This document shows positions 1 to 64,000 of a stretch of 64,000 bases of DNA, piece after piece. Under the pieces are notes generated by a model, which was not told where the DNA came from, searched no databases, and saw nothing but the letters and a program-made list of their open reading frames with translations. This DNA comes from an uncultured Rhodospirillaceae bacterium (GTDB lineage Bacteria > Pseudomonadota > Alphaproteobacteria > UBA8366): positions 20,930-84,929 of the forward strand of contig CAJWLM010000013.1 in NCBI GenBank assembly GCA_913043025.1. Reading direction: 5' to 3'. A program made the position numbers and the translations under genes. Numbering within the stretch: position 1 is the first letter of the stretch; the number at the start of each line of letters is the position of its first letter.

Positions 1-801
1 AGCGCCAGGCATGAGATCGAATTTTTGATCGCCAGCCGCTGCCTCGTGTGTGTCGTCACCGAGGTTAACACCAAACCTCGCCAAACGTTCCGGGCGAAGC
101 GCGTTGGCTGCTTCCGCTCTGCAGTATAAAAACCCCATGCCGTAAAGACCCTGAAGCCCCTTTTGTGTAGAAACAGCCATAGCATCCACCATTAGCTCTT
201 CCACATCTGTCCGCAAAACACCGCAAGACTGCACCCCATCTACCAGAAAAAATACTCCACGGTCCCGGCAGGCCTTCCCAAGTTTTGGTACATTAGTTCG
301 CATTCCAGGCGAGTATGTTACGGTAGAGCATGTTACAAGCTTGGTCCTGGGGGTTATGGCATTTATCATGCCCTCAACATCAATCTGACCGTTTACGCTC
401 GGTACATCAATTATTTTCACCTGCGATTTATCACGAACGTTGTACCAAGGGTAAACATTATTCGGATGTTCAAGATCAGACGTAAGGACAACATTATCAT
501 TAGTTTTAAAAGGAATTGAGCCGGCAATTGTGTTCAGACCATCTGAAACGTTCTTCATAAAAGCAATTTCTTCCGATCTTGCATTGATTAAGCGAGCAAA
601 CTTTTCCCTGACACGTTCAATAAGGCGAAACATTTCCGGCTTGTCGCCACCTTCGTACAATTGCGAGTCAACCAGTTTATCAAGTGCGGCACGAGTCTGA
701 ACCGAGACCAGTGACCTAGCACCTGCATCAAAATAGGTGAGCTTTTTTGTTGCAGGATAATCACTACGGATTTTCTCGAAGACAGCTTCATCGTTCATCA
801 T
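1..801 (-). CDS. Class V aminotransferase / cysteine desulfurase-like protein (partial, C-terminus beyond window edge)
   Basis: I translated this myself because the ORF track omits it. The reading frame is open from an ATG at 801 (MMNDEAVFEKIRSDYPATKK) to base 1, so the C-terminus lies outside the window. It shows the PLP fold-type I pattern of the class V family: an early YFDAGARS stretch, a FLVDGVQSCG motif whose Asp should hold the PLP pyridine nitrogen, and VSTQKGLQGLYG, where the Lys is the expected Schiff-base residue. The family contains cysteine desulfurases, isopenicillin-N-epimerase-like and kynureninase-like enzymes, so the substrate is unknown. A second member lies at 7071-8210. 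The gene is transcribed divergently from the TPR/oxygenase pair, with about 125 bp between them. The RBS is weak (AAGGG). Confidence 0.85.
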   Translation of the reverse strand, partial: MMNDEAVFEKIRSDYPATKKLTYFDAGARSLVSVQTRAALDKLVDSQLYEGGDKPEMFRLIERVREKFARLINARSEEIAFMKNVSDGLNTIAGSIPFKTNDNVVLTSDLEHPNNVYPWYNVRDKSQVKIIDVPSVNGQIDVEGMINAITPRTKLVTCSTVTYSPGMRTNVPKLGKACRDRGVFFLVDGVQSCGVLRTDVEELMVDAMAVSTQKGLQGLYGMGFLYCRAEAANALRPERLARFGVNLGDDTHEAAAGDQKFDLMPGA

Positions 802-926
802 ACATACCCTTTTTTAAAACTCGGGTTTTAATTTAACAGATTTTCCTATCAAATGGGAGAAATGATACGGTAACCATTATTATATAATTATAAACTATGT
901 GAGCTTAACTCAGAGGCTCTTCAAAT

Positions 927-2453
927 ATGCACAATGACATTATTAACCTTTTGCAAATAGGTTTTGATGCCCATCAATCCGGCAACCTTGACCGAGCCGC
1001 CGAATTTTATCGCAAGGTATTGTTGGGTGCGCCCGATAATGCCGACGCATTACATCTACTTGGCGTTGTTCATTTGCAGCAAGGAAATATATCCGGCGCA
1101 GTATCAAAGATTGAACAGTCCATTAAAGAAAATCCTAGAAATCCTGAGGCTTTTGATCATTTGGCTACAGCGCTACAAGGGCTGGGGAAATACGGTGATG
1201 CAGTGACTGCGCTCGAAAGTGCAATTAGCCTAGAGCCAAATTTTACGGAGGCTTGGTGCAACCTCGGCGATGCACGTGATAGCTTAGGCGATTTGATTGG
1301 TGCAATCGACGCCTACCAAAAATCGATAAGCATTGCACCGGAATTGGCCACACCTTACGTTAATATGAGCAATACATATTTAAAAAATAAACAGTATGAA
1401 GAAGCTCTCAGCACCCTCGAACACGTCCTAAAATTAGACCCCGAGTTAGCGCCAGCTTGGCTCAACAAGGGCAATGCCCTTCGCGGCTTAAAAAGACCCC
1501 AAGAAGCAATAAAAGCTTATAAAAAAGCACTTGAAACAGACTGCAATCTAAGCGCCATCCATTGTCTAATTGCCGACTGCTTTCATGACCTTGGGCGTAA
1601 CCTCGAAGCACTCGCACATTTCGAGGAAGCACATCGGCTGGATCCAAAAGATGTAGATTCTCTCATAGGAATAGCGTTTTGTCAGATTCGTAATAGGCAT
1701 TTGCAAGTTGCTGAGTCAGCATTGATTGATGTATTTGCCATGGAACCCGGAAATTGTCGTGCTCTTGCCTACTACACGATTCTGCTCCAACTGGATGAGA
1801 GGAACGATGAACTAAGCGTATTTGCTGATTATGATCATGACGTTTCGGTACTTGCCTTTCCAGTGCCAGAAAAATATGAAAACCACCAGATATTCAATCA
1901 AAAACTGTGTACTGCACTTCAAAAAGACACAAGTCTGGCCTCTGAGCCGCCCGACAAAACCACACGCGGCGGATTTCAGAGCGGTGAGCTCACTTCACAA
2001 ACAGATCCGGATATAACTGCTTTTCATGATGCCTTGAAAAAAGTTCTGAATAAATTTCTGAAGGAAATCAAACCCCGCGAGGGTCATCCCCATTATGGCG
2101 CTATTCCAAGTGACTATCGTATTCAAAGTTGGTCAACTATTCTGGATGCCGAAGGGCACCAACTTTCACATATGCACCCAACAGGTTGGCTGAGTGGTGT
2201 TTACTACGCACAGGTACCTCCAGAGCTCTCAAAGCATGATCCCGAGAATAGGGGATGGCTGGAATTCGGGGGGTCAGGGTATGATCTTCCGGCACATAAT
2301 GGGCCGGTAAAATTAGTTGCGCCCACTGAGGGAGGCTTGGTGTTATTTCCTTCTTATTTTCTCCACCGCACAATACCTTTTCAGTCAAAGACCCAACGAA
2401 TAAGCATAGCTTTTGATCTAGTCCCCCACCAACAAACTGTCAGCGCATCTTGA
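927..2453 (+). CDS. TPR-repeat protein with C-terminal 2OG-Fe(II) oxygenase-like domain (copy 1)
   Basis: The 508-residue protein has about eight tetratricopeptide repeats from residue 1 to about 290, with repeated signatures such as ADALHLLGVVHLQQGN and AWCNLGDARDSLGD. A C-terminal domain follows from about residue 385. It carries LSHMHPTGWLSGVYY, FPSYFLHRTIPF and RISIAFDLVP, the layout of the putative 2OG-Fe(II) oxygenase family known as TIGR02466. The two H-x-H-P histidines and the distal FLHRT histidine are the likely metal ligands, and the following Arg the likely 2-oxoglutarate contact. The TPR part probably presents a protein partner or substrate. An AGAGG RBS precedes the ATG. The stop overlaps the start of a paralogue by one base (TGATG), so the two are co-translated. 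The true substrate is unknown. Confidence 0.85.
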   Translation: MHNDIINLLQIGFDAHQSGNLDRAAEFYRKVLLGAPDNADALHLLGVVHLQQGNISGAVSKIEQSIKENPRNPEAFDHLATALQGLGKYGDAVTALESAISLEPNFTEAWCNLGDARDSLGDLIGAIDAYQKSISIAPELATPYVNMSNTYLKNKQYEEALSTLEHVLKLDPELAPAWLNKGNALRGLKRPQEAIKAYKKALETDCNLSAIHCLIADCFHDLGRNLEALAHFEEAHRLDPKDVDSLIGIAFCQIRNRHLQVAESALIDVFAMEPGNCRALAYYTILLQLDERNDELSVFADYDHDVSVLAFPVPEKYENHQIFNQKLCTALQKDTSLASEPPDKTTRGGFQSGELTSQTDPDITAFHDALKKVLNKFLKEIKPREGHPHYGAIPSDYRIQSWSTILDAEGHQLSHMHPTGWLSGVYYAQVPPELSKHDPENRGWLEFGGSGYDLPAHNGPVKLVAPTEGGLVLFPSYFLHRTIPFQSKTQRISIAFDLVPHQQTVSAS

Positions 2454-3958
2454 TGGAAGATAGAGTACGCCCCATTTTGGAAGCTGGATTTGGTGCCCAT
2501 CAAGCCGGAGAATTAGAAATAGCTGAGGGTAATTATCGTCATGCCCTAAAAATCGAACCGACCAATAGCGACGCACTCCATCTACTTGGTGTTGTATTGA
2601 TGCAGAAAGGTGACATTGAAACTGCTGTATCCTCCATCAAGCATTCGCTTGAAATTGATCCTGAAAACCCCAGCGCGTTAGATCACCTTGGCGTGATGTT
2701 AGCAGACACCGGTAAATTGAAAGAAGCGATTGTTTGCTTTTCGCAAGCTCTTCACCTTGCACCCGACTACGGTTCGTGTTGGCGCAACTTTGGCTTTGCA
2801 AAAGAATTAGCGCGAGACTGGTCCGGAGCTATTGAAGCTTACCAAAAAGCTATCGAGCTCGAACATAACTACGCTGCTGCCCACGCCGGATTAGGTGGCG
2901 TCTTATTACAAATCGGGGCTTTTGAAGAAGCATTAGAAACCTTTGACACTGCGATTTTACTCGATCCCTCGCATAAACCAACTTTGGTAAAAAGGGCCGA
3001 AGTACTGCGCAGGCTAAAGCGTTTTAGCGAGGCTAAAATTGCATATCGTGAGATTTTTTCTCAGCCCGCGGATAAAGCTTCCCTCGCTCAATATCTAGGG
3101 TTTTGTTATGCGGAAGATGGCAATGACACCGATGCACTTGCCAAGTTTAATAATGCACTCAGATTACAGCCTTACATGACCGACTCAGCTCTTGGCGCAG
3201 CGGGTTGTCTTATGCGCCAAGGCGAATTCGAAGCAGCAGCAGTAAGCTTGGATTCTGTTCTCAAGCATACTCCAGGCCATACCCAAGCCATGGCTTATAG
3301 AACAATACTTCATCAATTAGTAGGCGAGAAAGATAAAGCTTCCCAAATTACTAATCTTAATCGTGATATTTCAATTGTAGAGTTGCCATTGCCCGAGGGT
3401 CATGTCGATAGGCTAAGCTATACTGGCGACTTGGCTAACGCATTAAATAAAAATCCAACGCTACGAACGGACCCTCCTGCAAAATCAACACGCGGCGGAC
3501 AACAAAGCGGTGAGCTTTCGATCTTTGATAACCCCATCGTGGAAGTTTTTGTCTCGACACTTCATAAATTTTTACAAGAGTATTTAGTATCGCTTACACC
3601 ACGACAAAATCATCCACATTTCCGGACCAAACCAAATAAATTTCGCCTAGATTGTTGGTCAACCCTATTGAATGCGGAGGGTTATCAACTGCCCCACAGC
3701 CATCCAAGCGCATGGCTTAGCGGAGTGTATTACGTCCAGTTACCACCAGAGATTAAATCTGCAGATGAAACTCACGCCGGATGGATTGAATTTGGTGCTT
3801 CTGGATATGGGCTACCTGAACATTCGGGACCGCTGCGGCTTATTACACCAAAGGTGGGACATATGGTGTTGTTCCCATCCTATTTTTTGCATCGAACCGT
3901 GCCGTTCCATTCTGAGACACAAAGGATCAGCATAGCCTTCGACATCGTGCCCATATAG
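2453..3958 (+). CDS. TPR-repeat protein with C-terminal 2OG-Fe(II) oxygenase-like domain (copy 2)
   Basis: This is a 501-residue tandem paralogue of the preceding gene, aligning along its whole length: GFGAHQAGELEIAEGNYRHAL matches GFDAHQSGNLDRAAEFYRKVL, and both carry STRGG.QSGEL in the linker. TPRs fill the first 290 or so residues. The oxygenase domain holds LPHSHPSAWLSGVYY, FPSYFLHRTVPF and RISIAFDIVP, so the putative metal and co-substrate residues are retained in both copies. The ORF track starts at a TTG at 2450. I prefer the ATG at 2453, which overlaps the upstream stop as TGATG, a normal translational-coupling arrangement. Divergence of the TPR part with conservation of the catalytic part suggests different protein partners, which is inference. 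Confidence 0.85.
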   Translation: MEDRVRPILEAGFGAHQAGELEIAEGNYRHALKIEPTNSDALHLLGVVLMQKGDIETAVSSIKHSLEIDPENPSALDHLGVMLADTGKLKEAIVCFSQALHLAPDYGSCWRNFGFAKELARDWSGAIEAYQKAIELEHNYAAAHAGLGGVLLQIGAFEEALETFDTAILLDPSHKPTLVKRAEVLRRLKRFSEAKIAYREIFSQPADKASLAQYLGFCYAEDGNDTDALAKFNNALRLQPYMTDSALGAAGCLMRQGEFEAAAVSLDSVLKHTPGHTQAMAYRTILHQLVGEKDKASQITNLNRDISIVELPLPEGHVDRLSYTGDLANALNKNPTLRTDPPAKSTRGGQQSGELSIFDNPIVEVFVSTLHKFLQEYLVSLTPRQNHPHFRTKPNKFRLDCWSTLLNAEGYQLPHSHPSAWLSGVYYVQLPPEIKSADETHAGWIEFGASGYGLPEHSGPLRLITPKVGHMVLFPSYFLHRTVPFHSETQRISIAFDIVPI

Positions 3959-3983
3959 AAATTTGAAACTCCGAGAGGACGCA

Positions 3984-5519
3984 ATGGCATTTGAAGAGAA
4001 AATTAAAGAGCTTGAAGAACGGCGTAAAAAAGCTAGTGCAATGGGAGGCACTGGAAAACTCGAAAAACGGAAAGCTTCTGGTAATCTTAATGCCACAGAA
4101 CGTGTTGATTACCTTTTCGATAAAAAAACCTTCCGAGAGACCGGTTTGTTCGGGACTTCCTACCTTGCCGGCATGAAGGACCAGACACCCCGTGATGGCA
4201 AGATCTGTGGATTTGGAGAGGTGAGTGGCCGCAAGGTTGGAGCTGTAGCATATGACTTTACTGTGAAAGGATCTTCTTCCAGTTACACAAACAATAAAAA
4301 AATGTCCCACGTTAAAGACACAGGAAGCAAGAGGGGTATACCCGTAGTTTTTCTGGGAGAATCTACTGGCGTACGAATGCCTGATGTCATGGGTGAAGGT
4401 ATGGGATTCACAGCTGAAGGGCCCCGGTTCCTGCGGCGTCGAAAAGCACCGTGGGTGTCAGCCCAACTTGGGATGTGTTTCGGCTCAAGTGCCTGGCACG
4501 CAGTATGCTCAGATTTCAATGTTATGCGTAAGGGCGCAGTGATGGCTGTTGCTAGTCCACGCATGGTGTCAAGAGCCGTTGGTCACGATATAAGCGGAGA
4601 GGACTTAGGTGGCTGGCGTATTCATGCATCCCAAACCGGTTTTGCAGACGCAGTAGCAAACACCGATGAAGAGGCAATTGATATTATAAAACAATTTTTG
4701 AGCTATTTACCCAGCCATCAAAATGAGACTGCACCGATTGCCTCCGTTCCCAAAGGCTCCGGCGATGGTTGCAAAGATATTTTGGAAATGATGCCAGAGT
4801 CGCTCGCCCAAACTTATGACGTCCGCAATATTATCAAAGCTATTACAGACCGGAACAGTTTTTTTGAGATTAAAGAACAATTTGGTCGCTCGATCACTAC
4901 GGCATTGGCTCGCATTGAAGGCCAGTCTGTTGGCTTTATTGCAAATAACCCACAATTCAAAGGCGGCTGCATGGATGCACAGAGCTGCTCGAAAGTGACA
5001 AATTTTCTTGTTCTTTGTGACTCATATAATATCCCTCTTATTTTCCTTCAGGACCAACCAGGATTTCTTATCGGTCCAGACATTGAAAAATCTGGGATCA
5101 TTGGAAAAGTAATCAACTGGATGAACGCAATGTTACAGACCACAGTGCCAAAAATATGTATCATCCTAAGGAAAAGTTATGGTAGGGGTTTTATCAACAT
5201 GGGGGCTGGCGGCACGGCCGAAGAAGTAGCAGCGTGGTTCACAGCTGAAGTGAGTTTCATGGACCCTCGCTCTGCGGTCTCTGTGGTTTATGGAGAAAAT
5301 TTAGAAAAAGAAAATCCCGATCAATTTGCACAGCATTTAGAAGAAATGGCCCGCGACACTTCGGCCTACGGTCTCGCCTCAGTTTATGGTGTCAAAGAAG
5401 TTCTAGATCCGCGCGACACCCGTGATTATTTGATTGATATGCTGGATACCCAGCGAGACCGCCTTTCAAATGGCATAGGAGAACATTTGCTTGAAGCTTG
5501 GCCTACCAGTTACGTATGA
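3984..5519 (+). CDS. Acyl-CoA carboxylase, carboxyltransferase (beta) subunit, copy 1
   Basis: This roughly 511-residue protein belongs to the biotin-dependent carboxyltransferase family (propionyl-, methylcrotonyl- and geranyl-CoA carboxylase beta subunits). The N-half contains FTVKGSSSSYTNNKKMSHV and VFLGESTGVRMPD. The C-half has FIANNPQFKGGCMDAQS, FLQDQPGFLIG, ILRKSYGRGFINMG and AEVSFMDPRSAVSVVYG. Such subunits move a carboxyl group from carboxybiotin to an acyl-CoA. The partner biotin carboxylase/BCCP subunit is not in the window, although a second beta subunit is encoded at 52350-53900. I chose the ATG at 3984 because GAGAGGA lies just upstream; the ORF-track TTG at 3963 has no such site. 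The gene follows the oxygenase pair by 25 bp. The acyl-CoA substrate cannot be assigned. Confidence 0.88.
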   Translation: MAFEEKIKELEERRKKASAMGGTGKLEKRKASGNLNATERVDYLFDKKTFRETGLFGTSYLAGMKDQTPRDGKICGFGEVSGRKVGAVAYDFTVKGSSSSYTNNKKMSHVKDTGSKRGIPVVFLGESTGVRMPDVMGEGMGFTAEGPRFLRRRKAPWVSAQLGMCFGSSAWHAVCSDFNVMRKGAVMAVASPRMVSRAVGHDISGEDLGGWRIHASQTGFADAVANTDEEAIDIIKQFLSYLPSHQNETAPIASVPKGSGDGCKDILEMMPESLAQTYDVRNIIKAITDRNSFFEIKEQFGRSITTALARIEGQSVGFIANNPQFKGGCMDAQSCSKVTNFLVLCDSYNIPLIFLQDQPGFLIGPDIEKSGIIGKVINWMNAMLQTTVPKICIILRKSYGRGFINMGAGGTAEEVAAWFTAEVSFMDPRSAVSVVYGENLEKENPDQFAQHLEEMARDTSAYGLASVYGVKEVLDPRDTRDYLIDMLDTQRDRLSNGIGEHLLEAWPTSYV

Positions 5520-5866
5520 ATGCATTACGCAACTTGAGAGTTAGTCAATCCATCAGCAACCCAACAAATAACCCGGAAGAACCATTACACCATTGCAAAA
5601 GGATTTCAGCTGAAACCATCTTAAACCTCAAAATTATTGTGGTTGATATAGGCCAAGCCCGTGACGTCAATGAGATAGGCGTAGCAAAAAATAATATTCT
5701 TAGTGTATTACATGCGTTTCTGTATACTTGCAGAGCTGATTTATGGGAGACACTTTTTTTTCTATCGTTTAGCTACTTAAAATAACTCTATAAATCAATA
5801 GCCTGCATCAGTTTAGAAAAGTCTCTGTACGTCGACATTCTCTCTGTGTACCAAAGGACTACTTGA
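5520..5866. other. Intergenic stretch with no recognised feature
   Basis: These 347 bases separate the carboxyltransferase from the prpF-like gene. I see no credible gene, tRNA, riboswitch or strong terminator hairpin. The 95-residue ORF offered here (5498-5785) starts inside the upstream gene and has no domain-like features. The last bases carry an AAAGGA ribosome-binding site for the prpF-like gene. Confidence 0.6.
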
Positions 5867-7060
5867 ATGCAACAGTTGAAGATACCAGCAGCTTTTGTTC
5901 GCGGTGGCACTAGTAATGGATTGGCATTTTTACGAAAAAACCTTCCCGAAAATAAGGGTGATTGGAAGCAAATATTTCTGGCTGCCATGGGCAGTCCAGA
6001 CCCCCACAGCCGCCAATTAGACGGTATGGGCGGGGGCATTTCCTCACTTTCTAAAATTCTAGTAGTTGAAAAATCCACGGTTCCAGGAGTGGACATTGAC
6101 TACACATTTTGTCAGGTCTCTCCACGAGAGAGCTGGGTTGCGTACAGAAATATCTGTGGCAACATGGCCTCAGCGGCGGCACCCTTCGCGTACGACGAAG
6201 GACTTATAGATCAGCAAAGTGGAGAAATCGTTATTAGGGTGCGTAGTACTAACACAGGCGTACTCTTCGACTCACGGTTTCATATCGATGATGGTAAATC
6301 AGCAGTAGATGGAGATTTCGAATTACCGGGTGTTACGGGGTTCCATTCGCCTATACGGAATGAATTTCTCGACCCTGGCGGCGCAAATACCGTCGGTTTA
6401 CTACCCAGTAACAACATTATTGATAAGCTCACAAGACGTGATGGCTCAGTAATAGAAGCCTCACTAGTTGACGCAACACTTGCTGTCGCATTTATACGCG
6501 GCATAGATGTAGGCCTGACAGGCAAAGAACTTCCCGCTCAAATTGATAATGATAAAAATCTTATGTCAGAGCTCGAACATCTAAGGTGTCAAGCTGGAGT
6601 ACTAATGGGCTTATCAGAAAAGCCACAGGATGTGCCTGCAGTGGTACCAAAAATAGCTTGGGTAAACTCTCCTCAAGATAGCCCATCGCTCTCGGGCGAG
6701 GTTTATAAGTCCACCGAAAGCGACTTTACTGCACGTATGATATCAGCGGGGAATTGCCATAGAGCATTACCATCCACCGGCTCTATCTGCACTGCCGTCG
6801 CGGCGCGCATTGAGGGTTCGGTAGTTCATGATGTCGCGAGACCCTCAAGCAATAAGAAAGATGATGTCACCATCACTCATCCATCTGGTATCCTAGCAGT
6901 TTCGGTCGATATAAAAAAAACAGCGACCGGCTGGCATTGTAGTAAAGCTGGAGTGTATCGTACGCAAAGGCGCCTTTTTGATGGACATGTGCTTGTGCCT
7001 GCTTCAAAAATATCAGCCTCCTTAGCTCATGAATTAGAAACAAAAATAGAAGCCGAATAG
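5867..7060 (+). CDS. PrpF-family isomerase (DapF-fold; aconitate / oxalomesaconate-type isomerase)
   Basis: The 397-residue protein begins with KIPAAFVRGGTSNGLAFL and continues with DPHSRQLDGMGGGISSLSKI, typical of the PrpF/GalD family. That family isomerises double bonds in unsaturated tricarboxylates: aconitate isomerisation in the methylcitrate cycle, and 4-oxalomesaconate tautomerisation in gallate breakdown. The YRNICGNMASA stretch holds a Cys-Gly-Asn resembling the catalytic cysteine region of the diaminopimelate-epimerase fold, and CHRALPSTGSICTA is the second half-site. Length is normal for the family. No acnD, prpB or prpC genes are next to it, so a methylcitrate role is not supported by context. 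It sits 10 bp upstream of a class V aminotransferase, presumably in one operon. The RBS is AAAGGA. Confidence 0.82.
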   Translation: MQQLKIPAAFVRGGTSNGLAFLRKNLPENKGDWKQIFLAAMGSPDPHSRQLDGMGGGISSLSKILVVEKSTVPGVDIDYTFCQVSPRESWVAYRNICGNMASAAAPFAYDEGLIDQQSGEIVIRVRSTNTGVLFDSRFHIDDGKSAVDGDFELPGVTGFHSPIRNEFLDPGGANTVGLLPSNNIIDKLTRRDGSVIEASLVDATLAVAFIRGIDVGLTGKELPAQIDNDKNLMSELEHLRCQAGVLMGLSEKPQDVPAVVPKIAWVNSPQDSPSLSGEVYKSTESDFTARMISAGNCHRALPSTGSICTAVAARIEGSVVHDVARPSSNKKDDVTITHPSGILAVSVDIKKTATGWHCSKAGVYRTQRRLFDGHVLVPASKISASLAHELETKIEAE

Positions 7061-7070
7061 GACAACAAAA

Positions 7071-8210
7071 ATGACTAATAATGGTGCTCCTGACTGGGAA
7101 ACAATTCGAAAATTATTTCCGGCAACCAGAGATTACATTTATCTTGATGGCGCAAACAAAGGTGCCCTTCCTACGTGTGTTGCCGAGGCTACGCAGGAGT
7201 GGCTTCAAATGGTTTATGACGACGCGGGGGTCGGTGCATTTTCCATGGATGAGATAGAACGCACGCGAGCTGCGGTTGCCTCCACCTTCGGTGCGCCCAA
7301 AGAATGTATAGCCTTAACTAAAAATACCTCGGAGGGCATAAATATTCTTGCTCAAGGCATTGGATTGAGAGCAGGAGATAACGTCATTCTAAGCAGCGGA
7401 GAGCATGAGAATAATACCTTCCCATGGAGACACTTGGAAAGTCGAGGAGTAGAAATACGTTGGGTGCAAGAGGATAAAGACAATCTATTTCCTATAGACT
7501 CATATGCAAAACTTATAGACTCTAAGACCCGTGTTATTACAGTTGCGTGGGTCACATATGGTGTTGGCCATCGTGCTGATTTACAGGCGCTTTCATCACT
7601 AGCTCATGAGCACAATGCCTTATTGTTCGTTGACGGAGTTCAGGGCGTTGGAATTATTAACCAAAAGATCGCCGAATTAGGAGTTGATGCTCTAAGCGCG
7701 GGGGGGCACAAGGCAATGTTTAGCCTTGCTGGAGCTGGTTTCCTTTATGTACGCAAAGAATTAATTTCTCAAATTGATCCGCCATATGCTGCAAAGTTTA
7801 CATTTGAGTCCAATGACCGAACGAAAAATGATATTGCGTTGGCTTCAGATGCGCATCGATTTGAATACGGGAACCCCAATTATCTCGGAACCTATGTCCA
7901 ACGGCGTGGGTCAGAATTTATAAGGAGTATTGGACTTGAACATATTGAATCGCGTGTTCAGGAGTTGAGTACATTTCTCATAGAAAGTGCCCTTCAGCGC
8001 GGCCTCAAAGTTCGTACTCCTCGCGATTGGAAAAGACGGGCAGGAATTGTGAGTTTGAATCTTGGCCAAAACGCAGAGAAGACAGTCTGCGAGTTAGCAA
8101 AGAAAAATATCCGCGTCAGCTATAAAGATGGCCATTTGCGTGCGACTGTTCATATATATAATAATGAAGAGGATATGCTGAATTTTTTAGATGCCTTGGA
8201 AAGGGTTTAA
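7071..8210 (+). CDS. Class V aminotransferase / cysteine desulfurase-like enzyme
   Basis: This is a 379-residue PLP-dependent fold-type I protein. LLFVDGVQGVGI around residue 185 contains the conserved Asp, and SAGGHKAMFSLAG places the presumed PLP lysine near residue 214. HRFEYGNPNYLGTY near the C-terminal third is the family's substrate and phosphate region. It is complete and of normal length. It belongs to the same broad family as the partial gene at 1-801 but is clearly divergent. Without an adjacent SufE/IscU-type partner a role in Fe-S assembly is unlikely. A catabolic beta-lyase or epimerase-like activity acting with the upstream PrpF-family enzyme is a possibility, by context only. 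Its 3' end overlaps the convergent aquaporin gene by 4 bp. Confidence 0.85.
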   Translation: MTNNGAPDWETIRKLFPATRDYIYLDGANKGALPTCVAEATQEWLQMVYDDAGVGAFSMDEIERTRAAVASTFGAPKECIALTKNTSEGINILAQGIGLRAGDNVILSSGEHENNTFPWRHLESRGVEIRWVQEDKDNLFPIDSYAKLIDSKTRVITVAWVTYGVGHRADLQALSSLAHEHNALLFVDGVQGVGIINQKIAELGVDALSAGGHKAMFSLAGAGFLYVRKELISQIDPPYAAKFTFESNDRTKNDIALASDAHRFEYGNPNYLGTYVQRRGSEFIRSIGLEHIESRVQELSTFLIESALQRGLKVRTPRDWKRRAGIVSLNLGQNAEKTVCELAKKNIRVSYKDGHLRATVHIYNNEEDMLNFLDALERV

Positions 8211-8884
8211 TCGCGCCTTGAGGGAGTATAAAGCCATTTGCAAATACAGGTTGCGGCAATAGCCCCAACCAATTGTGCTCCTATGAAACCGAGTGCATCT
8301 GTCGACTGTATTCCTGAAAAACTATTTGTCATGGTGCGTCCGATAGTCACTGCGGGATTTGCAAAAGATGTTGATGAGGTAAACCAATAAGCAGCACAAA
8401 TAAAAAGTCCTACCGCGAATGGTAAGGCCTCTTTTCGTTGTTGTATGCAGCCTAGAATAGTGGCCACGAGTCCAAAGGAAGCAACAAATTCGCCTAATAA
8501 TTGGCCAAATCCGTCCCTCGCTTTTGTCGACGCCACAAGCAATTCTGGCATGCCAAACATCACATGAGCTAACATTGTACCGGTAATGGCTGCAGTTATT
8601 TGGACCACAATGTAAATCAATGCATCACGATCTGACACCTGTCGCTGTAACCAGAAACAAAACGTCACTGCAGGATTAAAATGTGCACCTGAAACCGGGC
8701 CGAAAATAAATATTAATACAACAAGCATGCAGCCAGTAGGTATCGTATTTCCCAGCAGAGCAATTGCATTATTCCCTTGGGATAGAGAACTTGCCATTAT
8801 CCCTGAACCCACGATGGTAGCCAACAATAAGATGGTACCAATAGTCTCGGCTGCTATTTTTTGAGTTAGAGAATATTTTTGCAT
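8207..8884 (-). CDS. MIP/aquaporin family channel
   Basis: The roughly 225-residue membrane protein has both hallmark half-helix motifs, SGAHFNPAVTFCFW and SFANPAVTIGRTM, and six hydrophobic segments. Together these define the aquaporin/glyceroporin pore. The N-terminus (KIAAETIGTILLLATIVGSGIMA) resembles the bacterial aquaporins that pass small neutral solutes, including the arsenite-associated AqpS group, but no ars genes are nearby, so water or small-solute flux is the safest call. The ORF track extends to a TTG at 8929. I give the internal ATG at 8884 (MQKYSLTQK), which fits the usual N-terminus. The start is uncertain because neither site has a strong RBS. It is convergent with the aminotransferase, and the 3' ends overlap by 4 bp. 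Confidence 0.88.
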   Translation of the reverse strand: MQKYSLTQKIAAETIGTILLLATIVGSGIMASSLSQGNNAIALLGNTIPTGCMLVVLIFIFGPVSGAHFNPAVTFCFWLQRQVSDRDALIYIVVQITAAITGTMLAHVMFGMPELLVASTKARDGFGQLLGEFVASFGLVATILGCIQQRKEALPFAVGLFICAAYWFTSSTSFANPAVTIGRTMTNSFSGIQSTDALGFIGAQLVGAIAATCICKWLYTPSRRD

Positions 8885-8953
8885 AAGAAATATCCAGTCA
8901 TTAATTAGAGATCTGGGTGATTGCGACAAGAGTTAAATGTAACTTCCACCAAT

Positions 8954-9157
8954 TTAAAAAAACATCGAACTTGCTGCCGCAGTAAGGCCGCGATCAATAT
9001 TTAGCACACATTCAATGTCTTGATCGCCTTGCAACCGATCCAATCCTGCATACTCGACTAATGCAATGTACACGGACACTTCGCTTATCCCGTGACTAGA
9101 AACCATGAGGCCAATACCAAAAGCAACGAAGAACCGACTTACGACTAAAGTCGGCAC
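8954..9157 (-). CDS. Small hypothetical protein (uncertain)
   Basis: Within the ORF-track frame (8954-9196) there is a GTG at 9157 preceded by a clear GGAGG five bases upstream. This would give a 67-residue product, MPTLVVSRFFVAFGIGLMVSS..., with one hydrophobic stretch near the N-terminus. I recognise no family. The support is only the RBS and the open frame in an otherwise gene-free 370-bp gap between the aquaporin and a tRNA. It may be non-coding. Confidence 0.25.
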   Translation of the reverse strand: MPTLVVSRFFVAFGIGLMVSSHGISEVSVYIALVEYAGLDRLQGDQDIECVLNIDRGLTAAASSMFF

Positions 9158-9252
9158 AAAAACCTCCATAGGTCTTACGATAACGCAGGCAACCAATCCT
9201 TATACTGATACGTACCCACGCAGAGTATATTGACGTTTGCAAACACTGCAGT

Positions 9253-9327
9253 TGGTGGGCGCGGCTGGGATTGAACCAGCGACCCCTACGATGTCAACGT
9301 AGTGCTCTCCCGCTGAGCTACGCGCCC
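9253..9327 (-). tRNA. tRNA-Val (anticodon GAC)
   Basis: On the minus strand the sequence folds as a complete cloverleaf: acceptor GGGCGCG pairing with CGCGCCC, D-arm GCTC..GAGC, anticodon stem CTACG/CGTAG with loop TTGACAT (anticodon GAC, reading GUC valine codons), and a T-arm with GGTTCAATCC. The discriminator A is followed by an encoded CCA. It is 75 nt including CCA. No other tRNA is adjacent. Confidence 0.96.
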
Positions 9328-9533
9328 ATTTTGTGACTATTAATTTGTCTTCATCATGGCATTAGCACCGAAAAGCAAGTCATGGCAAGAGCCTGAAGCT
9401 TTTGTTTATTGGGTAGCATATAAACTTTTCCTTGCACGCCTGTATGGCAGTTGCATTCATAAACACCGAGAAATATCCTCGGAAGAGCCAGTGGCATAGG
9501 GTTTGCTTTCCTTAGGGGTCTGAGGAGAAAATT

Positions 9534-10433
9534 TTGGCAAACTTGTTAAAGCGTTGTGGAATTTGGCTTTTAGCGGCAGCCGTAGCATTGATAATTATTG
9601 CTGCCCCATTGCGACTAACTGCTGCACCTTTAAGTTATCCTAACCTATTGAAAAATGGTAATTTTTGCGCTCGATCCATTGCTAAAGAGGAGCGCCGTTT
9701 AGGCATCCCCCATAAACTACTTCATGCATTATCAATTAAAGAGAGTGGGCGATGGATAAAAGAAGACCGGGCAAACATTACCTGGCCTTGGACAGTTAAT
9801 GCCGGTGGTACCGGGAGGCATTTCAATAATCGGCAAAATGCCATACAGCACGTTCGGAAGCTTCAAAGGAAAGGACAGAAAAATATCGATATTGGCTGCA
9901 TGCAGATAAACCTCCATTATCACCCAAACGCTTTTAAAACGATAGAAGCTGGCTTCGACCCTGCCACCAATGTGGCTTATGCAGCTAAGTTTCTTTCTGC
10001 CCTTAAGGTAAATCACGGCACTTGGCAGCTAGCTGTGAGACACTACCACTCTGCTAACCAGACTAAAAGTGGTCCTTATCAAAATAAAGTGTTCCAAATT
10101 TGGAAGGCAGCGCTAGGAAATGGAAATACTGGCGCTGCAATAGCTGACGCTCAGGATCGCAAAAATTATCTTCCCACAGCCCCCATCAGCTTCACCAAAC
10201 AGGCTTCAAAACGCACCTATGGGAAATTTTTTGCAGAGCTTAAAAGGAAATTTCCTCACCGTTTCGGAACATCCAAGAGAAGTGGCACTCCAAATAGTGC
10301 TCATCGAGCGGCGAACTTATTGGCGGCATGGCCTCCCAGAGGTTACGCAGCCCAGCGCCGCGCTGAAAATCTCGCGCGGGCTTGGTCATTCTCAAAGCGC
10401 TCTCGCCTCAAGCCATTGAAATTATCCCCATAA
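9534..10433 (+). CDS. Secreted lytic transglycosylase (SLT domain) protein
   Basis: The 299-residue protein starts at a TTG with a good GAGGAG site upstream. The N-terminus has a signal-peptide shape: a positively charged start, then WLLAAAVALIIIAAPL, then an Ala-rich end. The SLT-type lysozyme fold runs from about residue 45 to 190. In it, LGIPHKLLHALSIKESGRW supplies the expected catalytic Glu, and IDIGCMQINLHYHP matches the GxMQIN motif. Such enzymes cleave the glycan strands of peptidoglycan in the periplasm. The basic C-terminal hundred residues are low in recognisable structure. It converges with dgcA, with a 12-bp overlap of the 3' ends, which places a muropeptide-releasing enzyme beside D-glutamate catabolism genes. 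Confidence 0.85.
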   Translation: MANLLKRCGIWLLAAAVALIIIAAPLRLTAAPLSYPNLLKNGNFCARSIAKEERRLGIPHKLLHALSIKESGRWIKEDRANITWPWTVNAGGTGRHFNNRQNAIQHVRKLQRKGQKNIDIGCMQINLHYHPNAFKTIEAGFDPATNVAYAAKFLSALKVNHGTWQLAVRHYHSANQTKSGPYQNKVFQIWKAALGNGNTGAAIADAQDRKNYLPTAPISFTKQASKRTYGKFFAELKRKFPHRFGTSKRSGTPNSAHRAANLLAAWPPRGYAAQRRAENLARAWSFSKRSRLKPLKLSP

Positions 10434-11393
10434 ATATTCACTAGGTGGAGATACCGAGCTACCTGAGAATTCAAGGCCATGCATGCGATCTTCCGCCAAA
10501 AGTAAGGGACCGTCAATATCAACGTATTCAGCACCGTATGCAACTACGTATGCGGGGGCCATGGCGAGCGATGTAGATATCATACAACCAACCATGATTT
10601 TAAAACCTTTTGCCATAGCATTTCTCTTCAAGCGAAGAGCCTCAGTTAACCCCCCGGCCTTATCTAATTTTATATTTATCACATCGTAAAGCCCCAATAG
10701 ATGCTCCAAGTCTTGACTAGTATGGCAGGACTCATCGGCACAAAACGGAATTGTGTGCGGAATGTCCGCTAGCGCTCCATCTGCATCTTTTGGAAGCGGC
10801 TGTTCAATCATCTCAACACCAAGAGCTTTGAGCTGTTTAGACAATGGTTCGACCATACCCTCAGTCCATGCCTCGTTAGCATCAACAATTAAACGAGCAT
10901 TTGGTGCTCCGTATCGAACAGCTTTCACGCAATCCACATCCCCATCGCCACTTATCTTCAATTTTAATAACGGCCTTTTTGAATTTCGGCGGGCCGCAGC
11001 AGCCATTTTATCAGGCGTATCGGCACTTATAGTAAAAGCGGTTATTAGATTTGTGCTCTCAGTGATTCCAACTAATTCCGTAACTCTTTTCCCGGCCCGT
11101 TTTGCTTCGAGGTCCCAAAGTGCACAGTCAATGGCATTTCTAGCAGCGCATGCGGGAAGAAGAGTTTGCAATTTCTGCCTATCAATTTGATCATCAATAT
11201 CAATTTCCTCTATGCATGCGAGCACACTTTCTTGAGTTTCATTGTACCGAGGATTGGCCATACATTCCCCACGCCCCTCAAAAGTTCCGTCATACAGTGT
11301 GACTGTTACAAGCTCGGTCACAGTTCGGCTTCCGCGAGAGATTGTAAAAACCTCTGCGAGTTTCCATTCCTCTGCTTTGGCTATAAGCTTCAT
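10422..11393 (-). CDS. dgcA: N-acetyl-D-glutamate racemase DgcA (enolase superfamily, dipeptide-epimerase-like)
   Basis: The 323-residue enolase-superfamily enzyme shows the expected catalytic set in order: LLKLKISG (K-x-K), IVDANEAW (Asp), MIEQPLP (Glu), FCADESC (Asp/Glu) and INIKLDKAGG (Lys). This pattern is shared by L-Ala-D/L-Glu epimerases. The gene overlaps by 4 bp with a DUF1611/DgcN gene. That pairing corresponds to the described DgcN-DgcA route, in which D-glutamate is N-acetylated and then racemised to N-acetyl-L-glutamate. The name therefore rests on the pair. As a single gene it could equally be called a dipeptide epimerase. It is probably cytoplasmic and co-transcribed with dgcN. 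Confidence 0.82.
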   Translation of the reverse strand: MKLIAKAEEWKLAEVFTISRGSRTVTELVTVTLYDGTFEGRGECMANPRYNETQESVLACIEEIDIDDQIDRQKLQTLLPACAARNAIDCALWDLEAKRAGKRVTELVGITESTNLITAFTISADTPDKMAAAARRNSKRPLLKLKISGDGDVDCVKAVRYGAPNARLIVDANEAWTEGMVEPLSKQLKALGVEMIEQPLPKDADGALADIPHTIPFCADESCHTSQDLEHLLGLYDVINIKLDKAGGLTEALRLKRNAMAKGFKIMVGCMISTSLAMAPAYVVAYGAEYVDIDGPLLLAEDRMHGLEFSGSSVSPPSEYLWG

Positions 11394-12391
11394 GAAATAA
11401 TTTGATCCACAATGGAAGCAACCCCTTCACGCAATGGGTCAACTGCAAGGAGCCCTGTCTCTGCAGTCGCTGCCTCAAGCTCTCGCAGGCGCTCCGTGTC
11501 TGACATTCTTGAAGTATTTATTGCAACGCCGATTGTTTTTACATTTTTATTTGTTAAGCGAGCTGCTTTTTCACATGCTTCAATGGTTTCGTTCAGACTG
11601 TGAATAAGTATATTTGGAGTGCCCCGCATATGTGGGCGACCGGGATCGTGACATAGAACTAACACATCTGGCTGTGCACCATGAATAAGGCCAAGGGTTA
11701 CTCCAGCATATGCTGCGTGGTGAATAGAGCCCTGACCTTCAATCAAGTCCCAATGTCTAGGGTCATTAGCCGGAGAGAGAGATTCAGTGGCGCCAGATAT
11801 AAAATCTGCTACTACCGCATCCACAGAAACACCATCACCAGCAATGAAAATTCCGGTCTGACCAGTAGCACGAAAGCTGCAGTCAACACCGCGAGCGGAC
11901 ATTTCTTTTTCAATGGCAAGCGTAGTAAACATTTTACCGACCGACGTATCTGTTCCCACAGTTAATAATCGTTTACCCGACCGCTTGTGGCCACGTCCCA
12001 CATCAAATGTTTCGACGGGATGACGAACATCAAAGAGCTGACATCCCTTAGCCCCCGCAGCTTCTTCGAGCCCGGGTACTGTGCGTAAACTTACATGAAG
12101 TCCACTAGCTATATCCAATCCGAGGTCAACTGCTTTATGCAAAGTTTGCGACCATTCATCACTTATGTAACCACCTTGATTAGCAACCCCAATGACAAGC
12201 GTTTTCACTCCATTCTGTACAGCGTCCTCTAGTCCTATATCCGGCAATCCAATATCTGCCTTACACCCCTTGAGCCGCACTTGCCCCAAGCACCAATCTG
12301 GGCGCCAAAAAGCTACACCATTTGCGGTTTTTGCTGCGAGCTGATCTCTCGCATCTCCAAGAAACATCAAATATGGTGGTTTAATTTTCAT
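11390..12391 (-). CDS. dgcN: DUF1611 family protein, DgcN-type D-glutamate N-acetyltransferase
   Basis: The 333-residue DUF1611 protein has an N-terminal Rossmann-like part (residues about 1-145) and a C-terminal P-loop-like part containing LLTVGTDTSVGKMFTTLAIEKEM, LIEGQGSIHHAAYAGVTLGLIHG and LVLCHDPGRPHMRG, all conserved in the family. In the DgcN-DgcA pathway this protein N-acetylates D-Glu before racemisation. It is the first gene of a two-gene unit and its stop overlaps the dgcA start by 4 bp. Upstream there is only a roughly 165-bp gap before the fcl gene, in which I see no strong regulatory motif. Confidence 0.82.
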   Translation of the reverse strand: MKIKPPYLMFLGDARDQLAAKTANGVAFWRPDWCLGQVRLKGCKADIGLPDIGLEDAVQNGVKTLVIGVANQGGYISDEWSQTLHKAVDLGLDIASGLHVSLRTVPGLEEAAGAKGCQLFDVRHPVETFDVGRGHKRSGKRLLTVGTDTSVGKMFTTLAIEKEMSARGVDCSFRATGQTGIFIAGDGVSVDAVVADFISGATESLSPANDPRHWDLIEGQGSIHHAAYAGVTLGLIHGAQPDVLVLCHDPGRPHMRGTPNILIHSLNETIEACEKAARLTNKNVKTIGVAINTSRMSDTERLRELEAATAETGLLAVDPLREGVASIVDQIIS

Positions 12392-12557
12392 TATTGTTTT
12401 CCTGGTCCAGCATATTGCGCAAAATGCATTTTTTTAACCCTAGATAGCAACACAGTTCGCAAAAAGGCAACTCAGCCCGCCTTTCGCATTCGATTTACTT
12501 CTAATCGAGACTACCGAACAGCCAAATTAGATTGGTTCCCCGGGTTCCGAAATATAA

Positions 12558-13511
12558 TTAATCCGCTGAAAGCGCACCGCCATTCTCGCAATACCAATTA
12601 TAAGTTTGTGCTAGCCCATCACGAAGTTTAATTCTTGGCTGCCAACCAAGGTTGAACAACCGGGAGACATCAAGAACCTTTTTGGGTGTCCCGTCAGGAC
12701 GCCCATGGTCGTATTCAAGTTCTCCTTTGAAGCCAACCACATCAGCTATAGTCATAGCCAAGTCTTGGATGCTTATATCTTCGCCACAACCTACATTTAT
12801 TGGGGTTGATGAGGAATAGACATCCATCAGAAAAATACAGGCATGAGCTAAATCATCAACATGGAGTAATTCGCGTAGTGGAGTGCCTGTTCCCCAAACT
12901 GAAAGTCGTTTCAACCCACTTACTTTTGCTTCATGTGCTTTTCGGATCAATGCAGGTACAACATGGCTGGTTTCGAGATCAAAGTTATCGCCTAACCCGT
13001 AGAGGTTGGTGGGCATGATTGATATGGCATTGAAGCCATACTGTTGCTTGTATGCTTCACAAAGTTTCACTCCAGCAATCTTCGCTATAGCGTAAGCCTC
13101 ATTGGTTGGTTCCAATGGGCCAGTTAACAGGCTATCCTCTAGAATAGGTTGTTTCGCTAATTTTGGATAAATGCAGGATGACCCAAGAAAAGCGAGTTTT
13201 TTAACTCCGTGACGGTACGCAGCGTCAATTACGTGGTTTTGTATAGTTAAATTCTGATAAAGAAATTCTGCTGGAAACGTATTATTAGCATGAATTCCAC
13301 CAACGCGAGCAGCCGCCAAATAAACATAATCCAAGCGTTCCATATCAAAAAAACTATCCACAGCTTTTTGATCGGTAAGCTCTAACTCCTTCCGCGATCT
13401 AAGAATAAGATTTCTGAACCCTGATCTCTCTAATGCCCTTACAATTGCGCTTCCCACCAAACCTAAATGACCAGCAACAAAAATACGAGCGGCGCGATCA
13501 ATTTTAGCCAT
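12558..13511 (-). CDS. fcl: GDP-L-fucose synthase
   Basis: The 317-residue extended SDR begins [19 protein letters not shown], an NADP-binding glycine motif in which the usual GHRGMVGSA reads GHLGLVGSA. The catalytic residues are visible in LGSSCIYP and [15 protein letters not shown] (Y-x-x-x-K). [27 protein letters not shown] and [12 protein letters not shown] are characteristic of the epimerase-reductase that turns GDP-4-keto-6-deoxymannose into GDP-L-fucose. It overlaps the gmd stop by 8 bp, completing the two-step pathway. The product probably feeds surface glycan synthesis together with the glycosyltransferase genes upstream in the same strand run. Confidence 0.93.
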
Positions 13512-14550
13512 TTGGCAAACCTAAAGGGCCAATTGAATGACCAGCATCGACAAGAAGCTTTTCACGTTCAGCATGGACCATATCGTGATCAACCATCATT
13601 GCCACAAGCTGCTTGAAATCTACCTTCGGGCTCCAATTTAAATCTTGGGACGCTTTTGAAGCATCACCCAACAAGTGATCTACCTCGGTCGGGCGGAAAT
13701 ACCGTTGATCAATCTCAACATGGTTTTTCCAATCAAGGCCTGCATGTTCAAAGGATGACTCTAAAAATTCTCGCACCGAGTGGGCTTCACCTGTAGCAAC
13801 AACAAAATCATCTGGCTTATCATGCTGTAACATTTTCCACATCACCTCAACATAGTCGCCCGCAAACCCCCAATCTCGTTTTGCATCCAAGTTACCAAGG
13901 TATAGTTTATCCTGTAGCCCCAACTTTATGCGTCCAACTGCACGGGTGATTTTACGGGTTACAAATGTTTCTCCTCGCAACGGACTCTCATGGTTGAATA
14001 AAATGCCATTGGCAATGAACATGCCGTAAGCCTCACGATAATTTTTTGCAAACCAATAGCCCGCAACTTTGCTTACAGCATACGGGCTTCTAGGTTCAAA
14101 AGCTGTGGTTTCCGACTGCGGTGGTAAAGCGCCGCCGAACATTTCGGACGACCCGGCCTGATAGATACGCACAGATGCCCTATCCTCCTGACAGTAATCG
14201 CGAACTGCATCGAATAACCGAAGGGTTCCGGTTGCAACAACATCCGCCGTATACTCGGGTTGCTCAAATGAAACCTTTACGTGGCTTTGTGCGGCCAGGT
14301 TGTAGACCTCTGATGGCCGAACTTCCTCTAGTATTCTGCGCAATCCCGTGCCATCAGACATATCCCCATAGTGTAAAAACAAACGAGACTCGGGGTCATG
14401 GGGATCACGATATAAGTAGTCAATCCGTTGTGTATTGAACATGCTAGCTCGGCGGATGATCCCATGCACCTGATAGCCTTTCTTCAAAAGCAACTCTGCG
14501 AGGTAAGCCCCATCTTGGCCAGTGATGCCAGTAATCAATGCTTTCTTCAT
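13504..14550 (-). CDS. gmd: GDP-mannose 4,6-dehydratase
   Basis: The 348-residue extended SDR starts [33 protein letters not shown], a textbook Gmd N-terminus. Further conserved parts are [57 protein letters not shown] and [16 protein letters not shown]. It dehydrates GDP-D-mannose to GDP-4-keto-6-deoxy-D-mannose, the substrate of the overlapping fcl product. CAGGAAA lies upstream of the ATG. No mannose-1-phosphate guanylyltransferase gene is in the window, so GDP-mannose must be supplied from elsewhere. Confidence 0.95.
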
Positions 14551-14602
14551 AGATTTTCCTGTTAACCATTTTCCTCTCTGCTAAAGGCTTAAGCCGCCGC
14601 GG

Positions 14603-15340
14603 TCAAGCGAGACGCTCTAGGGCGATTAAAAGCCTGAACCCACCTTGCCGCGCCAAAAGCGGCTCCAACGCACGTTCCAATGTCAAAAGCATCCCCACAG
14701 CAAAACTTGGCACGAGACACCAATCCCGAAACCCACCGGTCATAGGGTAAGTCGCAAACCCAAAGTATTCACGCTTAACCAATTTTAGAGATGGATATTT
14801 CGCCTCAAATGCAGTGGTGCGCGCCGCAGTCCCAAACATAAGTGTCGGCAACGCCTGATTCGAATCGAAAGGATCAGAACCCGATTGCGAACAATCGAGG
14901 TTGAGCGGGTCAACAGCCATATTTACCGGTTCGGGATGACAATATTTGTATATCAACCCACTTAGCGGAGTTATAGCTGGATCAAGCATCACTAACCGAC
15001 CTCGCGGTCGCAGAACTCTTGACACCTCAGAGAAAAATGCGAGAGGCCTTGATATGTGATGCAACACATCAAGCATAACTATATTCGTAAGCGAGGCTGT
15101 GGCAAATGGTAATGATTCGGCATCTGTAGCAAGATCTAGCCATGGAGCCGGCAAAATATCGGCCATATAAATTTCTCTCACATGATCCCGCACATGGCCC
15201 GAGCCAGAACCTATTTCCAACGTAGGACCATCTATTAAAAATTTGGCCATGCGCCGATAGTAATCCGCGTAGATCATCCGCAGCGCAGGCTTTTTATTCC
15301 ATATTTGCCGATGGGCGACGAGACGCGGATCGACCTGCAT
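14603..15340 (-). CDS. SAM-dependent methyltransferase (type 11 class)
   Basis: This is a roughly 245-residue class I methyltransferase. GPTLEIGSGSGHVRDHV is the SAM-binding motif I, and the LTNIVMLDVLHHISRPLAFFSEVSRVLRPRGRLVMLDP block is typical of Methyltransf_11. The C-terminus has a hydrophobic patch (CLVPSFAVGMLLTLERAL) that could contact membrane. I moved the start to the ATG at 15340, two bases after the stop of the upstream gene (TGATATG), because the ORF-track start overlaps that gene by 29 bp. It likely modifies a lipid-linked sugar or small molecule in the same pathway as the MTase-GT2 fusion; the substrate is unknown. Confidence 0.82.
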   Translation of the reverse strand: MQVDPRLVAHRQIWNKKPALRMIYADYYRRMAKFLIDGPTLEIGSGSGHVRDHVREIYMADILPAPWLDLATDAESLPFATASLTNIVMLDVLHHISRPLAFFSEVSRVLRPRGRLVMLDPAITPLSGLIYKYCHPEPVNMAVDPLNLDCSQSGSDPFDSNQALPTLMFGTAARTTAFEAKYPSLKLVKREYFGFATYPMTGGFRDWCLVPSFAVGMLLTLERALEPLLARQGGFRLLIALERLA

Positions 15341-15341
15341 A

Positions 15342-16781
15342 TCAAAAAGCCTTGAGTTTGTGCCAAGCAAAAACTACCATCTTAATAAGCTCCCAGCCAT
15401 CACGGAAACGTGAAATTTGCGTTTCACCGTAAGTCCTATCTGCGTAACGAATCGGTATTTCCGTAATTTTCATGTTCAATTTGGCTGCGCCGAAAATAAG
15501 ATCGAAGTCGCCAAACGGATCGAAGTCACCAAAGTAAGACCGGTTCTTTGCAATGCGTTGATAATCAGCCTTCCTGAGTACTTTGGTGCCACACAGAGTA
15601 TCCGTGAACCGTTGGTTAAGAAGAAATGAAAAAATCTGCGCAAAAAGACGGTTCGCAATTAGGTTAAGAAATCGCATAGCGCCACGTTCCATAGGGTATA
15701 CAAGCCGCGTTCCGTTTATGAACTCACCTTTTCCATTTGATACGGCATTGTAAAATTTCGGAAGTTCTTCAGGTGGTACTGTCAAATCTGCATCAAGAAT
15801 CATCAATACATCACACCTTGCTAGATCAAAAGCCTTCCATACCGCATCACCTTTTCCCTTACCGTCTTGGGTAATGACCTTAATATCCAGATCAGTATAA
15901 GCTTTTTGCACCCTCTTGCACTCTTCAAGAGTCCCATCAGAACTATGGCCTTCGACGTAGATAACTTCCATGTCATCGGCAAACCGCTTTATACGCTGTA
16001 TGGCAGGCTCTATGTTCCCCTTCTCATTACGACACGGAATTACAACGCTCACCGACAAATCAGGTTTTTCTGATCCTTTGAGCGGGCGAGCCACAACATA
16101 TGTTTTGAGACAAAATCGCCTTATCAACGGCAATGTGCCTACGAATCTATTGATCAGTTTACCCATTCCAAAGAGCGCTTTCGGAACAAGCTGACGCCAC
16201 TCAACTTTAATTACCTCAAAATCTGAGAGATGTAATAAGTTTGCAATATCCGCAGTCGAAAGATAATTCACCTCCGGCTGTGGCATGCGGAGACCAAGCT
16301 TATCTCCAAGACGGAGTAACGGCTCCCAATACGGGGAATAATAAGACACTATTAATCGAGTGTCAGGCGTAGAGACTGAATGCAACAGCTTTAAACTAGC
16401 TTCACAATCATCAAGTAGTCCTATGGTATCAGACAAGACGATGATATCGAATGGCCCATCCAGATCATCAATAAATTGGGGATCCTCGATATCACCGGCA
16501 CTAAAATCTAATTCTGGATATTTATCCCTAGCAATGTTTATCATGCGCTCGCTGAAATCTACACCAACCCCCTTAGATGGCTTAAGGTTGGCGAGCAAGT
16601 CACCTGTCCCACACCCAAGGTCCAAAACACGCAAACCAGTAGGGATAAGGAATCTCATATATTCTGCATCTTGTTGGTAATAAAAGGAATTACGCGCTAT
16701 CCAGCCATCGCGCTGACTTGCTATTCTATCGGATGCTGCGCGTATGGTAGTTTTGCGGTCTCTTATTCTTGCTTCCTTCAT
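15342..16781 (-). CDS. Fused SAM-methyltransferase / GT2 glycosyltransferase
   Basis: The protein has two distinct halves. Residues of about 30-200 form a class I methyltransferase (LRVLDLGCGTGDLLANL, GVDFSERM, FDIIVLSDTIGLLDD). Residues from about 245 to the end form a GT-A family 2 glycosyltransferase related to dolichyl- or polyprenyl-phosphate sugar synthases: VSVVIPCRNEKGNIEPAI, VEGHSSDGT, MILDADLTVPPEELP with the DxD metal site, and FTDTLCGTKVLRK. The GT half would load a sugar onto polyprenyl phosphate at the membrane, and the MTase half could methylate the sugar or lipid. The start is set at the ATG at 16781, ten bases after the flippase-like gene; the ORF-track start overlaps that gene. 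It is the middle of a tight three-gene unit. Confidence 0.85.
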   Translation of the reverse strand: MKEARIRDRKTTIRAASDRIASQRDGWIARNSFYYQQDAEYMRFLIPTGLRVLDLGCGTGDLLANLKPSKGVGVDFSERMINIARDKYPELDFSAGDIEDPQFIDDLDGPFDIIVLSDTIGLLDDCEASLKLLHSVSTPDTRLIVSYYSPYWEPLLRLGDKLGLRMPQPEVNYLSTADIANLLHLSDFEVIKVEWRQLVPKALFGMGKLINRFVGTLPLIRRFCLKTYVVARPLKGSEKPDLSVSVVIPCRNEKGNIEPAIQRIKRFADDMEVIYVEGHSSDGTLEECKRVQKAYTDLDIKVITQDGKGKGDAVWKAFDLARCDVLMILDADLTVPPEELPKFYNAVSNGKGEFINGTRLVYPMERGAMRFLNLIANRLFAQIFSFLLNQRFTDTLCGTKVLRKADYQRIAKNRSYFGDFDPFGDFDLIFGAAKLNMKITEIPIRYADRTYGETQISRFRDGWELIKMVVFAWHKLKAF

Positions 16782-16791
16782 GTCAATCCAA

Positions 16792-17766
16792 TCAAGAATC
16801 TCTATTCTGCAAATTCGCTGCATCGGAAACATGGTGGTCTGTATTCAAAAACCATAGAATTCCCCCAGGTAAGCTTACCCCAATGAAACAGAAACCAAAT
16901 GCCACAGAAAGTGCGGCAACTTCAGCAGCGGGAGCGCCTAATAATCCAAATGCAGTCACCATAGCACCTTCACGTAACCCCCAACCACCGATTGATATCG
17001 GAACTGTGGCCACTAGCATAACTGAGGGTACGATAATGATGCAGTCAATGATGCTAACGTTTATTCCGATGTCTACAGCGATGAGAAAGGCTGCTGATAC
17101 CATTAACAGATGGCCAATTAAAGAATATCCAAGAACAGGTATTGAACAACTTGGTGTTTTTAGTAATTGACGTGCGCCGAAGGATAACTTGACCAAACCA
17201 CGAATAGCTCGCCAACGACTTAATTTAGTTGGGAGAGATCCCATCGCTAATAAAGTTATAATCGCAAAAAGCCCAAAGGCTGTTATCAGCCAAAATGCCA
17301 TGAGTGCTTGGGGTTCTTGAATTTTCCGAAAAAGAATTGGTTGGGCTACCGCTACCAAGATTATAAGGCTGATAAAACCAGCTACTCGGTCAAGCAATAC
17401 GCCATTAAATGCTGCCCCAAACGGTAATCCAAGCTTGAATACGCGGTATATTCTAATGCCATCACCACCAACGGTAGAAGGCAAGGCCTGGTTAAAAAAC
17501 AGGCCCTCAAAATAGATCCTAACCGTCAGGGCCAATGCAAATACTCTATCAAAAAGCGCCATTACAATTCGCCAACGGATGCCTGCTAATAACGATTGGG
17601 CGCAAAGTAATGCCAAGACGTACACAATCGTTATACCTTTAATGGAACTGAAATGTTGTTTAAGCTCGAAAAGATTGACCTTAGTAAAGACCAACCAAAT
17701 CAAGAGACCAGTAACCGAAGCCTTTAAGATGAATAGCAAATATTTTTTCAGTGACGTTTTTTTCAT
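16792..17766 (-). CDS. Flippase-like membrane protein (lysylphosphatidylglycerol synthase TM region family)
   Basis: The 324-residue protein has about eight hydrophobic segments and the family signatures LLCAQSLLAGIRWRIVMAL, GLFFNQALPSTVGGDGIRIYRV, GVLLDRVAGFISLIILVA and VPISIGGWGLREGAMV. These define the UPF0104/YbhN-like family, the membrane half of MprF, here without the catalytic synthase domain. Members are thought to act in lipid or polyprenyl-linked substrate flipping. It is the first gene of the unit with the MTase-GT2 fusion and the second methyltransferase, so a role in moving that unit's glycolipid product is a reasonable inference. No good RBS is visible before its ATG. Confidence 0.85.
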   Translation of the reverse strand: MKKTSLKKYLLFILKASVTGLLIWLVFTKVNLFELKQHFSSIKGITIVYVLALLCAQSLLAGIRWRIVMALFDRVFALALTVRIYFEGLFFNQALPSTVGGDGIRIYRVFKLGLPFGAAFNGVLLDRVAGFISLIILVAVAQPILFRKIQEPQALMAFWLITAFGLFAIITLLAMGSLPTKLSRWRAIRGLVKLSFGARQLLKTPSCSIPVLGYSLIGHLLMVSAAFLIAVDIGINVSIIDCIIIVPSVMLVATVPISIGGWGLREGAMVTAFGLLGAPAAEVAALSVAFGFCFIGVSLPGGILWFLNTDHHVSDAANLQNRDS

Positions 17767-17870
17767 TGGGTGCAGATCAAAACTAGCCTATTTCACCGCG
17801 TAGGATGATCGGGCCGACGATGGCGAACGCCTTCTATGGGCAGGCCGAGGCCTTAGCAGGAAAAAACAAT

Positions 17871-18056
17871 TCAAACCACTATATCGACAAGTTTGCTGCC
17901 GCCACCCTCTCCAATAGCAGCTGTTCCCGAAACTGAGTGGACGGCCTCCTCAACGATTGTGGCGGTTCCAGACTCCTGCTGCAATTGAAGACGCAACGTC
18001 GATATACCCGCCTGTAACCTGCCGGCCAATGAAGATGCAGCTGCTATATCATCCAT
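17871..18056 (-). CDS. Small conserved-looking hypothetical protein (61 aa)
   Basis: The 61-residue product is MDDIAAASSLAGRLQAGISTLRLQLQQESG..., an amphipathic helix followed by a Gly/Ser/Ala-rich tail. A GGGGAA ribosome-binding site precedes its ATG at normal spacing, and no larger ORF competes here, so I think it is real. The N-terminal pattern (M-D-I-A-x-x-S-x-L-x-x-x-Q-x-x-I-S) faintly recalls the small YjfB-type 'putative motility protein' family, but this is not firm. It stands alone between the flippase-like gene and a cyclophilin. Confidence 0.5.
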   Translation of the reverse strand: MDDIAAASSLAGRLQAGISTLRLQLQQESGTATIVEEAVHSVSGTAAIGEGGGSKLVDIVV

Positions 18057-18175
18057 ATTATATTCCCCGCCAATAACTCGTATCGATGCCTAGATTATTC
18101 TCATTTCGTGGTACCATAAACTAGTTATCTATGCCAATCGTACGAGCCTATGATTTGTATCAGGTTTTGAGGTAA

Positions 18176-18751
18176 TTATTTTGCGCCTTTTTCTAAATCA
18201 GCTGCAACGCGCATTTTTAAAATGCTGTCAGGGTTATTAACTGATCCGTTCCGATCACTATCACCTTTTTTGATACCATGAACATACTCCATACCCTCAA
18301 TGACTTTTCCCCATGCGGTGTATTGCCCGTCAAGATGCGGTGCTGGATTAAAAACAATGAAAAACTGGCTATTGGCGCTATCTGGATTCCCTGAACGAGC
18401 CATAGATACAGTACCCTCTACATGAAATGCACTGTTGAATTCTGCTGGTAAATCCGGAAAGCTTGACCCGCCAGTACCTGTCCCCGTCGGATCGCCGGTT
18501 TGTGCCATAAAGCCATCTATGACCCGATGAAATACTACACCATCATAAAATTTTTGACGTGCCAATGTCTTGATTCGATCCACATGTTTTGGCGCTAAAT
18601 CAGGCCATAACTCGATAACCACGCGTCCGTCTTTCAAATCCATATAAATGATATTTTCCAAACTAATCGTCCGTCCTGTTGAGGGTTGAATAATGAGCAA
18701 AATTGACACGCACCATGCTGACGCCCAAATTTTCCACTTCATTGTACTCAT
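18176..18751 (-). CDS. Cyclophilin-type peptidyl-prolyl cis-trans isomerase (exported)
   Basis: The 191-residue protein has an N-terminal signal-like segment (KWKIWASAWCVSILLIIQP) and then a bacterial cyclophilin domain: GRVVIELWPDLAPKHVDRIKTLA, VVFHRVIDGFMAQTGDPTGTGTGG, FHVEGTVSMARSGNPDSANSQFFI and HLDGQYTAWGKVIEGMEYV. The FHR-F-x-x-Q-x-G-D core is intact, so it should catalyse proline isomerisation, probably in the periplasm. Its start overlaps the mtnA stop as ATGA, with AAAAGG just upstream inside mtnA, so it is translationally coupled to a methionine salvage enzyme without an obvious functional link. Confidence 0.92.
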   Translation of the reverse strand: MSTMKWKIWASAWCVSILLIIQPSTGRTISLENIIYMDLKDGRVVIELWPDLAPKHVDRIKTLARQKFYDGVVFHRVIDGFMAQTGDPTGTGTGGSSFPDLPAEFNSAFHVEGTVSMARSGNPDSANSQFFIVFNPAPHLDGQYTAWGKVIEGMEYVHGIKKGDSDRNGSVNNPDSILKMRVAADLEKGAK

Positions 18752-19866
18752 TGCCTTTTATACTCCGGAAATAATGCTGTTAGCCCAGCATAACTCGCTT
18801 CAGTGATACCTCGCTCTGTGATGAGCCCAGTTATAAATTTAGCTGGCGTAACGTCAAACGCATAATTCTCGACTGGTGTTCCTTCGGGTACAATGCATAC
18901 GCGCTCTATTTTTCCTGATTCAGTTTTTCCACTTATCCAAGCCACTTCCTCTGATTGGCGTTTTTCAATTGGAATACCTTTTACACCGTCAGTGATCTTA
19001 CAATCAATCGTTGAGGACGGAAGTGCCACGAAGAATGGTATTCCATTGTCGTGTGCCGCAAGCGCCTTTAAATATGTGCCAATTTTATTTGCTACATCTC
19101 CATTTAAAGTTGTTCGATCGCTGCCGGTAATGCAAACATCGACTTTACCATTTTGCATCAAATGGCCACCGACATTGTCGGCGATAACAGTATGTGGCAC
19201 TTTATTGCGACTAAGCTCCCACGCGGTCAAGCTAGCACCTTGATTGCGTGGCCGTGTTTCATCAACCCACACATGCAAATTTATACCTCGTCGATGGGCA
19301 AGGTATATTGGCGCTGTTGCAGTCCCCCACCCCACGGTAGCAAGAGCTCCAGCATTGCAATGAGTAAGCACATTGATTGGTTCGCATTCTCCTTTCTTTT
19401 TCTTTTTGATTTTCTCTAAAATAGTCAATCCATGCTCGCCTATCGCCAGATTAGTGGCAATATCTTTGCCTGCCATCTCATTAGCTCGCTGATAGGCTGC
19501 TTTGCACCTCACACCAGGTTCTAATGGTAGTAGTAGTTTTAGCATTTGATCGACTGCCCATGCTAAATTGACAGCTGTTGGACGGCTATTGCGCAATATT
19601 TCTGCGGCACATCTTAAATTTTTATCTCCAGCATTCTCCTTCATTGCAAGAGCCATTGTGTAAGCCGCTGTTACGCCAATTAGAGGAGCTCCGCGTACTC
19701 TCATGGCAGATATGGCCTCCCCACCCTCCGTAGCATTCGTCAGTCGTTTTATCACGTGATCGTGGGGTAGAAATGTCTGGTCAAGAATATCAATAGCCCA
19801 CCCGTTCTCAGCTACCGCTATGGTATCGAATATCACCGCGTCATACGTTTCTGTGATCATTCTCAT
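18748..19866 (-). CDS. mtnA: S-methyl-5-thioribose-1-phosphate isomerase
   Basis: The enzyme belongs to the eIF2B-alpha/MtnA family: AISAMRVRGAPLIGVTAAYTMAL, NVLTHCNAGALATVGWGTATAPIY, VWVDETRPRNQGASLTAWEL and ITGSDRTTLNGDVANKIGTYLKAL. The Cys in HCNAGAL and the Asp in GSDR are the known catalytic residues. It isomerises methylthioribose-1-phosphate to the ribulose form in methionine salvage. No other mtn gene is present here. I placed the start at 19866, because AAGGGG lies nine bases upstream of that ATG; the ORF-track start at 19884 would put this site inside the gene. A short lysine run (IKKKKKGE) interrupts the usual sequence near residue 165. Confidence 0.93.
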   Translation of the reverse strand: MRMITETYDAVIFDTIAVAENGWAIDILDQTFLPHDHVIKRLTNATEGGEAISAMRVRGAPLIGVTAAYTMALAMKENAGDKNLRCAAEILRNSRPTAVNLAWAVDQMLKLLLPLEPGVRCKAAYQRANEMAGKDIATNLAIGEHGLTILEKIKKKKKGECEPINVLTHCNAGALATVGWGTATAPIYLAHRRGINLHVWVDETRPRNQGASLTAWELSRNKVPHTVIADNVGGHLMQNGKVDVCITGSDRTTLNGDVANKIGTYLKALAAHDNGIPFFVALPSSTIDCKITDGVKGIPIEKRQSEEVAWISGKTESGKIERVCIVPEGTPVENYAFDVTPAKFITGLITERGITEASYAGLTALFPEYKRQ

Positions 19867-20100
19867 AAAATGTAGCCCCTTCATCCGAAAGTAAAGTCTA
19901 CGTTACGTCTATATCTTTTCCTCATAGTGTTATTTAAAATCCAAAGTGTGACACGCATCAATTACTTGGTTCACTCTGCAAAATACAATTTCTTCTGATA
20001 AGATATCTTCCCGTGTTGAGAACTTTCAGTTATTTTTGCGTTGCTCACTAAAGAGAAAGTGTACTGCATATTTTTTGAAAGATTTTCGACAGGCTTATTT

Positions 20101-20955
20101 ATGACGACAATCAATCCAATACAAAATGACTTTATAGCGCAAATCAATGGTGTTGACCTTGCCGGGCCGATCGGAGAAAAAACATTTGTCAAAATTCAAA
20201 TGGCATTACATGAATTCGGAGTAATCTATTTTCCAAAACAAAAATTAACACCATCAGCACTATCTTCATTCACCAAACTCTGGGGAAAGCCAGACGTTCA
20301 CCACCTTGCTGAGCATTCATTCCCTGAACACCCTGAGGTACGGGTACTTTCTAACGTAAAGAAAGACGGCAAGCCGGTTGGCGCATTCAGAGGCGGTAAC
20401 TTTTGGCATTCGGACCTTTCCTATTTGCAGAAGACCGGCTACGTAACGCTGCTTTATGGAGTCGAGTGTCCACCCGAAGGAGGCGATACTCTATTTGCAG
20501 ACATGCGTCGCTTATATGAAAGCCTTCCAAATTGTATCCGAATACAGATTGAGGGTAAAATGGCTGTGCATGATCGCAATTACCGCTATTCAGCTCTCTA
20601 TCCCGAGCGTCCGCCATTAACAAAATCTCAATTGGCAAGCGTACCACCGGTGGAACACCCCGCTGTGATTACACACCCAGTAACGGAGAAAAAATCAGTA
20701 TTTCTTTATAAGGAAATAATTCGAACCATTGGCGAACTAGATCAGGAAACCACTTGGTCACTGATGGAAGAGATTGAGAGCCTTTTAGTAGATAGTGACG
20801 ATTTCGTTTATCGCCACGGGTGGAGTCCTGGCGACCTTGTAATATGGGACAATAGGTGCACTCTTCATTCAGCCACGCCCTACGATTCAGAAAAATTTCG
20901 TCGCGTTCTTTACCGAACACAAGTGAGTGGTGAATCGCCAGCTTACGTTGCTTAA
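20101..20955 (+). CDS. TauD/TfdA-family 2-oxoglutarate dioxygenase (copy 1 of 3)
   Basis: The 284-residue protein has the TauD fold. NFWHSDLSYLQKTG contains the H-x-D iron motif, CTLHSATPYD the distal His, and FRRVLYRTQVSG the Arg that binds 2-oxoglutarate. VTLLYGVECPPEGGDTLFADM is also typical. Family members hydroxylate small acids such as taurine, 2,4-D and other carboxylates or sulfonates at the carbon next to the leaving group. The start is the ATG at 20101; the ORF-track extension upstream is non-conserved. It is the first gene of a tight four-gene operon with a cupin, a bicupin and a crotonase, spaced 26-39 bp apart, each with a strong RBS. The substrate is unknown. Confidence 0.88.
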   Translation: MTTINPIQNDFIAQINGVDLAGPIGEKTFVKIQMALHEFGVIYFPKQKLTPSALSSFTKLWGKPDVHHLAEHSFPEHPEVRVLSNVKKDGKPVGAFRGGNFWHSDLSYLQKTGYVTLLYGVECPPEGGDTLFADMRRLYESLPNCIRIQIEGKMAVHDRNYRYSALYPERPPLTKSQLASVPPVEHPAVITHPVTEKKSVFLYKEIIRTIGELDQETTWSLMEEIESLLVDSDDFVYRHGWSPGDLVIWDNRCTLHSATPYDSEKFRRVLYRTQVSGESPAYVA

Positions 20956-20994
20956 AGCAATTGCTGAAATAAAAATTTCAAAGGAGGGAATTCA

Positions 20995-21489
20995 GTGTCA
21001 AAAAAATATTCGACTTATAACGATGGCAAGATTCAATATGTTTACAAAATGGATGCGCTTAACATGCAACCAGACAACACAACAAGCGCAAATATCCAAC
21101 CTAAAAAACGATTATCTGGAAAATCTTCCTCATTTGGTGGAGCGCTATTCGGCGAAAAAGTGATTGTTGGATATATTCATAAGGCTGCCGGGACCGGTTC
21201 TAAACGTCATACTCATCCAAACGAACAGTATAATTTTGTACTTCAGGGCACACTTCAGTGTGACATTGATGACCAAACGGTACTCTGCCCTAAAGGCCAT
21301 TGCGTCCACATTCCAGCGGGGACAGAGCATAGCTGCATGGCTACCCCTGAAGAAGACGTAATATTCTTCGTAGCTAAAGACACCCGCCACGGCATTTCTG
21401 GGCCGGCGGTAGATGGTATTGAAGATGGCCCGCGCATGCATCCCGATGCTAAAGATGGTCAAGAGAAACTCAGCGAAAAACCAATCTAA
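20995..21489 (+). CDS. Cupin-domain protein
   Basis: The 164-residue single-cupin protein starts at a GTG with AAGGAGGG at good spacing. The first cupin motif is KRHTHPNEQYNFVLQG (two His and the Glu of the metal site), and the second motif contains HIPAGTEHSCMA with the last His. The metal site therefore looks complete, allowing dioxygenase, isomerase or lyase chemistry, but cupin function cannot be read from the motif alone. A long charged tail after residue 140 (MHPDAKDGQEKLSEKP) is extra. It is second in the TauD-cupin-bicupin-crotonase operon. Confidence 0.85.
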   Translation: MSKKYSTYNDGKIQYVYKMDALNMQPDNTTSANIQPKKRLSGKSSSFGGALFGEKVIVGYIHKAAGTGSKRHTHPNEQYNFVLQGTLQCDIDDQTVLCPKGHCVHIPAGTEHSCMATPEEDVIFFVAKDTRHGISGPAVDGIEDGPRMHPDAKDGQEKLSEKPI

Positions 21490-21515
21490 AGAGGTGTAAC
21501 TGCAAGGAAACCGTA

Positions 21516-22313
21516 ATGCCTTATTATCGTTTCGAAAATATGGAGCAGCTTCGAACCAATCCACATCTGTCATCAGGTAAGGGAGCAGTGGTAAACGGCA
21601 AGTTCCTGACGCTGCGTAATAACAACAAAGATGCGGGCACTGGATCGCAACTACACTACCACCCTAATGAATTGATGATCTATCCGATCTCGGGTAAAAT
21701 CAACTCCGTGGTTGGGAAAGACCAACGTATTGTTGAAGCAGGCACATTCGTGCATGTGCCGCCAAACGCTCGCCATTCGATGAAAGCTTGCGAGGACGGG
21801 CCAATCAGTTATCTTTATTGTAAGGATAACACTTGGACGTTGGCTGGAATTGCAGCAGATGAGGCGCCGCCTGATGAGGCGCCAAGCATTGATGAGCTTA
21901 CGGCAAAACATGATGCAGGTATTTATCCCGGTAAAGAGAAAATGCCCGAAGCATCGGAAGCCGTGGTAGAGGGCCTCAACAACTGTTTTTATCAACTCAG
22001 TGAAGGCCCAGACGCACCAACCCAATCAACCCGTGCAATCAAAATAATTGAAGGCCACCGCATCAATTTTGTGCTTGTAGATTCTCCTGATGGAAGGGTA
22101 GAAAAAATGAACGCCGCTCCTCATGAGCGTTTCTTGTATATTATTAGCGGTGCAGCGGACTCAGAAATAGAAGGTGAAAAGAAATCTGTTAGAAGTGGAG
22201 ACCTTCTGCACGTTCCAAAAGGTTCGTCATATAGTCTTATGACCAAAGTTGGGCCAACGCGTTATTGCTATTTTGAGTCTACAGACTTCCTTGAGGCTCA
22301 GATCAAAGAATAA
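21516..22313 (+). CDS. Bicupin protein
   Basis: The 265-residue protein has two cupin barrels. The first (residues about 20-115) has LHYHPNELMIYPISG and VPPNARHSM, keeping the metal-binding H-x-H...E...H set. The second (about 170-260) has HERFLYIISGAADSEIEG and HVPKGSSYSLM, in which most metal ligands are lost. This is the common pattern of one active and one structural barrel. The linker contains a short tandem repeat, DEAPPDEAPSIDE. AAGGA precedes the ATG. The first barrel resembles that of the upstream cupin (H-x-H-P-N-E in both), so the two may be related by duplication. Confidence 0.83.
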   Translation: MPYYRFENMEQLRTNPHLSSGKGAVVNGKFLTLRNNNKDAGTGSQLHYHPNELMIYPISGKINSVVGKDQRIVEAGTFVHVPPNARHSMKACEDGPISYLYCKDNTWTLAGIAADEAPPDEAPSIDELTAKHDAGIYPGKEKMPEASEAVVEGLNNCFYQLSEGPDAPTQSTRAIKIIEGHRINFVLVDSPDGRVEKMNAAPHERFLYIISGAADSEIEGEKKSVRSGDLLHVPKGSSYSLMTKVGPTRYCYFESTDFLEAQIKE

Positions 22314-22340
22314 ATATATAAAAACTTAACGGAGGGAAAA

Positions 22341-23138
22341 ATGGATTTTAAAGATATAAAATATGAAGTGAAACGTCCTCACGTTGCAACAATTACTCTC
22401 AACAAACCAGAGATTAATAATGCAACTACCGGCGATAGTTTTGTGGAGATCATGACCGCATTTCATGAAGCAGACTCAGACACATCAATCGGTGTTGTCG
22501 TGTTAACTGGAGCAGGAGATACCCATTTCAATGAGGGGGGGCAAGTTAAACAGCATTTGACCAAGCGTCCGGGGACACATCGCACACATTTTCGGAAATT
22601 GCTCGGAGCGGCGCAGGCTATTCGCGGGTGTGGTAAACCAGTTATTGCTGCGGTTAATGGCCGTGCTATCGGCAGTGGCAATCAATTACAAATGCTTTGT
22701 GACCTTGCTATAGCTTCCGACCAAGCAATTCTGGGACAACACGGATCAAAGCGTGCCGGAGCTCCTATGTTTTGGGGAACCACATTGATGTCGCATTTCG
22801 TTGGCGAGAGGAAGGCACGTGAAATAATATTCTTATCACGTGAATATTCGGCACAAGAGGCATTGGAAATGGGCCTAGTGAATAAAGTTGTACCCCATAA
22901 TGAGCTCTACAATGAGGTCGACCGTTGGTGCGATGAGGTACTCGATCAAAGCCCCACTTCCCTTCGCATTCTTAAAACTTCAATGAACCTGAAGCATGAC
23001 ATGCAATATCCCGCGTTATTTCATGCTCGCGACATGATCGACCTCTTTTCTGATGCACCGGAACGGATGGAGGGCACGGCAGCATGGGTTGAAGGACGCA
23101 AACCTGACTTTAACAAGTTTCGGACCAAGACCAATTAG
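22341..23138 (+). CDS. Enoyl-CoA hydratase/isomerase (crotonase) family, MenB/BadI-like
   Basis: The 265-residue crotonase has the two oxyanion-hole regions (GAGDTHFNEGG and NGRAIGSGNQLQMLCDLAIASD). The stretch GQHGSKRAGAPMFWGTTLMSHFVGERKAREIIFLSREYSAQEALEMGLVNKVVP closely follows the pattern of MenB (dihydroxynaphthoyl-CoA synthase) and BadI (2-ketocyclohexanecarboxyl-CoA ring hydrolase). A Dieckmann-type condensation or, more likely in a catabolic operon, a ring-opening or retro-Claisen cleavage of a CoA ester is suggested. No men genes are near. GGAGGG precedes the ATG. It is the last gene of the TauD-cupin-bicupin operon. Confidence 0.85.
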   Translation: MDFKDIKYEVKRPHVATITLNKPEINNATTGDSFVEIMTAFHEADSDTSIGVVVLTGAGDTHFNEGGQVKQHLTKRPGTHRTHFRKLLGAAQAIRGCGKPVIAAVNGRAIGSGNQLQMLCDLAIASDQAILGQHGSKRAGAPMFWGTTLMSHFVGERKAREIIFLSREYSAQEALEMGLVNKVVPHNELYNEVDRWCDEVLDQSPTSLRILKTSMNLKHDMQYPALFHARDMIDLFSDAPERMEGTAAWVEGRKPDFNKFRTKTN

Positions 23139-23243
23139 CTAGTGCAAAAATTGTCGAATTTCCCAGCGACGGAGCATGCTCTCCAACGTTGGGTAATCGG
23201 TCGATGCGTGTGAACTCTCATTCAATTCTTTCAGGTGTTCTTT

Positions 23244-23858
23244 ATGGAAACGGTTTTCAGTCCAGCGGTCATTGCTTTTTTCCAAGTGATCGCCATAGAC
23301 TTAGTGCTATCTGGCGACAATGCGGTTGTTATTGGCCTAGCGGTGGCTGGTTTACCCCCAGATTTGCGTAGAAAAGCTATCGTATTTGGCATTGTTACTG
23401 CCACTGTTCTCCGTATTATTTTTGCAGCACTTACAGTGTATCTTCTTAAAATCCCAGGCCTCCTTTTGGTTGGTGGTTTATTATTAGCTTGGGTGTGCTG
23501 GAGCATGTGGAAAGAGATTAGTCCGGGCCAGCAGGATAGAGGGTCTCAGATTGCTCAGGATGGAATGGGCCAAAACATAAGTATGCGTAAGGCCCTACTA
23601 AACATCATAATTGCAGATGTTTCGATGTCGCTTGATAACGTCCTTGCAGTGGCTGGAGCAGCAAGAGATCATATTGAAATTCTTATTTTTGGTTTAGTGC
23701 TTTCAATCGCTTTGATGGCTTTCGCAGCTAACTTTATTGCGTCCTTACTCGATCGTTTCCGTTGGATCGCTTATGTCGGCTTAGCGATTATAGTGTGGGT
23801 TGCAGGGGATATGATTTATCGCGGCAGCATTGAAGTTTATACAACGTTCATGGTTTGA
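23244..23858 (+). CDS. TerC-family integral membrane protein (YjbE-like, putative metal transporter)
   Basis: The roughly 204-residue membrane protein has about seven hydrophobic segments. QVIAIDLVLSGDNAVVIGLAV and NIIIADVSMSLDNVLAVAGAA are two inverted-repeat halves, each with the acidic D-N pair that marks the TerC/Alx/MntE-like family. These proteins export manganese or other divalent metals, or respond to pH. I use the ATG at 23244 (METVFSPAV) with AGGTG upstream, rather than the GTG at 23235. The glycerophosphodiesterase gene follows closely. Confidence 0.88.
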   Translation: METVFSPAVIAFFQVIAIDLVLSGDNAVVIGLAVAGLPPDLRRKAIVFGIVTATVLRIIFAALTVYLLKIPGLLLVGGLLLAWVCWSMWKEISPGQQDRGSQIAQDGMGQNISMRKALLNIIIADVSMSLDNVLAVAGAARDHIEILIFGLVLSIALMAFAANFIASLLDRFRWIAYVGLAIIVWVAGDMIYRGSIEVYTTFMV

Positions 23859-23871
23859 CAGTGAGAAGAAC

Positions 23872-24612
23872 TTGGCTTTCAGCCTTCCAAATTTTATAGG
23901 ACATCGAGGAGCGGCTGGGTATGCTCCAGAGAATACACTAGCAAGCATCCATAAAGCCGCTTGCCTTGGCACAAGCTGGGTAGAGTTTGATGTGCAACTT
24001 ACCTACGACAGTGAGTTGGTTCTTTTTCACGATAACTCTTTGGATCGCACAACAAATGGCAGCGGACTTTTAGCCGATCAACGCCTCAAATCTCTGAAAG
24101 ATCTTGACGCTGGAAGCTGGTTCGGATCCGATTTCACGGGTGAAACTATTCCTACACTTACTCAGGCTTTAGGGACTGCGAGAGAATTAGATCTTGGCTG
24201 TAACGTAGAAATCAAATCATCTTTCGGCAGGGAACGTGAAACTGTACGTGCAGTCGCCCGAACAATCGTCAATTTTCCCAAATCGCCAACAATATTGGTT
24301 TCGAGCTTCTGCCACGAAACAGTTCACATGTTGAAATACTACTTGCCCGAAGTGCGCCGGGCATTAATTGTTCGCAAAATTCCGGCGAACTGGCAATCAT
24401 TGATGAAGCGGATGCAGTGCTCATCCCTACATGTCAGTGAAGAAAGCTTAGATCAACGTCAAGTCCAAATGGTTCAATCAACCGGGATAAAGGTGTTGGC
24501 ATTCACGATAAATGACAGAAAAAGGGCAGAACACCTATTTGCGATGGGCGTTTCAAGTGTTTTTACTGATGTCCCAGGGAAAATATTTTCGCCTATGACC
24601 ATGGCTGTTTGA
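23872..24612 (+). CDS. Glycerophosphodiester phosphodiesterase
   Basis: The GDPD family protein (about 246 residues) starts with FIGHRGAAGYAPENTLASIHKAACLGTSWVEFDVQLTYDSELVLFHDNSLDRTTNGSG. This contains the paired HRG/PENT motif, the E-x-D metal site and the second active His (FHDNSLDR). KVLAFTINDRKRAEHLFAMGVSSVFTDVPG is the C-terminal TIM-barrel end. It splits glycerophosphodiesters into glycerol-3-phosphate and an alcohol. No signal peptide is seen, so it is cytoplasmic. No ATG fits: the ORF-track start overlaps TerC by 29 bp, so I take a TTG at 23872, 14 bases after the terC stop and preceded by GTGAGAAG. The start is uncertain. Confidence 0.9.
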   Translation: MAFSLPNFIGHRGAAGYAPENTLASIHKAACLGTSWVEFDVQLTYDSELVLFHDNSLDRTTNGSGLLADQRLKSLKDLDAGSWFGSDFTGETIPTLTQALGTARELDLGCNVEIKSSFGRERETVRAVARTIVNFPKSPTILVSSFCHETVHMLKYYLPEVRRALIVRKIPANWQSLMKRMQCSSLHVSEESLDQRQVQMVQSTGIKVLAFTINDRKRAEHLFAMGVSSVFTDVPGKIFSPMTMAV

Positions 24613-24657
24613 TGACTTTAGCATCGAACTACAAACAATTAACGTTGTGCATGTTAT

Positions 24658-26679
24658 TTGAAATATCGAACGGTAAGGACTGAAGAGTTGGCTAACAAAA
24701 ATAGAAACACACTATTTCGTTTTGCCGTCATTGCTGATACTCATATTACAGAAAAAGATGCGCCCGCAATTGATGGTTATGATCAAGAGACCGTGCAATT
24801 GAGCGTTAAACGACTAGCCCATATCGTTCACAAGCTTAAGCAACTTTCCCCCGACTTTGTTATCCATCTGGGCGACATAACGCATCCAAGACCAGACCAC
24901 CCTGCCTATAATGACTCTGCTAAGGCTTTTTATGAGGTTTTTAATAATGTAGGTTGCCCCGTTTATCTCGTTGCCGGCAATCATGATATTGGACAAAAAC
25001 ATTATTCAGGAGTCCCCATTCATCCTGCGATGTCACAAGGCTTCGTAAATAATAAAATGATCGCCGCCTATGAAGAACAATTCCAGAGGCATTTTTTTTC
25101 ATTTGAACACGAAAGCTGTTTATTTGTAGTCATCAATGGGATGATTCTTAATTCAGGACTGGATTACGAGAAAAAGCAACGTGAGTGGCTAGAAACTCTG
25201 CTGGCCAGAAATTCAGGAAGGCGCTTATTTGTATTTTCACACTACCCACTTTACCTCTCCGAGGCAGATGAGAGCGTTAACTTTGACAATACCGATTTGC
25301 CTGGGCGTAGGTGGCTTCTCGATTTATTTTCTGATTATAAAGTAGAAGCTTTTTTTTCCGGCCATGTGCACAATTTTTTCTTTAACAACTACGACGAAAC
25401 CAGCATCTATGTTTTACCTTCAACTTGTTTTTTACGTCACGATTACCACGAATTGTTTCGAGCCGCTCCAACAGAGCTCAAACAGGGTCGGCATGACACA
25501 GCAAAGCTAGGTTTTGCCGTAGTAGAGATTAATAAGGCTGGACATCTTACGCATATAGTACGGTCTGAAGGCCGGACTATGGGGTCTTCTGATAATGAGA
25601 CCTTGCTACCGCCTGCACACGGCCTGTCGCCTGCTCACGGAGCTCTCGGCATATCACTACATCAACCGTGGTGTGAGAAAGCCAATATCACCACACCATG
25701 GGGTCTAGACTCTTTCAGCACAAAATATGTCCGTAATGATTACCCTCTTTTGGCTCTGTGGGAAATGGGCATAAGCGAACTACGGGTACCCCTTGATGAC
25801 CTAATGAAAAAACATACGCGTAGCCGCATTCGCGAACTAGCTGCTCGCGGCCATCAGTTTACTGCTTATTCTTATGGCTTGCCGAAAAACGAGGGCCGAA
25901 ATGTCTTAAGCGAGTGTGGCGAAATTTTACATGCATGGGAGCTCATCATGCCAACTTGCTGCGTTAGCGATTTGTTACCGGAAATAAAAAAAATTGCGCG
26001 TAAGGTACCGGTTTTTTTCAACTCTTATCGTCAACACAGAGAAACCCTGAGCCTCAGCCATGGGTTTAGCGTAGATGATTTCAATTTGGTAAACGAGCTG
26101 ATGGCACTTGACGGCGCAAAAGAAGTCTTCAGCGGCGTTGTGTTTGGCGTAGGCCCAAAAGAATCCCCAATAAAGGCTTTAAGTAAAATTCAGAAATATT
26201 CTATCAATTTTAATATTCAAACAGCAGCCCATATGCAATTTTCTCAGCGCGAACCATTAAGCTCGAAGCAATTTGAGAACACCGGACATGAACGTATCGT
26301 TGAAGCAACAATCGCGGCTTTAGGTCACAGAGAAATATGTGTCTTTGTCGATAATTTTATTGGAATAGATCGCGGATATTTTTTCTGTGAAGGCCTAGTC
26401 GACCGCCTTTACAACCCACTGACCGGAGCTCGCATAATCAAAACGCTCCATAGCGCACTTCCAAAGGGCTGTCGAATTGGAAAGGAATTTATCGAGGAAA
26501 ATTCCCGGTTAATCCAGTTTCACGAGCCAGATGGTGTAGTTATAATGTCAAGAACGGATACCTATCCATTAGAAATACCAGCCACGCTGGTGCCACTTAA
26601 ACAAGGAATGTGGGTTGATCTATCAACAGGAAATAAAGCGGGAAGCCCGCTTCTCGGCCCAACACTCGTTGTTAAATGA
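24658..26679 (+). CDS. Calcineurin-like metallophosphoesterase fused to an unrecognised C-terminal domain
   Basis: The 673-residue protein has an N-terminal metallophosphoesterase domain (about 20-265) with every core motif: AVIADTHI, VIHLGDITH, YLVAGNHDIG, FVFSHYPLY and FFSGHVHNF. After a linker with a PAHG repeat near residue 322 comes a roughly 340-residue C-terminal half that I do not recognise. It begins GALGISLHQPWCEKANITTPWG. Alternating hydrophobic strands and helices (LALWEMGISELRVPLDD, ARGHQFTAYSYG, ICVFVDNFIG) suggest a TIM-barrel-like fold, which is inference. It follows a GDPD gene by 45 bp, so phosphodiester or phospholipid head-group turnover is plausible. The start is a TTG; another TTG at 24688 has AAGGA upstream and may be the true one. 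Confidence 0.8.
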   Translation: MKYRTVRTEELANKNRNTLFRFAVIADTHITEKDAPAIDGYDQETVQLSVKRLAHIVHKLKQLSPDFVIHLGDITHPRPDHPAYNDSAKAFYEVFNNVGCPVYLVAGNHDIGQKHYSGVPIHPAMSQGFVNNKMIAAYEEQFQRHFFSFEHESCLFVVINGMILNSGLDYEKKQREWLETLLARNSGRRLFVFSHYPLYLSEADESVNFDNTDLPGRRWLLDLFSDYKVEAFFSGHVHNFFFNNYDETSIYVLPSTCFLRHDYHELFRAAPTELKQGRHDTAKLGFAVVEINKAGHLTHIVRSEGRTMGSSDNETLLPPAHGLSPAHGALGISLHQPWCEKANITTPWGLDSFSTKYVRNDYPLLALWEMGISELRVPLDDLMKKHTRSRIRELAARGHQFTAYSYGLPKNEGRNVLSECGEILHAWELIMPTCCVSDLLPEIKKIARKVPVFFNSYRQHRETLSLSHGFSVDDFNLVNELMALDGAKEVFSGVVFGVGPKESPIKALSKIQKYSINFNIQTAAHMQFSQREPLSSKQFENTGHERIVEATIAALGHREICVFVDNFIGIDRGYFFCEGLVDRLYNPLTGARIIKTLHSALPKGCRIGKEFIEENSRLIQFHEPDGVVIMSRTDTYPLEIPATLVPLKQGMWVDLSTGNKAGSPLLGPTLVVK

Positions 26680-26813
26680 AACACATTTATTGGAGAAAGA
26701 CATCCCCCGCACTGTGAATATCAATTTGCCCCATTTTTCTTGCACTATGAAAACTAGATATCCGTGCAAGATTAGATGCATGATGCTTACCCTCTGATCC
26801 TTACAAATAAAAT

Positions 26814-28313
26814 TCACCTATTTGTTGGCATGGTGAATTGTGCACCGCCCTCTATCCCACTTGGCCAACGAGCCGACACGGTTTTCAGTTTAGTAAAAAA
26901 ATGAACGGATTGAGGACCATGCATTTGAGTGTCACCGAATTTTGAACGTTTGGAACCGCCGAAGTGATGGAATGCCATAGGCACCGGGATCGGCACGTTG
27001 ACACCAATCATCCCGACATCAACTTGTTTTGAAAATGACCGAGCAACGTCGCCACTTTGAGTGAAAACTGCGACACCATTGCCATATTCGTGTCCATTCA
27101 CCATTTCTACGGCTGAGTCAAAATCTTGCGCGCGGGCAATACTAAGAACAGGGCCAAAAATTTCCTGCTTATATAGGTCCATATCCGTTGTTACTCGATC
27201 AAACAATGAGCCGTTCAGGAAAAATCCGTTCTCATATCCCTGCAGACTAACTTTCCGTCCATCAACTACAAGTTCTGCCCCCTCTTCCTCACCCTTAGCG
27301 ATTAATTTTTCAATGCGGTCTTTCGCCTGGCTTGTTATGACCGGCCCCATATCAGCTTCTATGTCGGTATATGGGCCGACTTTTAGTGCCTGGACCCTCG
27401 GCTTCAAGCGCTTAACCAGCTCATCCGCCGTGCTTTTTCCAACGGGAACCGCTACGGAAATCGCCATACAGCGCTCACCAGCAGAGCCATAGCCTGCACC
27501 CATTAGCGCATCAACGGCTTGATCCATATCAGCATCAGGCATTACGACCATATGGTTCTTTGCGCCACAAAAAGCCTGAACACGTTTATTTTGTGCTGTG
27601 CCAGTTTGGTACACGTATTCCCCAATCGCGGTTGAACCAACAAAACTTATTGCAGGTACATCGGAATGCATCAGCAAGCCATCAACAGCTATTTTGTCAC
27701 CGTTTAATATATTCCAAACACCATCTGGCAAACCGGCTTCCGTCCATAGTTCTCCCATCATGAGTGGTGCTGATGGATTGCGTTCCGACGGCTTGCAAAT
27801 AAAAGAGTTTCCGCAGGCGACCGCCATCACTCCCATCCAACAAGGCACCATGACCGGAAAATTAAATGGTGTAATTCCTCCAACCACACCTAGTGGCTCG
27901 CGAATGGAAAAGGTATCTATCCCGCCACCCACATCAGTCGAAAGCTCACCCTTCAATAGGTGCGGTATACCACAGGCAAACTCAATCACGTCAATGCCTC
28001 GCTGCACTTCACCGAGAGCGTCATCAACCGTCTTTCCATGCTCCGCGCTAATAACCGTGGCAAGTTCTTCACGCCTCTGGCTCATGATTTCCCGCATTGC
28101 GAACATAACTGCTGCACGCTTGGGGGAAGGAGTTGCTGCCCAATCATAAAATGCTACCTGAGCATTTTCGATGGTTTTCTCTACTTCTTCAGCCCCTGCC
28201 ATTGGCACTTTACTTGTCACTTCGCCTGTCGCTGGATTAAAAACCTCGAGCACTCGCCCGCTTTCACCCTTGATATGTTGGCCACCCACATAATGGGTCA
28301 ATTCTTTCAACAT
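26814..28313 (-). CDS. mmsA: Methylmalonate-semialdehyde dehydrogenase (CoA-acylating)
   Basis: The 499-residue aldehyde dehydrogenase has the MmsA-specific features VGGITPFNFPVMVPCWM, SFVGSTAIGEYVYQTG, KRVQAFCGAKNHMVVMPDAD and the catalytic cysteine in YGSAGERCMAISVAVPVG. MmsA oxidatively decarboxylates (methyl)malonate semialdehyde to propionyl- or acetyl-CoA in valine, beta-alanine and inositol catabolism. The length is normal. The RBS AGGAAATG lies at the start, with a second AAAGGG further upstream. A 3-hydroxyisobutyrate dehydrogenase-like gene is 1.2 kb away in opposite orientation, and two carboxyltransferases that could act on propionyl-CoA are elsewhere in the window. Confidence 0.93.
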   Translation of the reverse strand: MLKELTHYVGGQHIKGESGRVLEVFNPATGEVTSKVPMAGAEEVEKTIENAQVAFYDWAATPSPKRAAVMFAMREIMSQRREELATVISAEHGKTVDDALGEVQRGIDVIEFACGIPHLLKGELSTDVGGGIDTFSIREPLGVVGGITPFNFPVMVPCWMGVMAVACGNSFICKPSERNPSAPLMMGELWTEAGLPDGVWNILNGDKIAVDGLLMHSDVPAISFVGSTAIGEYVYQTGTAQNKRVQAFCGAKNHMVVMPDADMDQAVDALMGAGYGSAGERCMAISVAVPVGKSTADELVKRLKPRVQALKVGPYTDIEADMGPVITSQAKDRIEKLIAKGEEEGAELVVDGRKVSLQGYENGFFLNGSLFDRVTTDMDLYKQEIFGPVLSIARAQDFDSAVEMVNGHEYGNGVAVFTQSGDVARSFSKQVDVGMIGVNVPIPVPMAFHHFGGSKRSKFGDTQMHGPQSVHFFTKLKTVSARWPSGIEGGAQFTMPTNR

Positions 28314-28414
28314 TTCCTAATCCCTTTCAGCGCCGCAGTATAAGTTAATAAAATTTGGACAACCCCGATCGATGTGAGAAAATAATTTCATAACATGCAA
28401 CTAGCAAACAGAGT

Positions 28415-28753
28415 TCACATCTCTAAAATTTCTAACAGACTATGATCCTCACGATCCTCAATCTCAACAATCCAAATATCCGGGTCATATTTAGCCTGAC
28501 GCTCAATGAAAGACTCTGCTTCAGGATCTTGCACACGACGTCCATCAAGCGCGGGTTGCCAAATAAAGTTGCCTGATAGATCACGTTCCTGCATGAAAAT
28601 ATCAACACCGGTTTCAATTCGATTGATTTTCACGATTATAATACCACTATTTTTGTCGCCCCGCTTGAGCACTACTACTGGCACTCCTTTGCTCGACAAG
28701 CGGGCAAGGTGCGCTTGTATCCAAATATCGGTGGGCATACGAGCGTCAGACAT
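28415..28753 (-). CDS. DUF1491 family protein
   Basis: The 112-residue protein matches the small alphaproteobacterial DUF1491 family in length and character: MPTDIWIQAHLARLSSKGVPVVVLKRGDKNSGIIIVKIN, then ETGVDIFMQERDLSGNFIWQPA and YDPDIWIVEIEDREDHSLL. It looks like a compact alpha/beta cytoplasmic protein with no signal or membrane segment. Its function is unknown; the family is often found as a single-copy gene in alphaproteobacteria, which supports the taxonomic call. No clear RBS is visible upstream of the ATG. Confidence 0.82.
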   Translation of the reverse strand: MSDARMPTDIWIQAHLARLSSKGVPVVVLKRGDKNSGIIIVKINRIETGVDIFMQERDLSGNFIWQPALDGRRVQDPEAESFIERQAKYDPDIWIVEIEDREDHSLLEILEM

Positions 28754-28789
28754 ATTTATTTAAAGCAACGCAATAAGCAGCGAGTTGAC

Positions 28790-29332
28790 TCAGTGAACAG
28801 TTTTCCTACTGTAGCCATCGGCCTTTCCGGTTGAAGTACTTAGTGGGTTATCGAGGGATTTTTTAATTCTTTTGTGCTTTGGACGACCAATTCTAGCCGT
28901 GCCTAGTTCTCCGCTTGCAGAGGGCATTGTAGCACCACTTTTACTCGAGCCATTTAAGTCAATTTGCCTATAAAAGCCGTCAATTACAGCGCCTGGGTGA
29001 ACACTAAGAGTTTTGTGACCAACGTCGCCGATTACCTGTGCAGTTTCAGCTAAAACAACATCGGTTGCCGATATGGAACCAACAACTTTCCCGTGTATCT
29101 CGGCCTCTTTGCACTTAATTTGACCATTGATGTAGCCATCACGGCCAATTATCAGCTTTTCGCAGCTAACATTCCCATTGACGCCTCCATCAAGATAAAT
29201 TTCACCATCGCCAAAGATATCACCTTGGAGAATTAAATCTTTAGATAATACAGAAGTTCTTTCCTGGGTGATACGACGGCTTTCTCGCTCATTTGCGCGA
29301 AAGTTAAGTTTTAATTTTTCCAAGATCGTCAT
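28790..29332 (-). CDS. Bactofilin (polymer-forming cytoskeletal protein)
   Basis: The roughly 180-residue protein has a central bactofilin domain (about residues 35-130). Its hydrophobic-glycine rhythm marks a right-handed beta-helix: GDIFGDGEIYLDGGVNGNVSCEKLIIGRDGYINGQIKCKEAEIHGKVVGSISATDVVL. Disordered charged tails flank it, as usual for bactofilins. These proteins self-assemble without nucleotide and organise cell shape, stalks or wall enzymes at the membrane. I use the ATG at 29332 (MTILEKLKLNF) with GGGAC upstream; the ORF-track start adds 15 non-typical residues. A 180-bp very AT-rich divergent region separates it from the next gene. Confidence 0.9.
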   Translation of the reverse strand: MTILEKLKLNFRANERESRRITQERTSVLSKDLILQGDIFGDGEIYLDGGVNGNVSCEKLIIGRDGYINGQIKCKEAEIHGKVVGSISATDVVLAETAQVIGDVGHKTLSVHPGAVIDGFYRQIDLNGSSKSGATMPSASGELGTARIGRPKHKRIKKSLDNPLSTSTGKADGYSRKTVH

Positions 29333-29515
29333 ATTGGTGTCCCAGCTATGGTTATTTTTATGGATGCGATAATACAAAATAAATTACATAATAACAAGGA
29401 AGGCAATAATTCAGAAATTCAAGCTTTTAAGAAAATAACATTCATGTATTATTTGATTTATCTTTTATATATCTACACAATTTTCCAATAATAATTAAGT
29501 AATAGGAATAATTAC

Positions 29516-30412
29516 ATGAAAATAGGATATGTTGGTCTCGGAAATATGGGGCGCCCGATAGCCGCAAATCTCGCACGCGCTGGCAATGAAATGATTGTTT
29601 TTGATTTGAACCGGGAAGCGGTAGATAGCTTTGTCGATGAGTTTGGTGCACGCGCCGCCAATGGACTCCACAGTCTGGCACAAAGCTCTGATATAGTTAT
29701 TACTATTGTTCCGACAGGCAAGGATGTAAATCGAATATTGCTGGGCGACGCCAATTGCGAGGACTCACTTATCAGTGGACTCGATAGCAGTAAGCTATTC
29801 ATTGACATGAGCTCATCAGAGCCGGAGGGAACGCTGGAACTCGGGAAAATCATGAAAGATAAAAATATTCCCTTTCTAGATGCTCCTGTTTCTGGTGGAG
29901 TGAAACGGGCAGTTTCAGGCACCATTTCTATCATGGTTGGCGGTGAGAGCGCTGTGATAGCTCGGGCGAAACCTATTTTTGAATCAGTAAGCAGCGATAT
30001 TTTTGAATGCGGGCCACTTGGTGCCGGTCATGCAACCAAGGCGATGAATAACATGCTTTCCGCTCTTAGCGTTCTAGCAACTACGGAAGCACTCTTGATA
30101 GGTCGACGTTTTGGCCTGGACCCGTCAACATTAACTAACGTCATAAATAAATCATCGGGCCGAAACAATGCAACCGAACTAAAGATGCATCAGTTTATTC
30201 TAAAAAAGAATTGGAATTCCGGATTTTCGAGCGGATTAATGCTTAAAGATCTAACTATTGCTCAAAATTTAGCCCGTAAGGTCGGCTTGAGTGCACCGTG
30301 CACGGCATTGGTGCGAGATGCATTTGCAGAAACAGTTGACCATTACGGACCTTCGTCTGATCATACCACGCTAGCAAAGCTTCTTCAGGAGACAAGAAAA
30401 ACCGAGCTTTAA
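29516..30412 (+). CDS. NAD(P)-dependent beta-hydroxyacid dehydrogenase (3-hydroxyisobutyrate dehydrogenase-like)
   Basis: The 298-residue protein has an N-terminal Rossmann motif, MKIGYVGLGNMGRPIAANLARAGNEMIVFDLN. The substrate-binding stretch FLDAPVSGGVKRAVSGTISIMVGG and the catalytic Lys in GAGHATKAMNNML follow. This is the pattern of the HIBADH/tartronate-semialdehyde reductase family. With mmsA nearby, 3-hydroxyisobutyrate oxidation (MmsB role) is plausible. However, the gene is divergent from the mmsA side and other hydroxyacids cannot be excluded, for instance tartronate semialdehyde given the hydroxypyruvate isomerase-like gene at 42.6 kb. AGGAAT precedes the ATG. Confidence 0.85.
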   Translation: MKIGYVGLGNMGRPIAANLARAGNEMIVFDLNREAVDSFVDEFGARAANGLHSLAQSSDIVITIVPTGKDVNRILLGDANCEDSLISGLDSSKLFIDMSSSEPEGTLELGKIMKDKNIPFLDAPVSGGVKRAVSGTISIMVGGESAVIARAKPIFESVSSDIFECGPLGAGHATKAMNNMLSALSVLATTEALLIGRRFGLDPSTLTNVINKSSGRNNATELKMHQFILKKNWNSGFSSGLMLKDLTIAQNLARKVGLSAPCTALVRDAFAETVDHYGPSSDHTTLAKLLQETRKTEL

Positions 30413-30443
30413 GATGAATCAGTCAGATTTGATTTGGACGCGT

Positions 30444-31409
30444 CTATTCCGCTGCCGTGGATATCTCATGCTCGGCAAGAAACTTCTCGGCTTCTAAAGC
30501 AGCCATGCAACCCATTCCAGCAGCCGTAACCGCTTGCCGGTAGGTCTTATCTTTTACATCACCAGCAGCGAAAATGCCGGGTATGCTGGTTACTGTGCTA
30601 TCGGGCTTGGTTAAGATATAACCTTCATCGTCCATATCAATTTTATTCTTAAATACCCCAGTAGCTGGATCATGCCCAATAGCTATGAACACACCCTGTA
30701 AATCAATATCCGTTTTTTGTTCGGATTTAATATTTTTAATGCGAGCTCCGGTGACCTGAAGTGGATCACCGCCCCCTAATACCTCATCGACGACACTATC
30801 CCAAATCACTTCAATTTTTTCATTCTGAAGTAATCGTTCCTGCAATATTTTTTCAGCTCGAAACGAATCTCGCCTATGTATGACTGTGACTTTGGCGGCA
30901 TGGTTTGTAAGGTATAACGCCTCTTCTACAGCAGTATTGCCTCCCCCAACCACCGCAACGTTTTGATCCTTGAAAAAGAAACCATCGCATGTAGCGCATG
31001 CTGATACACCAAAACCCTGAAATTTTTGTTCTGATTCGAGGCCAAGCCAGCGCGCTTGGGCACCAGTAGCAATGATAACAGTTTCACCACTGTACGTATC
31101 TCCCATATCACCAGTCATTTGAAAGGTGTCCTGATCGAAATCGACATCGTTAATCATGTCATAAATTATGTGGGTTCCAACAGCCTCAGCCTGTTTTTGC
31201 ATCTGCTCCATCAACCACGGACCCTGTATTACCTCCTCAAACCCCGGGTAATTCTCAACATCTGTAGTTATGGTCATCTGCCCACCGGGCTGAATTCCAG
31301 CAACAATAAGTGGCTTTAGATTTGCCCGCGCAGCGTAGATTGCAGCGGTGTAGCCCGCAGGACCAGATCCAATGATCAAAACTTTACTATGATGATGACC
31401 CATTTTCAT
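30444..31409 (-). CDS. trxB: Thioredoxin-disulfide reductase
   Basis: The 321-residue flavoprotein contains FAD motif VLIIGSGPAGYTAAIYAARA, the redox dithiol SACATCDGFFF, the NADPH motif VAVVGGGNTAVEEALYL, and the C-terminal FAD block GIFAAGDVKDKTYRQAVTAAGMG. These are diagnostic of low-molecular-weight TrxB. It reduces thioredoxin with NADPH in the cytoplasm. AGAGGG lies two bases before the first ATG (31409) and eight before a second in-frame ATG at 31403, which is therefore a likely true start. It is convergent with the HIBADH-like gene. Confidence 0.96.
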   Translation of the reverse strand: MKMGHHHSKVLIIGSGPAGYTAAIYAARANLKPLIVAGIQPGGQMTITTDVENYPGFEEVIQGPWLMEQMQKQAEAVGTHIIYDMINDVDFDQDTFQMTGDMGDTYSGETVIIATGAQARWLGLESEQKFQGFGVSACATCDGFFFKDQNVAVVGGGNTAVEEALYLTNHAAKVTVIHRRDSFRAEKILQERLLQNEKIEVIWDSVVDEVLGGGDPLQVTGARIKNIKSEQKTDIDLQGVFIAIGHDPATGVFKNKIDMDDEGYILTKPDSTVTSIPGIFAAGDVKDKTYRQAVTAAGMGCMAALEAEKFLAEHEISTAAE

Positions 31410-31471
31410 AACCCTCTTTGTAAATACGCCATAATATCGACGTAGCGTTTCAGCGGTTGTCTTTCAAGTAA

Positions 31472-32272
31472 TCAATTCCAATGGTTTGGAGTAAGATCCG
31501 CCCGGACCGCAAATTCCTCTGCACCAGGAACTTTCGGAAATCTATCTAAGACCAGTGGATCGTGACCAGGGATAATATGTGTTGGTGAATCTGCCAAGTT
31601 AGTGATGGTACTATACCCATTCAACATGTCAGCAACGTTTAAAACCAAAGGAAAAGGATTTATTTCTTCAATGTTGGCATATAGATGGATAGCGTCGACA
31701 GCAAGCACTACCCAACCGCGCTGGGTATTAACACGCACCACCTGCAGACCATCTGTATGCCCACCAACGTGGTGTAGCGTTATTCCAGGCGCTAATTCCT
31801 TAAAACCGTCAACAAATTCGACCCTGTCGCCGAAAAGTGCGCGAACCATATCTACTACATAGTCAACAGCAAAAATATCCCGGAAAGCCGGATGTTTCAT
31901 ATTAGGCCCTGTTGCAAAAGCCATCTCACGTTCTTGTATATGAAATGTTGCTTTGGGGAACTCGTGTGCATTGCCACAATGATCGTAATGCATGTGGCTG
32001 ACGATGAGGTCCTCAACTTCGCTAGCATCTATCCTAACCTCCGCGAGTGCCTCCGCCGGCGTACGGAGCAGCCGCCGCCCACGTTTTTTTGCCTCTTTTT
32101 CTTCAAATCCCATATCCACGATAATCACACGGCCTTCCTCATTTTTAAGTGCCCAAATAAAATAATCCATTGGCATTGGACCGTTGTGGGTATCCGTGAA
32201 TAAAAAATGTTCATGTTTTAACGCATTGGTACGCTCCGCATATTTGAGCACATAAATTTCCCATTTATCCAT
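31472..32272 (-). CDS. N-acyl homoserine lactonase-like metallo-beta-lactamase-fold hydrolase
   Basis: The 266-residue MBL-fold protein has IVSHMHYDHCGNAHEF (H-x-H-x-D-H), HHVGGHTDGLQVV, VLAVDAIHLYAN and HIIPGHDPLVLDRF, the complete dinuclear zinc site. YFIWALKNEEGRVIIVDMGFEEKEAKKRGRRLLR at the N-terminus is characteristic of the AttM/AhlD lactonase branch. No luxI/luxR genes are present, and the gene is the last of a unit with a TauD dioxygenase and aconitase X subunits. A catabolic lactone or ester hydrolase is therefore at least as likely as a quorum-quenching enzyme. Confidence 0.85.
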   Translation of the reverse strand: MDKWEIYVLKYAERTNALKHEHFLFTDTHNGPMPMDYFIWALKNEEGRVIIVDMGFEEKEAKKRGRRLLRTPAEALAEVRIDASEVEDLIVSHMHYDHCGNAHEFPKATFHIQEREMAFATGPNMKHPAFRDIFAVDYVVDMVRALFGDRVEFVDGFKELAPGITLHHVGGHTDGLQVVRVNTQRGWVVLAVDAIHLYANIEEINPFPLVLNVADMLNGYSTITNLADSPTHIIPGHDPLVLDRFPKVPGAEEFAVRADLTPNHWN

Positions 32273-32284
32273 TTCCGCTATTCT

Positions 32285-33166
32285 CTAAACAGCCAATGAA
32301 GGCCGAGAACCACGGATCGTGGTGCGATGCATCCGACGACGGGCATTTTTTTCATCAAATGGCAGAGCCTTATGCAAAACGCTTCGATTATCCCATATGA
32401 TGACATCGCCTGGCGTCCACCGATGTACATATTCAAATTTAGCCTGACTTGCAAAATCAATCAGCTCATAAATTATTTTTTGGCTTTCCGCATCTTCCAT
32501 GCCTTCGAAAGAGCGAACAAAAACAGCGGACAAATAAAGTGCTTTACGACCCGTTTCGGGATGACTAATCACTGCAGGATGCGATAATGGCGGTGTGGAT
32601 GCCTTTTGCTCATCAGTCAGGGGAGGGCGGTCATTGTGATGATTCTCAAAGTTCCATACATAGTCATGCACTCCCATTCTTTTGAGAAGCCACTGTTTGC
32701 GCTCCTCAGGCAACGCTTCATAAACTGCAAACATACTTGTGAAGCAAGTTTCGCCCTCGCCCTCGGGACATTCAAGGCAATGGAAGATAGAACCTAGACT
32801 TGGCTCTTTCATATACGACAGGTCAGAGTGGTACCGTTTCGACCCCCCGAATGCACCAACATGCTTGCCGTTTTCAATTATGTTTGAAACAACAAATATT
32901 TCTGGATGACCTGGGAGACAATAATTACTTAAAACGTGGTTTTCTAACGGACCGAACCGCTTGGAAAATTCAATGTGTTCGTCTGGCGACCAATTCTGAT
33001 CACGAAATATCAGAACGCTACGATCGTACAACTCTTTCTGAATTTGTTTAAAAACTAATTCAGACAACGGATTGGCGAGATCAATCCCTGACACCTCAGA
33101 TCCTATGTGCTGAGTAGCAGGTGTAAATGTGACCTCTTCATTAAAAACTTTTTTAGCAACTTCCAT
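32285..33166 (-). CDS. TauD/TfdA-family 2-oxoglutarate dioxygenase (copy 2 of 3)
   Basis: The 293-residue TauD-fold protein has SKRYHSDLSYMKEPSLG (H-x-D), RSVLHKALPFD (distal His) and RRRMHRTTIRG (2OG Arg). It aligns well with copy 1 in the central VLSNYCLPGHPEIFVVSNIIENGKHVGAFGG region. GGGAGG is upstream of the ATG, and the gene follows the aconitase X small subunit by 11 bp. Coupling of a hydroxylase to a dehydratase of the aconitase X type suggests that it makes the hydroxylated substrate, but this is inference. The substrate is unknown. Confidence 0.88.
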   Translation of the reverse strand: MEVAKKVFNEEVTFTPATQHIGSEVSGIDLANPLSELVFKQIQKELYDRSVLIFRDQNWSPDEHIEFSKRFGPLENHVLSNYCLPGHPEIFVVSNIIENGKHVGAFGGSKRYHSDLSYMKEPSLGSIFHCLECPEGEGETCFTSMFAVYEALPEERKQWLLKRMGVHDYVWNFENHHNDRPPLTDEQKASTPPLSHPAVISHPETGRKALYLSAVFVRSFEGMEDAESQKIIYELIDFASQAKFEYVHRWTPGDVIIWDNRSVLHKALPFDEKNARRRMHRTTIRGSRPSLAV

Positions 33167-33177
33167 AAATTCCTCCC

Positions 33178-33606
33178 TTAATCCTTAGCCTTAATCCTTG
33201 AAAGTATTCTAACAATACCTTGTGCTGGAACGATCTCTATCTTATCACCTGTGAATATAGCGCTAGTAATATCTACGTCGAAGCGATCCATAAACGGCAT
33301 TTGTGCAAATGCTGCTCCTTGCGCCATAACAGGATTGCCATCATTGAGGAGAAGGCCAAGAGGAGCCTTTTTTTTTTCGACCATCTCACGTAGCATCCAT
33401 GCTGATGCCACACCCCCTTTTGCTGCGTTGAGCACCAAAATACGGCCAACAAATTCCTCCCCGTACAACTTGTGACTTGGGCGTGAAAATATTCCACGAT
33501 CACGATCTAAGTCGTAACGCGCGCTGAAATCATCGGGCGCTGCTAGAGCAATTCCACGTACTGTTGGACCAATCCCTAAATGTCCTTTAATTTCCACTAA
33601 ACTCAT
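33178..33606 (-). CDS. Aconitase X swivel domain / small subunit (DUF126)
   Basis: The 142-residue protein matches the DUF126 family: the GRILVLNAAKGGVASAWMLREMVEKKKAPLGLLLNDGNPVMAQGAAFAQMPFMDRFD stretch carries the K-G-G-V/S-A-S-x-x-L pattern of the AcnX small subunit. It partners the catalytic large subunit encoded by the overlapping upstream gene (ATGA overlap), together forming a dehydratase. Bacterial AcnX enzymes with known function dehydrate cis-3-hydroxy-L-proline, while archaeal ones dehydrate mevalonate-5-phosphate. The next gene is a TauD dioxygenase. Confidence 0.87.
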   Translation of the reverse strand: MSLVEIKGHLGIGPTVRGIALAAPDDFSARYDLDRDRGIFSRPSHKLYGEEFVGRILVLNAAKGGVASAWMLREMVEKKKAPLGLLLNDGNPVMAQGAAFAQMPFMDRFDVDITSAIFTGDKIEIVPAQGIVRILSRIKAKD

Positions 33607-34850
33607 CCAATCACCTTTCCCTCAATAGCCGATTGTATGCAACGCTGAATTGATGCTGGGGTCGGTCGATAGCCATATCCTTCACAAATATTTACCATTT
33701 TTACTGAGTGCGTCATTAACCGATCCCATTTATGGGCCAAGCGTATTTCCTTCGCAAAGGTCGCAAAAAAATCATGCCCATGCACCATCCTTGCGCCCGC
33801 CCTTTCTATTATCTGAGTAAGACCAATACGAGCGCATGCTTGTTTAATTTCCTCAGGAGCGTATATCAAAAGCGCGGTACGGTCATGGACCCTTTTACCC
33901 TCAAGCAAAGCGGCAACTTCTATGATTTCAGTTACAGTCAACTGTGGGGTGGATAGAGCAACCACATCTAGCTCGTCACCAATACCACCCCACTCCTGAT
34001 AAAAAGCCTTTACATGATTAAAATTAATGGTCTTTACATCAAGTTTTTTCCCTCCCGCCGCAGTTTCCCAATCGGGAGCCTCAGGCGTAACATTCACAAC
34101 GTGAAACATTGCGGTCGAGCCATAACTCGCCATTGCCAATGCCATATGATTTAGCTCCAATACCGAGGGTGGTGGGCCAGTTAGCTCGAGAGCTGGCACG
34201 CACCAGTATGAATTTAGCTCTCTGCCGATAAGTGCGCCGATAACCCCCCAATCGACAATGTTTGCTGGGGAAAAATTAAGTTTAAAGCCATGAGTGGCAA
34301 ACCGTTTGGCCTTCAAGTGAAAACCGTATCGAGGAACACGACCAGTAAAGAAAGCCGCTAAACTTGATGGACCTGCCTCAAAATTACAACGCGCTCCAAC
34401 GATACTGTTCATATATATAACCGAGGGTGTGCCACTATAACCGCAAGCCTCGCCAAAACCAGGCGCAGTGACGGAGTGGTCATTAACATAGGCATGGTTG
34501 GTGACAACTCCGAGTTTGCCGAGGGCCTCAACTGCCTGTGTACCCTGTACCTCCAAGTTTCGGCCAGGTAAAAGAAAACTGAAGTTTTCCTTATCAAAAC
34601 CCCTAAAATCAGCGGTTGCATAAGCTCGCGGATAACGCTCGCTGGGACGCAGGTTTCCCAGCTCCTCTATAAACGCGATACCACTATCACCCATAGTCTC
34701 TCTGTCAGTACTGACATGAACGAGCCGTATAGGAACAAAATCTTCCGCATCAAAGAAAGTGCCAACATCCTTTTGAAACCCTATCGCCCAGGCGGCGGCT
34801 TTTCCGTGTTTTCCATCGAGCATGGCCTTTTCTATATCATCAAGTTTCAT
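33603..34850 (-). CDS. Aconitase X catalytic subunit (DUF521), possible cis-3-hydroxyproline dehydratase-type enzyme
   Basis: The roughly 415-residue protein has the AcnX signature TPSVIYMNSIVGARCNFEAGPSSLAAFFTGRVPRYGFHLKAKR, plus AYVNDHSVTAPGFGEACGYSGTPS and IYAPEEIKQACARIGLTQIIERAG. In this family the Fe-S ligands and catalytic residues lie in these stretches. I use the ATG at 34850 (MKLDDIEKAMLDGKHG), which has GAAGAAAA upstream and matches the usual N-terminus; the ORF-track start at 34910 adds 20 residues reading into the upstream remnant. It is the first gene of the operon acnX large - acnX small - TauD - lactonase-like. The substrate could be a hydroxyproline or another hydroxy acid. 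Confidence 0.87.
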   Translation of the reverse strand: MKLDDIEKAMLDGKHGKAAAWAIGFQKDVGTFFDAEDFVPIRLVHVSTDRETMGDSGIAFIEELGNLRPSERYPRAYATADFRGFDKENFSFLLPGRNLEVQGTQAVEALGKLGVVTNHAYVNDHSVTAPGFGEACGYSGTPSVIYMNSIVGARCNFEAGPSSLAAFFTGRVPRYGFHLKAKRFATHGFKLNFSPANIVDWGVIGALIGRELNSYWCVPALELTGPPPSVLELNHMALAMASYGSTAMFHVVNVTPEAPDWETAAGGKKLDVKTINFNHVKAFYQEWGGIGDELDVVALSTPQLTVTEIIEVAALLEGKRVHDRTALLIYAPEEIKQACARIGLTQIIERAGARMVHGHDFFATFAKEIRLAHKWDRLMTHSVKMVNICEGYGYRPTPASIQRCIQSAIEGKVIG

Positions 34851-34857
34851 GTTTTCT

Positions 34858-35118
34858 TCATACCACGAAGTTGCAAACAGGCAAGGAGGCTCGCCCCCAT
34901 AACATCCCAATCTGGCATCTTCTCTTCTTTTTGGCTATAATTTCAACTCGGCTATCTCGGCGGTACGCAATAGTCGCCTTTCCCATTTCATCGTCGGATC
35001 GATTAACCAACGTCCATTTCTCATGGGGTGGTTTGCGGCCTAAAATAGAGCGAATGGCTGTTGTCTTCCCAACACCAAGAAATCCAGTTATTAGATTGGT
35101 GAGCACCGAAGTCAGCAT
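34858..35118 (-). pseudogene. Truncated YeiR/CobW-type GTPase remnant
   Basis: The 86-codon frame begins MLTSVLTNLITGFLGVGKTTAIRSILGRKPPHEKWTLVN. This is the N-terminal Walker A segment of the YeiR/CobW metal-chaperone GTPases, which normally continue VNEFGEVGIDG and reach 300 or more residues with a C-x-C-C motif. Here the similarity stops right after VN. The remaining 45 or so residues (RSDDEMGKATIAYRRDSRV...) are unrelated and no CxCC, G3 or NKxD motif follows before the stop. It looks like a decayed or deleted gene between ggt and the acnX operon. An intact cobW is at 61.5 kb but is a different subfamily, so this is not a simple duplication of it. Confidence 0.7.
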
Positions 35119-35127
35119 AAAAGAGCT

Positions 35128-36912
35128 CTACCGGCCAACAGCATAGCCTTGCATTCCGCGTGGATTAGCAGCAGCTTTCAGAATGCCTCTATCGGTCGCT
35201 ACCGCGCACATTCGACCTTCGGACCAATCACCTGCAACTTCAAGGGCGTGACCACGATGTTTAAGATCTTTTTGGGTGTTCTCTGAAAACCTTCCCTCAA
35301 TCACAAGACGCCCAGGCGAAGCCTGCCGTGGATAAAACGAGCTTGGGTGGTGTTCATTATGAAAGGATGGCGCATCAATTGATTCCTGCAAATTAAGACC
35401 ATGAGCCACATGCCTGATCAAGAAATTTGTCTGCCATTGATCCTGTTGATCCCCTCCTGGCGTACCGTATGCCATGTAGGGCTCTCCATCACGGTATGCC
35501 ATCGAGGGGGTGAGGGTTGTCCGCGGACGTTTCCCAGGCATCAAGCTCGCCGGCTTATCGTCCTCGAGCCAAAACATCTGCATACGTGAGCCTAGGCAAA
35601 AGCCGAGTGCTGGAATTACCGGGGAGCTTTGCAACCAGCCGCCGGAAGGCGTCGCTGCGATCATATTCCCATCCTTGTCAATGACATCGATGTGACAGGT
35701 ATCTCCATTTGATGGTCGGCCAACAGTAGGCTCGCCAATGCCAGCCAGATTTGACCCTGCAAGGGCTGCGCCATCAATAGCGGCTTGATAGTTTACGGAA
35801 CCTCCATATCCATCCACCTGGCCAGGACGGAACTCCAGTGAGGCGCTTCTACCAACCAGTTTACGTCTTTCATCATTATAAGAATCAGACAATAATATTT
35901 CCATTGGTACATCTACGAACTTTGGGTCACCATAGAACGTCTCTCGGTCAGCGAATGCGAGTTTTGCGCATTCAGTTACAGCGTGAATAAATTCGCTACC
36001 CTCAGTATCCATGTCCTCGATCCCGAGTCCTTTCAGCAAAGCTAGTTGCTGGAGTTGAACGGGCCCCTGGCTCCATGGACCTATTTTAAAAATCGTGTGA
36101 TCACAGAAATCATACGCTAATGGAGTATCATAAGATGCCCGCCATTTAGCCATGTCATCGCCGGTAAGAACACCACGATGAGGCTCCCCTGAGGCATCCA
36201 TTACTTCATTTTCACGGCAGAACTTATCGATTTCTTCAGCAATAAAGCCGTTGCCCCAAGCATCTCTTGCTGCTTCGATCTGCGTCTGCCGATCACCCCC
36301 CGCTGACTTAGCCTCAGCGATCAATCGCGTCCAAGTCTTGGCAATTCCCTCATTCCCTAGAAGAGACCCCGGCTTCGGCACCTCCCCATTTGGCATATAA
36401 ACTGGCTGTGATGTAGGCCAATGATTACGAAATATCTCTTTCACGCCACTTATGGTATTGTGAACGTTAGGCACTATAGGCGCTCCATGCTCTGCGTAGT
36501 AGATCGCCGGAGCAAGAACCTCCTCAAGGGCGAGAGTACCATAATCCCGCAGTATCAATAGGTAACCATCAACTGCACCCGGCACTGCCGTCGCCAAAAG
36601 GCCGGTCCCTGGCACGAGTTCGAGACCAAGTTTATCGCGATAATACGCCATTGTAGCACCCGCTGGAGCAGGCCCTTGACCACAGACAACCTTAGGCTCC
36701 TGCTCACCTGCAACGTGAATTATCGCTGGCATATCACCGCCTGGGCCATTCAGGTGAGGTTCAGCAATATGTAAAACAAATCCTGCGCAAACTGCAGCAT
36801 CGAAAGCGTTACCACCCCTCTCAAGCATCGACATTCCAGCAGCCGAAGCGAGCCAATGAGTGGTAGACACCATGCCAAAAGTACCGAGTAGTTCTGGACG
36901 CGTTGTAAACAT
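35128..36912 (-). CDS. Gamma-glutamyltransferase family (Ntn-hydrolase)
   Basis: The 594-residue protein has the N-terminal AAGMSMLERGGNAFDAAVCAGFVLHIAEPHLNGPGGDMPAI block and the autoprocessing site NGDTCHIDVIDKDGNMIAATPSGG, whose Thr becomes the catalytic N-terminal nucleophile of the small subunit. QGPVQLQQLALLKGLG and FADRETFYGDPKF are also family-typical. No clear signal peptide is seen, unlike periplasmic E. coli Ggt. That fits the catabolic or acylase-type branch, where substrates differ from glutathione. AAGAGGT precedes the ATG. It stands upstream of the GTPase remnant and the acnX operon, possibly in one transcription unit. Confidence 0.88.
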   Translation of the reverse strand: MFTTRPELLGTFGMVSTTHWLASAAGMSMLERGGNAFDAAVCAGFVLHIAEPHLNGPGGDMPAIIHVAGEQEPKVVCGQGPAPAGATMAYYRDKLGLELVPGTGLLATAVPGAVDGYLLILRDYGTLALEEVLAPAIYYAEHGAPIVPNVHNTISGVKEIFRNHWPTSQPVYMPNGEVPKPGSLLGNEGIAKTWTRLIAEAKSAGGDRQTQIEAARDAWGNGFIAEEIDKFCRENEVMDASGEPHRGVLTGDDMAKWRASYDTPLAYDFCDHTIFKIGPWSQGPVQLQQLALLKGLGIEDMDTEGSEFIHAVTECAKLAFADRETFYGDPKFVDVPMEILLSDSYNDERRKLVGRSASLEFRPGQVDGYGGSVNYQAAIDGAALAGSNLAGIGEPTVGRPSNGDTCHIDVIDKDGNMIAATPSGGWLQSSPVIPALGFCLGSRMQMFWLEDDKPASLMPGKRPRTTLTPSMAYRDGEPYMAYGTPGGDQQDQWQTNFLIRHVAHGLNLQESIDAPSFHNEHHPSSFYPRQASPGRLVIEGRFSENTQKDLKHRGHALEVAGDWSEGRMCAVATDRGILKAAANPRGMQGYAVGR

Positions 36913-37003
36913 TAATTATACCTCTTATTTAAAATCGAATATTAAATTTAGCGGTAACTGACTATCCCCACAATCCAAACTACACATAGCTTAGTCGATA
37001 CCC

Positions 37004-37031
37004 TTGACAGGGACAATTGATGAAGCCTAAT
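37004..37031 (+). promoter_or_regulatory. Candidate sigma-70 promoter for the MBL hydrolase-pepN unit
   Basis: A perfect TTGACA (37004-37009) is followed after 16 bases by CCTAAT (4 of 6 matches to the -10 consensus). It lies about 30 bases before the first gene of a co-oriented pair and points towards it, in the gap divergent from ggt. It is a motif match only. Confidence 0.35.
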
Positions 37032-37060
37032 GCAAACAAAAATAATGAGGGCTTTTGTAT

Positions 37061-37975
37061 ATGGGACAACGAGTAATAATTCCCCACAAACGGGATTTTA
37101 ATTTCGAATATGGCGTGCCAGATGTTCTATCACCCTTAATCCGCAGGGTGATTGCTGAAAACCCCAGCCCATTTACCTTCCGTGGTACCGGCACCTTTAT
37201 TGTTGGCCATGGTGACGTAGCGGTGATTGACCCGGGACCACTAGACGAAAAACATACAGATGCGATACTGGCCGCTACAAAAGGCGAGAACATTACTCAT
37301 ATTTTTATCACACATACCCATTCTGACCATTCCCCTAACACCCAACTACTTAAACCGGCCACCGGAGCCACTACTTATGGCTACGGACAGCACGGCAAAG
37401 ATCGAGGACTTGAATTTGGTGTTGGAAACGGTGATTACGACTTTCTACCGGATGTCTCTTTGAATGACGGAGACATCATTCGCGGCAAAACTTGGTCTCT
37501 TGAAGCAGTGCATACACCTGGCCATGCTTCCAATCATCTCTGCTATGCCCTGAAAGAAAACAATGTGCTGTTTAGTGGGGATCACGTAATGGGATGGTCG
37601 ACCACAGTTGTCTCAGCTCCCGACGGAGATATGGGCTCTTATATTCGTTCTCTTGAGAAATTGCTGAAGCGAAGTGAGACACGATATTGGCCAAACCACG
37701 GGACTTTTATCGATAAGCCTCATGTCTACATCAGCAAGCTTATTGCCCATCGCCGTGACCGTGAAAAACAAATAAGTACTCATCTTGAAAAAGGGATTGA
37801 GAGTGTAGAGCTGCTGGTTGCTGAAATGTACAAAGGATTAGACCCACGGCTTTATCGAGGCGCTTGTCGAGCTGTACATGCCCACCTAGTGCATATGGTC
37901 GAAACAAAACGAGCTTTCTGTCACGGCGAACTCGAGGAAACGGACCGGTTCACGCCATTAGGCAAAATGAAATGA
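37061..37975 (+). CDS. MBL-fold metallo-hydrolase (LACTB2-like)
   Basis: The roughly 304-residue protein has the complete metallo-beta-lactamase zinc site: FITHTHSDHSPNTQLL (H-x-H-x-D-H), VHTPGHASNHLCY, LFSGDHVMGWSTTVV and WPNHGTFI. A winged-helix-like C-terminal segment follows, as in the LACTB2 group of ribonuclease- and hydrolase-like proteins. The start is the ATG at 37061 (MGQRVIIPHKRDF) or the TTG at 37055, both served by the GAGGG at 37046. Its stop overlaps the pepN start as ATGA, so the two are co-translated. The substrate is unknown. Confidence 0.85.
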   Translation: MGQRVIIPHKRDFNFEYGVPDVLSPLIRRVIAENPSPFTFRGTGTFIVGHGDVAVIDPGPLDEKHTDAILAATKGENITHIFITHTHSDHSPNTQLLKPATGATTYGYGQHGKDRGLEFGVGNGDYDFLPDVSLNDGDIIRGKTWSLEAVHTPGHASNHLCYALKENNVLFSGDHVMGWSTTVVSAPDGDMGSYIRSLEKLLKRSETRYWPNHGTFIDKPHVYISKLIAHRRDREKQISTHLEKGIESVELLVAEMYKGLDPRLYRGACRAVHAHLVHMVETKRAFCHGELEETDRFTPLGKMK

Positions 37976-40614
37976 AGACCGAACTCCCAATTCCTGTTTT
38001 ACTAGCCGATTACAATCAGTCGGACTTTCTAATAGACGACGTGTTTCTTGATATTAAGCTTGGAGAAACCTCCACTGAAGTAGTGGCCAAACTTCAAATA
38101 CGCCGCAACCCAACTGCCGCTCACCCACATGCGGCGCTAGTGCTTAATGGCGAACAACTCAAAACTCAGTGGGTTGCACTCGATGGCAATAAGTTGGATA
38201 GCGAAAAATATACGGTTACCAAAAATGAACTTGTTATCAGTGAACCGCCAGAGAATTTTATCCTAGAGACTTCTGTAATAATAAAGCCACAAAAAAATAC
38301 CCAGCTTGAGGGAATATATAAATCAAATGGGATCTTCTGTAGCCAATGTGAAGCCGAAGGCTTTCGCCGCATTACGTGGTATTTGGACCGACCAGACATT
38401 CTTGCGCGCTACAGAACAAAAATAACCGGAAATAAAAAAAAGTACCCAGTACTCCTCTCAAATGGAAATTGTACCGACACCAAGACCTTCAAAAACGGGA
38501 CACACTCAGCATTATGGGAAGATCCATACCCAAAACCATCATATCTTTTCGCATTGGTTGCAGGGGATCTTGGCTGCTTGAAAGATGAATTTATAACCGC
38601 TTCAGGACGTAACGTAGCGCTCGAGATATTTGTTGACCTTGGGAAAGAGGCACAGGCGCGTCATGCTATGAAGTGTCTTATCAAGGCGATGAGGTGGGAT
38701 GAGAAAGTTTATGGTCTTGAGTATGATCTAGATGTTTACATGATCGTAGCCGTAAGCGCATTTAACATGGGCGCCATGGAGAATAAGGGTCTTAACCTCT
38801 TCAATGACAAGTATGTTCTCGCTGACCCTGAAACCGCCACTGACATGGACTATGCTCTGATTGAGTCGATAATAGCACATGAGTATTTCCACAACTGGAC
38901 TGGCAATAGAGTAACCTGCCGTGATTGGTTCCAACTCAGCCTCAAAGAGGGACTAACGGTCTTTCGTGACCAAGCATTTTCTGCTGACATGTCTTCAGCA
39001 GCCGTGGAGCGCATCAAGGCAGTAAAAGCACTGCGTGCTCGGCAGTTCCCAGAGGATGCGAGCCCACTCGCCCACCCTATCCGGCCTGAGTCATATATAG
39101 AGATAAATAATTTCTATACCGCAACGGTTTACGAAAAAGGCGCTGAAGTTATCCGAATGATGCACACATTATTGGGCGCGGACGGTTTTCGTGAGGGAAT
39201 GGACCTGTATTTTGAGCGCCACGATGGCCATGCGGTCACTTGTGATGATTTTGTTTCTGCAATGGAAGATGCTAACAATTTCGATCTTAGCCAATTCCGT
39301 ATTTGGTATTCACAGTCTGGGACCCCTACACTTTTCGTTGGTGATACCTTTGAGAAGAATAAGCAATCTTACACTTTAACTATTCATCAGCACACAGAAC
39401 CAACGCAGGGACAGACCGAAAAAAAACCCCTTCACATTCCTATTCGCGTTGCCTTGCTAAATTCTGATGGTGATCGAACACAGCTCAGTACAGATGGCGC
39501 AACCGAAAAAATCCTTGAATTGAAGAAAAGTAAGCAGACGTTCACATTTGAAAATATAGCTAATCCGCCCAAACTATCGTTTCTCCGCAACTTTTCAGCT
39601 CCAGTCAAGATAGAGTGGATACCAAAAGAAGACCCTTCATTAGAAAAACTAGCTTTTCTTATGGGAAATGATGACGACTCTTATAATCGTTGGGAAGCAT
39701 CGCAGATACTTGCAAAACGGTTGATCTTTAGAACAATTGAAATTGGAAAACCGAAAGAGGAGAATATTAGGATATATACTGACTCCTTAGGGGAGATGCT
39801 TGAGGACGAAACAACCGACCCGGCGCTACTTGGAGAAATTTTATGTTTGCCGCTGGAAACCGAGCTTGCAGATGTTCAAGAGCCAGTGAACATTGATGGC
39901 ATTCATGTAGCTCGCGAAACCATTCGCAAACAAATTGCCACTAGACTTGAAAAACAGCTATTCAGTCTTTACCAGCGCCACACGACGCGAGAAATCTACC
40001 GCTACACTGCTATCCAAGTTGCCCAAAGACGCCTAAGGAATATGGCTCTTTACTACCTCACTGCGCTTAATCGGCACGACACTGTAAAAATTGCTAAAGC
40101 ACAATTCGACAACTCATCAAATATGACAGACTGTATGGGTTCGCTTATCGCGTTGAATGATTGTAGCGCAACCGAACGTGACGAAGCACTGAAAATGTTT
40201 CATGCGAGATGGCAAGGTAATTCTTTGGTTATAGACAAATGGTTTACGTTACAGGCAACATCCTTCAAACATGGTACGCTGACCCGAATAAAGGAATTGA
40301 TGCAAAATGATGGCTTCTCAATTGAATCGCCAAACAGGGTTCGCGCGCTTATCGGTGCATTTAGCAATTCCAATCAAGTTCAATTCCACGCTAAGACCGG
40401 TGCGGGGTACGCATTTCTTACCGAGCAAATTATCGGGCTTAACACTATTAACCCTCAAATCGCCGCCAGGCTCCTGACGCCCTTATCACGCTGGCGGCAT
40501 TTGGATAAAGAAAGACAATTGCTTGTCAAAAATTGCTTGTACAATATTCTCAATACCAAAGAGATATCTCGCAATGTCTTTGAAATAACTACTAAGATGC
40601 TAGGAGATGACTAA
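37972..40614 (+). CDS. pepN: Aminopeptidase N (M1 family)
   Basis: The protein is about 880 residues from the ATG at 37972, close to the E. coli PepN length; the ORF-track start further upstream lies within the preceding gene. AFNMGAMENKGLNLFND is the exopeptidase GAMEN motif. IIAHEYFHNWTGNRVTCRDWFQLSLKEGLTVFRD gives HEXXH plus the third zinc ligand Glu. The long helical C-terminal domain (IGLNTINPQIAARLLTPLSRW) ends as in PepN. It removes N-terminal residues from peptides in the cytoplasm. It is coupled to the upstream MBL hydrolase by a 4-bp ATGA overlap. Confidence 0.96.
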   Translation: MKTELPIPVLLADYNQSDFLIDDVFLDIKLGETSTEVVAKLQIRRNPTAAHPHAALVLNGEQLKTQWVALDGNKLDSEKYTVTKNELVISEPPENFILETSVIIKPQKNTQLEGIYKSNGIFCSQCEAEGFRRITWYLDRPDILARYRTKITGNKKKYPVLLSNGNCTDTKTFKNGTHSALWEDPYPKPSYLFALVAGDLGCLKDEFITASGRNVALEIFVDLGKEAQARHAMKCLIKAMRWDEKVYGLEYDLDVYMIVAVSAFNMGAMENKGLNLFNDKYVLADPETATDMDYALIESIIAHEYFHNWTGNRVTCRDWFQLSLKEGLTVFRDQAFSADMSSAAVERIKAVKALRARQFPEDASPLAHPIRPESYIEINNFYTATVYEKGAEVIRMMHTLLGADGFREGMDLYFERHDGHAVTCDDFVSAMEDANNFDLSQFRIWYSQSGTPTLFVGDTFEKNKQSYTLTIHQHTEPTQGQTEKKPLHIPIRVALLNSDGDRTQLSTDGATEKILELKKSKQTFTFENIANPPKLSFLRNFSAPVKIEWIPKEDPSLEKLAFLMGNDDDSYNRWEASQILAKRLIFRTIEIGKPKEENIRIYTDSLGEMLEDETTDPALLGEILCLPLETELADVQEPVNIDGIHVARETIRKQIATRLEKQLFSLYQRHTTREIYRYTAIQVAQRRLRNMALYYLTALNRHDTVKIAKAQFDNSSNMTDCMGSLIALNDCSATERDEALKMFHARWQGNSLVIDKWFTLQATSFKHGTLTRIKELMQNDGFSIESPNRVRALIGAFSNSNQVQFHAKTGAGYAFLTEQIIGLNTINPQIAARLLTPLSRWRHLDKERQLLVKNCLYNILNTKEISRNVFEITTKMLGDD

Positions 40615-40728
40615 ACCCTATTGGAATCGTTTCGTATTATCACATACAGTTTCAGCTGCCATTGCGATCAATATTCATGTAGTAGAAAATATTTTCATTG
40701 AAACCTGATAACCGCGGAAAGTTAATCA

Positions 40729-42159
40729 ATGGCTGAATTACTAACACCAGACATTTGCATTGTTGGTGCCGGATCAGGCGGTCTTTTAGTTGCGGCAGGT
40801 GCGTCGCAGTTAGGTGCAAAAGTGGTACTTTTGGAGCGCAACAAGATGGGTGGAGACTGCCTTAATTGTGGCTGCATCCCCTCAAAAGCAATCATTGCTG
40901 CAGGCAAGGCTGCGCAAACGGCACGTAAAGCATCACGATTTGGTATCGCAGGTTTATCGCCTAGGATCGAGTTCCAATCAGTCCACAACCACGTACATGA
41001 TGTAATAACCAGCATCGCGCCGAATGACTCTACCCAGCGGTATGAAGGTCTGGGCGTAAATGTAATTCGGGAAGAAGGACACTTCGTTGATCCTCGCGAA
41101 GTAGAGGCTGGCAACCTCCGAATCCGAGCGAAAAAATTTGTTATTGCGAGCGGTTCATCGCCGAGAATACCCCCCATAAAGGGTATTAACGACGTTTCTT
41201 ACCTGACTAACGAAACTGTCTTTGAATTAAAAAAGGCGCCATCGCACTTGATTGTGGTCGGTGGCGGACCACTTGGGTGTGAGCTTGCACAAGCCTATCG
41301 AAGACTTGGTGCTAAAGTCACACTCCTAGATGAAGATAAAATTCTCAATAAGGAGGATCCCGAACTTGCCACGGTGGTCAAAAAACAACTATTGGAAGAG
41401 GGAATAAAGATCAAAGAGTACGCAAAGATTAGGGAGGCCAAACAGAAAAATAATACTGTAATAATTATATCAAGCTGCTCCAACCAAACAGAGGTCTTAG
41501 AAGGGTCCCATTTATTGATAGCAGCAGGACGTGTGCCTAATCTCACGGGTTTGAATCTTGAAGCCGGAGGAATAGAGTATGAGCAAAATGGCATATTGAC
41601 GAATAAGAGGCTCTTAACTTCCAATAACCGAGTATATGCACTTGGCGATGTCATTGACGGTCCGCAGTATACACATGCTGCAAGTTATCAAGCAGGTATT
41701 GTCATTCGTAACATACTGTTCAAACTGTATGCGAGGGTGAATTACACTTCTTTACCACGTGTCACTTACACAGACCCAGAAATAGCGCAGGTTGGCATGA
41801 GCCAATCTGAGGCACTTGAAAAAAAGGGTAGTGGTATTCGTATCCTTCGGCAAAGCCTTGCGGATAATGACCGTGCTGTCGCTGAGCGCACGCCAGAAGG
41901 GATCATTAAGGTACTCAGTGACAAACGAGGTAAAATTCTGGGTTGCTCAATCGCCGGTGCGGGAGCAGGCGAATTAATAATGCCATGGGCGCTAGCAATT
42001 TCTCAGAAGCTAAAAGTAAGCGCCATGGCTGCAACAATTGCGCCCTATCCTTCTTTGAGTGAAATATCAAAAAAGGCGGCTAGTTCATTTTATGCATCAA
42101 CTTTATTTAGTGAAAAAACTAAAAAAATTGTCCGCGTCCTTCTCAAGTTCCCTTTTTGA
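40729..42159 (+). CDS. Class I pyridine nucleotide-disulfide oxidoreductase (mercuric reductase / dihydrolipoamide dehydrogenase-like)
   Basis: The 476-residue flavoprotein has DICIVGAGSGGLLVAAGASQLG (FAD), the redox pair GGDCLNCGCIPSKAII, LIVVGGGPLGCELAQAYRRLG (NAD), and ALGDVIDGPQYTHAASYQAGI. The C-terminus APYPSLSEISKKAASSFYASTLFS lacks the H-x-H-P-T-x-x-E of lipoamide dehydrogenase. It matches instead the uncharacterised mercuric-reductase-like branch often encoded next to TVP38/DedA membrane proteins; no such partner is seen here. There is no heavy-metal (MerA N-terminal) domain. The electron acceptor is unknown. Confidence 0.87.
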   Translation: MAELLTPDICIVGAGSGGLLVAAGASQLGAKVVLLERNKMGGDCLNCGCIPSKAIIAAGKAAQTARKASRFGIAGLSPRIEFQSVHNHVHDVITSIAPNDSTQRYEGLGVNVIREEGHFVDPREVEAGNLRIRAKKFVIASGSSPRIPPIKGINDVSYLTNETVFELKKAPSHLIVVGGGPLGCELAQAYRRLGAKVTLLDEDKILNKEDPELATVVKKQLLEEGIKIKEYAKIREAKQKNNTVIIISSCSNQTEVLEGSHLLIAAGRVPNLTGLNLEAGGIEYEQNGILTNKRLLTSNNRVYALGDVIDGPQYTHAASYQAGIVIRNILFKLYARVNYTSLPRVTYTDPEIAQVGMSQSEALEKKGSGIRILRQSLADNDRAVAERTPEGIIKVLSDKRGKILGCSIAGAGAGELIMPWALAISQKLKVSAMAATIAPYPSLSEISKKAASSFYASTLFSEKTKKIVRVLLKFPF

Positions 42160-42168
42160 ATCTAAAGT

Positions 42169-42600
42169 TCATAAATCTCTAAATATCACCTCATGACTAA
42201 TATTTGCTACCTTGCCAAGCATGATAGAAGCAGAACAATATTTCTCCGCCGACAAATCCACAGCTCGATGAACCTTATCACGCGATAAATTTTTACCGGA
42301 CACGATGTAACGTATTTTTATTTGCGTGAATACTTTGGGGTCTTCTTCCGCACGATCAGCTTCGATCTCCAACTCACAATCAATAACGGGTTCTCGGGCT
42401 TTCTGCAAAATATGGATAACATCGAATGCCGTGCACCCACCCATACCTAGTAGCAGTGTCTCCATAGGACGTATACCAAGATCTCGACCGCCAGCATCTG
42501 GCGCGCCATCCATCACTAGACTATGCCCGCTACCGGACTCCCCCAAAAAGGTTCGCTTCTCTACCCACTTCACCCGTGCTTTCATCGTATTTGACACCAT
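42169..42600 (-). CDS. OsmC/Ohr family protein
   Basis: This is a roughly 143-residue OsmC-like protein. GMGGCTAFDVIHILQKAREPVIDCELEIEADRAEEDPKVFTQIKIRYIVSG and the later KYCSASIMLGKVANI contain the two conserved cysteines that reduce organic hydroperoxides or handle thiols. It resembles the YhfA-type OsmC branch. The ATG at 42600 overlaps the stop of the upstream hydroxypyruvate isomerase-like gene as TAATG, with GGAG a few bases upstream, so I reject the longer ORF-track start at 42651. Confidence 0.88.
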   Translation of the reverse strand: MVSNTMKARVKWVEKRTFLGESGSGHSLVMDGAPDAGGRDLGIRPMETLLLGMGGCTAFDVIHILQKAREPVIDCELEIEADRAEEDPKVFTQIKIRYIVSGKNLSRDKVHRAVDLSAEKYCSASIMLGKVANISHEVIFRDL

Positions 42601-43388
42601 TACCGCTCCGCATTTAACCCATAGGGTGTAGCCCAGCTCAGTCCATCCCAACTATCGCCTTTAGGGCTGTATTCGCAGCCTACCCAACCGTTATACCCCA
42701 CACTATCAAGGTGTTCGAACAAAAAGCCTAGATTGACTTCACCGTGTTGCGGCTCATGACGGCCCGGCAAGCTCGAAAATTGTACATGCCGTATGATGTC
42801 AAGATTTGCTTCAAGATTTGCTGCGAGTGAGCCCTGCATGATTTGCATGTGATAGTAGTCGTATTGTAATGCGATATTAGGTGCGTGAGTGGCCCCAATC
42901 AGTTTTCGAGTGTGCTCTGTAGTTGTATGTAAATATCCAGGCACATCTAAAATGTTAAGTGGTTCTAAAAGTAGCGTGATGCCCTCAGCTTCAGCTACTG
43001 GGGCCACCACCATTAAGTTTCTTATGAATGTTTCCTCACATGTCTCTAAGGCTATGCCCTTTGGAACACGCCCTGCCGTAACATGGATAAATCTTCCTTC
43101 AAGATGTGTCACATATTCTAATGCCAAATCAAAAGCCTTTCTAAATTCAGCCTCACGTCCCGGCAGAGTTCCAAAGCCACGATCAGCATCACCCTCACCC
43201 GGCTGAGTATTCAAAAGCAAAAATTCAAGCCCATTTTCGTCAAGCCATGATTTAACCACTGTCTTTCGAAGGTCATAGGGCCGCAGAAATTCAACTGCCT
43301 TAAACCCTGCCTTAGCAGCGGCCCCAAACCGATCTTTCGGCTCCAGTTCGGGAAACATCGTTGTCAAATTAGCTGCAAATTTTGGCAT
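42600..43388 (-). CDS. Hydroxypyruvate isomerase-family TIM-barrel protein
   Basis: The 262-residue protein starts MPKFAANLTTMFPELEPKDRFGAAAKAGFKAVEFLRPYD, the classic Hyi/OtnI N-terminus. TLLLEPLNILDVPGYLHTTTEH, ALQYDYYHMQIMQGSL and VGCEYSPKG complete a xylose-isomerase-like barrel with metal-binding Glu, Asp and His. Family members interconvert hydroxypyruvate and tartronate semialdehyde, or isomerise 2-oxo-tetronates. An excellent AGGAGG lies just before the ATG at 43388. It is translationally coupled to the OsmC gene. No gcl gene is near, so a glyoxylate role is not proven. Confidence 0.86.
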   Translation of the reverse strand: MPKFAANLTTMFPELEPKDRFGAAAKAGFKAVEFLRPYDLRKTVVKSWLDENGLEFLLLNTQPGEGDADRGFGTLPGREAEFRKAFDLALEYVTHLEGRFIHVTAGRVPKGIALETCEETFIRNLMVVAPVAEAEGITLLLEPLNILDVPGYLHTTTEHTRKLIGATHAPNIALQYDYYHMQIMQGSLAANLEANLDIIRHVQFSSLPGRHEPQHGEVNLGFLFEHLDSVGYNGWVGCEYSPKGDSWDGLSWATPYGLNAER

Positions 43389-43499
43389 CTTACCTCCTGA
43401 CACTAACTGGCGCCCAATGTAGGCTTAAAAGTCTAGAGAATTTTTACGATTACGTGCTACATCATAATCACTTTTTTAAATGTGAACACCGGACAATTT

Positions 43500-44246
43500 A
43501 TGCTCTTTGAACAACCATGGATTATAATTGGTGTTGTTATTGCCATGATGGTTGGTGGATTTTGCAAGGGAGCCTCCGGAATTAGTCTCGCTCTGGTTTC
43601 GGTTTCTCTAGCAGCAATTTTTGTTGATATCTCAACAGCAGTAGCACTGATGACAGTTCCGGTACTGATTGCCAATATATGGCAGGTAAGCAGCAATGCT
43701 TTTGTAGTCGAGACCTGGCGAGAATATAGGCCCCTATATGTAGCCATACTTCCAGGGGTTGCTTTTGGAGCAAAAGTACTGACTTCAGTGGACCCTACCC
43801 TAATTTCCGGTATTGTCGGAGTGTTGGTAGTAGCCTTCGCATTTCTTATCTACAACCAGCCAGATTGGCACCTTAACCCGAGAACCGCTCGACGCATTAG
43901 AATACCAGTCGGGCTTACCGGAGGCGTCATCGCCGGAATATCCGGACTTGTACCTCCTGTTCTTATTTACATGGTAGCACTCAAGTTGCCTAAAGAACGC
44001 TTCATCTGTGCTGTTGGTATTGGCTATTTAACAGCTGTGTTGGCTTTGATTTTTTTCCTCTCCAGTTACAAATTTTTGACATTGCAGTTGTTATTTTGGT
44101 CTGCTGTCGCGTCGATACCAATGTTTGTAGGCCAACTTGTGGGCCAGGGTGTTCGACGTTATATGGACGATTCGCTTTTCCGTATGATCATACTTATTCT
44201 TATGATTTTTAGTGGCGCTAACCTTATTCGAAAAGCATTCTATTGA
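43500..44246 (+). CDS. Sulfite exporter TauE/SafE family membrane protein
   Basis: The roughly 248-residue integral membrane protein has about eight hydrophobic segments. The two family repeats are seen in VGGFCKGASGISLALVSVSLAAIFVDISTAVALMTVPVLIANIWQ and GLTGGVIAGISGLVPPVLIYMVALKLPKE. Members export sulfite, sulfoacetate or other small organic anions. Start choice is open between the GTG at 43482 and the ATG at 43500; the ATG is used because GGA lies upstream at usable distance. It converges with a TauD gene, with a 7-bp overlap of the 3' ends, so a sulfonate link is possible. Confidence 0.83.
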   Translation: MLFEQPWIIIGVVIAMMVGGFCKGASGISLALVSVSLAAIFVDISTAVALMTVPVLIANIWQVSSNAFVVETWREYRPLYVAILPGVAFGAKVLTSVDPTLISGIVGVLVVAFAFLIYNQPDWHLNPRTARRIRIPVGLTGGVIAGISGLVPPVLIYMVALKLPKERFICAVGIGYLTAVLALIFFLSSYKFLTLQLLFWSAVASIPMFVGQLVGQGVRRYMDDSLFRMIILILMIFSGANLIRKAFY

Positions 44247-45088
44247 ATCAGCTCATCATCTTTAATCTGAGTCCGGTGCATAATACGCCGCTGATTTTCG
44301 TCGAAGCTATCACGCCTGTGCATAGCACAACGATTATCCCACATTATCACGTCACCTACTCGCCATTGATGGTGCCAAGCATATTTTGGCTGTGTAGCAT
44401 GAGCCCACAGCTCATCAAGCAATGCCTCCGAATTTGCTAGAGTCAGACCCATTATATATGCATTCCGACGCCGGCCGAGATAAAGCGCCTGGCGTCCAGT
44501 TTCCGGATGGGTGCGAACAATAGGATGGATGGCGCCGGGGCAAGCGGTAACATCGGTTACCGCATCTGCCCCCTTACGAAGGAGGCCAGCACTATTAGTG
44601 GAGCTATCGTGCTTGATTTGACCGCCGTTTATCTGCCGACGGAGCAAATCTGGCAACTCTTCCAAAGCACCGTACATATTACAAAACCCAGTATCACCAC
44701 CCTGATCGGGGACCTCAACACCAAGCAAAACACTCCCTAAGGGGGGCTGATCGATATAATTCATATCTGTATGCCACTGCGCCTCGCCGTTGCCAAGAGC
44801 GCCTATAGGCCGGCCATTTTCTTTGACATTTGACAGCACAAGCACTTCTGGAAAACCGTCAACACCTACCTGCCCGTTTTCGTTTGGCGGTGCGATATCA
44901 AGGTCACCGAAGTGCTTACTAAATATAACCAACTCTCTGGCAGTAATTTCCTGATCGCGAAACAACAACACACAATGGGAAATCCACGATTGGTGTATTT
45001 GGTCAAGAGTATTTGTATCTATATAGCCAAGGTTAACACCGCGTATTTCAGCGCCTATAGCTTCCGAAACTGGCACTACATCAATCAT
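44240..45088 (-). CDS. TauD/TfdA-family 2-oxoglutarate dioxygenase (copy 3 of 3)
   Basis: The roughly 282-residue TauD-fold protein has GEAQWHTDMNYIDQPPLG (H-x-D), CAMHRRDSFDENQRRIMHRTQIKD (distal His and 2OG Arg) and GSVLLGVEVPDQGGDTGFCNMYGALEELP. The insertion around TNSAGLLRKGADAVTDVTACPGAIHPIVRTHPETGRQALYLGRR distinguishes it from copies 1 and 2. I set the start at the ATG at 45088, overlapping the VOC-gene stop by 8 bp (ATGATTGA); the ORF-track start lies further inside that gene. It forms a two-gene unit with the VOC protein. The substrate is unknown, with a sulfonate or carboxylate being possible. Confidence 0.88.
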   Translation of the reverse strand: MIDVVPVSEAIGAEIRGVNLGYIDTNTLDQIHQSWISHCVLLFRDQEITARELVIFSKHFGDLDIAPPNENGQVGVDGFPEVLVLSNVKENGRPIGALGNGEAQWHTDMNYIDQPPLGSVLLGVEVPDQGGDTGFCNMYGALEELPDLLRRQINGGQIKHDSSTNSAGLLRKGADAVTDVTACPGAIHPIVRTHPETGRQALYLGRRRNAYIMGLTLANSEALLDELWAHATQPKYAWHHQWRVGDVIMWDNRCAMHRRDSFDENQRRIMHRTQIKDDELIQ

Positions 45089-45464
45089 AATTTGATATCT
45101 CAACTAAATTACCGTCCGGATCGCGAAAATAAATCGAAGTGATTGTCCCAACAGCTCCAGAACGCTTATCAGGACCTAGCTCAATGCGTACACCTTCAGA
45201 CTTCAAATGTTGGGCCACATCTGCAATTGAATCTTTGGTTATGAGACAGAAATCCGGCCCACCAATAGCCGGTTTGCGGGCGCGATGACTAGGGCCAGAA
45301 CCGATAGGCGGATGCACGTTAATCTTCTGACTACCAAAATAAAGTGCTTTCCGCCCTTCCCCAAATGTCTTCACTGTCATACCAAGCACGCGCTCGTAAA
45401 AGTCACAGATAGTATCCACATTTCTTACGGTTAGGACGAAATGATCTATATTATTTATCTCCAT
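45081..45464 (-). CDS. VOC (glyoxalase/bleomycin resistance) family protein
   Basis: The 127-residue protein has two beta-alpha-beta-beta-beta units typical of vicinal oxygen chelate proteins. NIDHFVLTVRNVDTICDFYERVLGM gives the first metal His, DFCLITKDSIADVAQHLKSEGV the second half, and IYFRDPDGNLVEISNY the C-terminal Glu ligand. This group (YaeR/glyoxalase-like) is small and functionally diverse. Translation is coupled to the downstream TauD dioxygenase by an 8-bp overlap, so it may act on the same metabolite, for example as a lyase or isomerase. Confidence 0.88.
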   Translation of the reverse strand: MEINNIDHFVLTVRNVDTICDFYERVLGMTVKTFGEGRKALYFGSQKINVHPPIGSGPSHRARKPAIGGPDFCLITKDSIADVAQHLKSEGVRIELGPDKRSGAVGTITSIYFRDPDGNLVEISNYD

Positions 45465-45484
45465 CTGTCATTCATATCCTGCTA

Positions 45485-46534
45485 TTACCCTAAGCCCTGT
45501 CTGCGCCCATCGTAACGTTTTTGAATTGATCGCCACCAATCTCGGTTCTCTAGATACCAACTTATAGTCTGAATAAGGCCTTCTTCAAAGCTTCTGCTAG
45601 GAGTCCAGCCAAGTTCATTTTTTAACTTATCGCAGGAGACCGAATAACGATAATCATGCCCTGGTCGATCAGAAACAAAGTGAATAAGGTCACGATAAGA
45701 CGCAGAACTTCCGTTTGGAATTAAAGAGTCGAGCACCTCGCAAATACTCTCAACCACTTCTATGTTCTGCCTCTCGGCCTCTCCACCTATATTGTAAACC
45801 TCACCCGGCACACCCTTGGTTAAAATGCAGTATAACGCCGCAGCGTGATCCTCCACGTGCAGCCAATCCCTTATATTTTTCCCATCACCGTAGACTGGTA
45901 ATTGTCGCCCCTCAAGGCCAGCCAAAATCATCGTAGGAATCATCTTTTCAGGGAACTGGAATGGCCCGTAATTATTTGAACAATTGGTTACAATCACAGG
46001 TAACCCGTACGTATGATACCAGGCACGAGCAAAATGATCCGCCGCTGCTTTTGAGGCAGCGTAGGGTGAGTTTGGCCTATATTGGCTATTCTCGGTAAAT
46101 TGCCCCTCTGCCCCTAGTGCCCCATATACCTCATCAGTCGAGACATGGAGAAACCGGAATTTATCTCGTGCTGAGTCTGGCAAACCACACCAATACGAAC
46201 GAGCACATTCCAATAAAGTAAATGTACCTTTCACATTTGTTTCTAGAAATGGTGCCGGCCCATCGATGGACCGGTCAACATGAGACTCCGCAGCTAGATG
46301 AATTACTGCATCTGGTGCATGAGCTCTGAAGATTCTATCAACTGCGGCTTCATCACAAATATCGTGATGTTCAAAAATATAGTTTGGGAGATTCGATACT
46401 GGCTCTACAGAAGACAAATTACCGGCATAAGTAAGCTTGTCCAAATTAATGACTCCGAAACCACAGCCTCGGGAAAAATGGCGCACCACCGCTGAGCCAA
46501 TAAACCCTGCACCTCCTGTAATAAGAATCTTCAT
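45485..46534 (-). CDS. rfbB: dTDP-glucose 4,6-dehydratase
   Basis: The roughly 349-residue extended SDR begins [20 protein letters not shown] and contains [87 protein letters not shown] and [14 protein letters not shown], all diagnostic for RmlB. It makes dTDP-4-keto-6-deoxyglucose for rhamnose or other deoxysugars. It is alone here: rmlA, rmlC and rmlD are not in the window. I use the ATG at 46534; the 16 extra residues in the ORF track are not conserved. Confidence 0.93.
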
Positions 46535-46644
46535 CCCTATTGATTGGGACAAATGAAGTCGCTGGTCAAGGGCTATTGCCATTGAGCCAATAGCGGGGCA
46601 GGATTAGATCGTTCTTGAAAACTCACACCTTGGAGGTCCTCGCT

Positions 46645-47562
46645 ATGCTTAGCAACACTGAATCTACTCCCGTATGGCGTTCGCTGATGTTTGTGCCGGT
46701 AAACGTGGAACGCTATGTCTCCAAAGCCCATACTCGTGGCGCAGATGCGATCCAACTCGACGTTGAAGATAGTGTAGCTATCGCCGACAAGCCAGCGGCA
46801 AGAAAATTAATTCAGGAAGCTGCGGAGTCTGTTAGCCAAGCTGGCGCTGATGTAGTTGTCCGAATTAATCAGCCTCTTCGTATGGCGATACCCGACCTCG
46901 AGGAGTCCATCTCCCCGCGGGTTAAAGCAATAGCGGTTACAAAAGTGGATAGTCCCGGCCATATTCGCCTGCTTTCTGAGGCAATTGATGAACTCGAGAG
47001 CGAGAGGGGCATGGATGTTGGTCATACCAGGCTAATCGCAATGGTTGAAACAGCAGCAGGTTTCCTTAGAATTGAGAACATTGCGAAAGCACATCCCCGC
47101 GTAGTTGCCATGAGTTTGGGAAGCGAAGATTTTGCAACTTCTATTGGTACCGACCCAGTAGCAGAAGTCCTTACCTATCCTAAACAACAGGGAATTATTG
47201 CAGCCCGAGCAGCAGGAATTATCCCCTTGGGACTTATCGGCACGGTTGCAGACTATCAAGACATTGATGCTATGCGCGATACTATACGTCGTTCTCGTCG
47301 TTTCGGTTTTCAGGGGGCGTCTTGTGTTCACCCCAAGATTGTGGGACTTCTAAACGAAGAGTTTAGGCCAACTCCTCAGGAAGTTAAAAATGCAAAAAAG
47401 ATTATTACTGCTTTTGAACAAGCTGTTGCCGCAGGCCGCGCATCTTTAGAAGTGGATGGGAAAATGGTAGATTATCCAGTAGTTTATAGAGCGGAAAATC
47501 TTCTTGCAGCAGATAAAAATATTAAAGAGCGTGAAGAAATGATGAAGAATACTGCATCTTAA
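46645..47562 (+). CDS. HpcH/HpaI aldolase family CoA-ester lyase (citrate lyase beta-like)
   Basis: The 305-residue TIM-barrel protein starts at an ATG preceded by a strong GGAGG (the ORF-track start is 30 bases too early). WRSLMFVPVNVERYVSKAHTRGADAIQLDVEDSVAIADKPAAR, VVRINQPL, LIAMVETAAGFLRIENIA and VVAMSLGSEDFATSIGTD match the CitE/malyl-CoA lyase family, including the Arg, Glu and Asp that bind Mg and the oxo acid. RFGFQGASCVHPKIVGLLNEEF is the C-terminal part. It cleaves or condenses a beta-hydroxyacyl-CoA such as malyl-, methylmalyl- or citramalyl-CoA. The exact substrate is unknown. Confidence 0.87.
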   Translation: MLSNTESTPVWRSLMFVPVNVERYVSKAHTRGADAIQLDVEDSVAIADKPAARKLIQEAAESVSQAGADVVVRINQPLRMAIPDLEESISPRVKAIAVTKVDSPGHIRLLSEAIDELESERGMDVGHTRLIAMVETAAGFLRIENIAKAHPRVVAMSLGSEDFATSIGTDPVAEVLTYPKQQGIIAARAAGIIPLGLIGTVADYQDIDAMRDTIRRSRRFGFQGASCVHPKIVGLLNEEFRPTPQEVKNAKKIITAFEQAVAAGRASLEVDGKMVDYPVVYRAENLLAADKNIKEREEMMKNTAS

Positions 47563-47580
47563 AAACATAAATAATCCTGG

Positions 47581-47609
47581 TTGACACAGAAGGGCGTCCG
47601 CCATACCGT
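47581..47609 (+). promoter_or_regulatory. Candidate sigma-70 promoter upstream of the SAM-II riboswitch
   Basis: A perfect TTGACA (47581-47586) and TACCGT (47604-47609, weak -10) are separated by exactly 17 bases. The predicted transcription start falls a few bases before the riboswitch at 47616, as expected for a leader RNA. Confidence 0.5.
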
Positions 47610-47615
47610 ATTTTC

Positions 47616-47677
47616 TAGTGGTGATTTGGCCCGACCGGCTTGCGACCACGCAAATTATTCAGCTAAAAGGTCGGCGT
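47616..47677 (+). promoter_or_regulatory. SAM-II riboswitch (metA motif) controlling metZ
   Basis: The sequence AGTGGTGATTTGGCCC..GGCTTGCGACCACG..CAAATTATTCAGCTAAAAGGTCGG follows the SAM-II consensus. Stem P1 is GTGGT (47618-47622) with ACCAC (47645-47649). The conserved GATTT and GCTTGC lie inside the loop, and the A-rich strand leads to AGCTAAAAGG. The diagnostic H-type pseudoknot pairs CCGACC (47631-47636) with GGTCGG (47669-47674) perfectly. In this class, SAM binding stabilises the pseudoknot and represses downstream methionine-synthesis genes in alphaproteobacteria. It sits about 90 bases before the metZ ATG. Confidence 0.88.
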
Positions 47678-47767
47678 GTCTTCTTAAAAAGGCTCTGACC
47701 ATTTAGCAGGGCATTTATTTTTTAGGATCTCCTGCGTTTAAGTGAGTTCCCTCTGAAGGAGTGTGAC

Positions 47768-48964
47768 ATGGCGGGTGACGGTAAAAAAATTGACCCCACT
47801 TGGCGAACTCAAACAAAGTTAGTTCGAGGCGGACTGGGGCGGAGTGAATACCGCGAAACCGCTGAGGCCATATATATGACCTCGGGTTTCGTTTATGATT
47901 CTGCGGAAGATGCAGAAAACGCATTTAATGGCAGTACCGACCGTTACATCTATACGCGCTATGGCAATCCAACAGTAACAACTTTTCAAAAACGAATGTG
48001 TTTGCTCGAAGGAGCAGAAAATTGTACTGCAACATCAAGCGGCATGTCAGCAGTTTTCTATTCACTCCTGGCGCTTTTAAGGGCGGGCGACCGTTTAGTT
48101 GCTTCAAAAGCTTTATTCGGATCATGTGATTATATCGTTTCAGAATTGCTCCCCCGCTATGGAGTGGAAACAGAGTTGGTCTCCGGGACAAATATAGAAC
48201 AATGGGAAAGGGCACTCACTAAACCAACCCAGGCTGTGTTTGTTGAGACACCCTCAAATCCGACACTCGAGATCATCGACTTACCAAAAGTAGCCGAGTT
48301 GACACACGCGGCCGGTGCGAAACTCGTAGTTGATAATGTGGTTGCAACACCAATTTTGCAGAAACCACTCAAACTTGGTGCTGATGTTGTTATATATTCA
48401 GCGACAAAACACATTGATGGTCAGGGACGTGCCTTGGCAGGAGCTATTCTCGGCACTCAAGAGTATTATGATGAATGCCTACAGCCGTTTATTCGTCACA
48501 CCGGGCCGTCCTGCAGTCCTTTCAATGCTTGGCTTATGTTAAAGGGGCTTGAAACGTTAGAACTTCGCGTAGAACGTCATTGTAGAAATACAATTGCCGT
48601 AGCACACTGGCTAGAGAAACAGCATGGAATAGATAAGGTCATTTATCCTGGCCTTCAAAGTCACCCACAGTATGATATAGCGAAGAAACAAATGAACGAT
48701 TCCGGGTCGGTTTTATCATTCCAACTGGAAGGCGGCAAAAAACGTGCTTTCTCAGTGCTCAATGCCCTTCGAATGATAGACATATCAAACAACCTAGGTG
48801 ACACAAAAAGCATTGTGACACACCCAGCAACCACTACCCACCAAAGATTAACACCCGAGGGACGAGGCGAGCTTGGCATTACTGATGGGCTGGTAAGACT
48901 TTCAGTTGGGCTTGAAGATCCGCAGGACATAAAGGACGATTTAGCCCAAGCATTGGCGCGGTAG
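47768..48964 (+). CDS. metZ: O-succinylhomoserine sulfhydrylase
   Basis: The 398-residue Cys/Met-metabolism PLP enzyme contains RYIYTRYGNPTVTTFQKRM, SSGMSAVFYSLLALLRAGDRLVASKALFGSCDYIV, VFVETPSNPTLEIIDL and the PLP lysine in IYSATKHIDGQGRALAG. C-terminal TKSIVTHPATTTHQRLTPEGR is typical. The WRTQTKLVRGGLGRSEYRETAEAIYMTSGFVYDSAEDAE N-terminus is the MetZ form. It makes homocysteine directly from O-succinylhomoserine and sulfide. GAAGGAG is at ideal distance. An upstream SAM-II riboswitch indicates repression by S-adenosylmethionine. Confidence 0.94.
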   Translation: MAGDGKKIDPTWRTQTKLVRGGLGRSEYRETAEAIYMTSGFVYDSAEDAENAFNGSTDRYIYTRYGNPTVTTFQKRMCLLEGAENCTATSSGMSAVFYSLLALLRAGDRLVASKALFGSCDYIVSELLPRYGVETELVSGTNIEQWERALTKPTQAVFVETPSNPTLEIIDLPKVAELTHAAGAKLVVDNVVATPILQKPLKLGADVVIYSATKHIDGQGRALAGAILGTQEYYDECLQPFIRHTGPSCSPFNAWLMLKGLETLELRVERHCRNTIAVAHWLEKQHGIDKVIYPGLQSHPQYDIAKKQMNDSGSVLSFQLEGGKKRAFSVLNALRMIDISNNLGDTKSIVTHPATTTHQRLTPEGRGELGITDGLVRLSVGLEDPQDIKDDLAQALAR

Positions 48965-49067
48965 TTACTTTAGGCAACAGCACACCCACTGTTCATTTTC
49001 TCGGCCCTTTGAGTTCCGTGTGTGAACACCGCCCTATTATAGACGTTTTTTTGGTGGGAATAATATC

Positions 49068-50144
49068 ATGACAATCGACCGCATCACCCTCAGCCACACA
49101 AGAATACCCCTTCGAGTACCATATAAAATATCTCAAAAGACCTTTCATAATTTTGATCCATTTATTGTTGAGATTACTAACAGTGACGGGAAAACTGGTT
49201 TCGGTGAAGGTCATATATCACCAGGGTATAGCTTTGAATCGCTTGAGGGCGGTTGGACGTTCTGTAAGAACTGGTGTGAAAAAATAATCCGCATGAACCC
49301 GACTGAAGCGCATTCGGAAATTTTCAATGCCAGCCGCGACTTTCCTACGGCTGCGTCGGCGATTCTGGGAGCACTTGAAATGCTCATGGACCATAAACTC
49401 CTCGACATCGCGGAAGAAACCCACGTGCCGCTCTTAGATCCAGTGCATGAAATGGATCTGGAAAAGATCCCTGAAGAAATAGGAGAGCTTATAGAGAAAG
49501 GCTTTAAAACATTAAAGGTGAAGGTCGGATTTGATGTTGAAGATGACCTGCGACGGGTACGACTAATCCAAAAAGTTATCGACGGAACAGGCGTTATAAT
49601 TAGACTAGATGCCAATCGGAATTTCAGTGCGGAGCAAGGAATCAGTTTTGGCTCCGCTCTCGACCCTAGTAATATTATGCTCTTCGAACAGCCGTGCGAA
49701 TCCGATGCGTGGGAAGCAAATGCCGCAGTTGCTAGGGCATCTAAAGTGCCACTTATGATGGACGAATCAATCTACTGCGTGAAGGATATAGATAAATCCG
49801 CAGATTTAAAGGGTATAGAATTTGTTAAATTAAAACTTAAGAAATTTCCTTCGATGGATATGCTTCTGACCGGCCTATCACATATAAAAGCTAAAGGCAT
49901 GACACCAGTACTGGGTGACGGCACTTCCACTGACATTCAGTGTTGGATGGAAGCATGCGTGGCCCGCGTGGCCATTGATAATGCGGGCGAAAATAATGGT
50001 TTCCTTAAACTTACCCAATCGGTATTCGAGGAAAGCCTACCATTCCATAATGGCAATATCATACTCCCGAAAGGATATCGTCCGTCTTTAAACCACAACG
50101 TAATTAATGCACATTTGGTTAGGACAGAGGAGTTTCACACCTAA
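49068..50144 (+). CDS. Enolase-superfamily enzyme (mandelate racemase / muconate lactonizing subgroup)
   Basis: The 358-residue protein has capping residues 1-125 and a barrel with TLKVKVGFD (K-x-K), IRLDANRNF (Asp), MLFEQPCESD (Glu), LMMDESIYC (Asp/Glu) and FVKLKLKKFPSMD (Lys on the opposite face). That is the MLE-subgroup pattern of dipeptide epimerases, muconate cycloisomerases and o-succinylbenzoate synthases. GDGTSTDIQCWMEACVARVA closes the barrel. It is distinct from dgcA at 10.4 kb. The substrate cannot be assigned; no menaquinone or muconate genes are next to it. The 3' end overlaps the convergent acyl-CoA synthetase gene by 4 bp. Confidence 0.85.
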   Translation: MTIDRITLSHTRIPLRVPYKISQKTFHNFDPFIVEITNSDGKTGFGEGHISPGYSFESLEGGWTFCKNWCEKIIRMNPTEAHSEIFNASRDFPTAASAILGALEMLMDHKLLDIAEETHVPLLDPVHEMDLEKIPEEIGELIEKGFKTLKVKVGFDVEDDLRRVRLIQKVIDGTGVIIRLDANRNFSAEQGISFGSALDPSNIMLFEQPCESDAWEANAAVARASKVPLMMDESIYCVKDIDKSADLKGIEFVKLKLKKFPSMDMLLTGLSHIKAKGMTPVLGDGTSTDIQCWMEACVARVAIDNAGENNGFLKLTQSVFEESLPFHNGNIILPKGYRPSLNHNVINAHLVRTEEFHT

Positions 50145-52342
50145 CTCTGTTTGGCAACTTGCACTCCAGCAAGATGTGTAACTTGAAATTGCTCCACGTG
50201 TTTAAGCGCTTCAAGAGCTATTGCGATGTTGCTAAGCTCAGCAAAGACTGGAATGCCTACACCCAAGGCCATCTCCGTGTACTTTGTCTTGCTCGCCTCC
50301 ACATCAGGGTTTCCGTCAGAACGGAGGGCTAAAAGAAAATGGGCTTGCCCGGGATATTTCTTTTGGATTCGAAGTGCTGCGCCGATAAGATTTTCAAGCG
50401 GATCGATCGGCCCACGCCCCACGAAAGCAGCCAGATTCAGATGCATCGCGACTGCATCCGGCTTGAAATGAGTGTAAACCGCATCCAGAACTTTTTCTGC
50501 AATTAGACCATTCTCTTGTTGCAATGTACCAACCGGTGCATCCACAGGGTTTGCGATTGAGGTACCTGGTGGCATTTGTAAATCTTCTAGTGCCTTGATC
50601 GTATCCGCCTCGAATGGCTCTACCGATAAACCATGTCGAGCAAAATAGTCGGTAGCCAGCACACTGGTGCCACCGCCATTGCCAAACATTGCGATACGAT
50701 TAGTTGGACGTTCACTTCGTGGAGAAAGGATCTGTAACGCCATTAAACAATCAAGGAAGTCATCTAATGTTTCAGCAAGTACGCACCCGGTTTGTCGTTC
50801 CAAAGCTTCCCAGACCTGTTCATTGCCAGCGAGTGAGCCAGTATGTGAAGCCGCAGCTTTACGGCCCTCCTCGGTACGTCCACCCTTTAGAACCACAATC
50901 GGCTTTTTGCCTTTTGCCCGATTAAGTAGTTCAAAAAAACGACGCCCATCCTGCACACCCTCGAGGTAGAGCCCAATCACCCTCGTTTGTTCGTCAGCAA
51001 GATAAAATTCTAATATATCGTTTGGATTAATGTCGGCGCAATTCCCGACAGTTACAAGTCCACTGTAAGCAATCCCACGCATTTGACCACGTTTAACTAT
51101 ATCAGTCCCGAGACCTCCCGACTGACTTATTACCCCAACATTCCCGAGGGTGCGCGGCGCGTTTTCAGGAAAAGTAAGACCACCGCGCGGTGAATAGGTA
51201 CCTAGACAATTTGGCCCAATTGCCCGACATCTACCCGAGCGCGCTGACTCAACTAGTTCTGTTTGTAAGGCTACACCCTCTTCCACTTCACCAAAACCGC
51301 TAGATATAACCTGTGCATAGGCAACGCGCCCATTCGCAGCCTCTATCAATGGTGGCACAGCGCCAGAACTTATTGCGATATATGCATAATCAACAGGATC
51401 CGGTGTCTCACCGAGTGATGGATATGCTTTCAAGCCGTCAACCTCCGAAGCTTTTGGATGAATAGGATAGATACTTCCCCTATAACCAAATTCCGTGATC
51501 CGTCGGATAAAAGTGTTGGCTATAGTGTGTCCGGTGGCCGATGCGCCAATGACCGCTATGGTCTTAGGATTGAAAAGCGGCTCGAACTTTTTTAGGACGC
51601 TATTATCGGGGAGTGGCTCTTGTGAGGGTCTGACAGCAGGTGTGTTAGCAAGAATAAATCTGGCATCTACGGCAACTGCGCCATTGTCAGAAACTATTAA
51701 CGGGTTGATATCCGCCTCATCTATATCATCCGCCAATTCAACCAATAAACCGCCATCGCCACCCATTTTCATCATCACATCAATAATCGCATCTCGGTCT
51801 GCTGACGGTCGCCCCCGAGCACCATCTAAAAGAGCTCTGCCTTTCAATTCGTTAAGCATTTCTGTCGCATCGGATCGATTGATCGGACACACCCGGAACG
51901 TTACATCAGACAACACCTCAACGAAAATGCCGCCGAGCCCAACCATTATCAGCGGACCAAACTGAGGGTCACGTACTCCGCCTACAACCACTTCTTGTCC
52001 AGAAGGCGCCATCTCTTCAACGAGATAGCCTTCCACATTAGCTTGCGCTATCGCTGGTCTCCGAGCCATTTCAGTAATTGCAGCTTTTACTTCTTCTGAG
52101 TCCTGCAGCCCAACCGCAACGCCCCCAGCGTCGCTCTTATGCAAAATATCAGGAGACATCACTTTTACCACAAGCGGGAATTTGAAACCCTTTAATGCAT
52201 CTATGACTTTCCCAACATCACTAATCACAGTGCTCTTCGGTACTGAAATACCATATTCTGAAAGCAGCTTCTTGCCGTTCTCCTCGTCCAACGCCGATCG
52301 GCCGGCATCTCTTGCTTTCTTAATTATCGCTGTATCTTTCAT
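50141..52342 (-). CDS. ADP-forming acetate/acyl-CoA ligase family protein (ATP-grasp first, fused)
   Basis: The 733-residue protein has an ATP-grasp domain (about 10-240: FPLVVKVMSPDILHKSDAGGVAVGL, EINPLIV-like ADINPLIVSDNGAVAVDARFI). A CoA-binding Rossmann domain follows (about 260-380: NPKTIAVIGASATGHTIANTFI), then ligase-CoA domains with FPENAPRTLGNVGVISQSGGLG and the phosphohistidine loop AAASHTGSLAGN. The beta-like domain precedes the alpha-like one, the reverse of the more common alpha-beta order. Such enzymes interconvert acyl-CoA plus ADP with acid plus ATP. GAGGAAAA is upstream of the ATG. It lies 7 bp after the carboxyltransferase gene, so the two probably act on the same acid. The substrate is not known. 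Confidence 0.87.
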   Translation of the reverse strand: MKDTAIIKKARDAGRSALDEENGKKLLSEYGISVPKSTVISDVGKVIDALKGFKFPLVVKVMSPDILHKSDAGGVAVGLQDSEEVKAAITEMARRPAIAQANVEGYLVEEMAPSGQEVVVGGVRDPQFGPLIMVGLGGIFVEVLSDVTFRVCPINRSDATEMLNELKGRALLDGARGRPSADRDAIIDVMMKMGGDGGLLVELADDIDEADINPLIVSDNGAVAVDARFILANTPAVRPSQEPLPDNSVLKKFEPLFNPKTIAVIGASATGHTIANTFIRRITEFGYRGSIYPIHPKASEVDGLKAYPSLGETPDPVDYAYIAISSGAVPPLIEAANGRVAYAQVISSGFGEVEEGVALQTELVESARSGRCRAIGPNCLGTYSPRGGLTFPENAPRTLGNVGVISQSGGLGTDIVKRGQMRGIAYSGLVTVGNCADINPNDILEFYLADEQTRVIGLYLEGVQDGRRFFELLNRAKGKKPIVVLKGGRTEEGRKAAASHTGSLAGNEQVWEALERQTGCVLAETLDDFLDCLMALQILSPRSERPTNRIAMFGNGGGTSVLATDYFARHGLSVEPFEADTIKALEDLQMPPGTSIANPVDAPVGTLQQENGLIAEKVLDAVYTHFKPDAVAMHLNLAAFVGRGPIDPLENLIGAALRIQKKYPGQAHFLLALRSDGNPDVEASKTKYTEMALGVGIPVFAELSNIAIALEALKHVEQFQVTHLAGVQVAKQS

Positions 52343-52349
52343 TTTTTCC

Positions 52350-53900
52350 TCAGTAACTAGTTGGCCAAGTGCGCATCAGATGCTGTCCGACCCCATTAGT
52401 TTTACGCAATTGGTATACATCAAGCATTCTTATCAAGTAGTCTCTAGTCTCTTCAGGTTTGATAATATCCTGAACAGCAAAGATTGATGCCATATCCCAT
52501 GGCTCTATATCTTGCTGAATTTCCGAAAGTGCCTCGTTGTAACCATCATCACCATCCTCAACCCCATGCACTATTCGCGTTGCGAAACGAGGGTCCATGA
52601 AACTTACCTCAGCACTTGGCCATGCGACGAGGTCATCAGAGTGCCGACCTCCACCCATAGCCACATAAGCACGACCATAACTCTTGCGCATGATAACAGT
52701 CAGAGTTGGCACAGTAAGAAGACAGGTGGCGTTCATAAAGTTCATTATTCTTCCGGGTGCACGCTTCTTTTCCGCCTCAACACCGATGATGAAACCTGGC
52801 GTATCCACTAATTTAACGATAGGAATGTTAAAGCTGTCACACATAACTTGGAAATCAGTACATTTTTCGCATGCATCCGTATCCATTGCACCGCCACGAT
52901 GCAGAGGGTTGTTTGCAATCACACCAACAGTTCGGCCTCCCAAACGAGCTAAGCACGTAACGACTGCCTTACCAAAGCGGCGTTTCATCTCGAAAACACT
53001 ATCTTTGTCTACAATGGCATCAATAATCTTATGGACATCATACACTTGGCTCCGTTTGTCCGGTATAATATCCGCTATGTTTTCCATTTCTGACCCTGAG
53101 CCTTTGCCAACAGCTTCTGTTGGTGGTGCCTCCATGTTGTGTGCGGGCATATAACTCAGGAATTTTTTTATTGCGTCTAACGCTTCCTCATCTGTGTCGA
53201 CCACCAAATCAACAAGTCCAGTTGTATCTGCGTGGAGTCTCCAACCACCAAGCTCTTCGAGATCAACCTCGGCGTGTATAGCCATCGATATTAACCGCGG
53301 GCTTGAAACAGCCATAGTCGAGCCTTTACGCATAACAGCAAAATCAGAACAACATGAAAGCCATGCGGAAGAACCGAAGGAGTAACCTAGTGCTGCAGCA
53401 CACCATGGCGTATCTCTCATTCGCTGAAATTGTGTGATGTCGTTACCAAGTAGGGCTCCCATACCCTTCGAACCCATAGCATCAGGTAACCGCGCGCCAG
53501 TCGATTCGCCAACAAAAATTACCGGCATACCACATTCGGTGGCATATTTGCGAACATGCCCTACTTTTTTTGAATTTGTTGCGCTCGTAGATGATCCCTT
53601 AACCGTAAAATCATTAACACTCACCGCAACCTCACGGCCATCGACTTTTCCAAACCCCGTTACTTTCCCATCTGCCGGGGTTTTCCCTCTATCAGCCGGA
53701 TTTACGCTTGCTTCACCTAGCAATCCGGTTTCAATAAAGGTTCCGTCATCAAGCAAGTGTTCCATCCGCTCACGCGCGTGCATGACACCTTGTTTTTTAC
53801 GTTTAGCGAGCTTTTCAGCCCCCCCCATGCCCAGTGCTTTTTTCCTGCGGCCTACCAAATCCTTGGTTAGCTCACCTAAGCTTTTTTCTGAAACACTCAT
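52350..53900 (-). CDS. Acyl-CoA carboxylase, carboxyltransferase (beta) subunit, copy 2
   Basis: The 516-residue carboxyltransferase is co-linear with the gene at 3984-5519: VNDFTVKGSSTSATNSKKVGHVRK, FVGESTGARLPDAMGSKGM, VIANNPLHRGGAMDTDACEK, LVDTPGFIIGVEAEKK, IMRKSYGRAYVAMGGG and AEVSFMDPRFATRIVHG. The two differ throughout, so they are old paralogues with separate substrates. GGGGAG precedes the ATG. No biotin carboxylase or BCCP gene is present. It is directly followed by the ADP-forming acyl-CoA ligase gene, so this could be an acid activation plus carboxylation pair, which is inference. Confidence 0.88.
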   Translation of the reverse strand: MSVSEKSLGELTKDLVGRRKKALGMGGAEKLAKRKKQGVMHARERMEHLLDDGTFIETGLLGEASVNPADRGKTPADGKVTGFGKVDGREVAVSVNDFTVKGSSTSATNSKKVGHVRKYATECGMPVIFVGESTGARLPDAMGSKGMGALLGNDITQFQRMRDTPWCAAALGYSFGSSAWLSCCSDFAVMRKGSTMAVSSPRLISMAIHAEVDLEELGGWRLHADTTGLVDLVVDTDEEALDAIKKFLSYMPAHNMEAPPTEAVGKGSGSEMENIADIIPDKRSQVYDVHKIIDAIVDKDSVFEMKRRFGKAVVTCLARLGGRTVGVIANNPLHRGGAMDTDACEKCTDFQVMCDSFNIPIVKLVDTPGFIIGVEAEKKRAPGRIMNFMNATCLLTVPTLTVIMRKSYGRAYVAMGGGRHSDDLVAWPSAEVSFMDPRFATRIVHGVEDGDDGYNEALSEIQQDIEPWDMASIFAVQDIIKPEETRDYLIRMLDVYQLRKTNGVGQHLMRTWPTSY

Positions 53901-53988
53901 TTTATACTCCCCAATTCCGCACTCTTTTTAGTTGCCGTTAGATAATGCATTTGGATTGAAAACCGTCATTGCGTGCTTCGCCAGATTT

Positions 53989-54756
53989 TTACGGTAGATA
54001 AAGCCCGCCGTTTACGTGAATAGTTTGTCCAGTGATGTAAGAAGCCTCCGATGTGCATAGATAGCGTATCATGCTCGCTGGTTCCTTGGGATTACCCTCG
54101 CGCCCCCATACAGGCTTGTTTCCTGAGGGATGTGGAATCCGGGTATCGCGGGAGCTAACCTGCTCCGTGTTTATATTACCCGGCACCACACAGTTGACGC
54201 GAATGCCAAAGGGCGCAAGCTCTACCGCAAGTCCTTTGGAAAAACCAACCACACCTGCCTTTGCTGCTGTCACATGACAACGTTCAACGTGCCCTTGATG
54301 CGCCGAAACACCACCCATATTAATTATGGCTCCGCCCCCTGCCGCTTTAATATGCGGAACTGCTGCATGGGTGCAAAGAAAAGCCCCTTCTAATATAACT
54401 TTATGTGCATCTCTCCATCTCTCTAATGTCATATCGTGAAACGCAAAATGGCGACGTACCGCAGCACTATTAACAAGACAATCAAGTCGCCCTAAATAAC
54501 TTACAGTATCTGCCACAAATTTGCGAACTTGCTTTTCGTCGCGTACATCCATCAAACGATGGAAACACTGAGACCCACAGTTTTCGACCAGCCGAGCAGT
54601 CTCGTCGAGCCCATCCTTATTTTGTAATGTGCAGATAGAAACGTTAGCACCTTCTTCAGCCATCATTACGGCTGCTTCCCGGGCGATGTTGTTAGCCGCG
54701 CCCGTTATCATTGCTACTTTTCCATAGAGTTTTTCTTCCTTATTCATAACCTGCAT
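53989..54756 (-). CDS. SDR-family oxidoreductase lacking the catalytic tyrosine
   Basis: The 255-residue classical SDR-fold protein begins KVAMITGAANNIAREAAVMMAEEGANVS, where the usual TGxxxGIG is TGAANNIA. The NSAAV motif and the Ser in MGGVSAHQGHVERCHVTAAKAGVVGF are present, but the Y-x-x-x-K tyrosine position is Val (V-T-A-A-K) with a His just before it. RVNCVVPGNINTE and YITGQTIHVNGGLYL are normal. Without the tyrosine, standard hydride-transfer chemistry is doubtful; the His may substitute or the protein may catalyse something else. The gene follows the nitroreductase gene by 3 bp. The start may be the ATG at 54756 or the ATG three codons later. Confidence 0.84.
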   Translation of the reverse strand: MQVMNKEEKLYGKVAMITGAANNIAREAAVMMAEEGANVSICTLQNKDGLDETARLVENCGSQCFHRLMDVRDEKQVRKFVADTVSYLGRLDCLVNSAAVRRHFAFHDMTLERWRDAHKVILEGAFLCTHAAVPHIKAAGGGAIINMGGVSAHQGHVERCHVTAAKAGVVGFSKGLAVELAPFGIRVNCVVPGNINTEQVSSRDTRIPHPSGNKPVWGREGNPKEPASMIRYLCTSEASYITGQTIHVNGGLYLP

Positions 54757-54759
54757 TAC

Positions 54760-55599
54760 CTAATCGAGTTCATAACCATGTTTCCTTAAAAAATCAGAGA
54801 AACCAGGCCGCTCGGGCAACGAGAGTTGACGAGTTACATTCTCCGACCACGAGCAAAAATCGTTAACCCCATAAATATCCACGTGCCGTTGCTTTTCAGG
54901 TGCTATCGGTTCTCTTTCATGACGACGCTTATCATACGCATTCACCAACGAGGTTAGATGCTCATCAGAATATTTATCCCAATGAGCTACTACATCTTGA
55001 GGTAGCCGCATCGAAACACGTGGCTTTTGATATTTTGGCCACCCTAACGCTAGCCCTGCGATCGGAAAAACGCCTGAAGGGATTGAGAGAATTTTCGTCA
55101 CCGAGCTTAAATCATTTCTTATTTGACTGATTGGACAACAGCCAAGCCCTACTCCCTCAGCAGCACATATGAAGCTCTGCATTGCTAAGGCCGCATCAAC
55201 AACTCCATTCATAAAAGTATCAAGATTATTATTTTGATGTTTGTACCCGCGTAATTTAGCCAATTTCTGATTGCGCCTCATGTCTGCGCACCAAACCATA
55301 AAAACCGTTGCATTCGTCGGCCAAGTAAGCCCGCTATTCAATTTTCCTAATTTTACAAGCCGACTTTTTTCTGTAACGATGATGACGGAATATTGCTGAA
55401 GATCCGATTTGGTCGGTGCTGACTGCGCACATCCCAATAGGGTTTTCAACATACTGACAGTTACCGGTTTATCGGTAAAATGTCGTTGAGATCCTCTCCC
55501 CAAAATTTTTCTCAGAATATCTGAGGACTCTATTTCGCTGCCAAAATCAACCTCGACCCCGTATCTATCGACTAGCAATTCGCTTATAGACTTCATCAT
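54760..55599 (-). CDS. Nitroreductase-family flavoprotein
   Basis: The 279-residue protein has GRGSQRHFTDKPVTVSMLKTLLGCAQSAPTKSDLQQYSVIIV (FMN-binding arginine region) and DAALAMQSFICAAEGVGLGCCPISQIRNDLSSVTKIL, then GLALGWPKYQKPRVSMRLP. This is the NfsA/FRP-like layout for reduction of nitro compounds, quinones or flavins by NAD(P)H. Despite standing next to cobQ it does not look like BluB. AAAAGGT is upstream of the ATG. It lies 37 bp after cobQ and 3 bp before the SDR gene, and so may be carried on the cobalamin operon transcript. Confidence 0.83.
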   Translation of the reverse strand: MMKSISELLVDRYGVEVDFGSEIESSDILRKILGRGSQRHFTDKPVTVSMLKTLLGCAQSAPTKSDLQQYSVIIVTEKSRLVKLGKLNSGLTWPTNATVFMVWCADMRRNQKLAKLRGYKHQNNNLDTFMNGVVDAALAMQSFICAAEGVGLGCCPISQIRNDLSSVTKILSIPSGVFPIAGLALGWPKYQKPRVSMRLPQDVVAHWDKYSDEHLTSLVNAYDKRRHEREPIAPEKQRHVDIYGVNDFCSWSENVTRQLSLPERPGFSDFLRKHGYELD

Positions 55600-55636
55600 A
55601 CGATGATTACCTTTTAACTATGGAGTATTCGTTAGA

Positions 55637-57130
55637 TTAAACAATTTCATTTATATCAAGGCTGGCCAAATCTGCGATAGCAGGGATATCCAGGTGTTTT
55701 TCTAGATGCTTAGCCAATCCATCCAATGCTGTCTCTACTATATTTTCAAAATTAATATTTCCACGATCCTGTTTACTAATTTGGGTTAAAAGATGGCTTC
55801 GGTAGGCATCATTATTGAACAGTCCATGTAGGTAGCACCCCATAATTCGCCCAAGTGAGCATATGGAACCTCCGTCTAGCTGCTCACCGGGGAGAGCTAA
55901 TAGCATTGGATGAGAAGTGCCTGGCCCATTTGTTTGTCCCATATGCATCTCATACCCAGAGATGTTGTGATTGCCGTCTGCAGTGGTTCCCTCTGCTGGT
56001 ATGAGTGTCTTATCTCCTGTAATAACCGTTTCAACATCGAGATAGCCGAGCCCCTTGCTTGTTCCAGCTGGGCCCTCCACACCATCAAGATCAACAATTT
56101 TTTTCCCTAACATCTGATATCCGCCACAAAGTCCAATAACCCAACCTCCTCTGCGAACGTGGGCATCAATATCAACGTCCCAGCGCTCCTTGTATAAGAG
56201 CTCTAGGTCGCACCGGGTTGATTTTGAACCTGGCAGGACAATCAAGTCTGCGTCGCCTGGCAACGCATCACCTGGGCATACAAATTGTACCGACACCCCT
56301 GGTTCGGCGGCAAATGGGTCCAAATCATCAAAATTAGCAATTCGTGAAAATACGGGCACCGCAATTTTAACCACACACCCCGCCGCTGCCCGCGCGGGCT
56401 GTTGAAGTCGAACAGCATCCTCAGCGGGCAATTTTTCCGCTTCCTTAAAATAAGGCACAACACCAAGACATAACCAACCTGTCCGATTTTCAATCTCAAT
56501 CGCGCCCTTATCAAATAGGCTCTTATCCCCACGAAATTTGTTTACAATAAATCCTGAAACACGTTTGCGTTCGCTATTGCTAAGAACTTCGTAAGTACCG
56601 ACCAAATTTGCTATAACACCCCCACGCTCAATATCAGCGATTAAGATGACGGGGGTGTCAGATGCCTCGGCAAAACCCATATTTGCAATATCACCATCTC
56701 GCAAATTTATCTCAGCCGGGCTGCCGGCACCCTCCACAACCACAATGTCTGCTTGATCTGATAACAAAGAGAAACTTTCCAGTACTGGCTTCAAAAGAGT
56801 TGGCTTGTGTAACGTATAATCGCATGCTTCAAAATTTCCAATTACATGCCCTTGAACTACTAACTGAGCGCCTATATCGGTTTGAGGCTTGAGCAAAACC
56901 GGGTTCATATGCAACGATGGAGCTACCCCACAGGCACGAGCTTGCAATGCCTGAGCCCGCCCAATTTCACCGCCGTCTGAAGTTACTGCAGCGTTGTTTG
57001 ACATATTTTGCGGTTTGAAGGGGCGCACAGCAAATCCTCGCCGCATGAGAGCACGACACAACCCCGCCGTAATAACGGACTTACCAACTTCAGAGCCTGT
57101 GCCCTGTACCATGAATGCAGCTGCACTCAA
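55637..57130 (-). CDS. cobQ: Cobyric acid synthase
   Basis: The 497-residue glutamine amidotransferase has the N-terminal ATPase part FMVQGTGSEVGKSVITAGLCRALMRRGFAVRPFKPQNMSNNAAVTSDGGEIGRAQALQARA, and the C-terminal GATase part with the nucleophile in GWVIGLCGGYQMLGKKI and the His in GCYLHGLFNND. It amidates four carboxylates of adenosylcobyrinic a,c-diamide. The start codon is TTG, overlapping the cobO stop as TTGA; AAAGG lies upstream inside cobO, and the resulting N-terminus (MSAAAFMVQGTGS) has the family's normal length. It is preceded by cobO in the B12-riboswitch operon. Confidence 0.95.
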   Translation of the reverse strand: MSAAAFMVQGTGSEVGKSVITAGLCRALMRRGFAVRPFKPQNMSNNAAVTSDGGEIGRAQALQARACGVAPSLHMNPVLLKPQTDIGAQLVVQGHVIGNFEACDYTLHKPTLLKPVLESFSLLSDQADIVVVEGAGSPAEINLRDGDIANMGFAEASDTPVILIADIERGGVIANLVGTYEVLSNSERKRVSGFIVNKFRGDKSLFDKGAIEIENRTGWLCLGVVPYFKEAEKLPAEDAVRLQQPARAAAGCVVKIAVPVFSRIANFDDLDPFAAEPGVSVQFVCPGDALPGDADLIVLPGSKSTRCDLELLYKERWDVDIDAHVRRGGWVIGLCGGYQMLGKKIVDLDGVEGPAGTSKGLGYLDVETVITGDKTLIPAEGTTADGNHNISGYEMHMGQTNGPGTSHPMLLALPGEQLDGGSICSLGRIMGCYLHGLFNNDAYRSHLLTQISKQDRGNINFENIVETALDGLAKHLEKHLDIPAIADLASLDINEIV

Positions 57131-57765
57131 AATTCTATGCCTTTCTGAGCCATCACATTTTGCTCTCGAAAGGGATGCTTTATTTGCATCATTTCCGTTA
57201 CAAGGTCAGCGATCTCTATCAATTCTGGCCTAGCATTGCGGCCAGTAACAATGAGGTGCAGGTTTTTTGGTTTTCTTTTGAGCTCTTCAATGACCTCTTC
57301 CAAGGGCAAATAGCTGTAACGCAAGACGATATTAAGCTCATCCAGTAAGATCATATCATACTTGGGAGAAGATCCGCGCGCATCATCTATCATTTTCTTA
57401 GAGACTTTCCATGCAGCCTCAGCAGCAGCAATGTCGCGAGCCCGATCTTGCGTATCCCAAGTGAAACCCTCGCCCATTGTGCGTATATCAACTTGTTCGG
57501 GAAATTTTTCTAACACATGTCTCTCTCCCGTTTCCCATTTCCCTTTTACAAATTGAACTACCCCCACGCGCATTTGGTTTCCAACAGCTCGAGTAACTAA
57601 TCCAAATGCCGCAGTAGATTTTCCCTTCCCTTTCCCGGTGTGTACGATGAGAAGTCCTTTTTCAACAGTCTTTGTGGCGAGCATTTTGTCACGAGCAGCC
57701 TTGCGCTTTTTAGACTTCGCATTGGCACGATGATTTAATTCCTCTTCACTCAGGTGCTTTGGCAT
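57127..57765 (-). CDS. cobO: Cob(I)yrinic acid a,c-diamide adenosyltransferase
   Basis: The roughly 212-residue CobA/CobO-type P-loop enzyme has GLLIVHTGKGKGKSTAAFGLVTRAVGNQMRVGVVQFVKGKWETGE, YDMILLDELNIVLRYSYLPLEEVIEEL and LIVTGRNARPELIEIADLVTEM. It adenosylates the cobalt of corrinoid. I start at the ATG at 57765, inside the end of cobN (20-bp overlap), because AGGGGAAT precedes it; the ORF-track start is seven codons earlier. The N-terminal basic helix (ANAKSKKRKAARDKML) is usual for the group. Confidence 0.95.
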   Translation of the reverse strand: MPKHLSEEELNHRANAKSKKRKAARDKMLATKTVEKGLLIVHTGKGKGKSTAAFGLVTRAVGNQMRVGVVQFVKGKWETGERHVLEKFPEQVDIRTMGEGFTWDTQDRARDIAAAEAAWKVSKKMIDDARGSSPKYDMILLDELNIVLRYSYLPLEEVIEELKRKPKNLHLIVTGRNARPELIEIADLVTEMMQIKHPFREQNVMAQKGIEF

Positions 57766-60700
57766 CGAATTTATTCCCCTGCCCAACGGATTTGCTATCG
57801 GTTAGAGCCATAAGTTTTGCAGGCGCAGAATTTAATTTTGGCTGCCACAGGCCTCTATCTAAGGCTTCTAAGAAGCGTTTCGCTATTTCCGCCAACGCGT
57901 CAGCATTCGCACTTTTTAGAAAGCTTAGCACTTCGTCATCCTCTATATACGCATCAAAAAGGAGATCGAAATGTCTGTCCTTGACTGCGCCGGTAGTTGC
58001 AGCAAAAGCAAAAAGGTAGTCCACTGTTGCCGCTATCTCGAAAGCTCCTTTATATCCATGCCTCATCACCCCAGAAATCCATTTCGGATTAGCCCCTCGG
58101 CCACGAATAGTTCGAGCGATTTCTTCCTCAAGGCTGTGTATTTTTGGGTTTTCAGGACGAGAATGATCATTATGGTAGGCAATAGGCTGCTTGCCAGAAG
58201 TGTGCTCAACTGCTGTAATCATGCCTCCTTCAAATTGATAATAATCGTCTGAGTCCAGCAAATCGTGCTCGCGATTATCTTGGTTATGCAACACCGCCTC
58301 AATAGCTTTTAAACGACATTCAAACTGACTCTTGGCTGTAACCCCGCGCGCTCCACCGCCGTAGGCATAACTACTCCATGCTATATATGCTTTTGCAAGA
58401 TCATCTGAGTTTTCCCAACCGCACTCATCAATCAATGCTTGCAGGCCAGCACCATATGCGCCGGGCTTGGATCCAAAGATCCGATAGCCCGAATGTAAGT
58501 CAGCAGTCGTAGGGTCTGTCCCCATTTGTATCATTTGTCTTTTTTCTTTTTTCACAGCAGCCGCAATCGGGTTGTCTTCGGCATTTTCTTCTAGTTTGGC
58601 CACCGCTCTTACCGCTGAATCAAATAAGTCAATCTGAGCCGGAAACGCATCACGAAAAAATCCTGATATACGTAGTGTGACATCAACCCGTGGCCGCCCC
58701 AAAACGTCAAGCGGCATGATCTCAAAGTTAGTGACACGGCGAGATACCGGCTCCCAGACTGGCCGCACCCCTAACAATGCTAAAGCTTGGGCTATGTCAT
58801 CACCACCCGTCCTCATATTTGAAGTTCCCCAAACCGAAAGTCCAACGTGCTTGAGCCATTCCCCGTGGTCCTGAGCATAGCGTTCCATAATTAGAGAGGC
58901 AGACTTCCAGCCCAAGGTCCAAGCTGCCGGCGTAGGAACAGCACGCGTATCAACGGAATAAAAATTCCTTCCAGTCGGCAAAACTTCCGGCCTTCCCCTA
59001 CTCGGCGCCCCTGAGGGGCCTGGTAAAACGAAATTTCCCCTGAGGCCAGACAGTAAACCATAAATTTCAGAAGTCCCTGAGGATATAACTGCTGGCCGCA
59101 GAGACGAATTAATCTCAGATAGCACTTCCCCGGAGGATTCCCAATCTTTTGGTGCTTTTTCATTGCCAGAAACTAAACTTGAGGCCAGTTTTTCTATGTG
59201 CTCCACAAGATCTCCTTGAGTGCGAATATGCATGCCATCAATCTTATCCCCATCCCATACTTCACCCATATTGCAATCAAGAGGGTCGAAGCCCGCGAGA
59301 CCCAAATCATTCGCTAAAGCACGATGTAGAGATTGGCGCTTTGCCCCCGGAACACGCGCCAAAGCGACCAGAAGGTCGGTCAATTGACGGTCCGTTGGCG
59401 CCTGACCAAAAATGTGAAGGCCATCCCGTATCTGCAATTCTTTTAGCTCACACAAATAACCATCAAGTTTCGAGAGGGCACTTGTCGGCTCTTCATCCCG
59501 AGATATTCCGCATTCCTCGGCAATGCCAAGTTCTATACTTTTTTCAAAAATTAAATCACTCAGTATATTGCAGCGCCCAGGGTCAATGCCTGTCGCATCG
59601 AAGTATTCATCAACTAACTGCTCTAGTTCGGCCAACGGCCCATATATTTCTGCACGAGTTAGCGGTGGAGTAAGATGATCAACGATTACTGCTTGCGCCC
59701 GGCGTTTGGCCTGCGCACCCTCTCCTGGATCGTTTACTATAAAAGGATAAAGATGCGGTGTCGGCCCAAAAACGGCCTCAGGGAAACATTCATCTGAAAG
59801 TGCTAGAGCCTTTCCTGGCAGCCACTCGAGGTTTCCGTGTTTACCAAAATGGATTACCGCGTGCGCTCCAAAGCACTCCCGGAGCCAAAAATAAAAAGCG
59901 AGATACCCATGCGGAGGTGGCAAATCCGGGTCATGGTAGCTAGATTTAGGGTCGATATTGTAACCACGCGCTGGCTGTAATCCTATAACGATTTTGCCAC
60001 AGTAAAAAATTGGAACGGCAAAACTTTTTTCTTGAGCTAAATAAAAGGGATCGTTGACTGGATCACCCCATCGCCCTTGTATCTTACGTTGCGCAACCAC
60101 CGGTAATCTTTCGAATGCCCTAACATAAACATTCAGTGGGAGCATAGCTTCTATCTTTCGTCCTAAAACTCCAGCATTTGTCGGCCCAGCTAGCAATTTT
60201 TCTATTAGTTGGCTTCCATCCAGATTTGGATCGGCTATGTCATAACCTTCCTCAGCTAAAATACTGATGACATGGCTGACGCTTGCGGGAGTATCAAGGC
60301 CAACTCCATTACCAATCCGTCCATCACGGTTGGGATAATTGGCTAATACAATTGCAATGCAGCGCTCATTTGCGGGGGTTTTGGAAAGGCGGCACCAATT
60401 AGCAGCCAATTTAGCAACGAATTGTACACGATCACGCTTTGGCTCATAGTTGACGATCGAATGCTCTGTGAGTGGGTCGTGGTTAGCTTGATTTTTAAAA
60501 GAAATTGCCCTCGTAATTATACGTCCGTCAACTTCAGGGAGAGCAACATTCATAGCAAGATCGCGCGGTGACAAACCTTGTGTATTTTTATGCCAATCCT
60601 CCTTGGAGCCACCCGAAAAGATCACCTGGAAGACAGGGCAATTGCAACCGTCCAATGCACACGACACGTGAGCAATTCCAGGCGTAGAAGCAGAAAATCC

Positions 60701-61498
60701 TGTAGTGTTAAGTATAACCTGCGGTGGTGCATCCGCAAATATTTGCTGCAGGATTTTATCCGACAAAGGGTCTTTAAGACTCGAAATAAATATGGGAAGG
60801 GGTGACAACTCTTCAGCCTCTAGCGCTTTAATAAGCTGTAGAATAGGCTTCAAATTTCCCGATTGGAGGTGGGCACGATAGAAAACAATCGCTACCACTT
60901 GGGCATCAGCTCTCCAATTATTCGATATCGTAGCCAAATCTACAGAATTGATGCCTGGCCAATAGAGCCCCGCTCTCAAGAGAGGTCTTGGCTCACACCA
61001 ATGCTCAGCACCGTCGAGTATTGAAGAAGCGAAATTCAGAAATTCGCGCGCATTCTCTGATCCGCCATGCACAAGGTACTGCCAAAGGCGGTGACAGCTT
61101 TCCGAAGGTAGATTTGAACGTGAGATAAGATCTTCGTCAGGTTGATCATCACCGGGAAGAAAAGCAAGTGCCGAACCGTTTGAAGCACATATTCCAGAAA
61201 TCTGCTCAACACCGTATTGCCAATAGCTAACACCACCTAAAAGCCGCACTATGATAAGTTTTGCTGTCTTCACCATCTTTTCACAGTACAGATCAACTGA
61301 CATGGGATGTGAAAGCTGCATTACGTTCGCAAGTCTGAGAGAGGGGAAGTTTGATCCAACACTGGATCGCGCAGCCGAAAGAGCAGCAAGATCGGTATCC
61401 GCAGCAGATAGAAATAATATTTGCCCCGGCGACTGCCCCAGATCTATCGCTTCCGAGCCATCAGCTACTGCGCCCGGCTGAGCATTAAGCAGGTGCAT
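57746..61498 (-). CDS. cobN: Cobaltochelatase subunit CobN
   Basis: The 1250-residue protein has the normal CobN/ChlH-family length. Recognisable blocks are AVIHFGKHGNLEWLPGKALALSDECFPEAVFGPTPHLYPFIVNDPGEGAQAKRRAQAVIVDHLTPPLTRAE, LPTGRNFYSVDTRAVPTPAAWTLG, LSVWGTSNMRTGGDDIAQALALLGVRPVWE and RVDVTLRISGFFRDAFPAQIDLFDSAVRAV. CobN is the large tetrapyrrole-binding subunit of aerobic cobalt insertion into hydrogenobyrinate a,c-diamide, working with CobS and CobT, which are not in the window. It lies one base after cobW and overlaps cobO. Confidence 0.95.
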   Translation of the reverse strand: MHLLNAQPGAVADGSEAIDLGQSPGQILFLSAADTDLAALSAARSSVGSNFPSLRLANVMQLSHPMSVDLYCEKMVKTAKLIIVRLLGGVSYWQYGVEQISGICASNGSALAFLPGDDQPDEDLISRSNLPSESCHRLWQYLVHGGSENAREFLNFASSILDGAEHWCEPRPLLRAGLYWPGINSVDLATISNNWRADAQVVAIVFYRAHLQSGNLKPILQLIKALEAEELSPLPIFISSLKDPLSDKILQQIFADAPPQVILNTTGFSASTPGIAHVSCALDGCNCPVFQVIFSGGSKEDWHKNTQGLSPRDLAMNVALPEVDGRIITRAISFKNQANHDPLTEHSIVNYEPKRDRVQFVAKLAANWCRLSKTPANERCIAIVLANYPNRDGRIGNGVGLDTPASVSHVISILAEEGYDIADPNLDGSQLIEKLLAGPTNAGVLGRKIEAMLPLNVYVRAFERLPVVAQRKIQGRWGDPVNDPFYLAQEKSFAVPIFYCGKIVIGLQPARGYNIDPKSSYHDPDLPPPHGYLAFYFWLRECFGAHAVIHFGKHGNLEWLPGKALALSDECFPEAVFGPTPHLYPFIVNDPGEGAQAKRRAQAVIVDHLTPPLTRAEIYGPLAELEQLVDEYFDATGIDPGRCNILSDLIFEKSIELGIAEECGISRDEEPTSALSKLDGYLCELKELQIRDGLHIFGQAPTDRQLTDLLVALARVPGAKRQSLHRALANDLGLAGFDPLDCNMGEVWDGDKIDGMHIRTQGDLVEHIEKLASSLVSGNEKAPKDWESSGEVLSEINSSLRPAVISSGTSEIYGLLSGLRGNFVLPGPSGAPSRGRPEVLPTGRNFYSVDTRAVPTPAAWTLGWKSASLIMERYAQDHGEWLKHVGLSVWGTSNMRTGGDDIAQALALLGVRPVWEPVSRRVTNFEIMPLDVLGRPRVDVTLRISGFFRDAFPAQIDLFDSAVRAVAKLEENAEDNPIAAAVKKEKRQMIQMGTDPTTADLHSGYRIFGSKPGAYGAGLQALIDECGWENSDDLAKAYIAWSSYAYGGGARGVTAKSQFECRLKAIEAVLHNQDNREHDLLDSDDYYQFEGGMITAVEHTSGKQPIAYHNDHSRPENPKIHSLEEEIARTIRGRGANPKWISGVMRHGYKGAFEIAATVDYLFAFAATTGAVKDRHFDLLFDAYIEDDEVLSFLKSANADALAEIAKRFLEALDRGLWQPKLNSAPAKLMALTDSKSVGQGNKFDAKAPE

Positions 61499-61499
61499 T

Positions 61500-62537
61500 C
61501 TAACCCGCCAGTTCAGAATGAATTGCTACCGTATCTAAACCATGTAATCCAATAACAACCAATTCCGTGTGGCAATCTTCGCCAGATTTCCAGGGTCTGT
61601 CATAATAGAACGAGAGGTTTGTCCCAACTCCTTGAATCACAAACCTAAGTGGTTTCTTTTCAATGGCAGCGAAGCCTTTGATTCTCAGAATATCATGCTT
61701 CTTGACGACTTGCCTGATGCGGTTCTCTAAAATTTTGGCTGAAGGCAGGGCACCTAATCTTATCGAGAACGACTCGAATTCGTCATGAGTATGGCTATGG
61801 TCCAGCCCATCATGATGGGAGATTCTCGTTTCAAGATCGTTTTCTGCCGTTGCTGCAAGTCCGAGAAGCACTTTGGTGTCGACCCGGCCGTATGCCGTTT
61901 TGATCACCAACGCATTTGGCCTAGCAGTGTTTTTAACTATTCGCACCGATTTGGACAACTCGTTCTTATCCATAAGATCTGTTTTATTAATTAACACTAT
62001 GTCAGCGCTACCCAGCTGCTCCTCAAATAATTCTTCTAAAGGGTTTTCATGATCTTGTTTGCCGGCACTAGACAAACCTTCTTCAGGAGGCTTGTCGCTT
62101 GCTGTGAATAACCCCGCTGTTACTGCGGGTCCGTCAACAAGCGCGACAACCCCATCTACTGTGACTTTAGATCGCACCTCAGGCCAGTTAAAGGCTTTAA
62201 CTAGGGGTTTGGGTAGCGCAAGGCCTGATGTCTCAATTATTATATGATCAGGAGGATCTGCGCGGGATATTAACCCATTCATAGCTGGAACGAAGTCATC
62301 TGCCACAGTACAGCAAATGCAACCATTAGCTAGCTCGACAACGTTTTCGTCTTGGCATTCTGGAATACCACAACCTTTTATGATTTCGCCATCGACGCCG
62401 AGATTACCAAATTCATTGATAATCAACGCCAACCGCAATCCAGCAGTATTTTGTAAAATGTGCCGGATCGTACTGGTTTTACCAGCTCCTAAAAACCCAG
62501 TTAACACTGTTGCTGGTATTTTACTTCTGAAATGCAT
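61500..62537 (-). CDS. cobW: Cobalamin biosynthesis GTPase CobW
   Basis: The 345-residue G3E GTPase has Walker A TGFLGAGKTSTIRHIL, INEFGNLGVDGEI, the metal-binding ELANGCICCTVADDF (C-x-C-C), IIIETSGLALPKPLV and LINKTDLMD (guanine specificity). A His-rich insertion, HHDGLDHSHTHDE, precedes the C-terminal CobW_C domain. CobW is thought to deliver cobalt to the CobNST chelatase. It is encoded directly upstream of cobN. GAGGTTTGA lies before the ATG. Confidence 0.95.
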   Translation of the reverse strand: MHFRSKIPATVLTGFLGAGKTSTIRHILQNTAGLRLALIINEFGNLGVDGEIIKGCGIPECQDENVVELANGCICCTVADDFVPAMNGLISRADPPDHIIIETSGLALPKPLVKAFNWPEVRSKVTVDGVVALVDGPAVTAGLFTASDKPPEEGLSSAGKQDHENPLEELFEEQLGSADIVLINKTDLMDKNELSKSVRIVKNTARPNALVIKTAYGRVDTKVLLGLAATAENDLETRISHHDGLDHSHTHDEFESFSIRLGALPSAKILENRIRQVVKKHDILRIKGFAAIEKKPLRFVIQGVGTNLSFYYDRPWKSGEDCHTELVVIGLHGLDTVAIHSELAG

Positions 62538-62541
62538 AGGT

Positions 62542-63078
62542 TCAAACCTCTTGAGGAACCTTAAGCAACTGAGGAATGCCGGCCGTTACGAGGACAACGG
62601 ACGCAGCCTCCGATGCTATTATCTGGTTCATTTGACCGGCAACGTCGCAAAATTTTCGCGCTAGTGCATTCTCGGGCATTATTCCTGATCCAACCTCATT
62701 TGAAACAAGGAAAACGCTACCTTCGGCCTGCCTTAGCTCTAATGCCAGCTTGGATAGGGATTCTTCAACGTCGTAATCTGCAAGTATTAAATTAGTAAGC
62801 CATAGCGTGAGACAATCGACCAAAATAGCAGACTTTCTATGCATCTTAAGCACACCAACTAGATCGATAGATTCTTCCACTGTCTGCCAACTAGATCCGC
62901 GTCGCTCACGATGCCGTTTAATACGCTTTATCATCTCGGGATCACCGGGTTCAGCTGTAGCGATGTAAACTGGCTGCTGCGATATATTTTTTATGCACCG
63001 CTCAGCATAAAGGCTCTTACCCGAGCGCGTACCACCCAACACCAACGTTACCGCCGGCAATGCTCTTTTGGTAGCCAT
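62542..63078 (-). CDS. cobU: Bifunctional adenosylcobinamide kinase / guanylyltransferase
   Basis: The 178-residue protein has TLVLGGTRSGKSLYAERCI (P-loop), PVYIATAEPGDPEMIKRIKRHRERRGSSWQTVEE (the histidine that accepts GMP lies in this block), AILVDCLTLWLTNLI and VFLVSNEVGSGIMPENALARKFCDVAGQMNQIIA. It is called CobP in some alphaproteobacteria and CobU in Salmonella. It phosphorylates adenosylcobinamide and transfers GMP to form Ado-GDP-cobinamide. It sits 4 bp before cobW and 17 bp after hupE. Confidence 0.95.
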   Translation of the reverse strand: MATKRALPAVTLVLGGTRSGKSLYAERCIKNISQQPVYIATAEPGDPEMIKRIKRHRERRGSSWQTVEESIDLVGVLKMHRKSAILVDCLTLWLTNLILADYDVEESLSKLALELRQAEGSVFLVSNEVGSGIMPENALARKFCDVAGQMNQIIASEAASVVLVTAGIPQLLKVPQEV

Positions 63079-63095
63079 ATTCTAAACGGACCCAG

Positions 63096-63737
63096 TTAAG
63101 AAATGACTTGCCCGAAAAGTGTAGCAGCACCAAATCCACCTATGGTTATGCCTGCCATTCGTGCACCAAAGTCTATTCGGCTAAACTTTGACCTCAAGAG
63201 TCGTAATCCAAAATACACCGCCGCACCGATGCAAAACTGCACAAGACTGAGACCCATAAGATATGCACCAAGCACCGATGCCTCCGCTCCTATGATTGCC
63301 TCACCATATGCATAACCGTGAAAAACACCAAATATGCCAATTGCGACTGCAAATGCATATGTCGATATTGCGTAGCGAAGGGCAATCATGACACCCACTA
63401 AGATTACAGAAGATGCGATAATTAGTTCAACTAGGGGTAAATCGAAGGAATTCAGATGGATTGTGCATCCTACCAAGCAGCCTATAATGAAAGAGCTCAA
63501 AGCGGCAAGCCCGCTTGGGACCAGCGCACCCATAAAACCCAACCCAACAACGAAAGCTAGGTGATCTAAACCAATAATGGGATGCCCGAACCCTGAAAGC
63601 AGTCCTTGAAGAACCGTTTGAGGTGTTTGAAAATCCATCGGATGGTGGGCCTCTGCAGGTCCGATGCTAGACCCAAAAACACACAACACAACAAATACTA
63701 TGGCAAACTTTGGTAATAATGACTTTGAAAAAAACAT
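63096..63737 (-). CDS. hupE: HupE/UreJ-family membrane protein, probable cobalt (or nickel) transporter
   Basis: The roughly 213-residue protein has a signal-like first segment ending in AEAHHP, and about six to seven further hydrophobic segments. The family motif is GFGHPIIGLDHLAFVVGLGFMG, and a later GIFGVFHGYAYGEA carries a second His-rich motif; both are thought to bind the metal. I use the ATG at 63737 with GGGAG at good spacing; the ORF-track start at 63800 would read through leader RNA. As first gene after a cobalamin riboswitch and upstream of cobU-cobW-cobN, cobalt uptake for corrin synthesis is the natural role. Confidence 0.87.
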   Translation of the reverse strand: MFFSKSLLPKFAIVFVVLCVFGSSIGPAEAHHPMDFQTPQTVLQGLLSGFGHPIIGLDHLAFVVGLGFMGALVPSGLAALSSFIIGCLVGCTIHLNSFDLPLVELIIASSVILVGVMIALRYAISTYAFAVAIGIFGVFHGYAYGEAIIGAEASVLGAYLMGLSLVQFCIGAAVYFGLRLLRSKFSRIDFGARMAGITIGGFGAATLFGQVIS

Positions 63738-63854
63738 AGCAACACTCCCAACGAACGTTTTTTCACCGCTAACGCCATTTTTCTCACCCCGATTCGCCAA
63801 ATTTGGCCACGTGGCTTATGCCCGTACACCCCGCCGAGCAGACCTGCGATAGCG

Positions 63855-64000
63855 CGTCAACGGCAGGTATACTGGCTCACGGGTCATCGCCCACATCCTG
63901 CCTTCCCAGGTTTCCCCAGTGGCGTATGGTGGATGGGGCTCTCCGCCTACAGTTGCGGGGGCAGCCACGGCTTTGATCTTCTAATAGAGATATGGAAGAC
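63855..64000 (-). promoter_or_regulatory. Cobalamin (B12) riboswitch, 5' part cut by window edge
   Basis: Read on the minus strand the segment contains GTGGCTGCCCCCGCAACTGT, then GCCACTGG, then CCTGGGAAGGCAGG, then GATGACCCGTGAGCCAGTATACCTGCC. These are the conserved cores of the adenosylcobalamin riboswitch in order, ending in the B12 box (63862-63877 on the plus strand as GGCAGGTATACTGGCT). The P1/P3 5' side lies beyond base 64000. About 120 bases of expression platform separate it from hupE, including the perfect palindrome GCCACGTGGC (63806-63815). It should repress the whole hupE-cobUWNOQ run when B12 is plentiful. Confidence 0.95.

Follow-up and report, generated by a model that had tools for sequence, protein, structure and literature searches.

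A conserved TauD, cupin, bicupin and crotonase gene block in Rhodospirillaceae with a possible role in organic-acid catabolism

Four closely spaced genes for a TauD-like oxygenase, a single cupin, a bicupin and a crotonase-fold protein raise the question of whether they form one metabolic unit and, if so, which chemistry such a unit might carry out. They lie in a 64,000-nucleotide stretch of DNA from an uncultured Rhodospirillaceae bacterium, here called the window (Table 1). The original prediction, made from the DNA letters, had envisaged hydroxylation, ring or C-C cleavage and then CoA-ester hydrolysis of a cyclic or branched acid, with BadI as a precedent. Our analysis leads us to read the four genes as a single operon for the catabolism of an anionic organic acid, working in the order TauD, cupins and crotonase, and we put the probability of this reading at about 0.4. 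The enzyme families are familiar, and what we describe is an uncharacterised operon and not a new kind of system; in agreement with the original prediction, no described pathway with this gene set was found in the open-licence literature.

Table 1. Positions of the four-gene block and of other features of the window.
Feature	Position	Strand	Details
TauD/TfdA-family Fe(II)/2-oxoglutarate oxygenase	20101..20955	+	ATG start, 284 aa; PF02668 E 2.7e-54
Single-domain cupin	20995..21489	+	GTG start, 164 aa; Cupin_2 1.5e-12
Bicupin	21516..22313	+	265 aa; Cupin_2 3.9e-19, two stretches
Crotonase-fold protein, MenB/BadI-related group	22341..23138	+	265 aa; ECH_1 (PF00378) 1.3e-55
Calcineurin-like phosphoesterase	24658-26679		673 aa, long extra region
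Second TauD-like gene	32285-33166		
Third TauD-like gene	44240-45103		
SAM-alpha riboswitch	47608-47686		Rfam
Cobalamin riboswitch	63845-64000		Rfam; right end of the window

The predicted arrangement of four co-directional genes with gaps of 26-39 bp was borne out (window 20101-23138, plus strand), the gaps being 39, 26 and 27 bp in gene order; an alternative, longer TTG start of the TauD gene is open at 20041. A strong ribosome-binding site had been proposed for each gene, which holds for the cupin (AAAGGAGGG) and the crotonase (CGGAGGG), both with a clear Shine-Dalgarno sequence, but not for the bicupin, where the site (AAGGA) is moderate, or for TauD, where it is weak. No strong terminator-like site was found between the four genes and, together with the tight same-strand spacing, this argues for an operon, whose genes would probably be transcribed together. 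Rfam found no RNA control element or riboswitch in the region of the operon, and promoter-like sites were not more frequent than in shuffled sequences. Elsewhere in the window, two riboswitches were detected, one for cobalamin and a SAM-alpha riboswitch that precedes a PLP-dependent sulfhydrylase-like gene. No transporter, regulator or acyl-CoA ligase gene lies inside the operon or directly adjoins it, which counts against the operon reading.

Conservation of the gene order in relatives, proposed as a check, was found: the block is whole in five genomes from two genera, TauD stands first in all five, and the gaps in the other genus are 44/12/38 or 44/10/38 bp. The near relatives are Rhodospirillaceae MAGs, one of them from a Tara Red Sea assembly. 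Synteny alone is weak evidence here, since the flanking genes are mostly colinear in the same genomes. The operon reading is helped, however, by the block remaining intact while its neighbours vary: a gamma-glutamyltranspeptidase-like gene is the immediate upstream neighbour in the second genus but not in the first, and the downstream phosphoesterase gene (window 24658-26679; L044 12273-13980) appears as several ORFs in one sister genome and is absent from other relatives. The within-genus dN/dS values are 0.153 (TauD), 0.049 (cupin), 0.143 (bicupin) and 0.019 (crotonase), and none of the 11 local genes measured falls below the crotonase. Between the genera, the crotonase is 94% identical, the cupin 90%, the bicupin 76% and TauD about 60%, and seven flanking genes range from 46 to 81%. 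The crotonase is thus a working, tightly constrained protein, and the block is more than chance, since each of its four genes is under purifying selection and it is preserved across two genera. No crotonase ortholog was found outside these genera, either in the family's other genera or in 399 sampled phylum genomes, where the best matches are 43-46% identical; these searches cover genome samples, and the one wide contig scan detects close relatives only.

The first enzyme is a TauD/TfdA-family Fe(II)/2-oxoglutarate oxygenase in which the predicted H-x-D...H and Arg are intact (H103-S-D105, H256 and R267-R-V-L-Y-R272, or RRVLYR). This complete set is common to the TauD, TfdA and RdpA oxygenases, but the protein scores below half the taurine dioxygenase cut-off (NF007104, 144.5 bits vs 313), and that assignment was rejected. 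Its nearest solved relative is the aryloxypropionate dioxygenase RdpA (6d1o, 1.7e-36), and the oxidative action of the nearest solved relatives on aryloxyalkanoic acids is a point in favour of the operon reading. The 3.08 Mb host genome has 34 TauD-like matches (E<=1e-25), and same-family relatives have 13-76 per genome; three such genes lie in the window. TauD genes of the genus g225, 46% identical to the operon TauD, adjoin neither a cupin nor a related crotonase. The faster evolution of TauD relative to its partners could mean that each genus has adapted it to a substrate of its own, or that its presence is incidental. Comparable oxygenase family expansions in SAR202 bacteria have been tied to recalcitrant dissolved organic matter (PMC6946804), and a similar link of the TauD expansion here would be speculative.

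Metal motifs had been predicted in both cupin proteins. The single cupin carries H72-T-H74-P-N-E77-Q78 and H112, and its putative metal ligands H72, H74, Q78 and H112, a three-His/one-Gln set that fits the HxH ... E/Q ... H pattern of metal-dependent cupins, are invariant in 11 relatives. The prediction also holds for the N-terminal domain of the bicupin (H47-Y-H49-P-N-E52-L53 and H87), with H47, H49 and H87 invariant among 11 aligned relatives, but not for its C-terminal cupin domain, in which the alignment revealed no HxH or other metal motif. The N-terminal domain offers three His and E52, with a Leu at the canonical Glu position, where the single cupin has Gln; this Leu at the position of the fourth ligand leaves a three-His metal site possible, as judged from the residues. 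Cupin iron sites with three His include diketone and thiol dioxygenases (PMC4019311), and the bicupin might carry out chemistry of this type. The proposed structure prediction gave a bicupin of two beta-barrels (AlphaFold, pLDDT 81.6), for which Foldseek returned many different PDB bicupins (E 1e-14 to 1e-11, 11-18% identity), and the matches of both proteins were generic cupins that gave no functional lead. The model of the single cupin has a pLDDT of 62 and is poor towards its two termini. The bicupin shares its two-barrel fold with oxalate decarboxylase, quercetinase, ureidoglycine aminohydrolase and AerE/BacB, yet differs from these known bicupins in its low identity, its one metal motif and the Leu at the fourth canonical ligand. 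Its assignment as (S)-ureidoglycine aminohydrolase was rejected, with 36.7 bits against a TIGR03214 cut-off of 200 and the UglyAH cut-offs not approached. In another contig (L011 1-819), a cupin relative is fused in frame to a long, histone H1-like, Lys/Ala/Thr-rich (KKKATKRK) N-terminal tail at the contig end; the cupin matches in L011 and L012 both sit at contig ends and add little.

A clearer indication of what the cupins do comes from other loci. With a cupin threshold of E<=1e-18, 8 of the 44 genomes examined from the order have both the cupin and the bicupin, and none has only one of the two (Fisher 5.6e-9 by genome and 3.3e-4 by genus, phylogeny uncorrected), and at six other loci in six genomes they lie 1.7-6.5 kb apart. 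These six loci contain, in varying sets, TctA/TctC (tripartite tricarboxylate) or CitMHS/Na_sulph_symp transporters, IclR regulators, a GarL/HpaI-like aldolase, and Gfo/Idh, 2-hydroxyacid or 3-hydroxyisobutyrate-type dehydrogenases, and one cupin-paralog cluster (L081) also contains a TauD gene. The pairing is imperfect: one genome has the two genes on different contigs, and in two genomes the cupin, but not the bicupin, has a second copy. The other cupin-pair clusters are without a crotonase of the operon type, a further point against the operon reading, and a search of the cupin and bicupin against plasmids gave no match. The recurrence with carboxylate transporters, IclR, aldolase and dehydrogenases nevertheless supports a catabolic reading and is the strongest argument for a role of the cupins in the catabolism of organic acids; to this extent the chemistry first proposed is upheld, but its BadI-specific step is not. 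We also observed a large cluster (L006, L064 and L065) with two complete TctABC-like systems, a DctP-type binding protein, IclR, a sulfatase and the cupin pair, to which a CobW-type GTPase and an amidohydrolase are added in L064 and L065.

The crotonase is a member of the MenB/BadI-related group of its superfamily, apart from the enoyl-CoA hydratases, as had been predicted: in the tree it shares a clade with MenB and BadI-like sequences (support 99/99) but branches outside the clade of MenB and BadI themselves (support 100/99). The GERKAREI stretch on which the prediction had relied is present, but it is common to the MenB/BadI-like group and is therefore not diagnostic of BadI. E. coli MenB is the best PDB match (4els/3t88, 3.6e-57, full length, same fold), and the KAREI helix and the equivalent of Gly156 are kept; however, FCSGGD of MenB is FNEGGQ in the crotonase, and Ser161, Asp163 and Tyr258 of MenB align with G140, P142 and S237. 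In MenB, Asp163 is catalytically essential, Ser161 hydrogen-bonds the ligand and Tyr258 lies in the active site (PMC3637252). An identity as MenB was rejected on these missing residues and on the failed cut-offs (TIGR01929, 220.2 bits vs 342.7; PRK07396, 232.6 bits vs 380). BadI, the 2-ketocyclohexanecarboxyl-CoA hydrolase, is matched over the full length and belongs to the same supported wider clade, but with 220.9 bits against a cut-off of 467.6 (TIGR03210); moreover, the BadI-like sequences L031/L032, taken from other genomes, retain Ser, Asp and Tyr in the alignment, as do the MenB-like L029/L030/L033/L034, also from other genomes. The crotonase belongs to a branch of its own, in which the catalytic residues typical of its closest known relatives have been lost, and H134, E65, Q68 and H71 are candidate catalytic residues, chosen from the sequence, for an acyl-CoA chemistry that it may still perform. 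No benzoyl-CoA-pathway genes were seen among the window ORFs. At another locus of the same genome (L042 4647-8405, G000:C5), away from the operon, genes for two CoA-transferase subunits (IpdA/IpdB-like) and a CaiB-like gene lie next to a second crotonase of the MenB/BadI-like type, a context that recalls ring opening by EchA20/IpdAB.

How the operon might work then depends on which of several readings the evidence fits. In the predicted scheme, hydroxylation and cupin ring or C-C cleavage would come first, and a cyclic keto acyl-CoA would then be opened by hydrolysis of the BadI type. The wider clade of the crotonase includes C-C bond-making and bond-breaking enzymes, and the steroid ring opener EchA20 is likewise a MenB-related crotonase that clusters with MenB, so that ring opening has a precedent among such enzymes (PMC5380842) and may still apply to this one. 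Yet a crotonase outside the MenB and BadI clade, with less than half the score set for BadI (221 bits vs 468) and without the three residues, gives no ground to assume the BadI-type reaction, and we consider this scheme improbable. The same loss of residues, with a bicupin C-terminal domain that has no metal ligands, would also suit crotonase-fold and cupin proteins that are non-catalytic and act as scaffold, binding or regulatory proteins; the very low dN/dS and the invariant metal-ligand positions favour catalysis, and make such a role highly improbable.

Other readings concern the membership and the direction of the pathway. The functional unit could be the cupin, the bicupin and the crotonase, with TauD, which belongs to a large family and evolves faster, using the same promoter but having another or broader role. 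The lower identity of TauD between genera and its 34 counterparts in the genome speak for this and against the operon reading, whereas its first place in five of five genomes and the TauD gene in L081 speak for its inclusion, and on balance we hold the exclusion of TauD to be unlikely. A small biosynthetic or tailoring operon, comprising an oxygenase, cupin isomerases and a CoA enzyme, might be suspected from BacB and AerE of antibiotic/peptide biosynthesis among the structural matches of the bicupin, and from the pentalenolactone synthase PtlD and ScoE among the TauD relatives; but relatives of the cupin pair are found with genes for acid transporters, IclR and an aldolase, the ORFs of the window showed no assembly-line or export genes, and we hold biosynthesis to be very unlikely.

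In the catabolic operon that we tentatively prefer, the TauD-family enzyme would oxidise the free acid with O2 and 2-oxoglutarate, the cupin and bicupin, as paired metal enzymes, would isomerise or oxidatively cleave the oxidised product, and the crotonase would convert the resulting acyl-CoA, with the thioester held in the oxyanion hole and active-site residues unlike those of MenB and BadI. Beyond the family level, this chemistry is what we infer, and the lack of recognised catalytic residues in the crotonase weighs against it. A bolder and doubtful extension is that the crotonase founds a new subfamily, performing an acyl-CoA reaction through such different residues, downstream of a cupin pair, the bicupin of three-His type and the single cupin of His/Gln type, that cleaves what TauD produces; this would be a new route by which a marine organic acid is degraded.

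Marine alphaproteobacteria of this family carry many TauD-like genes, and for one of them an operon that is conserved and whose partner enzymes are defined offers a small entry point open to testing. The crotonase, strongly constrained yet lacking the standard residues, is a promising place to look for a new CoA reaction.
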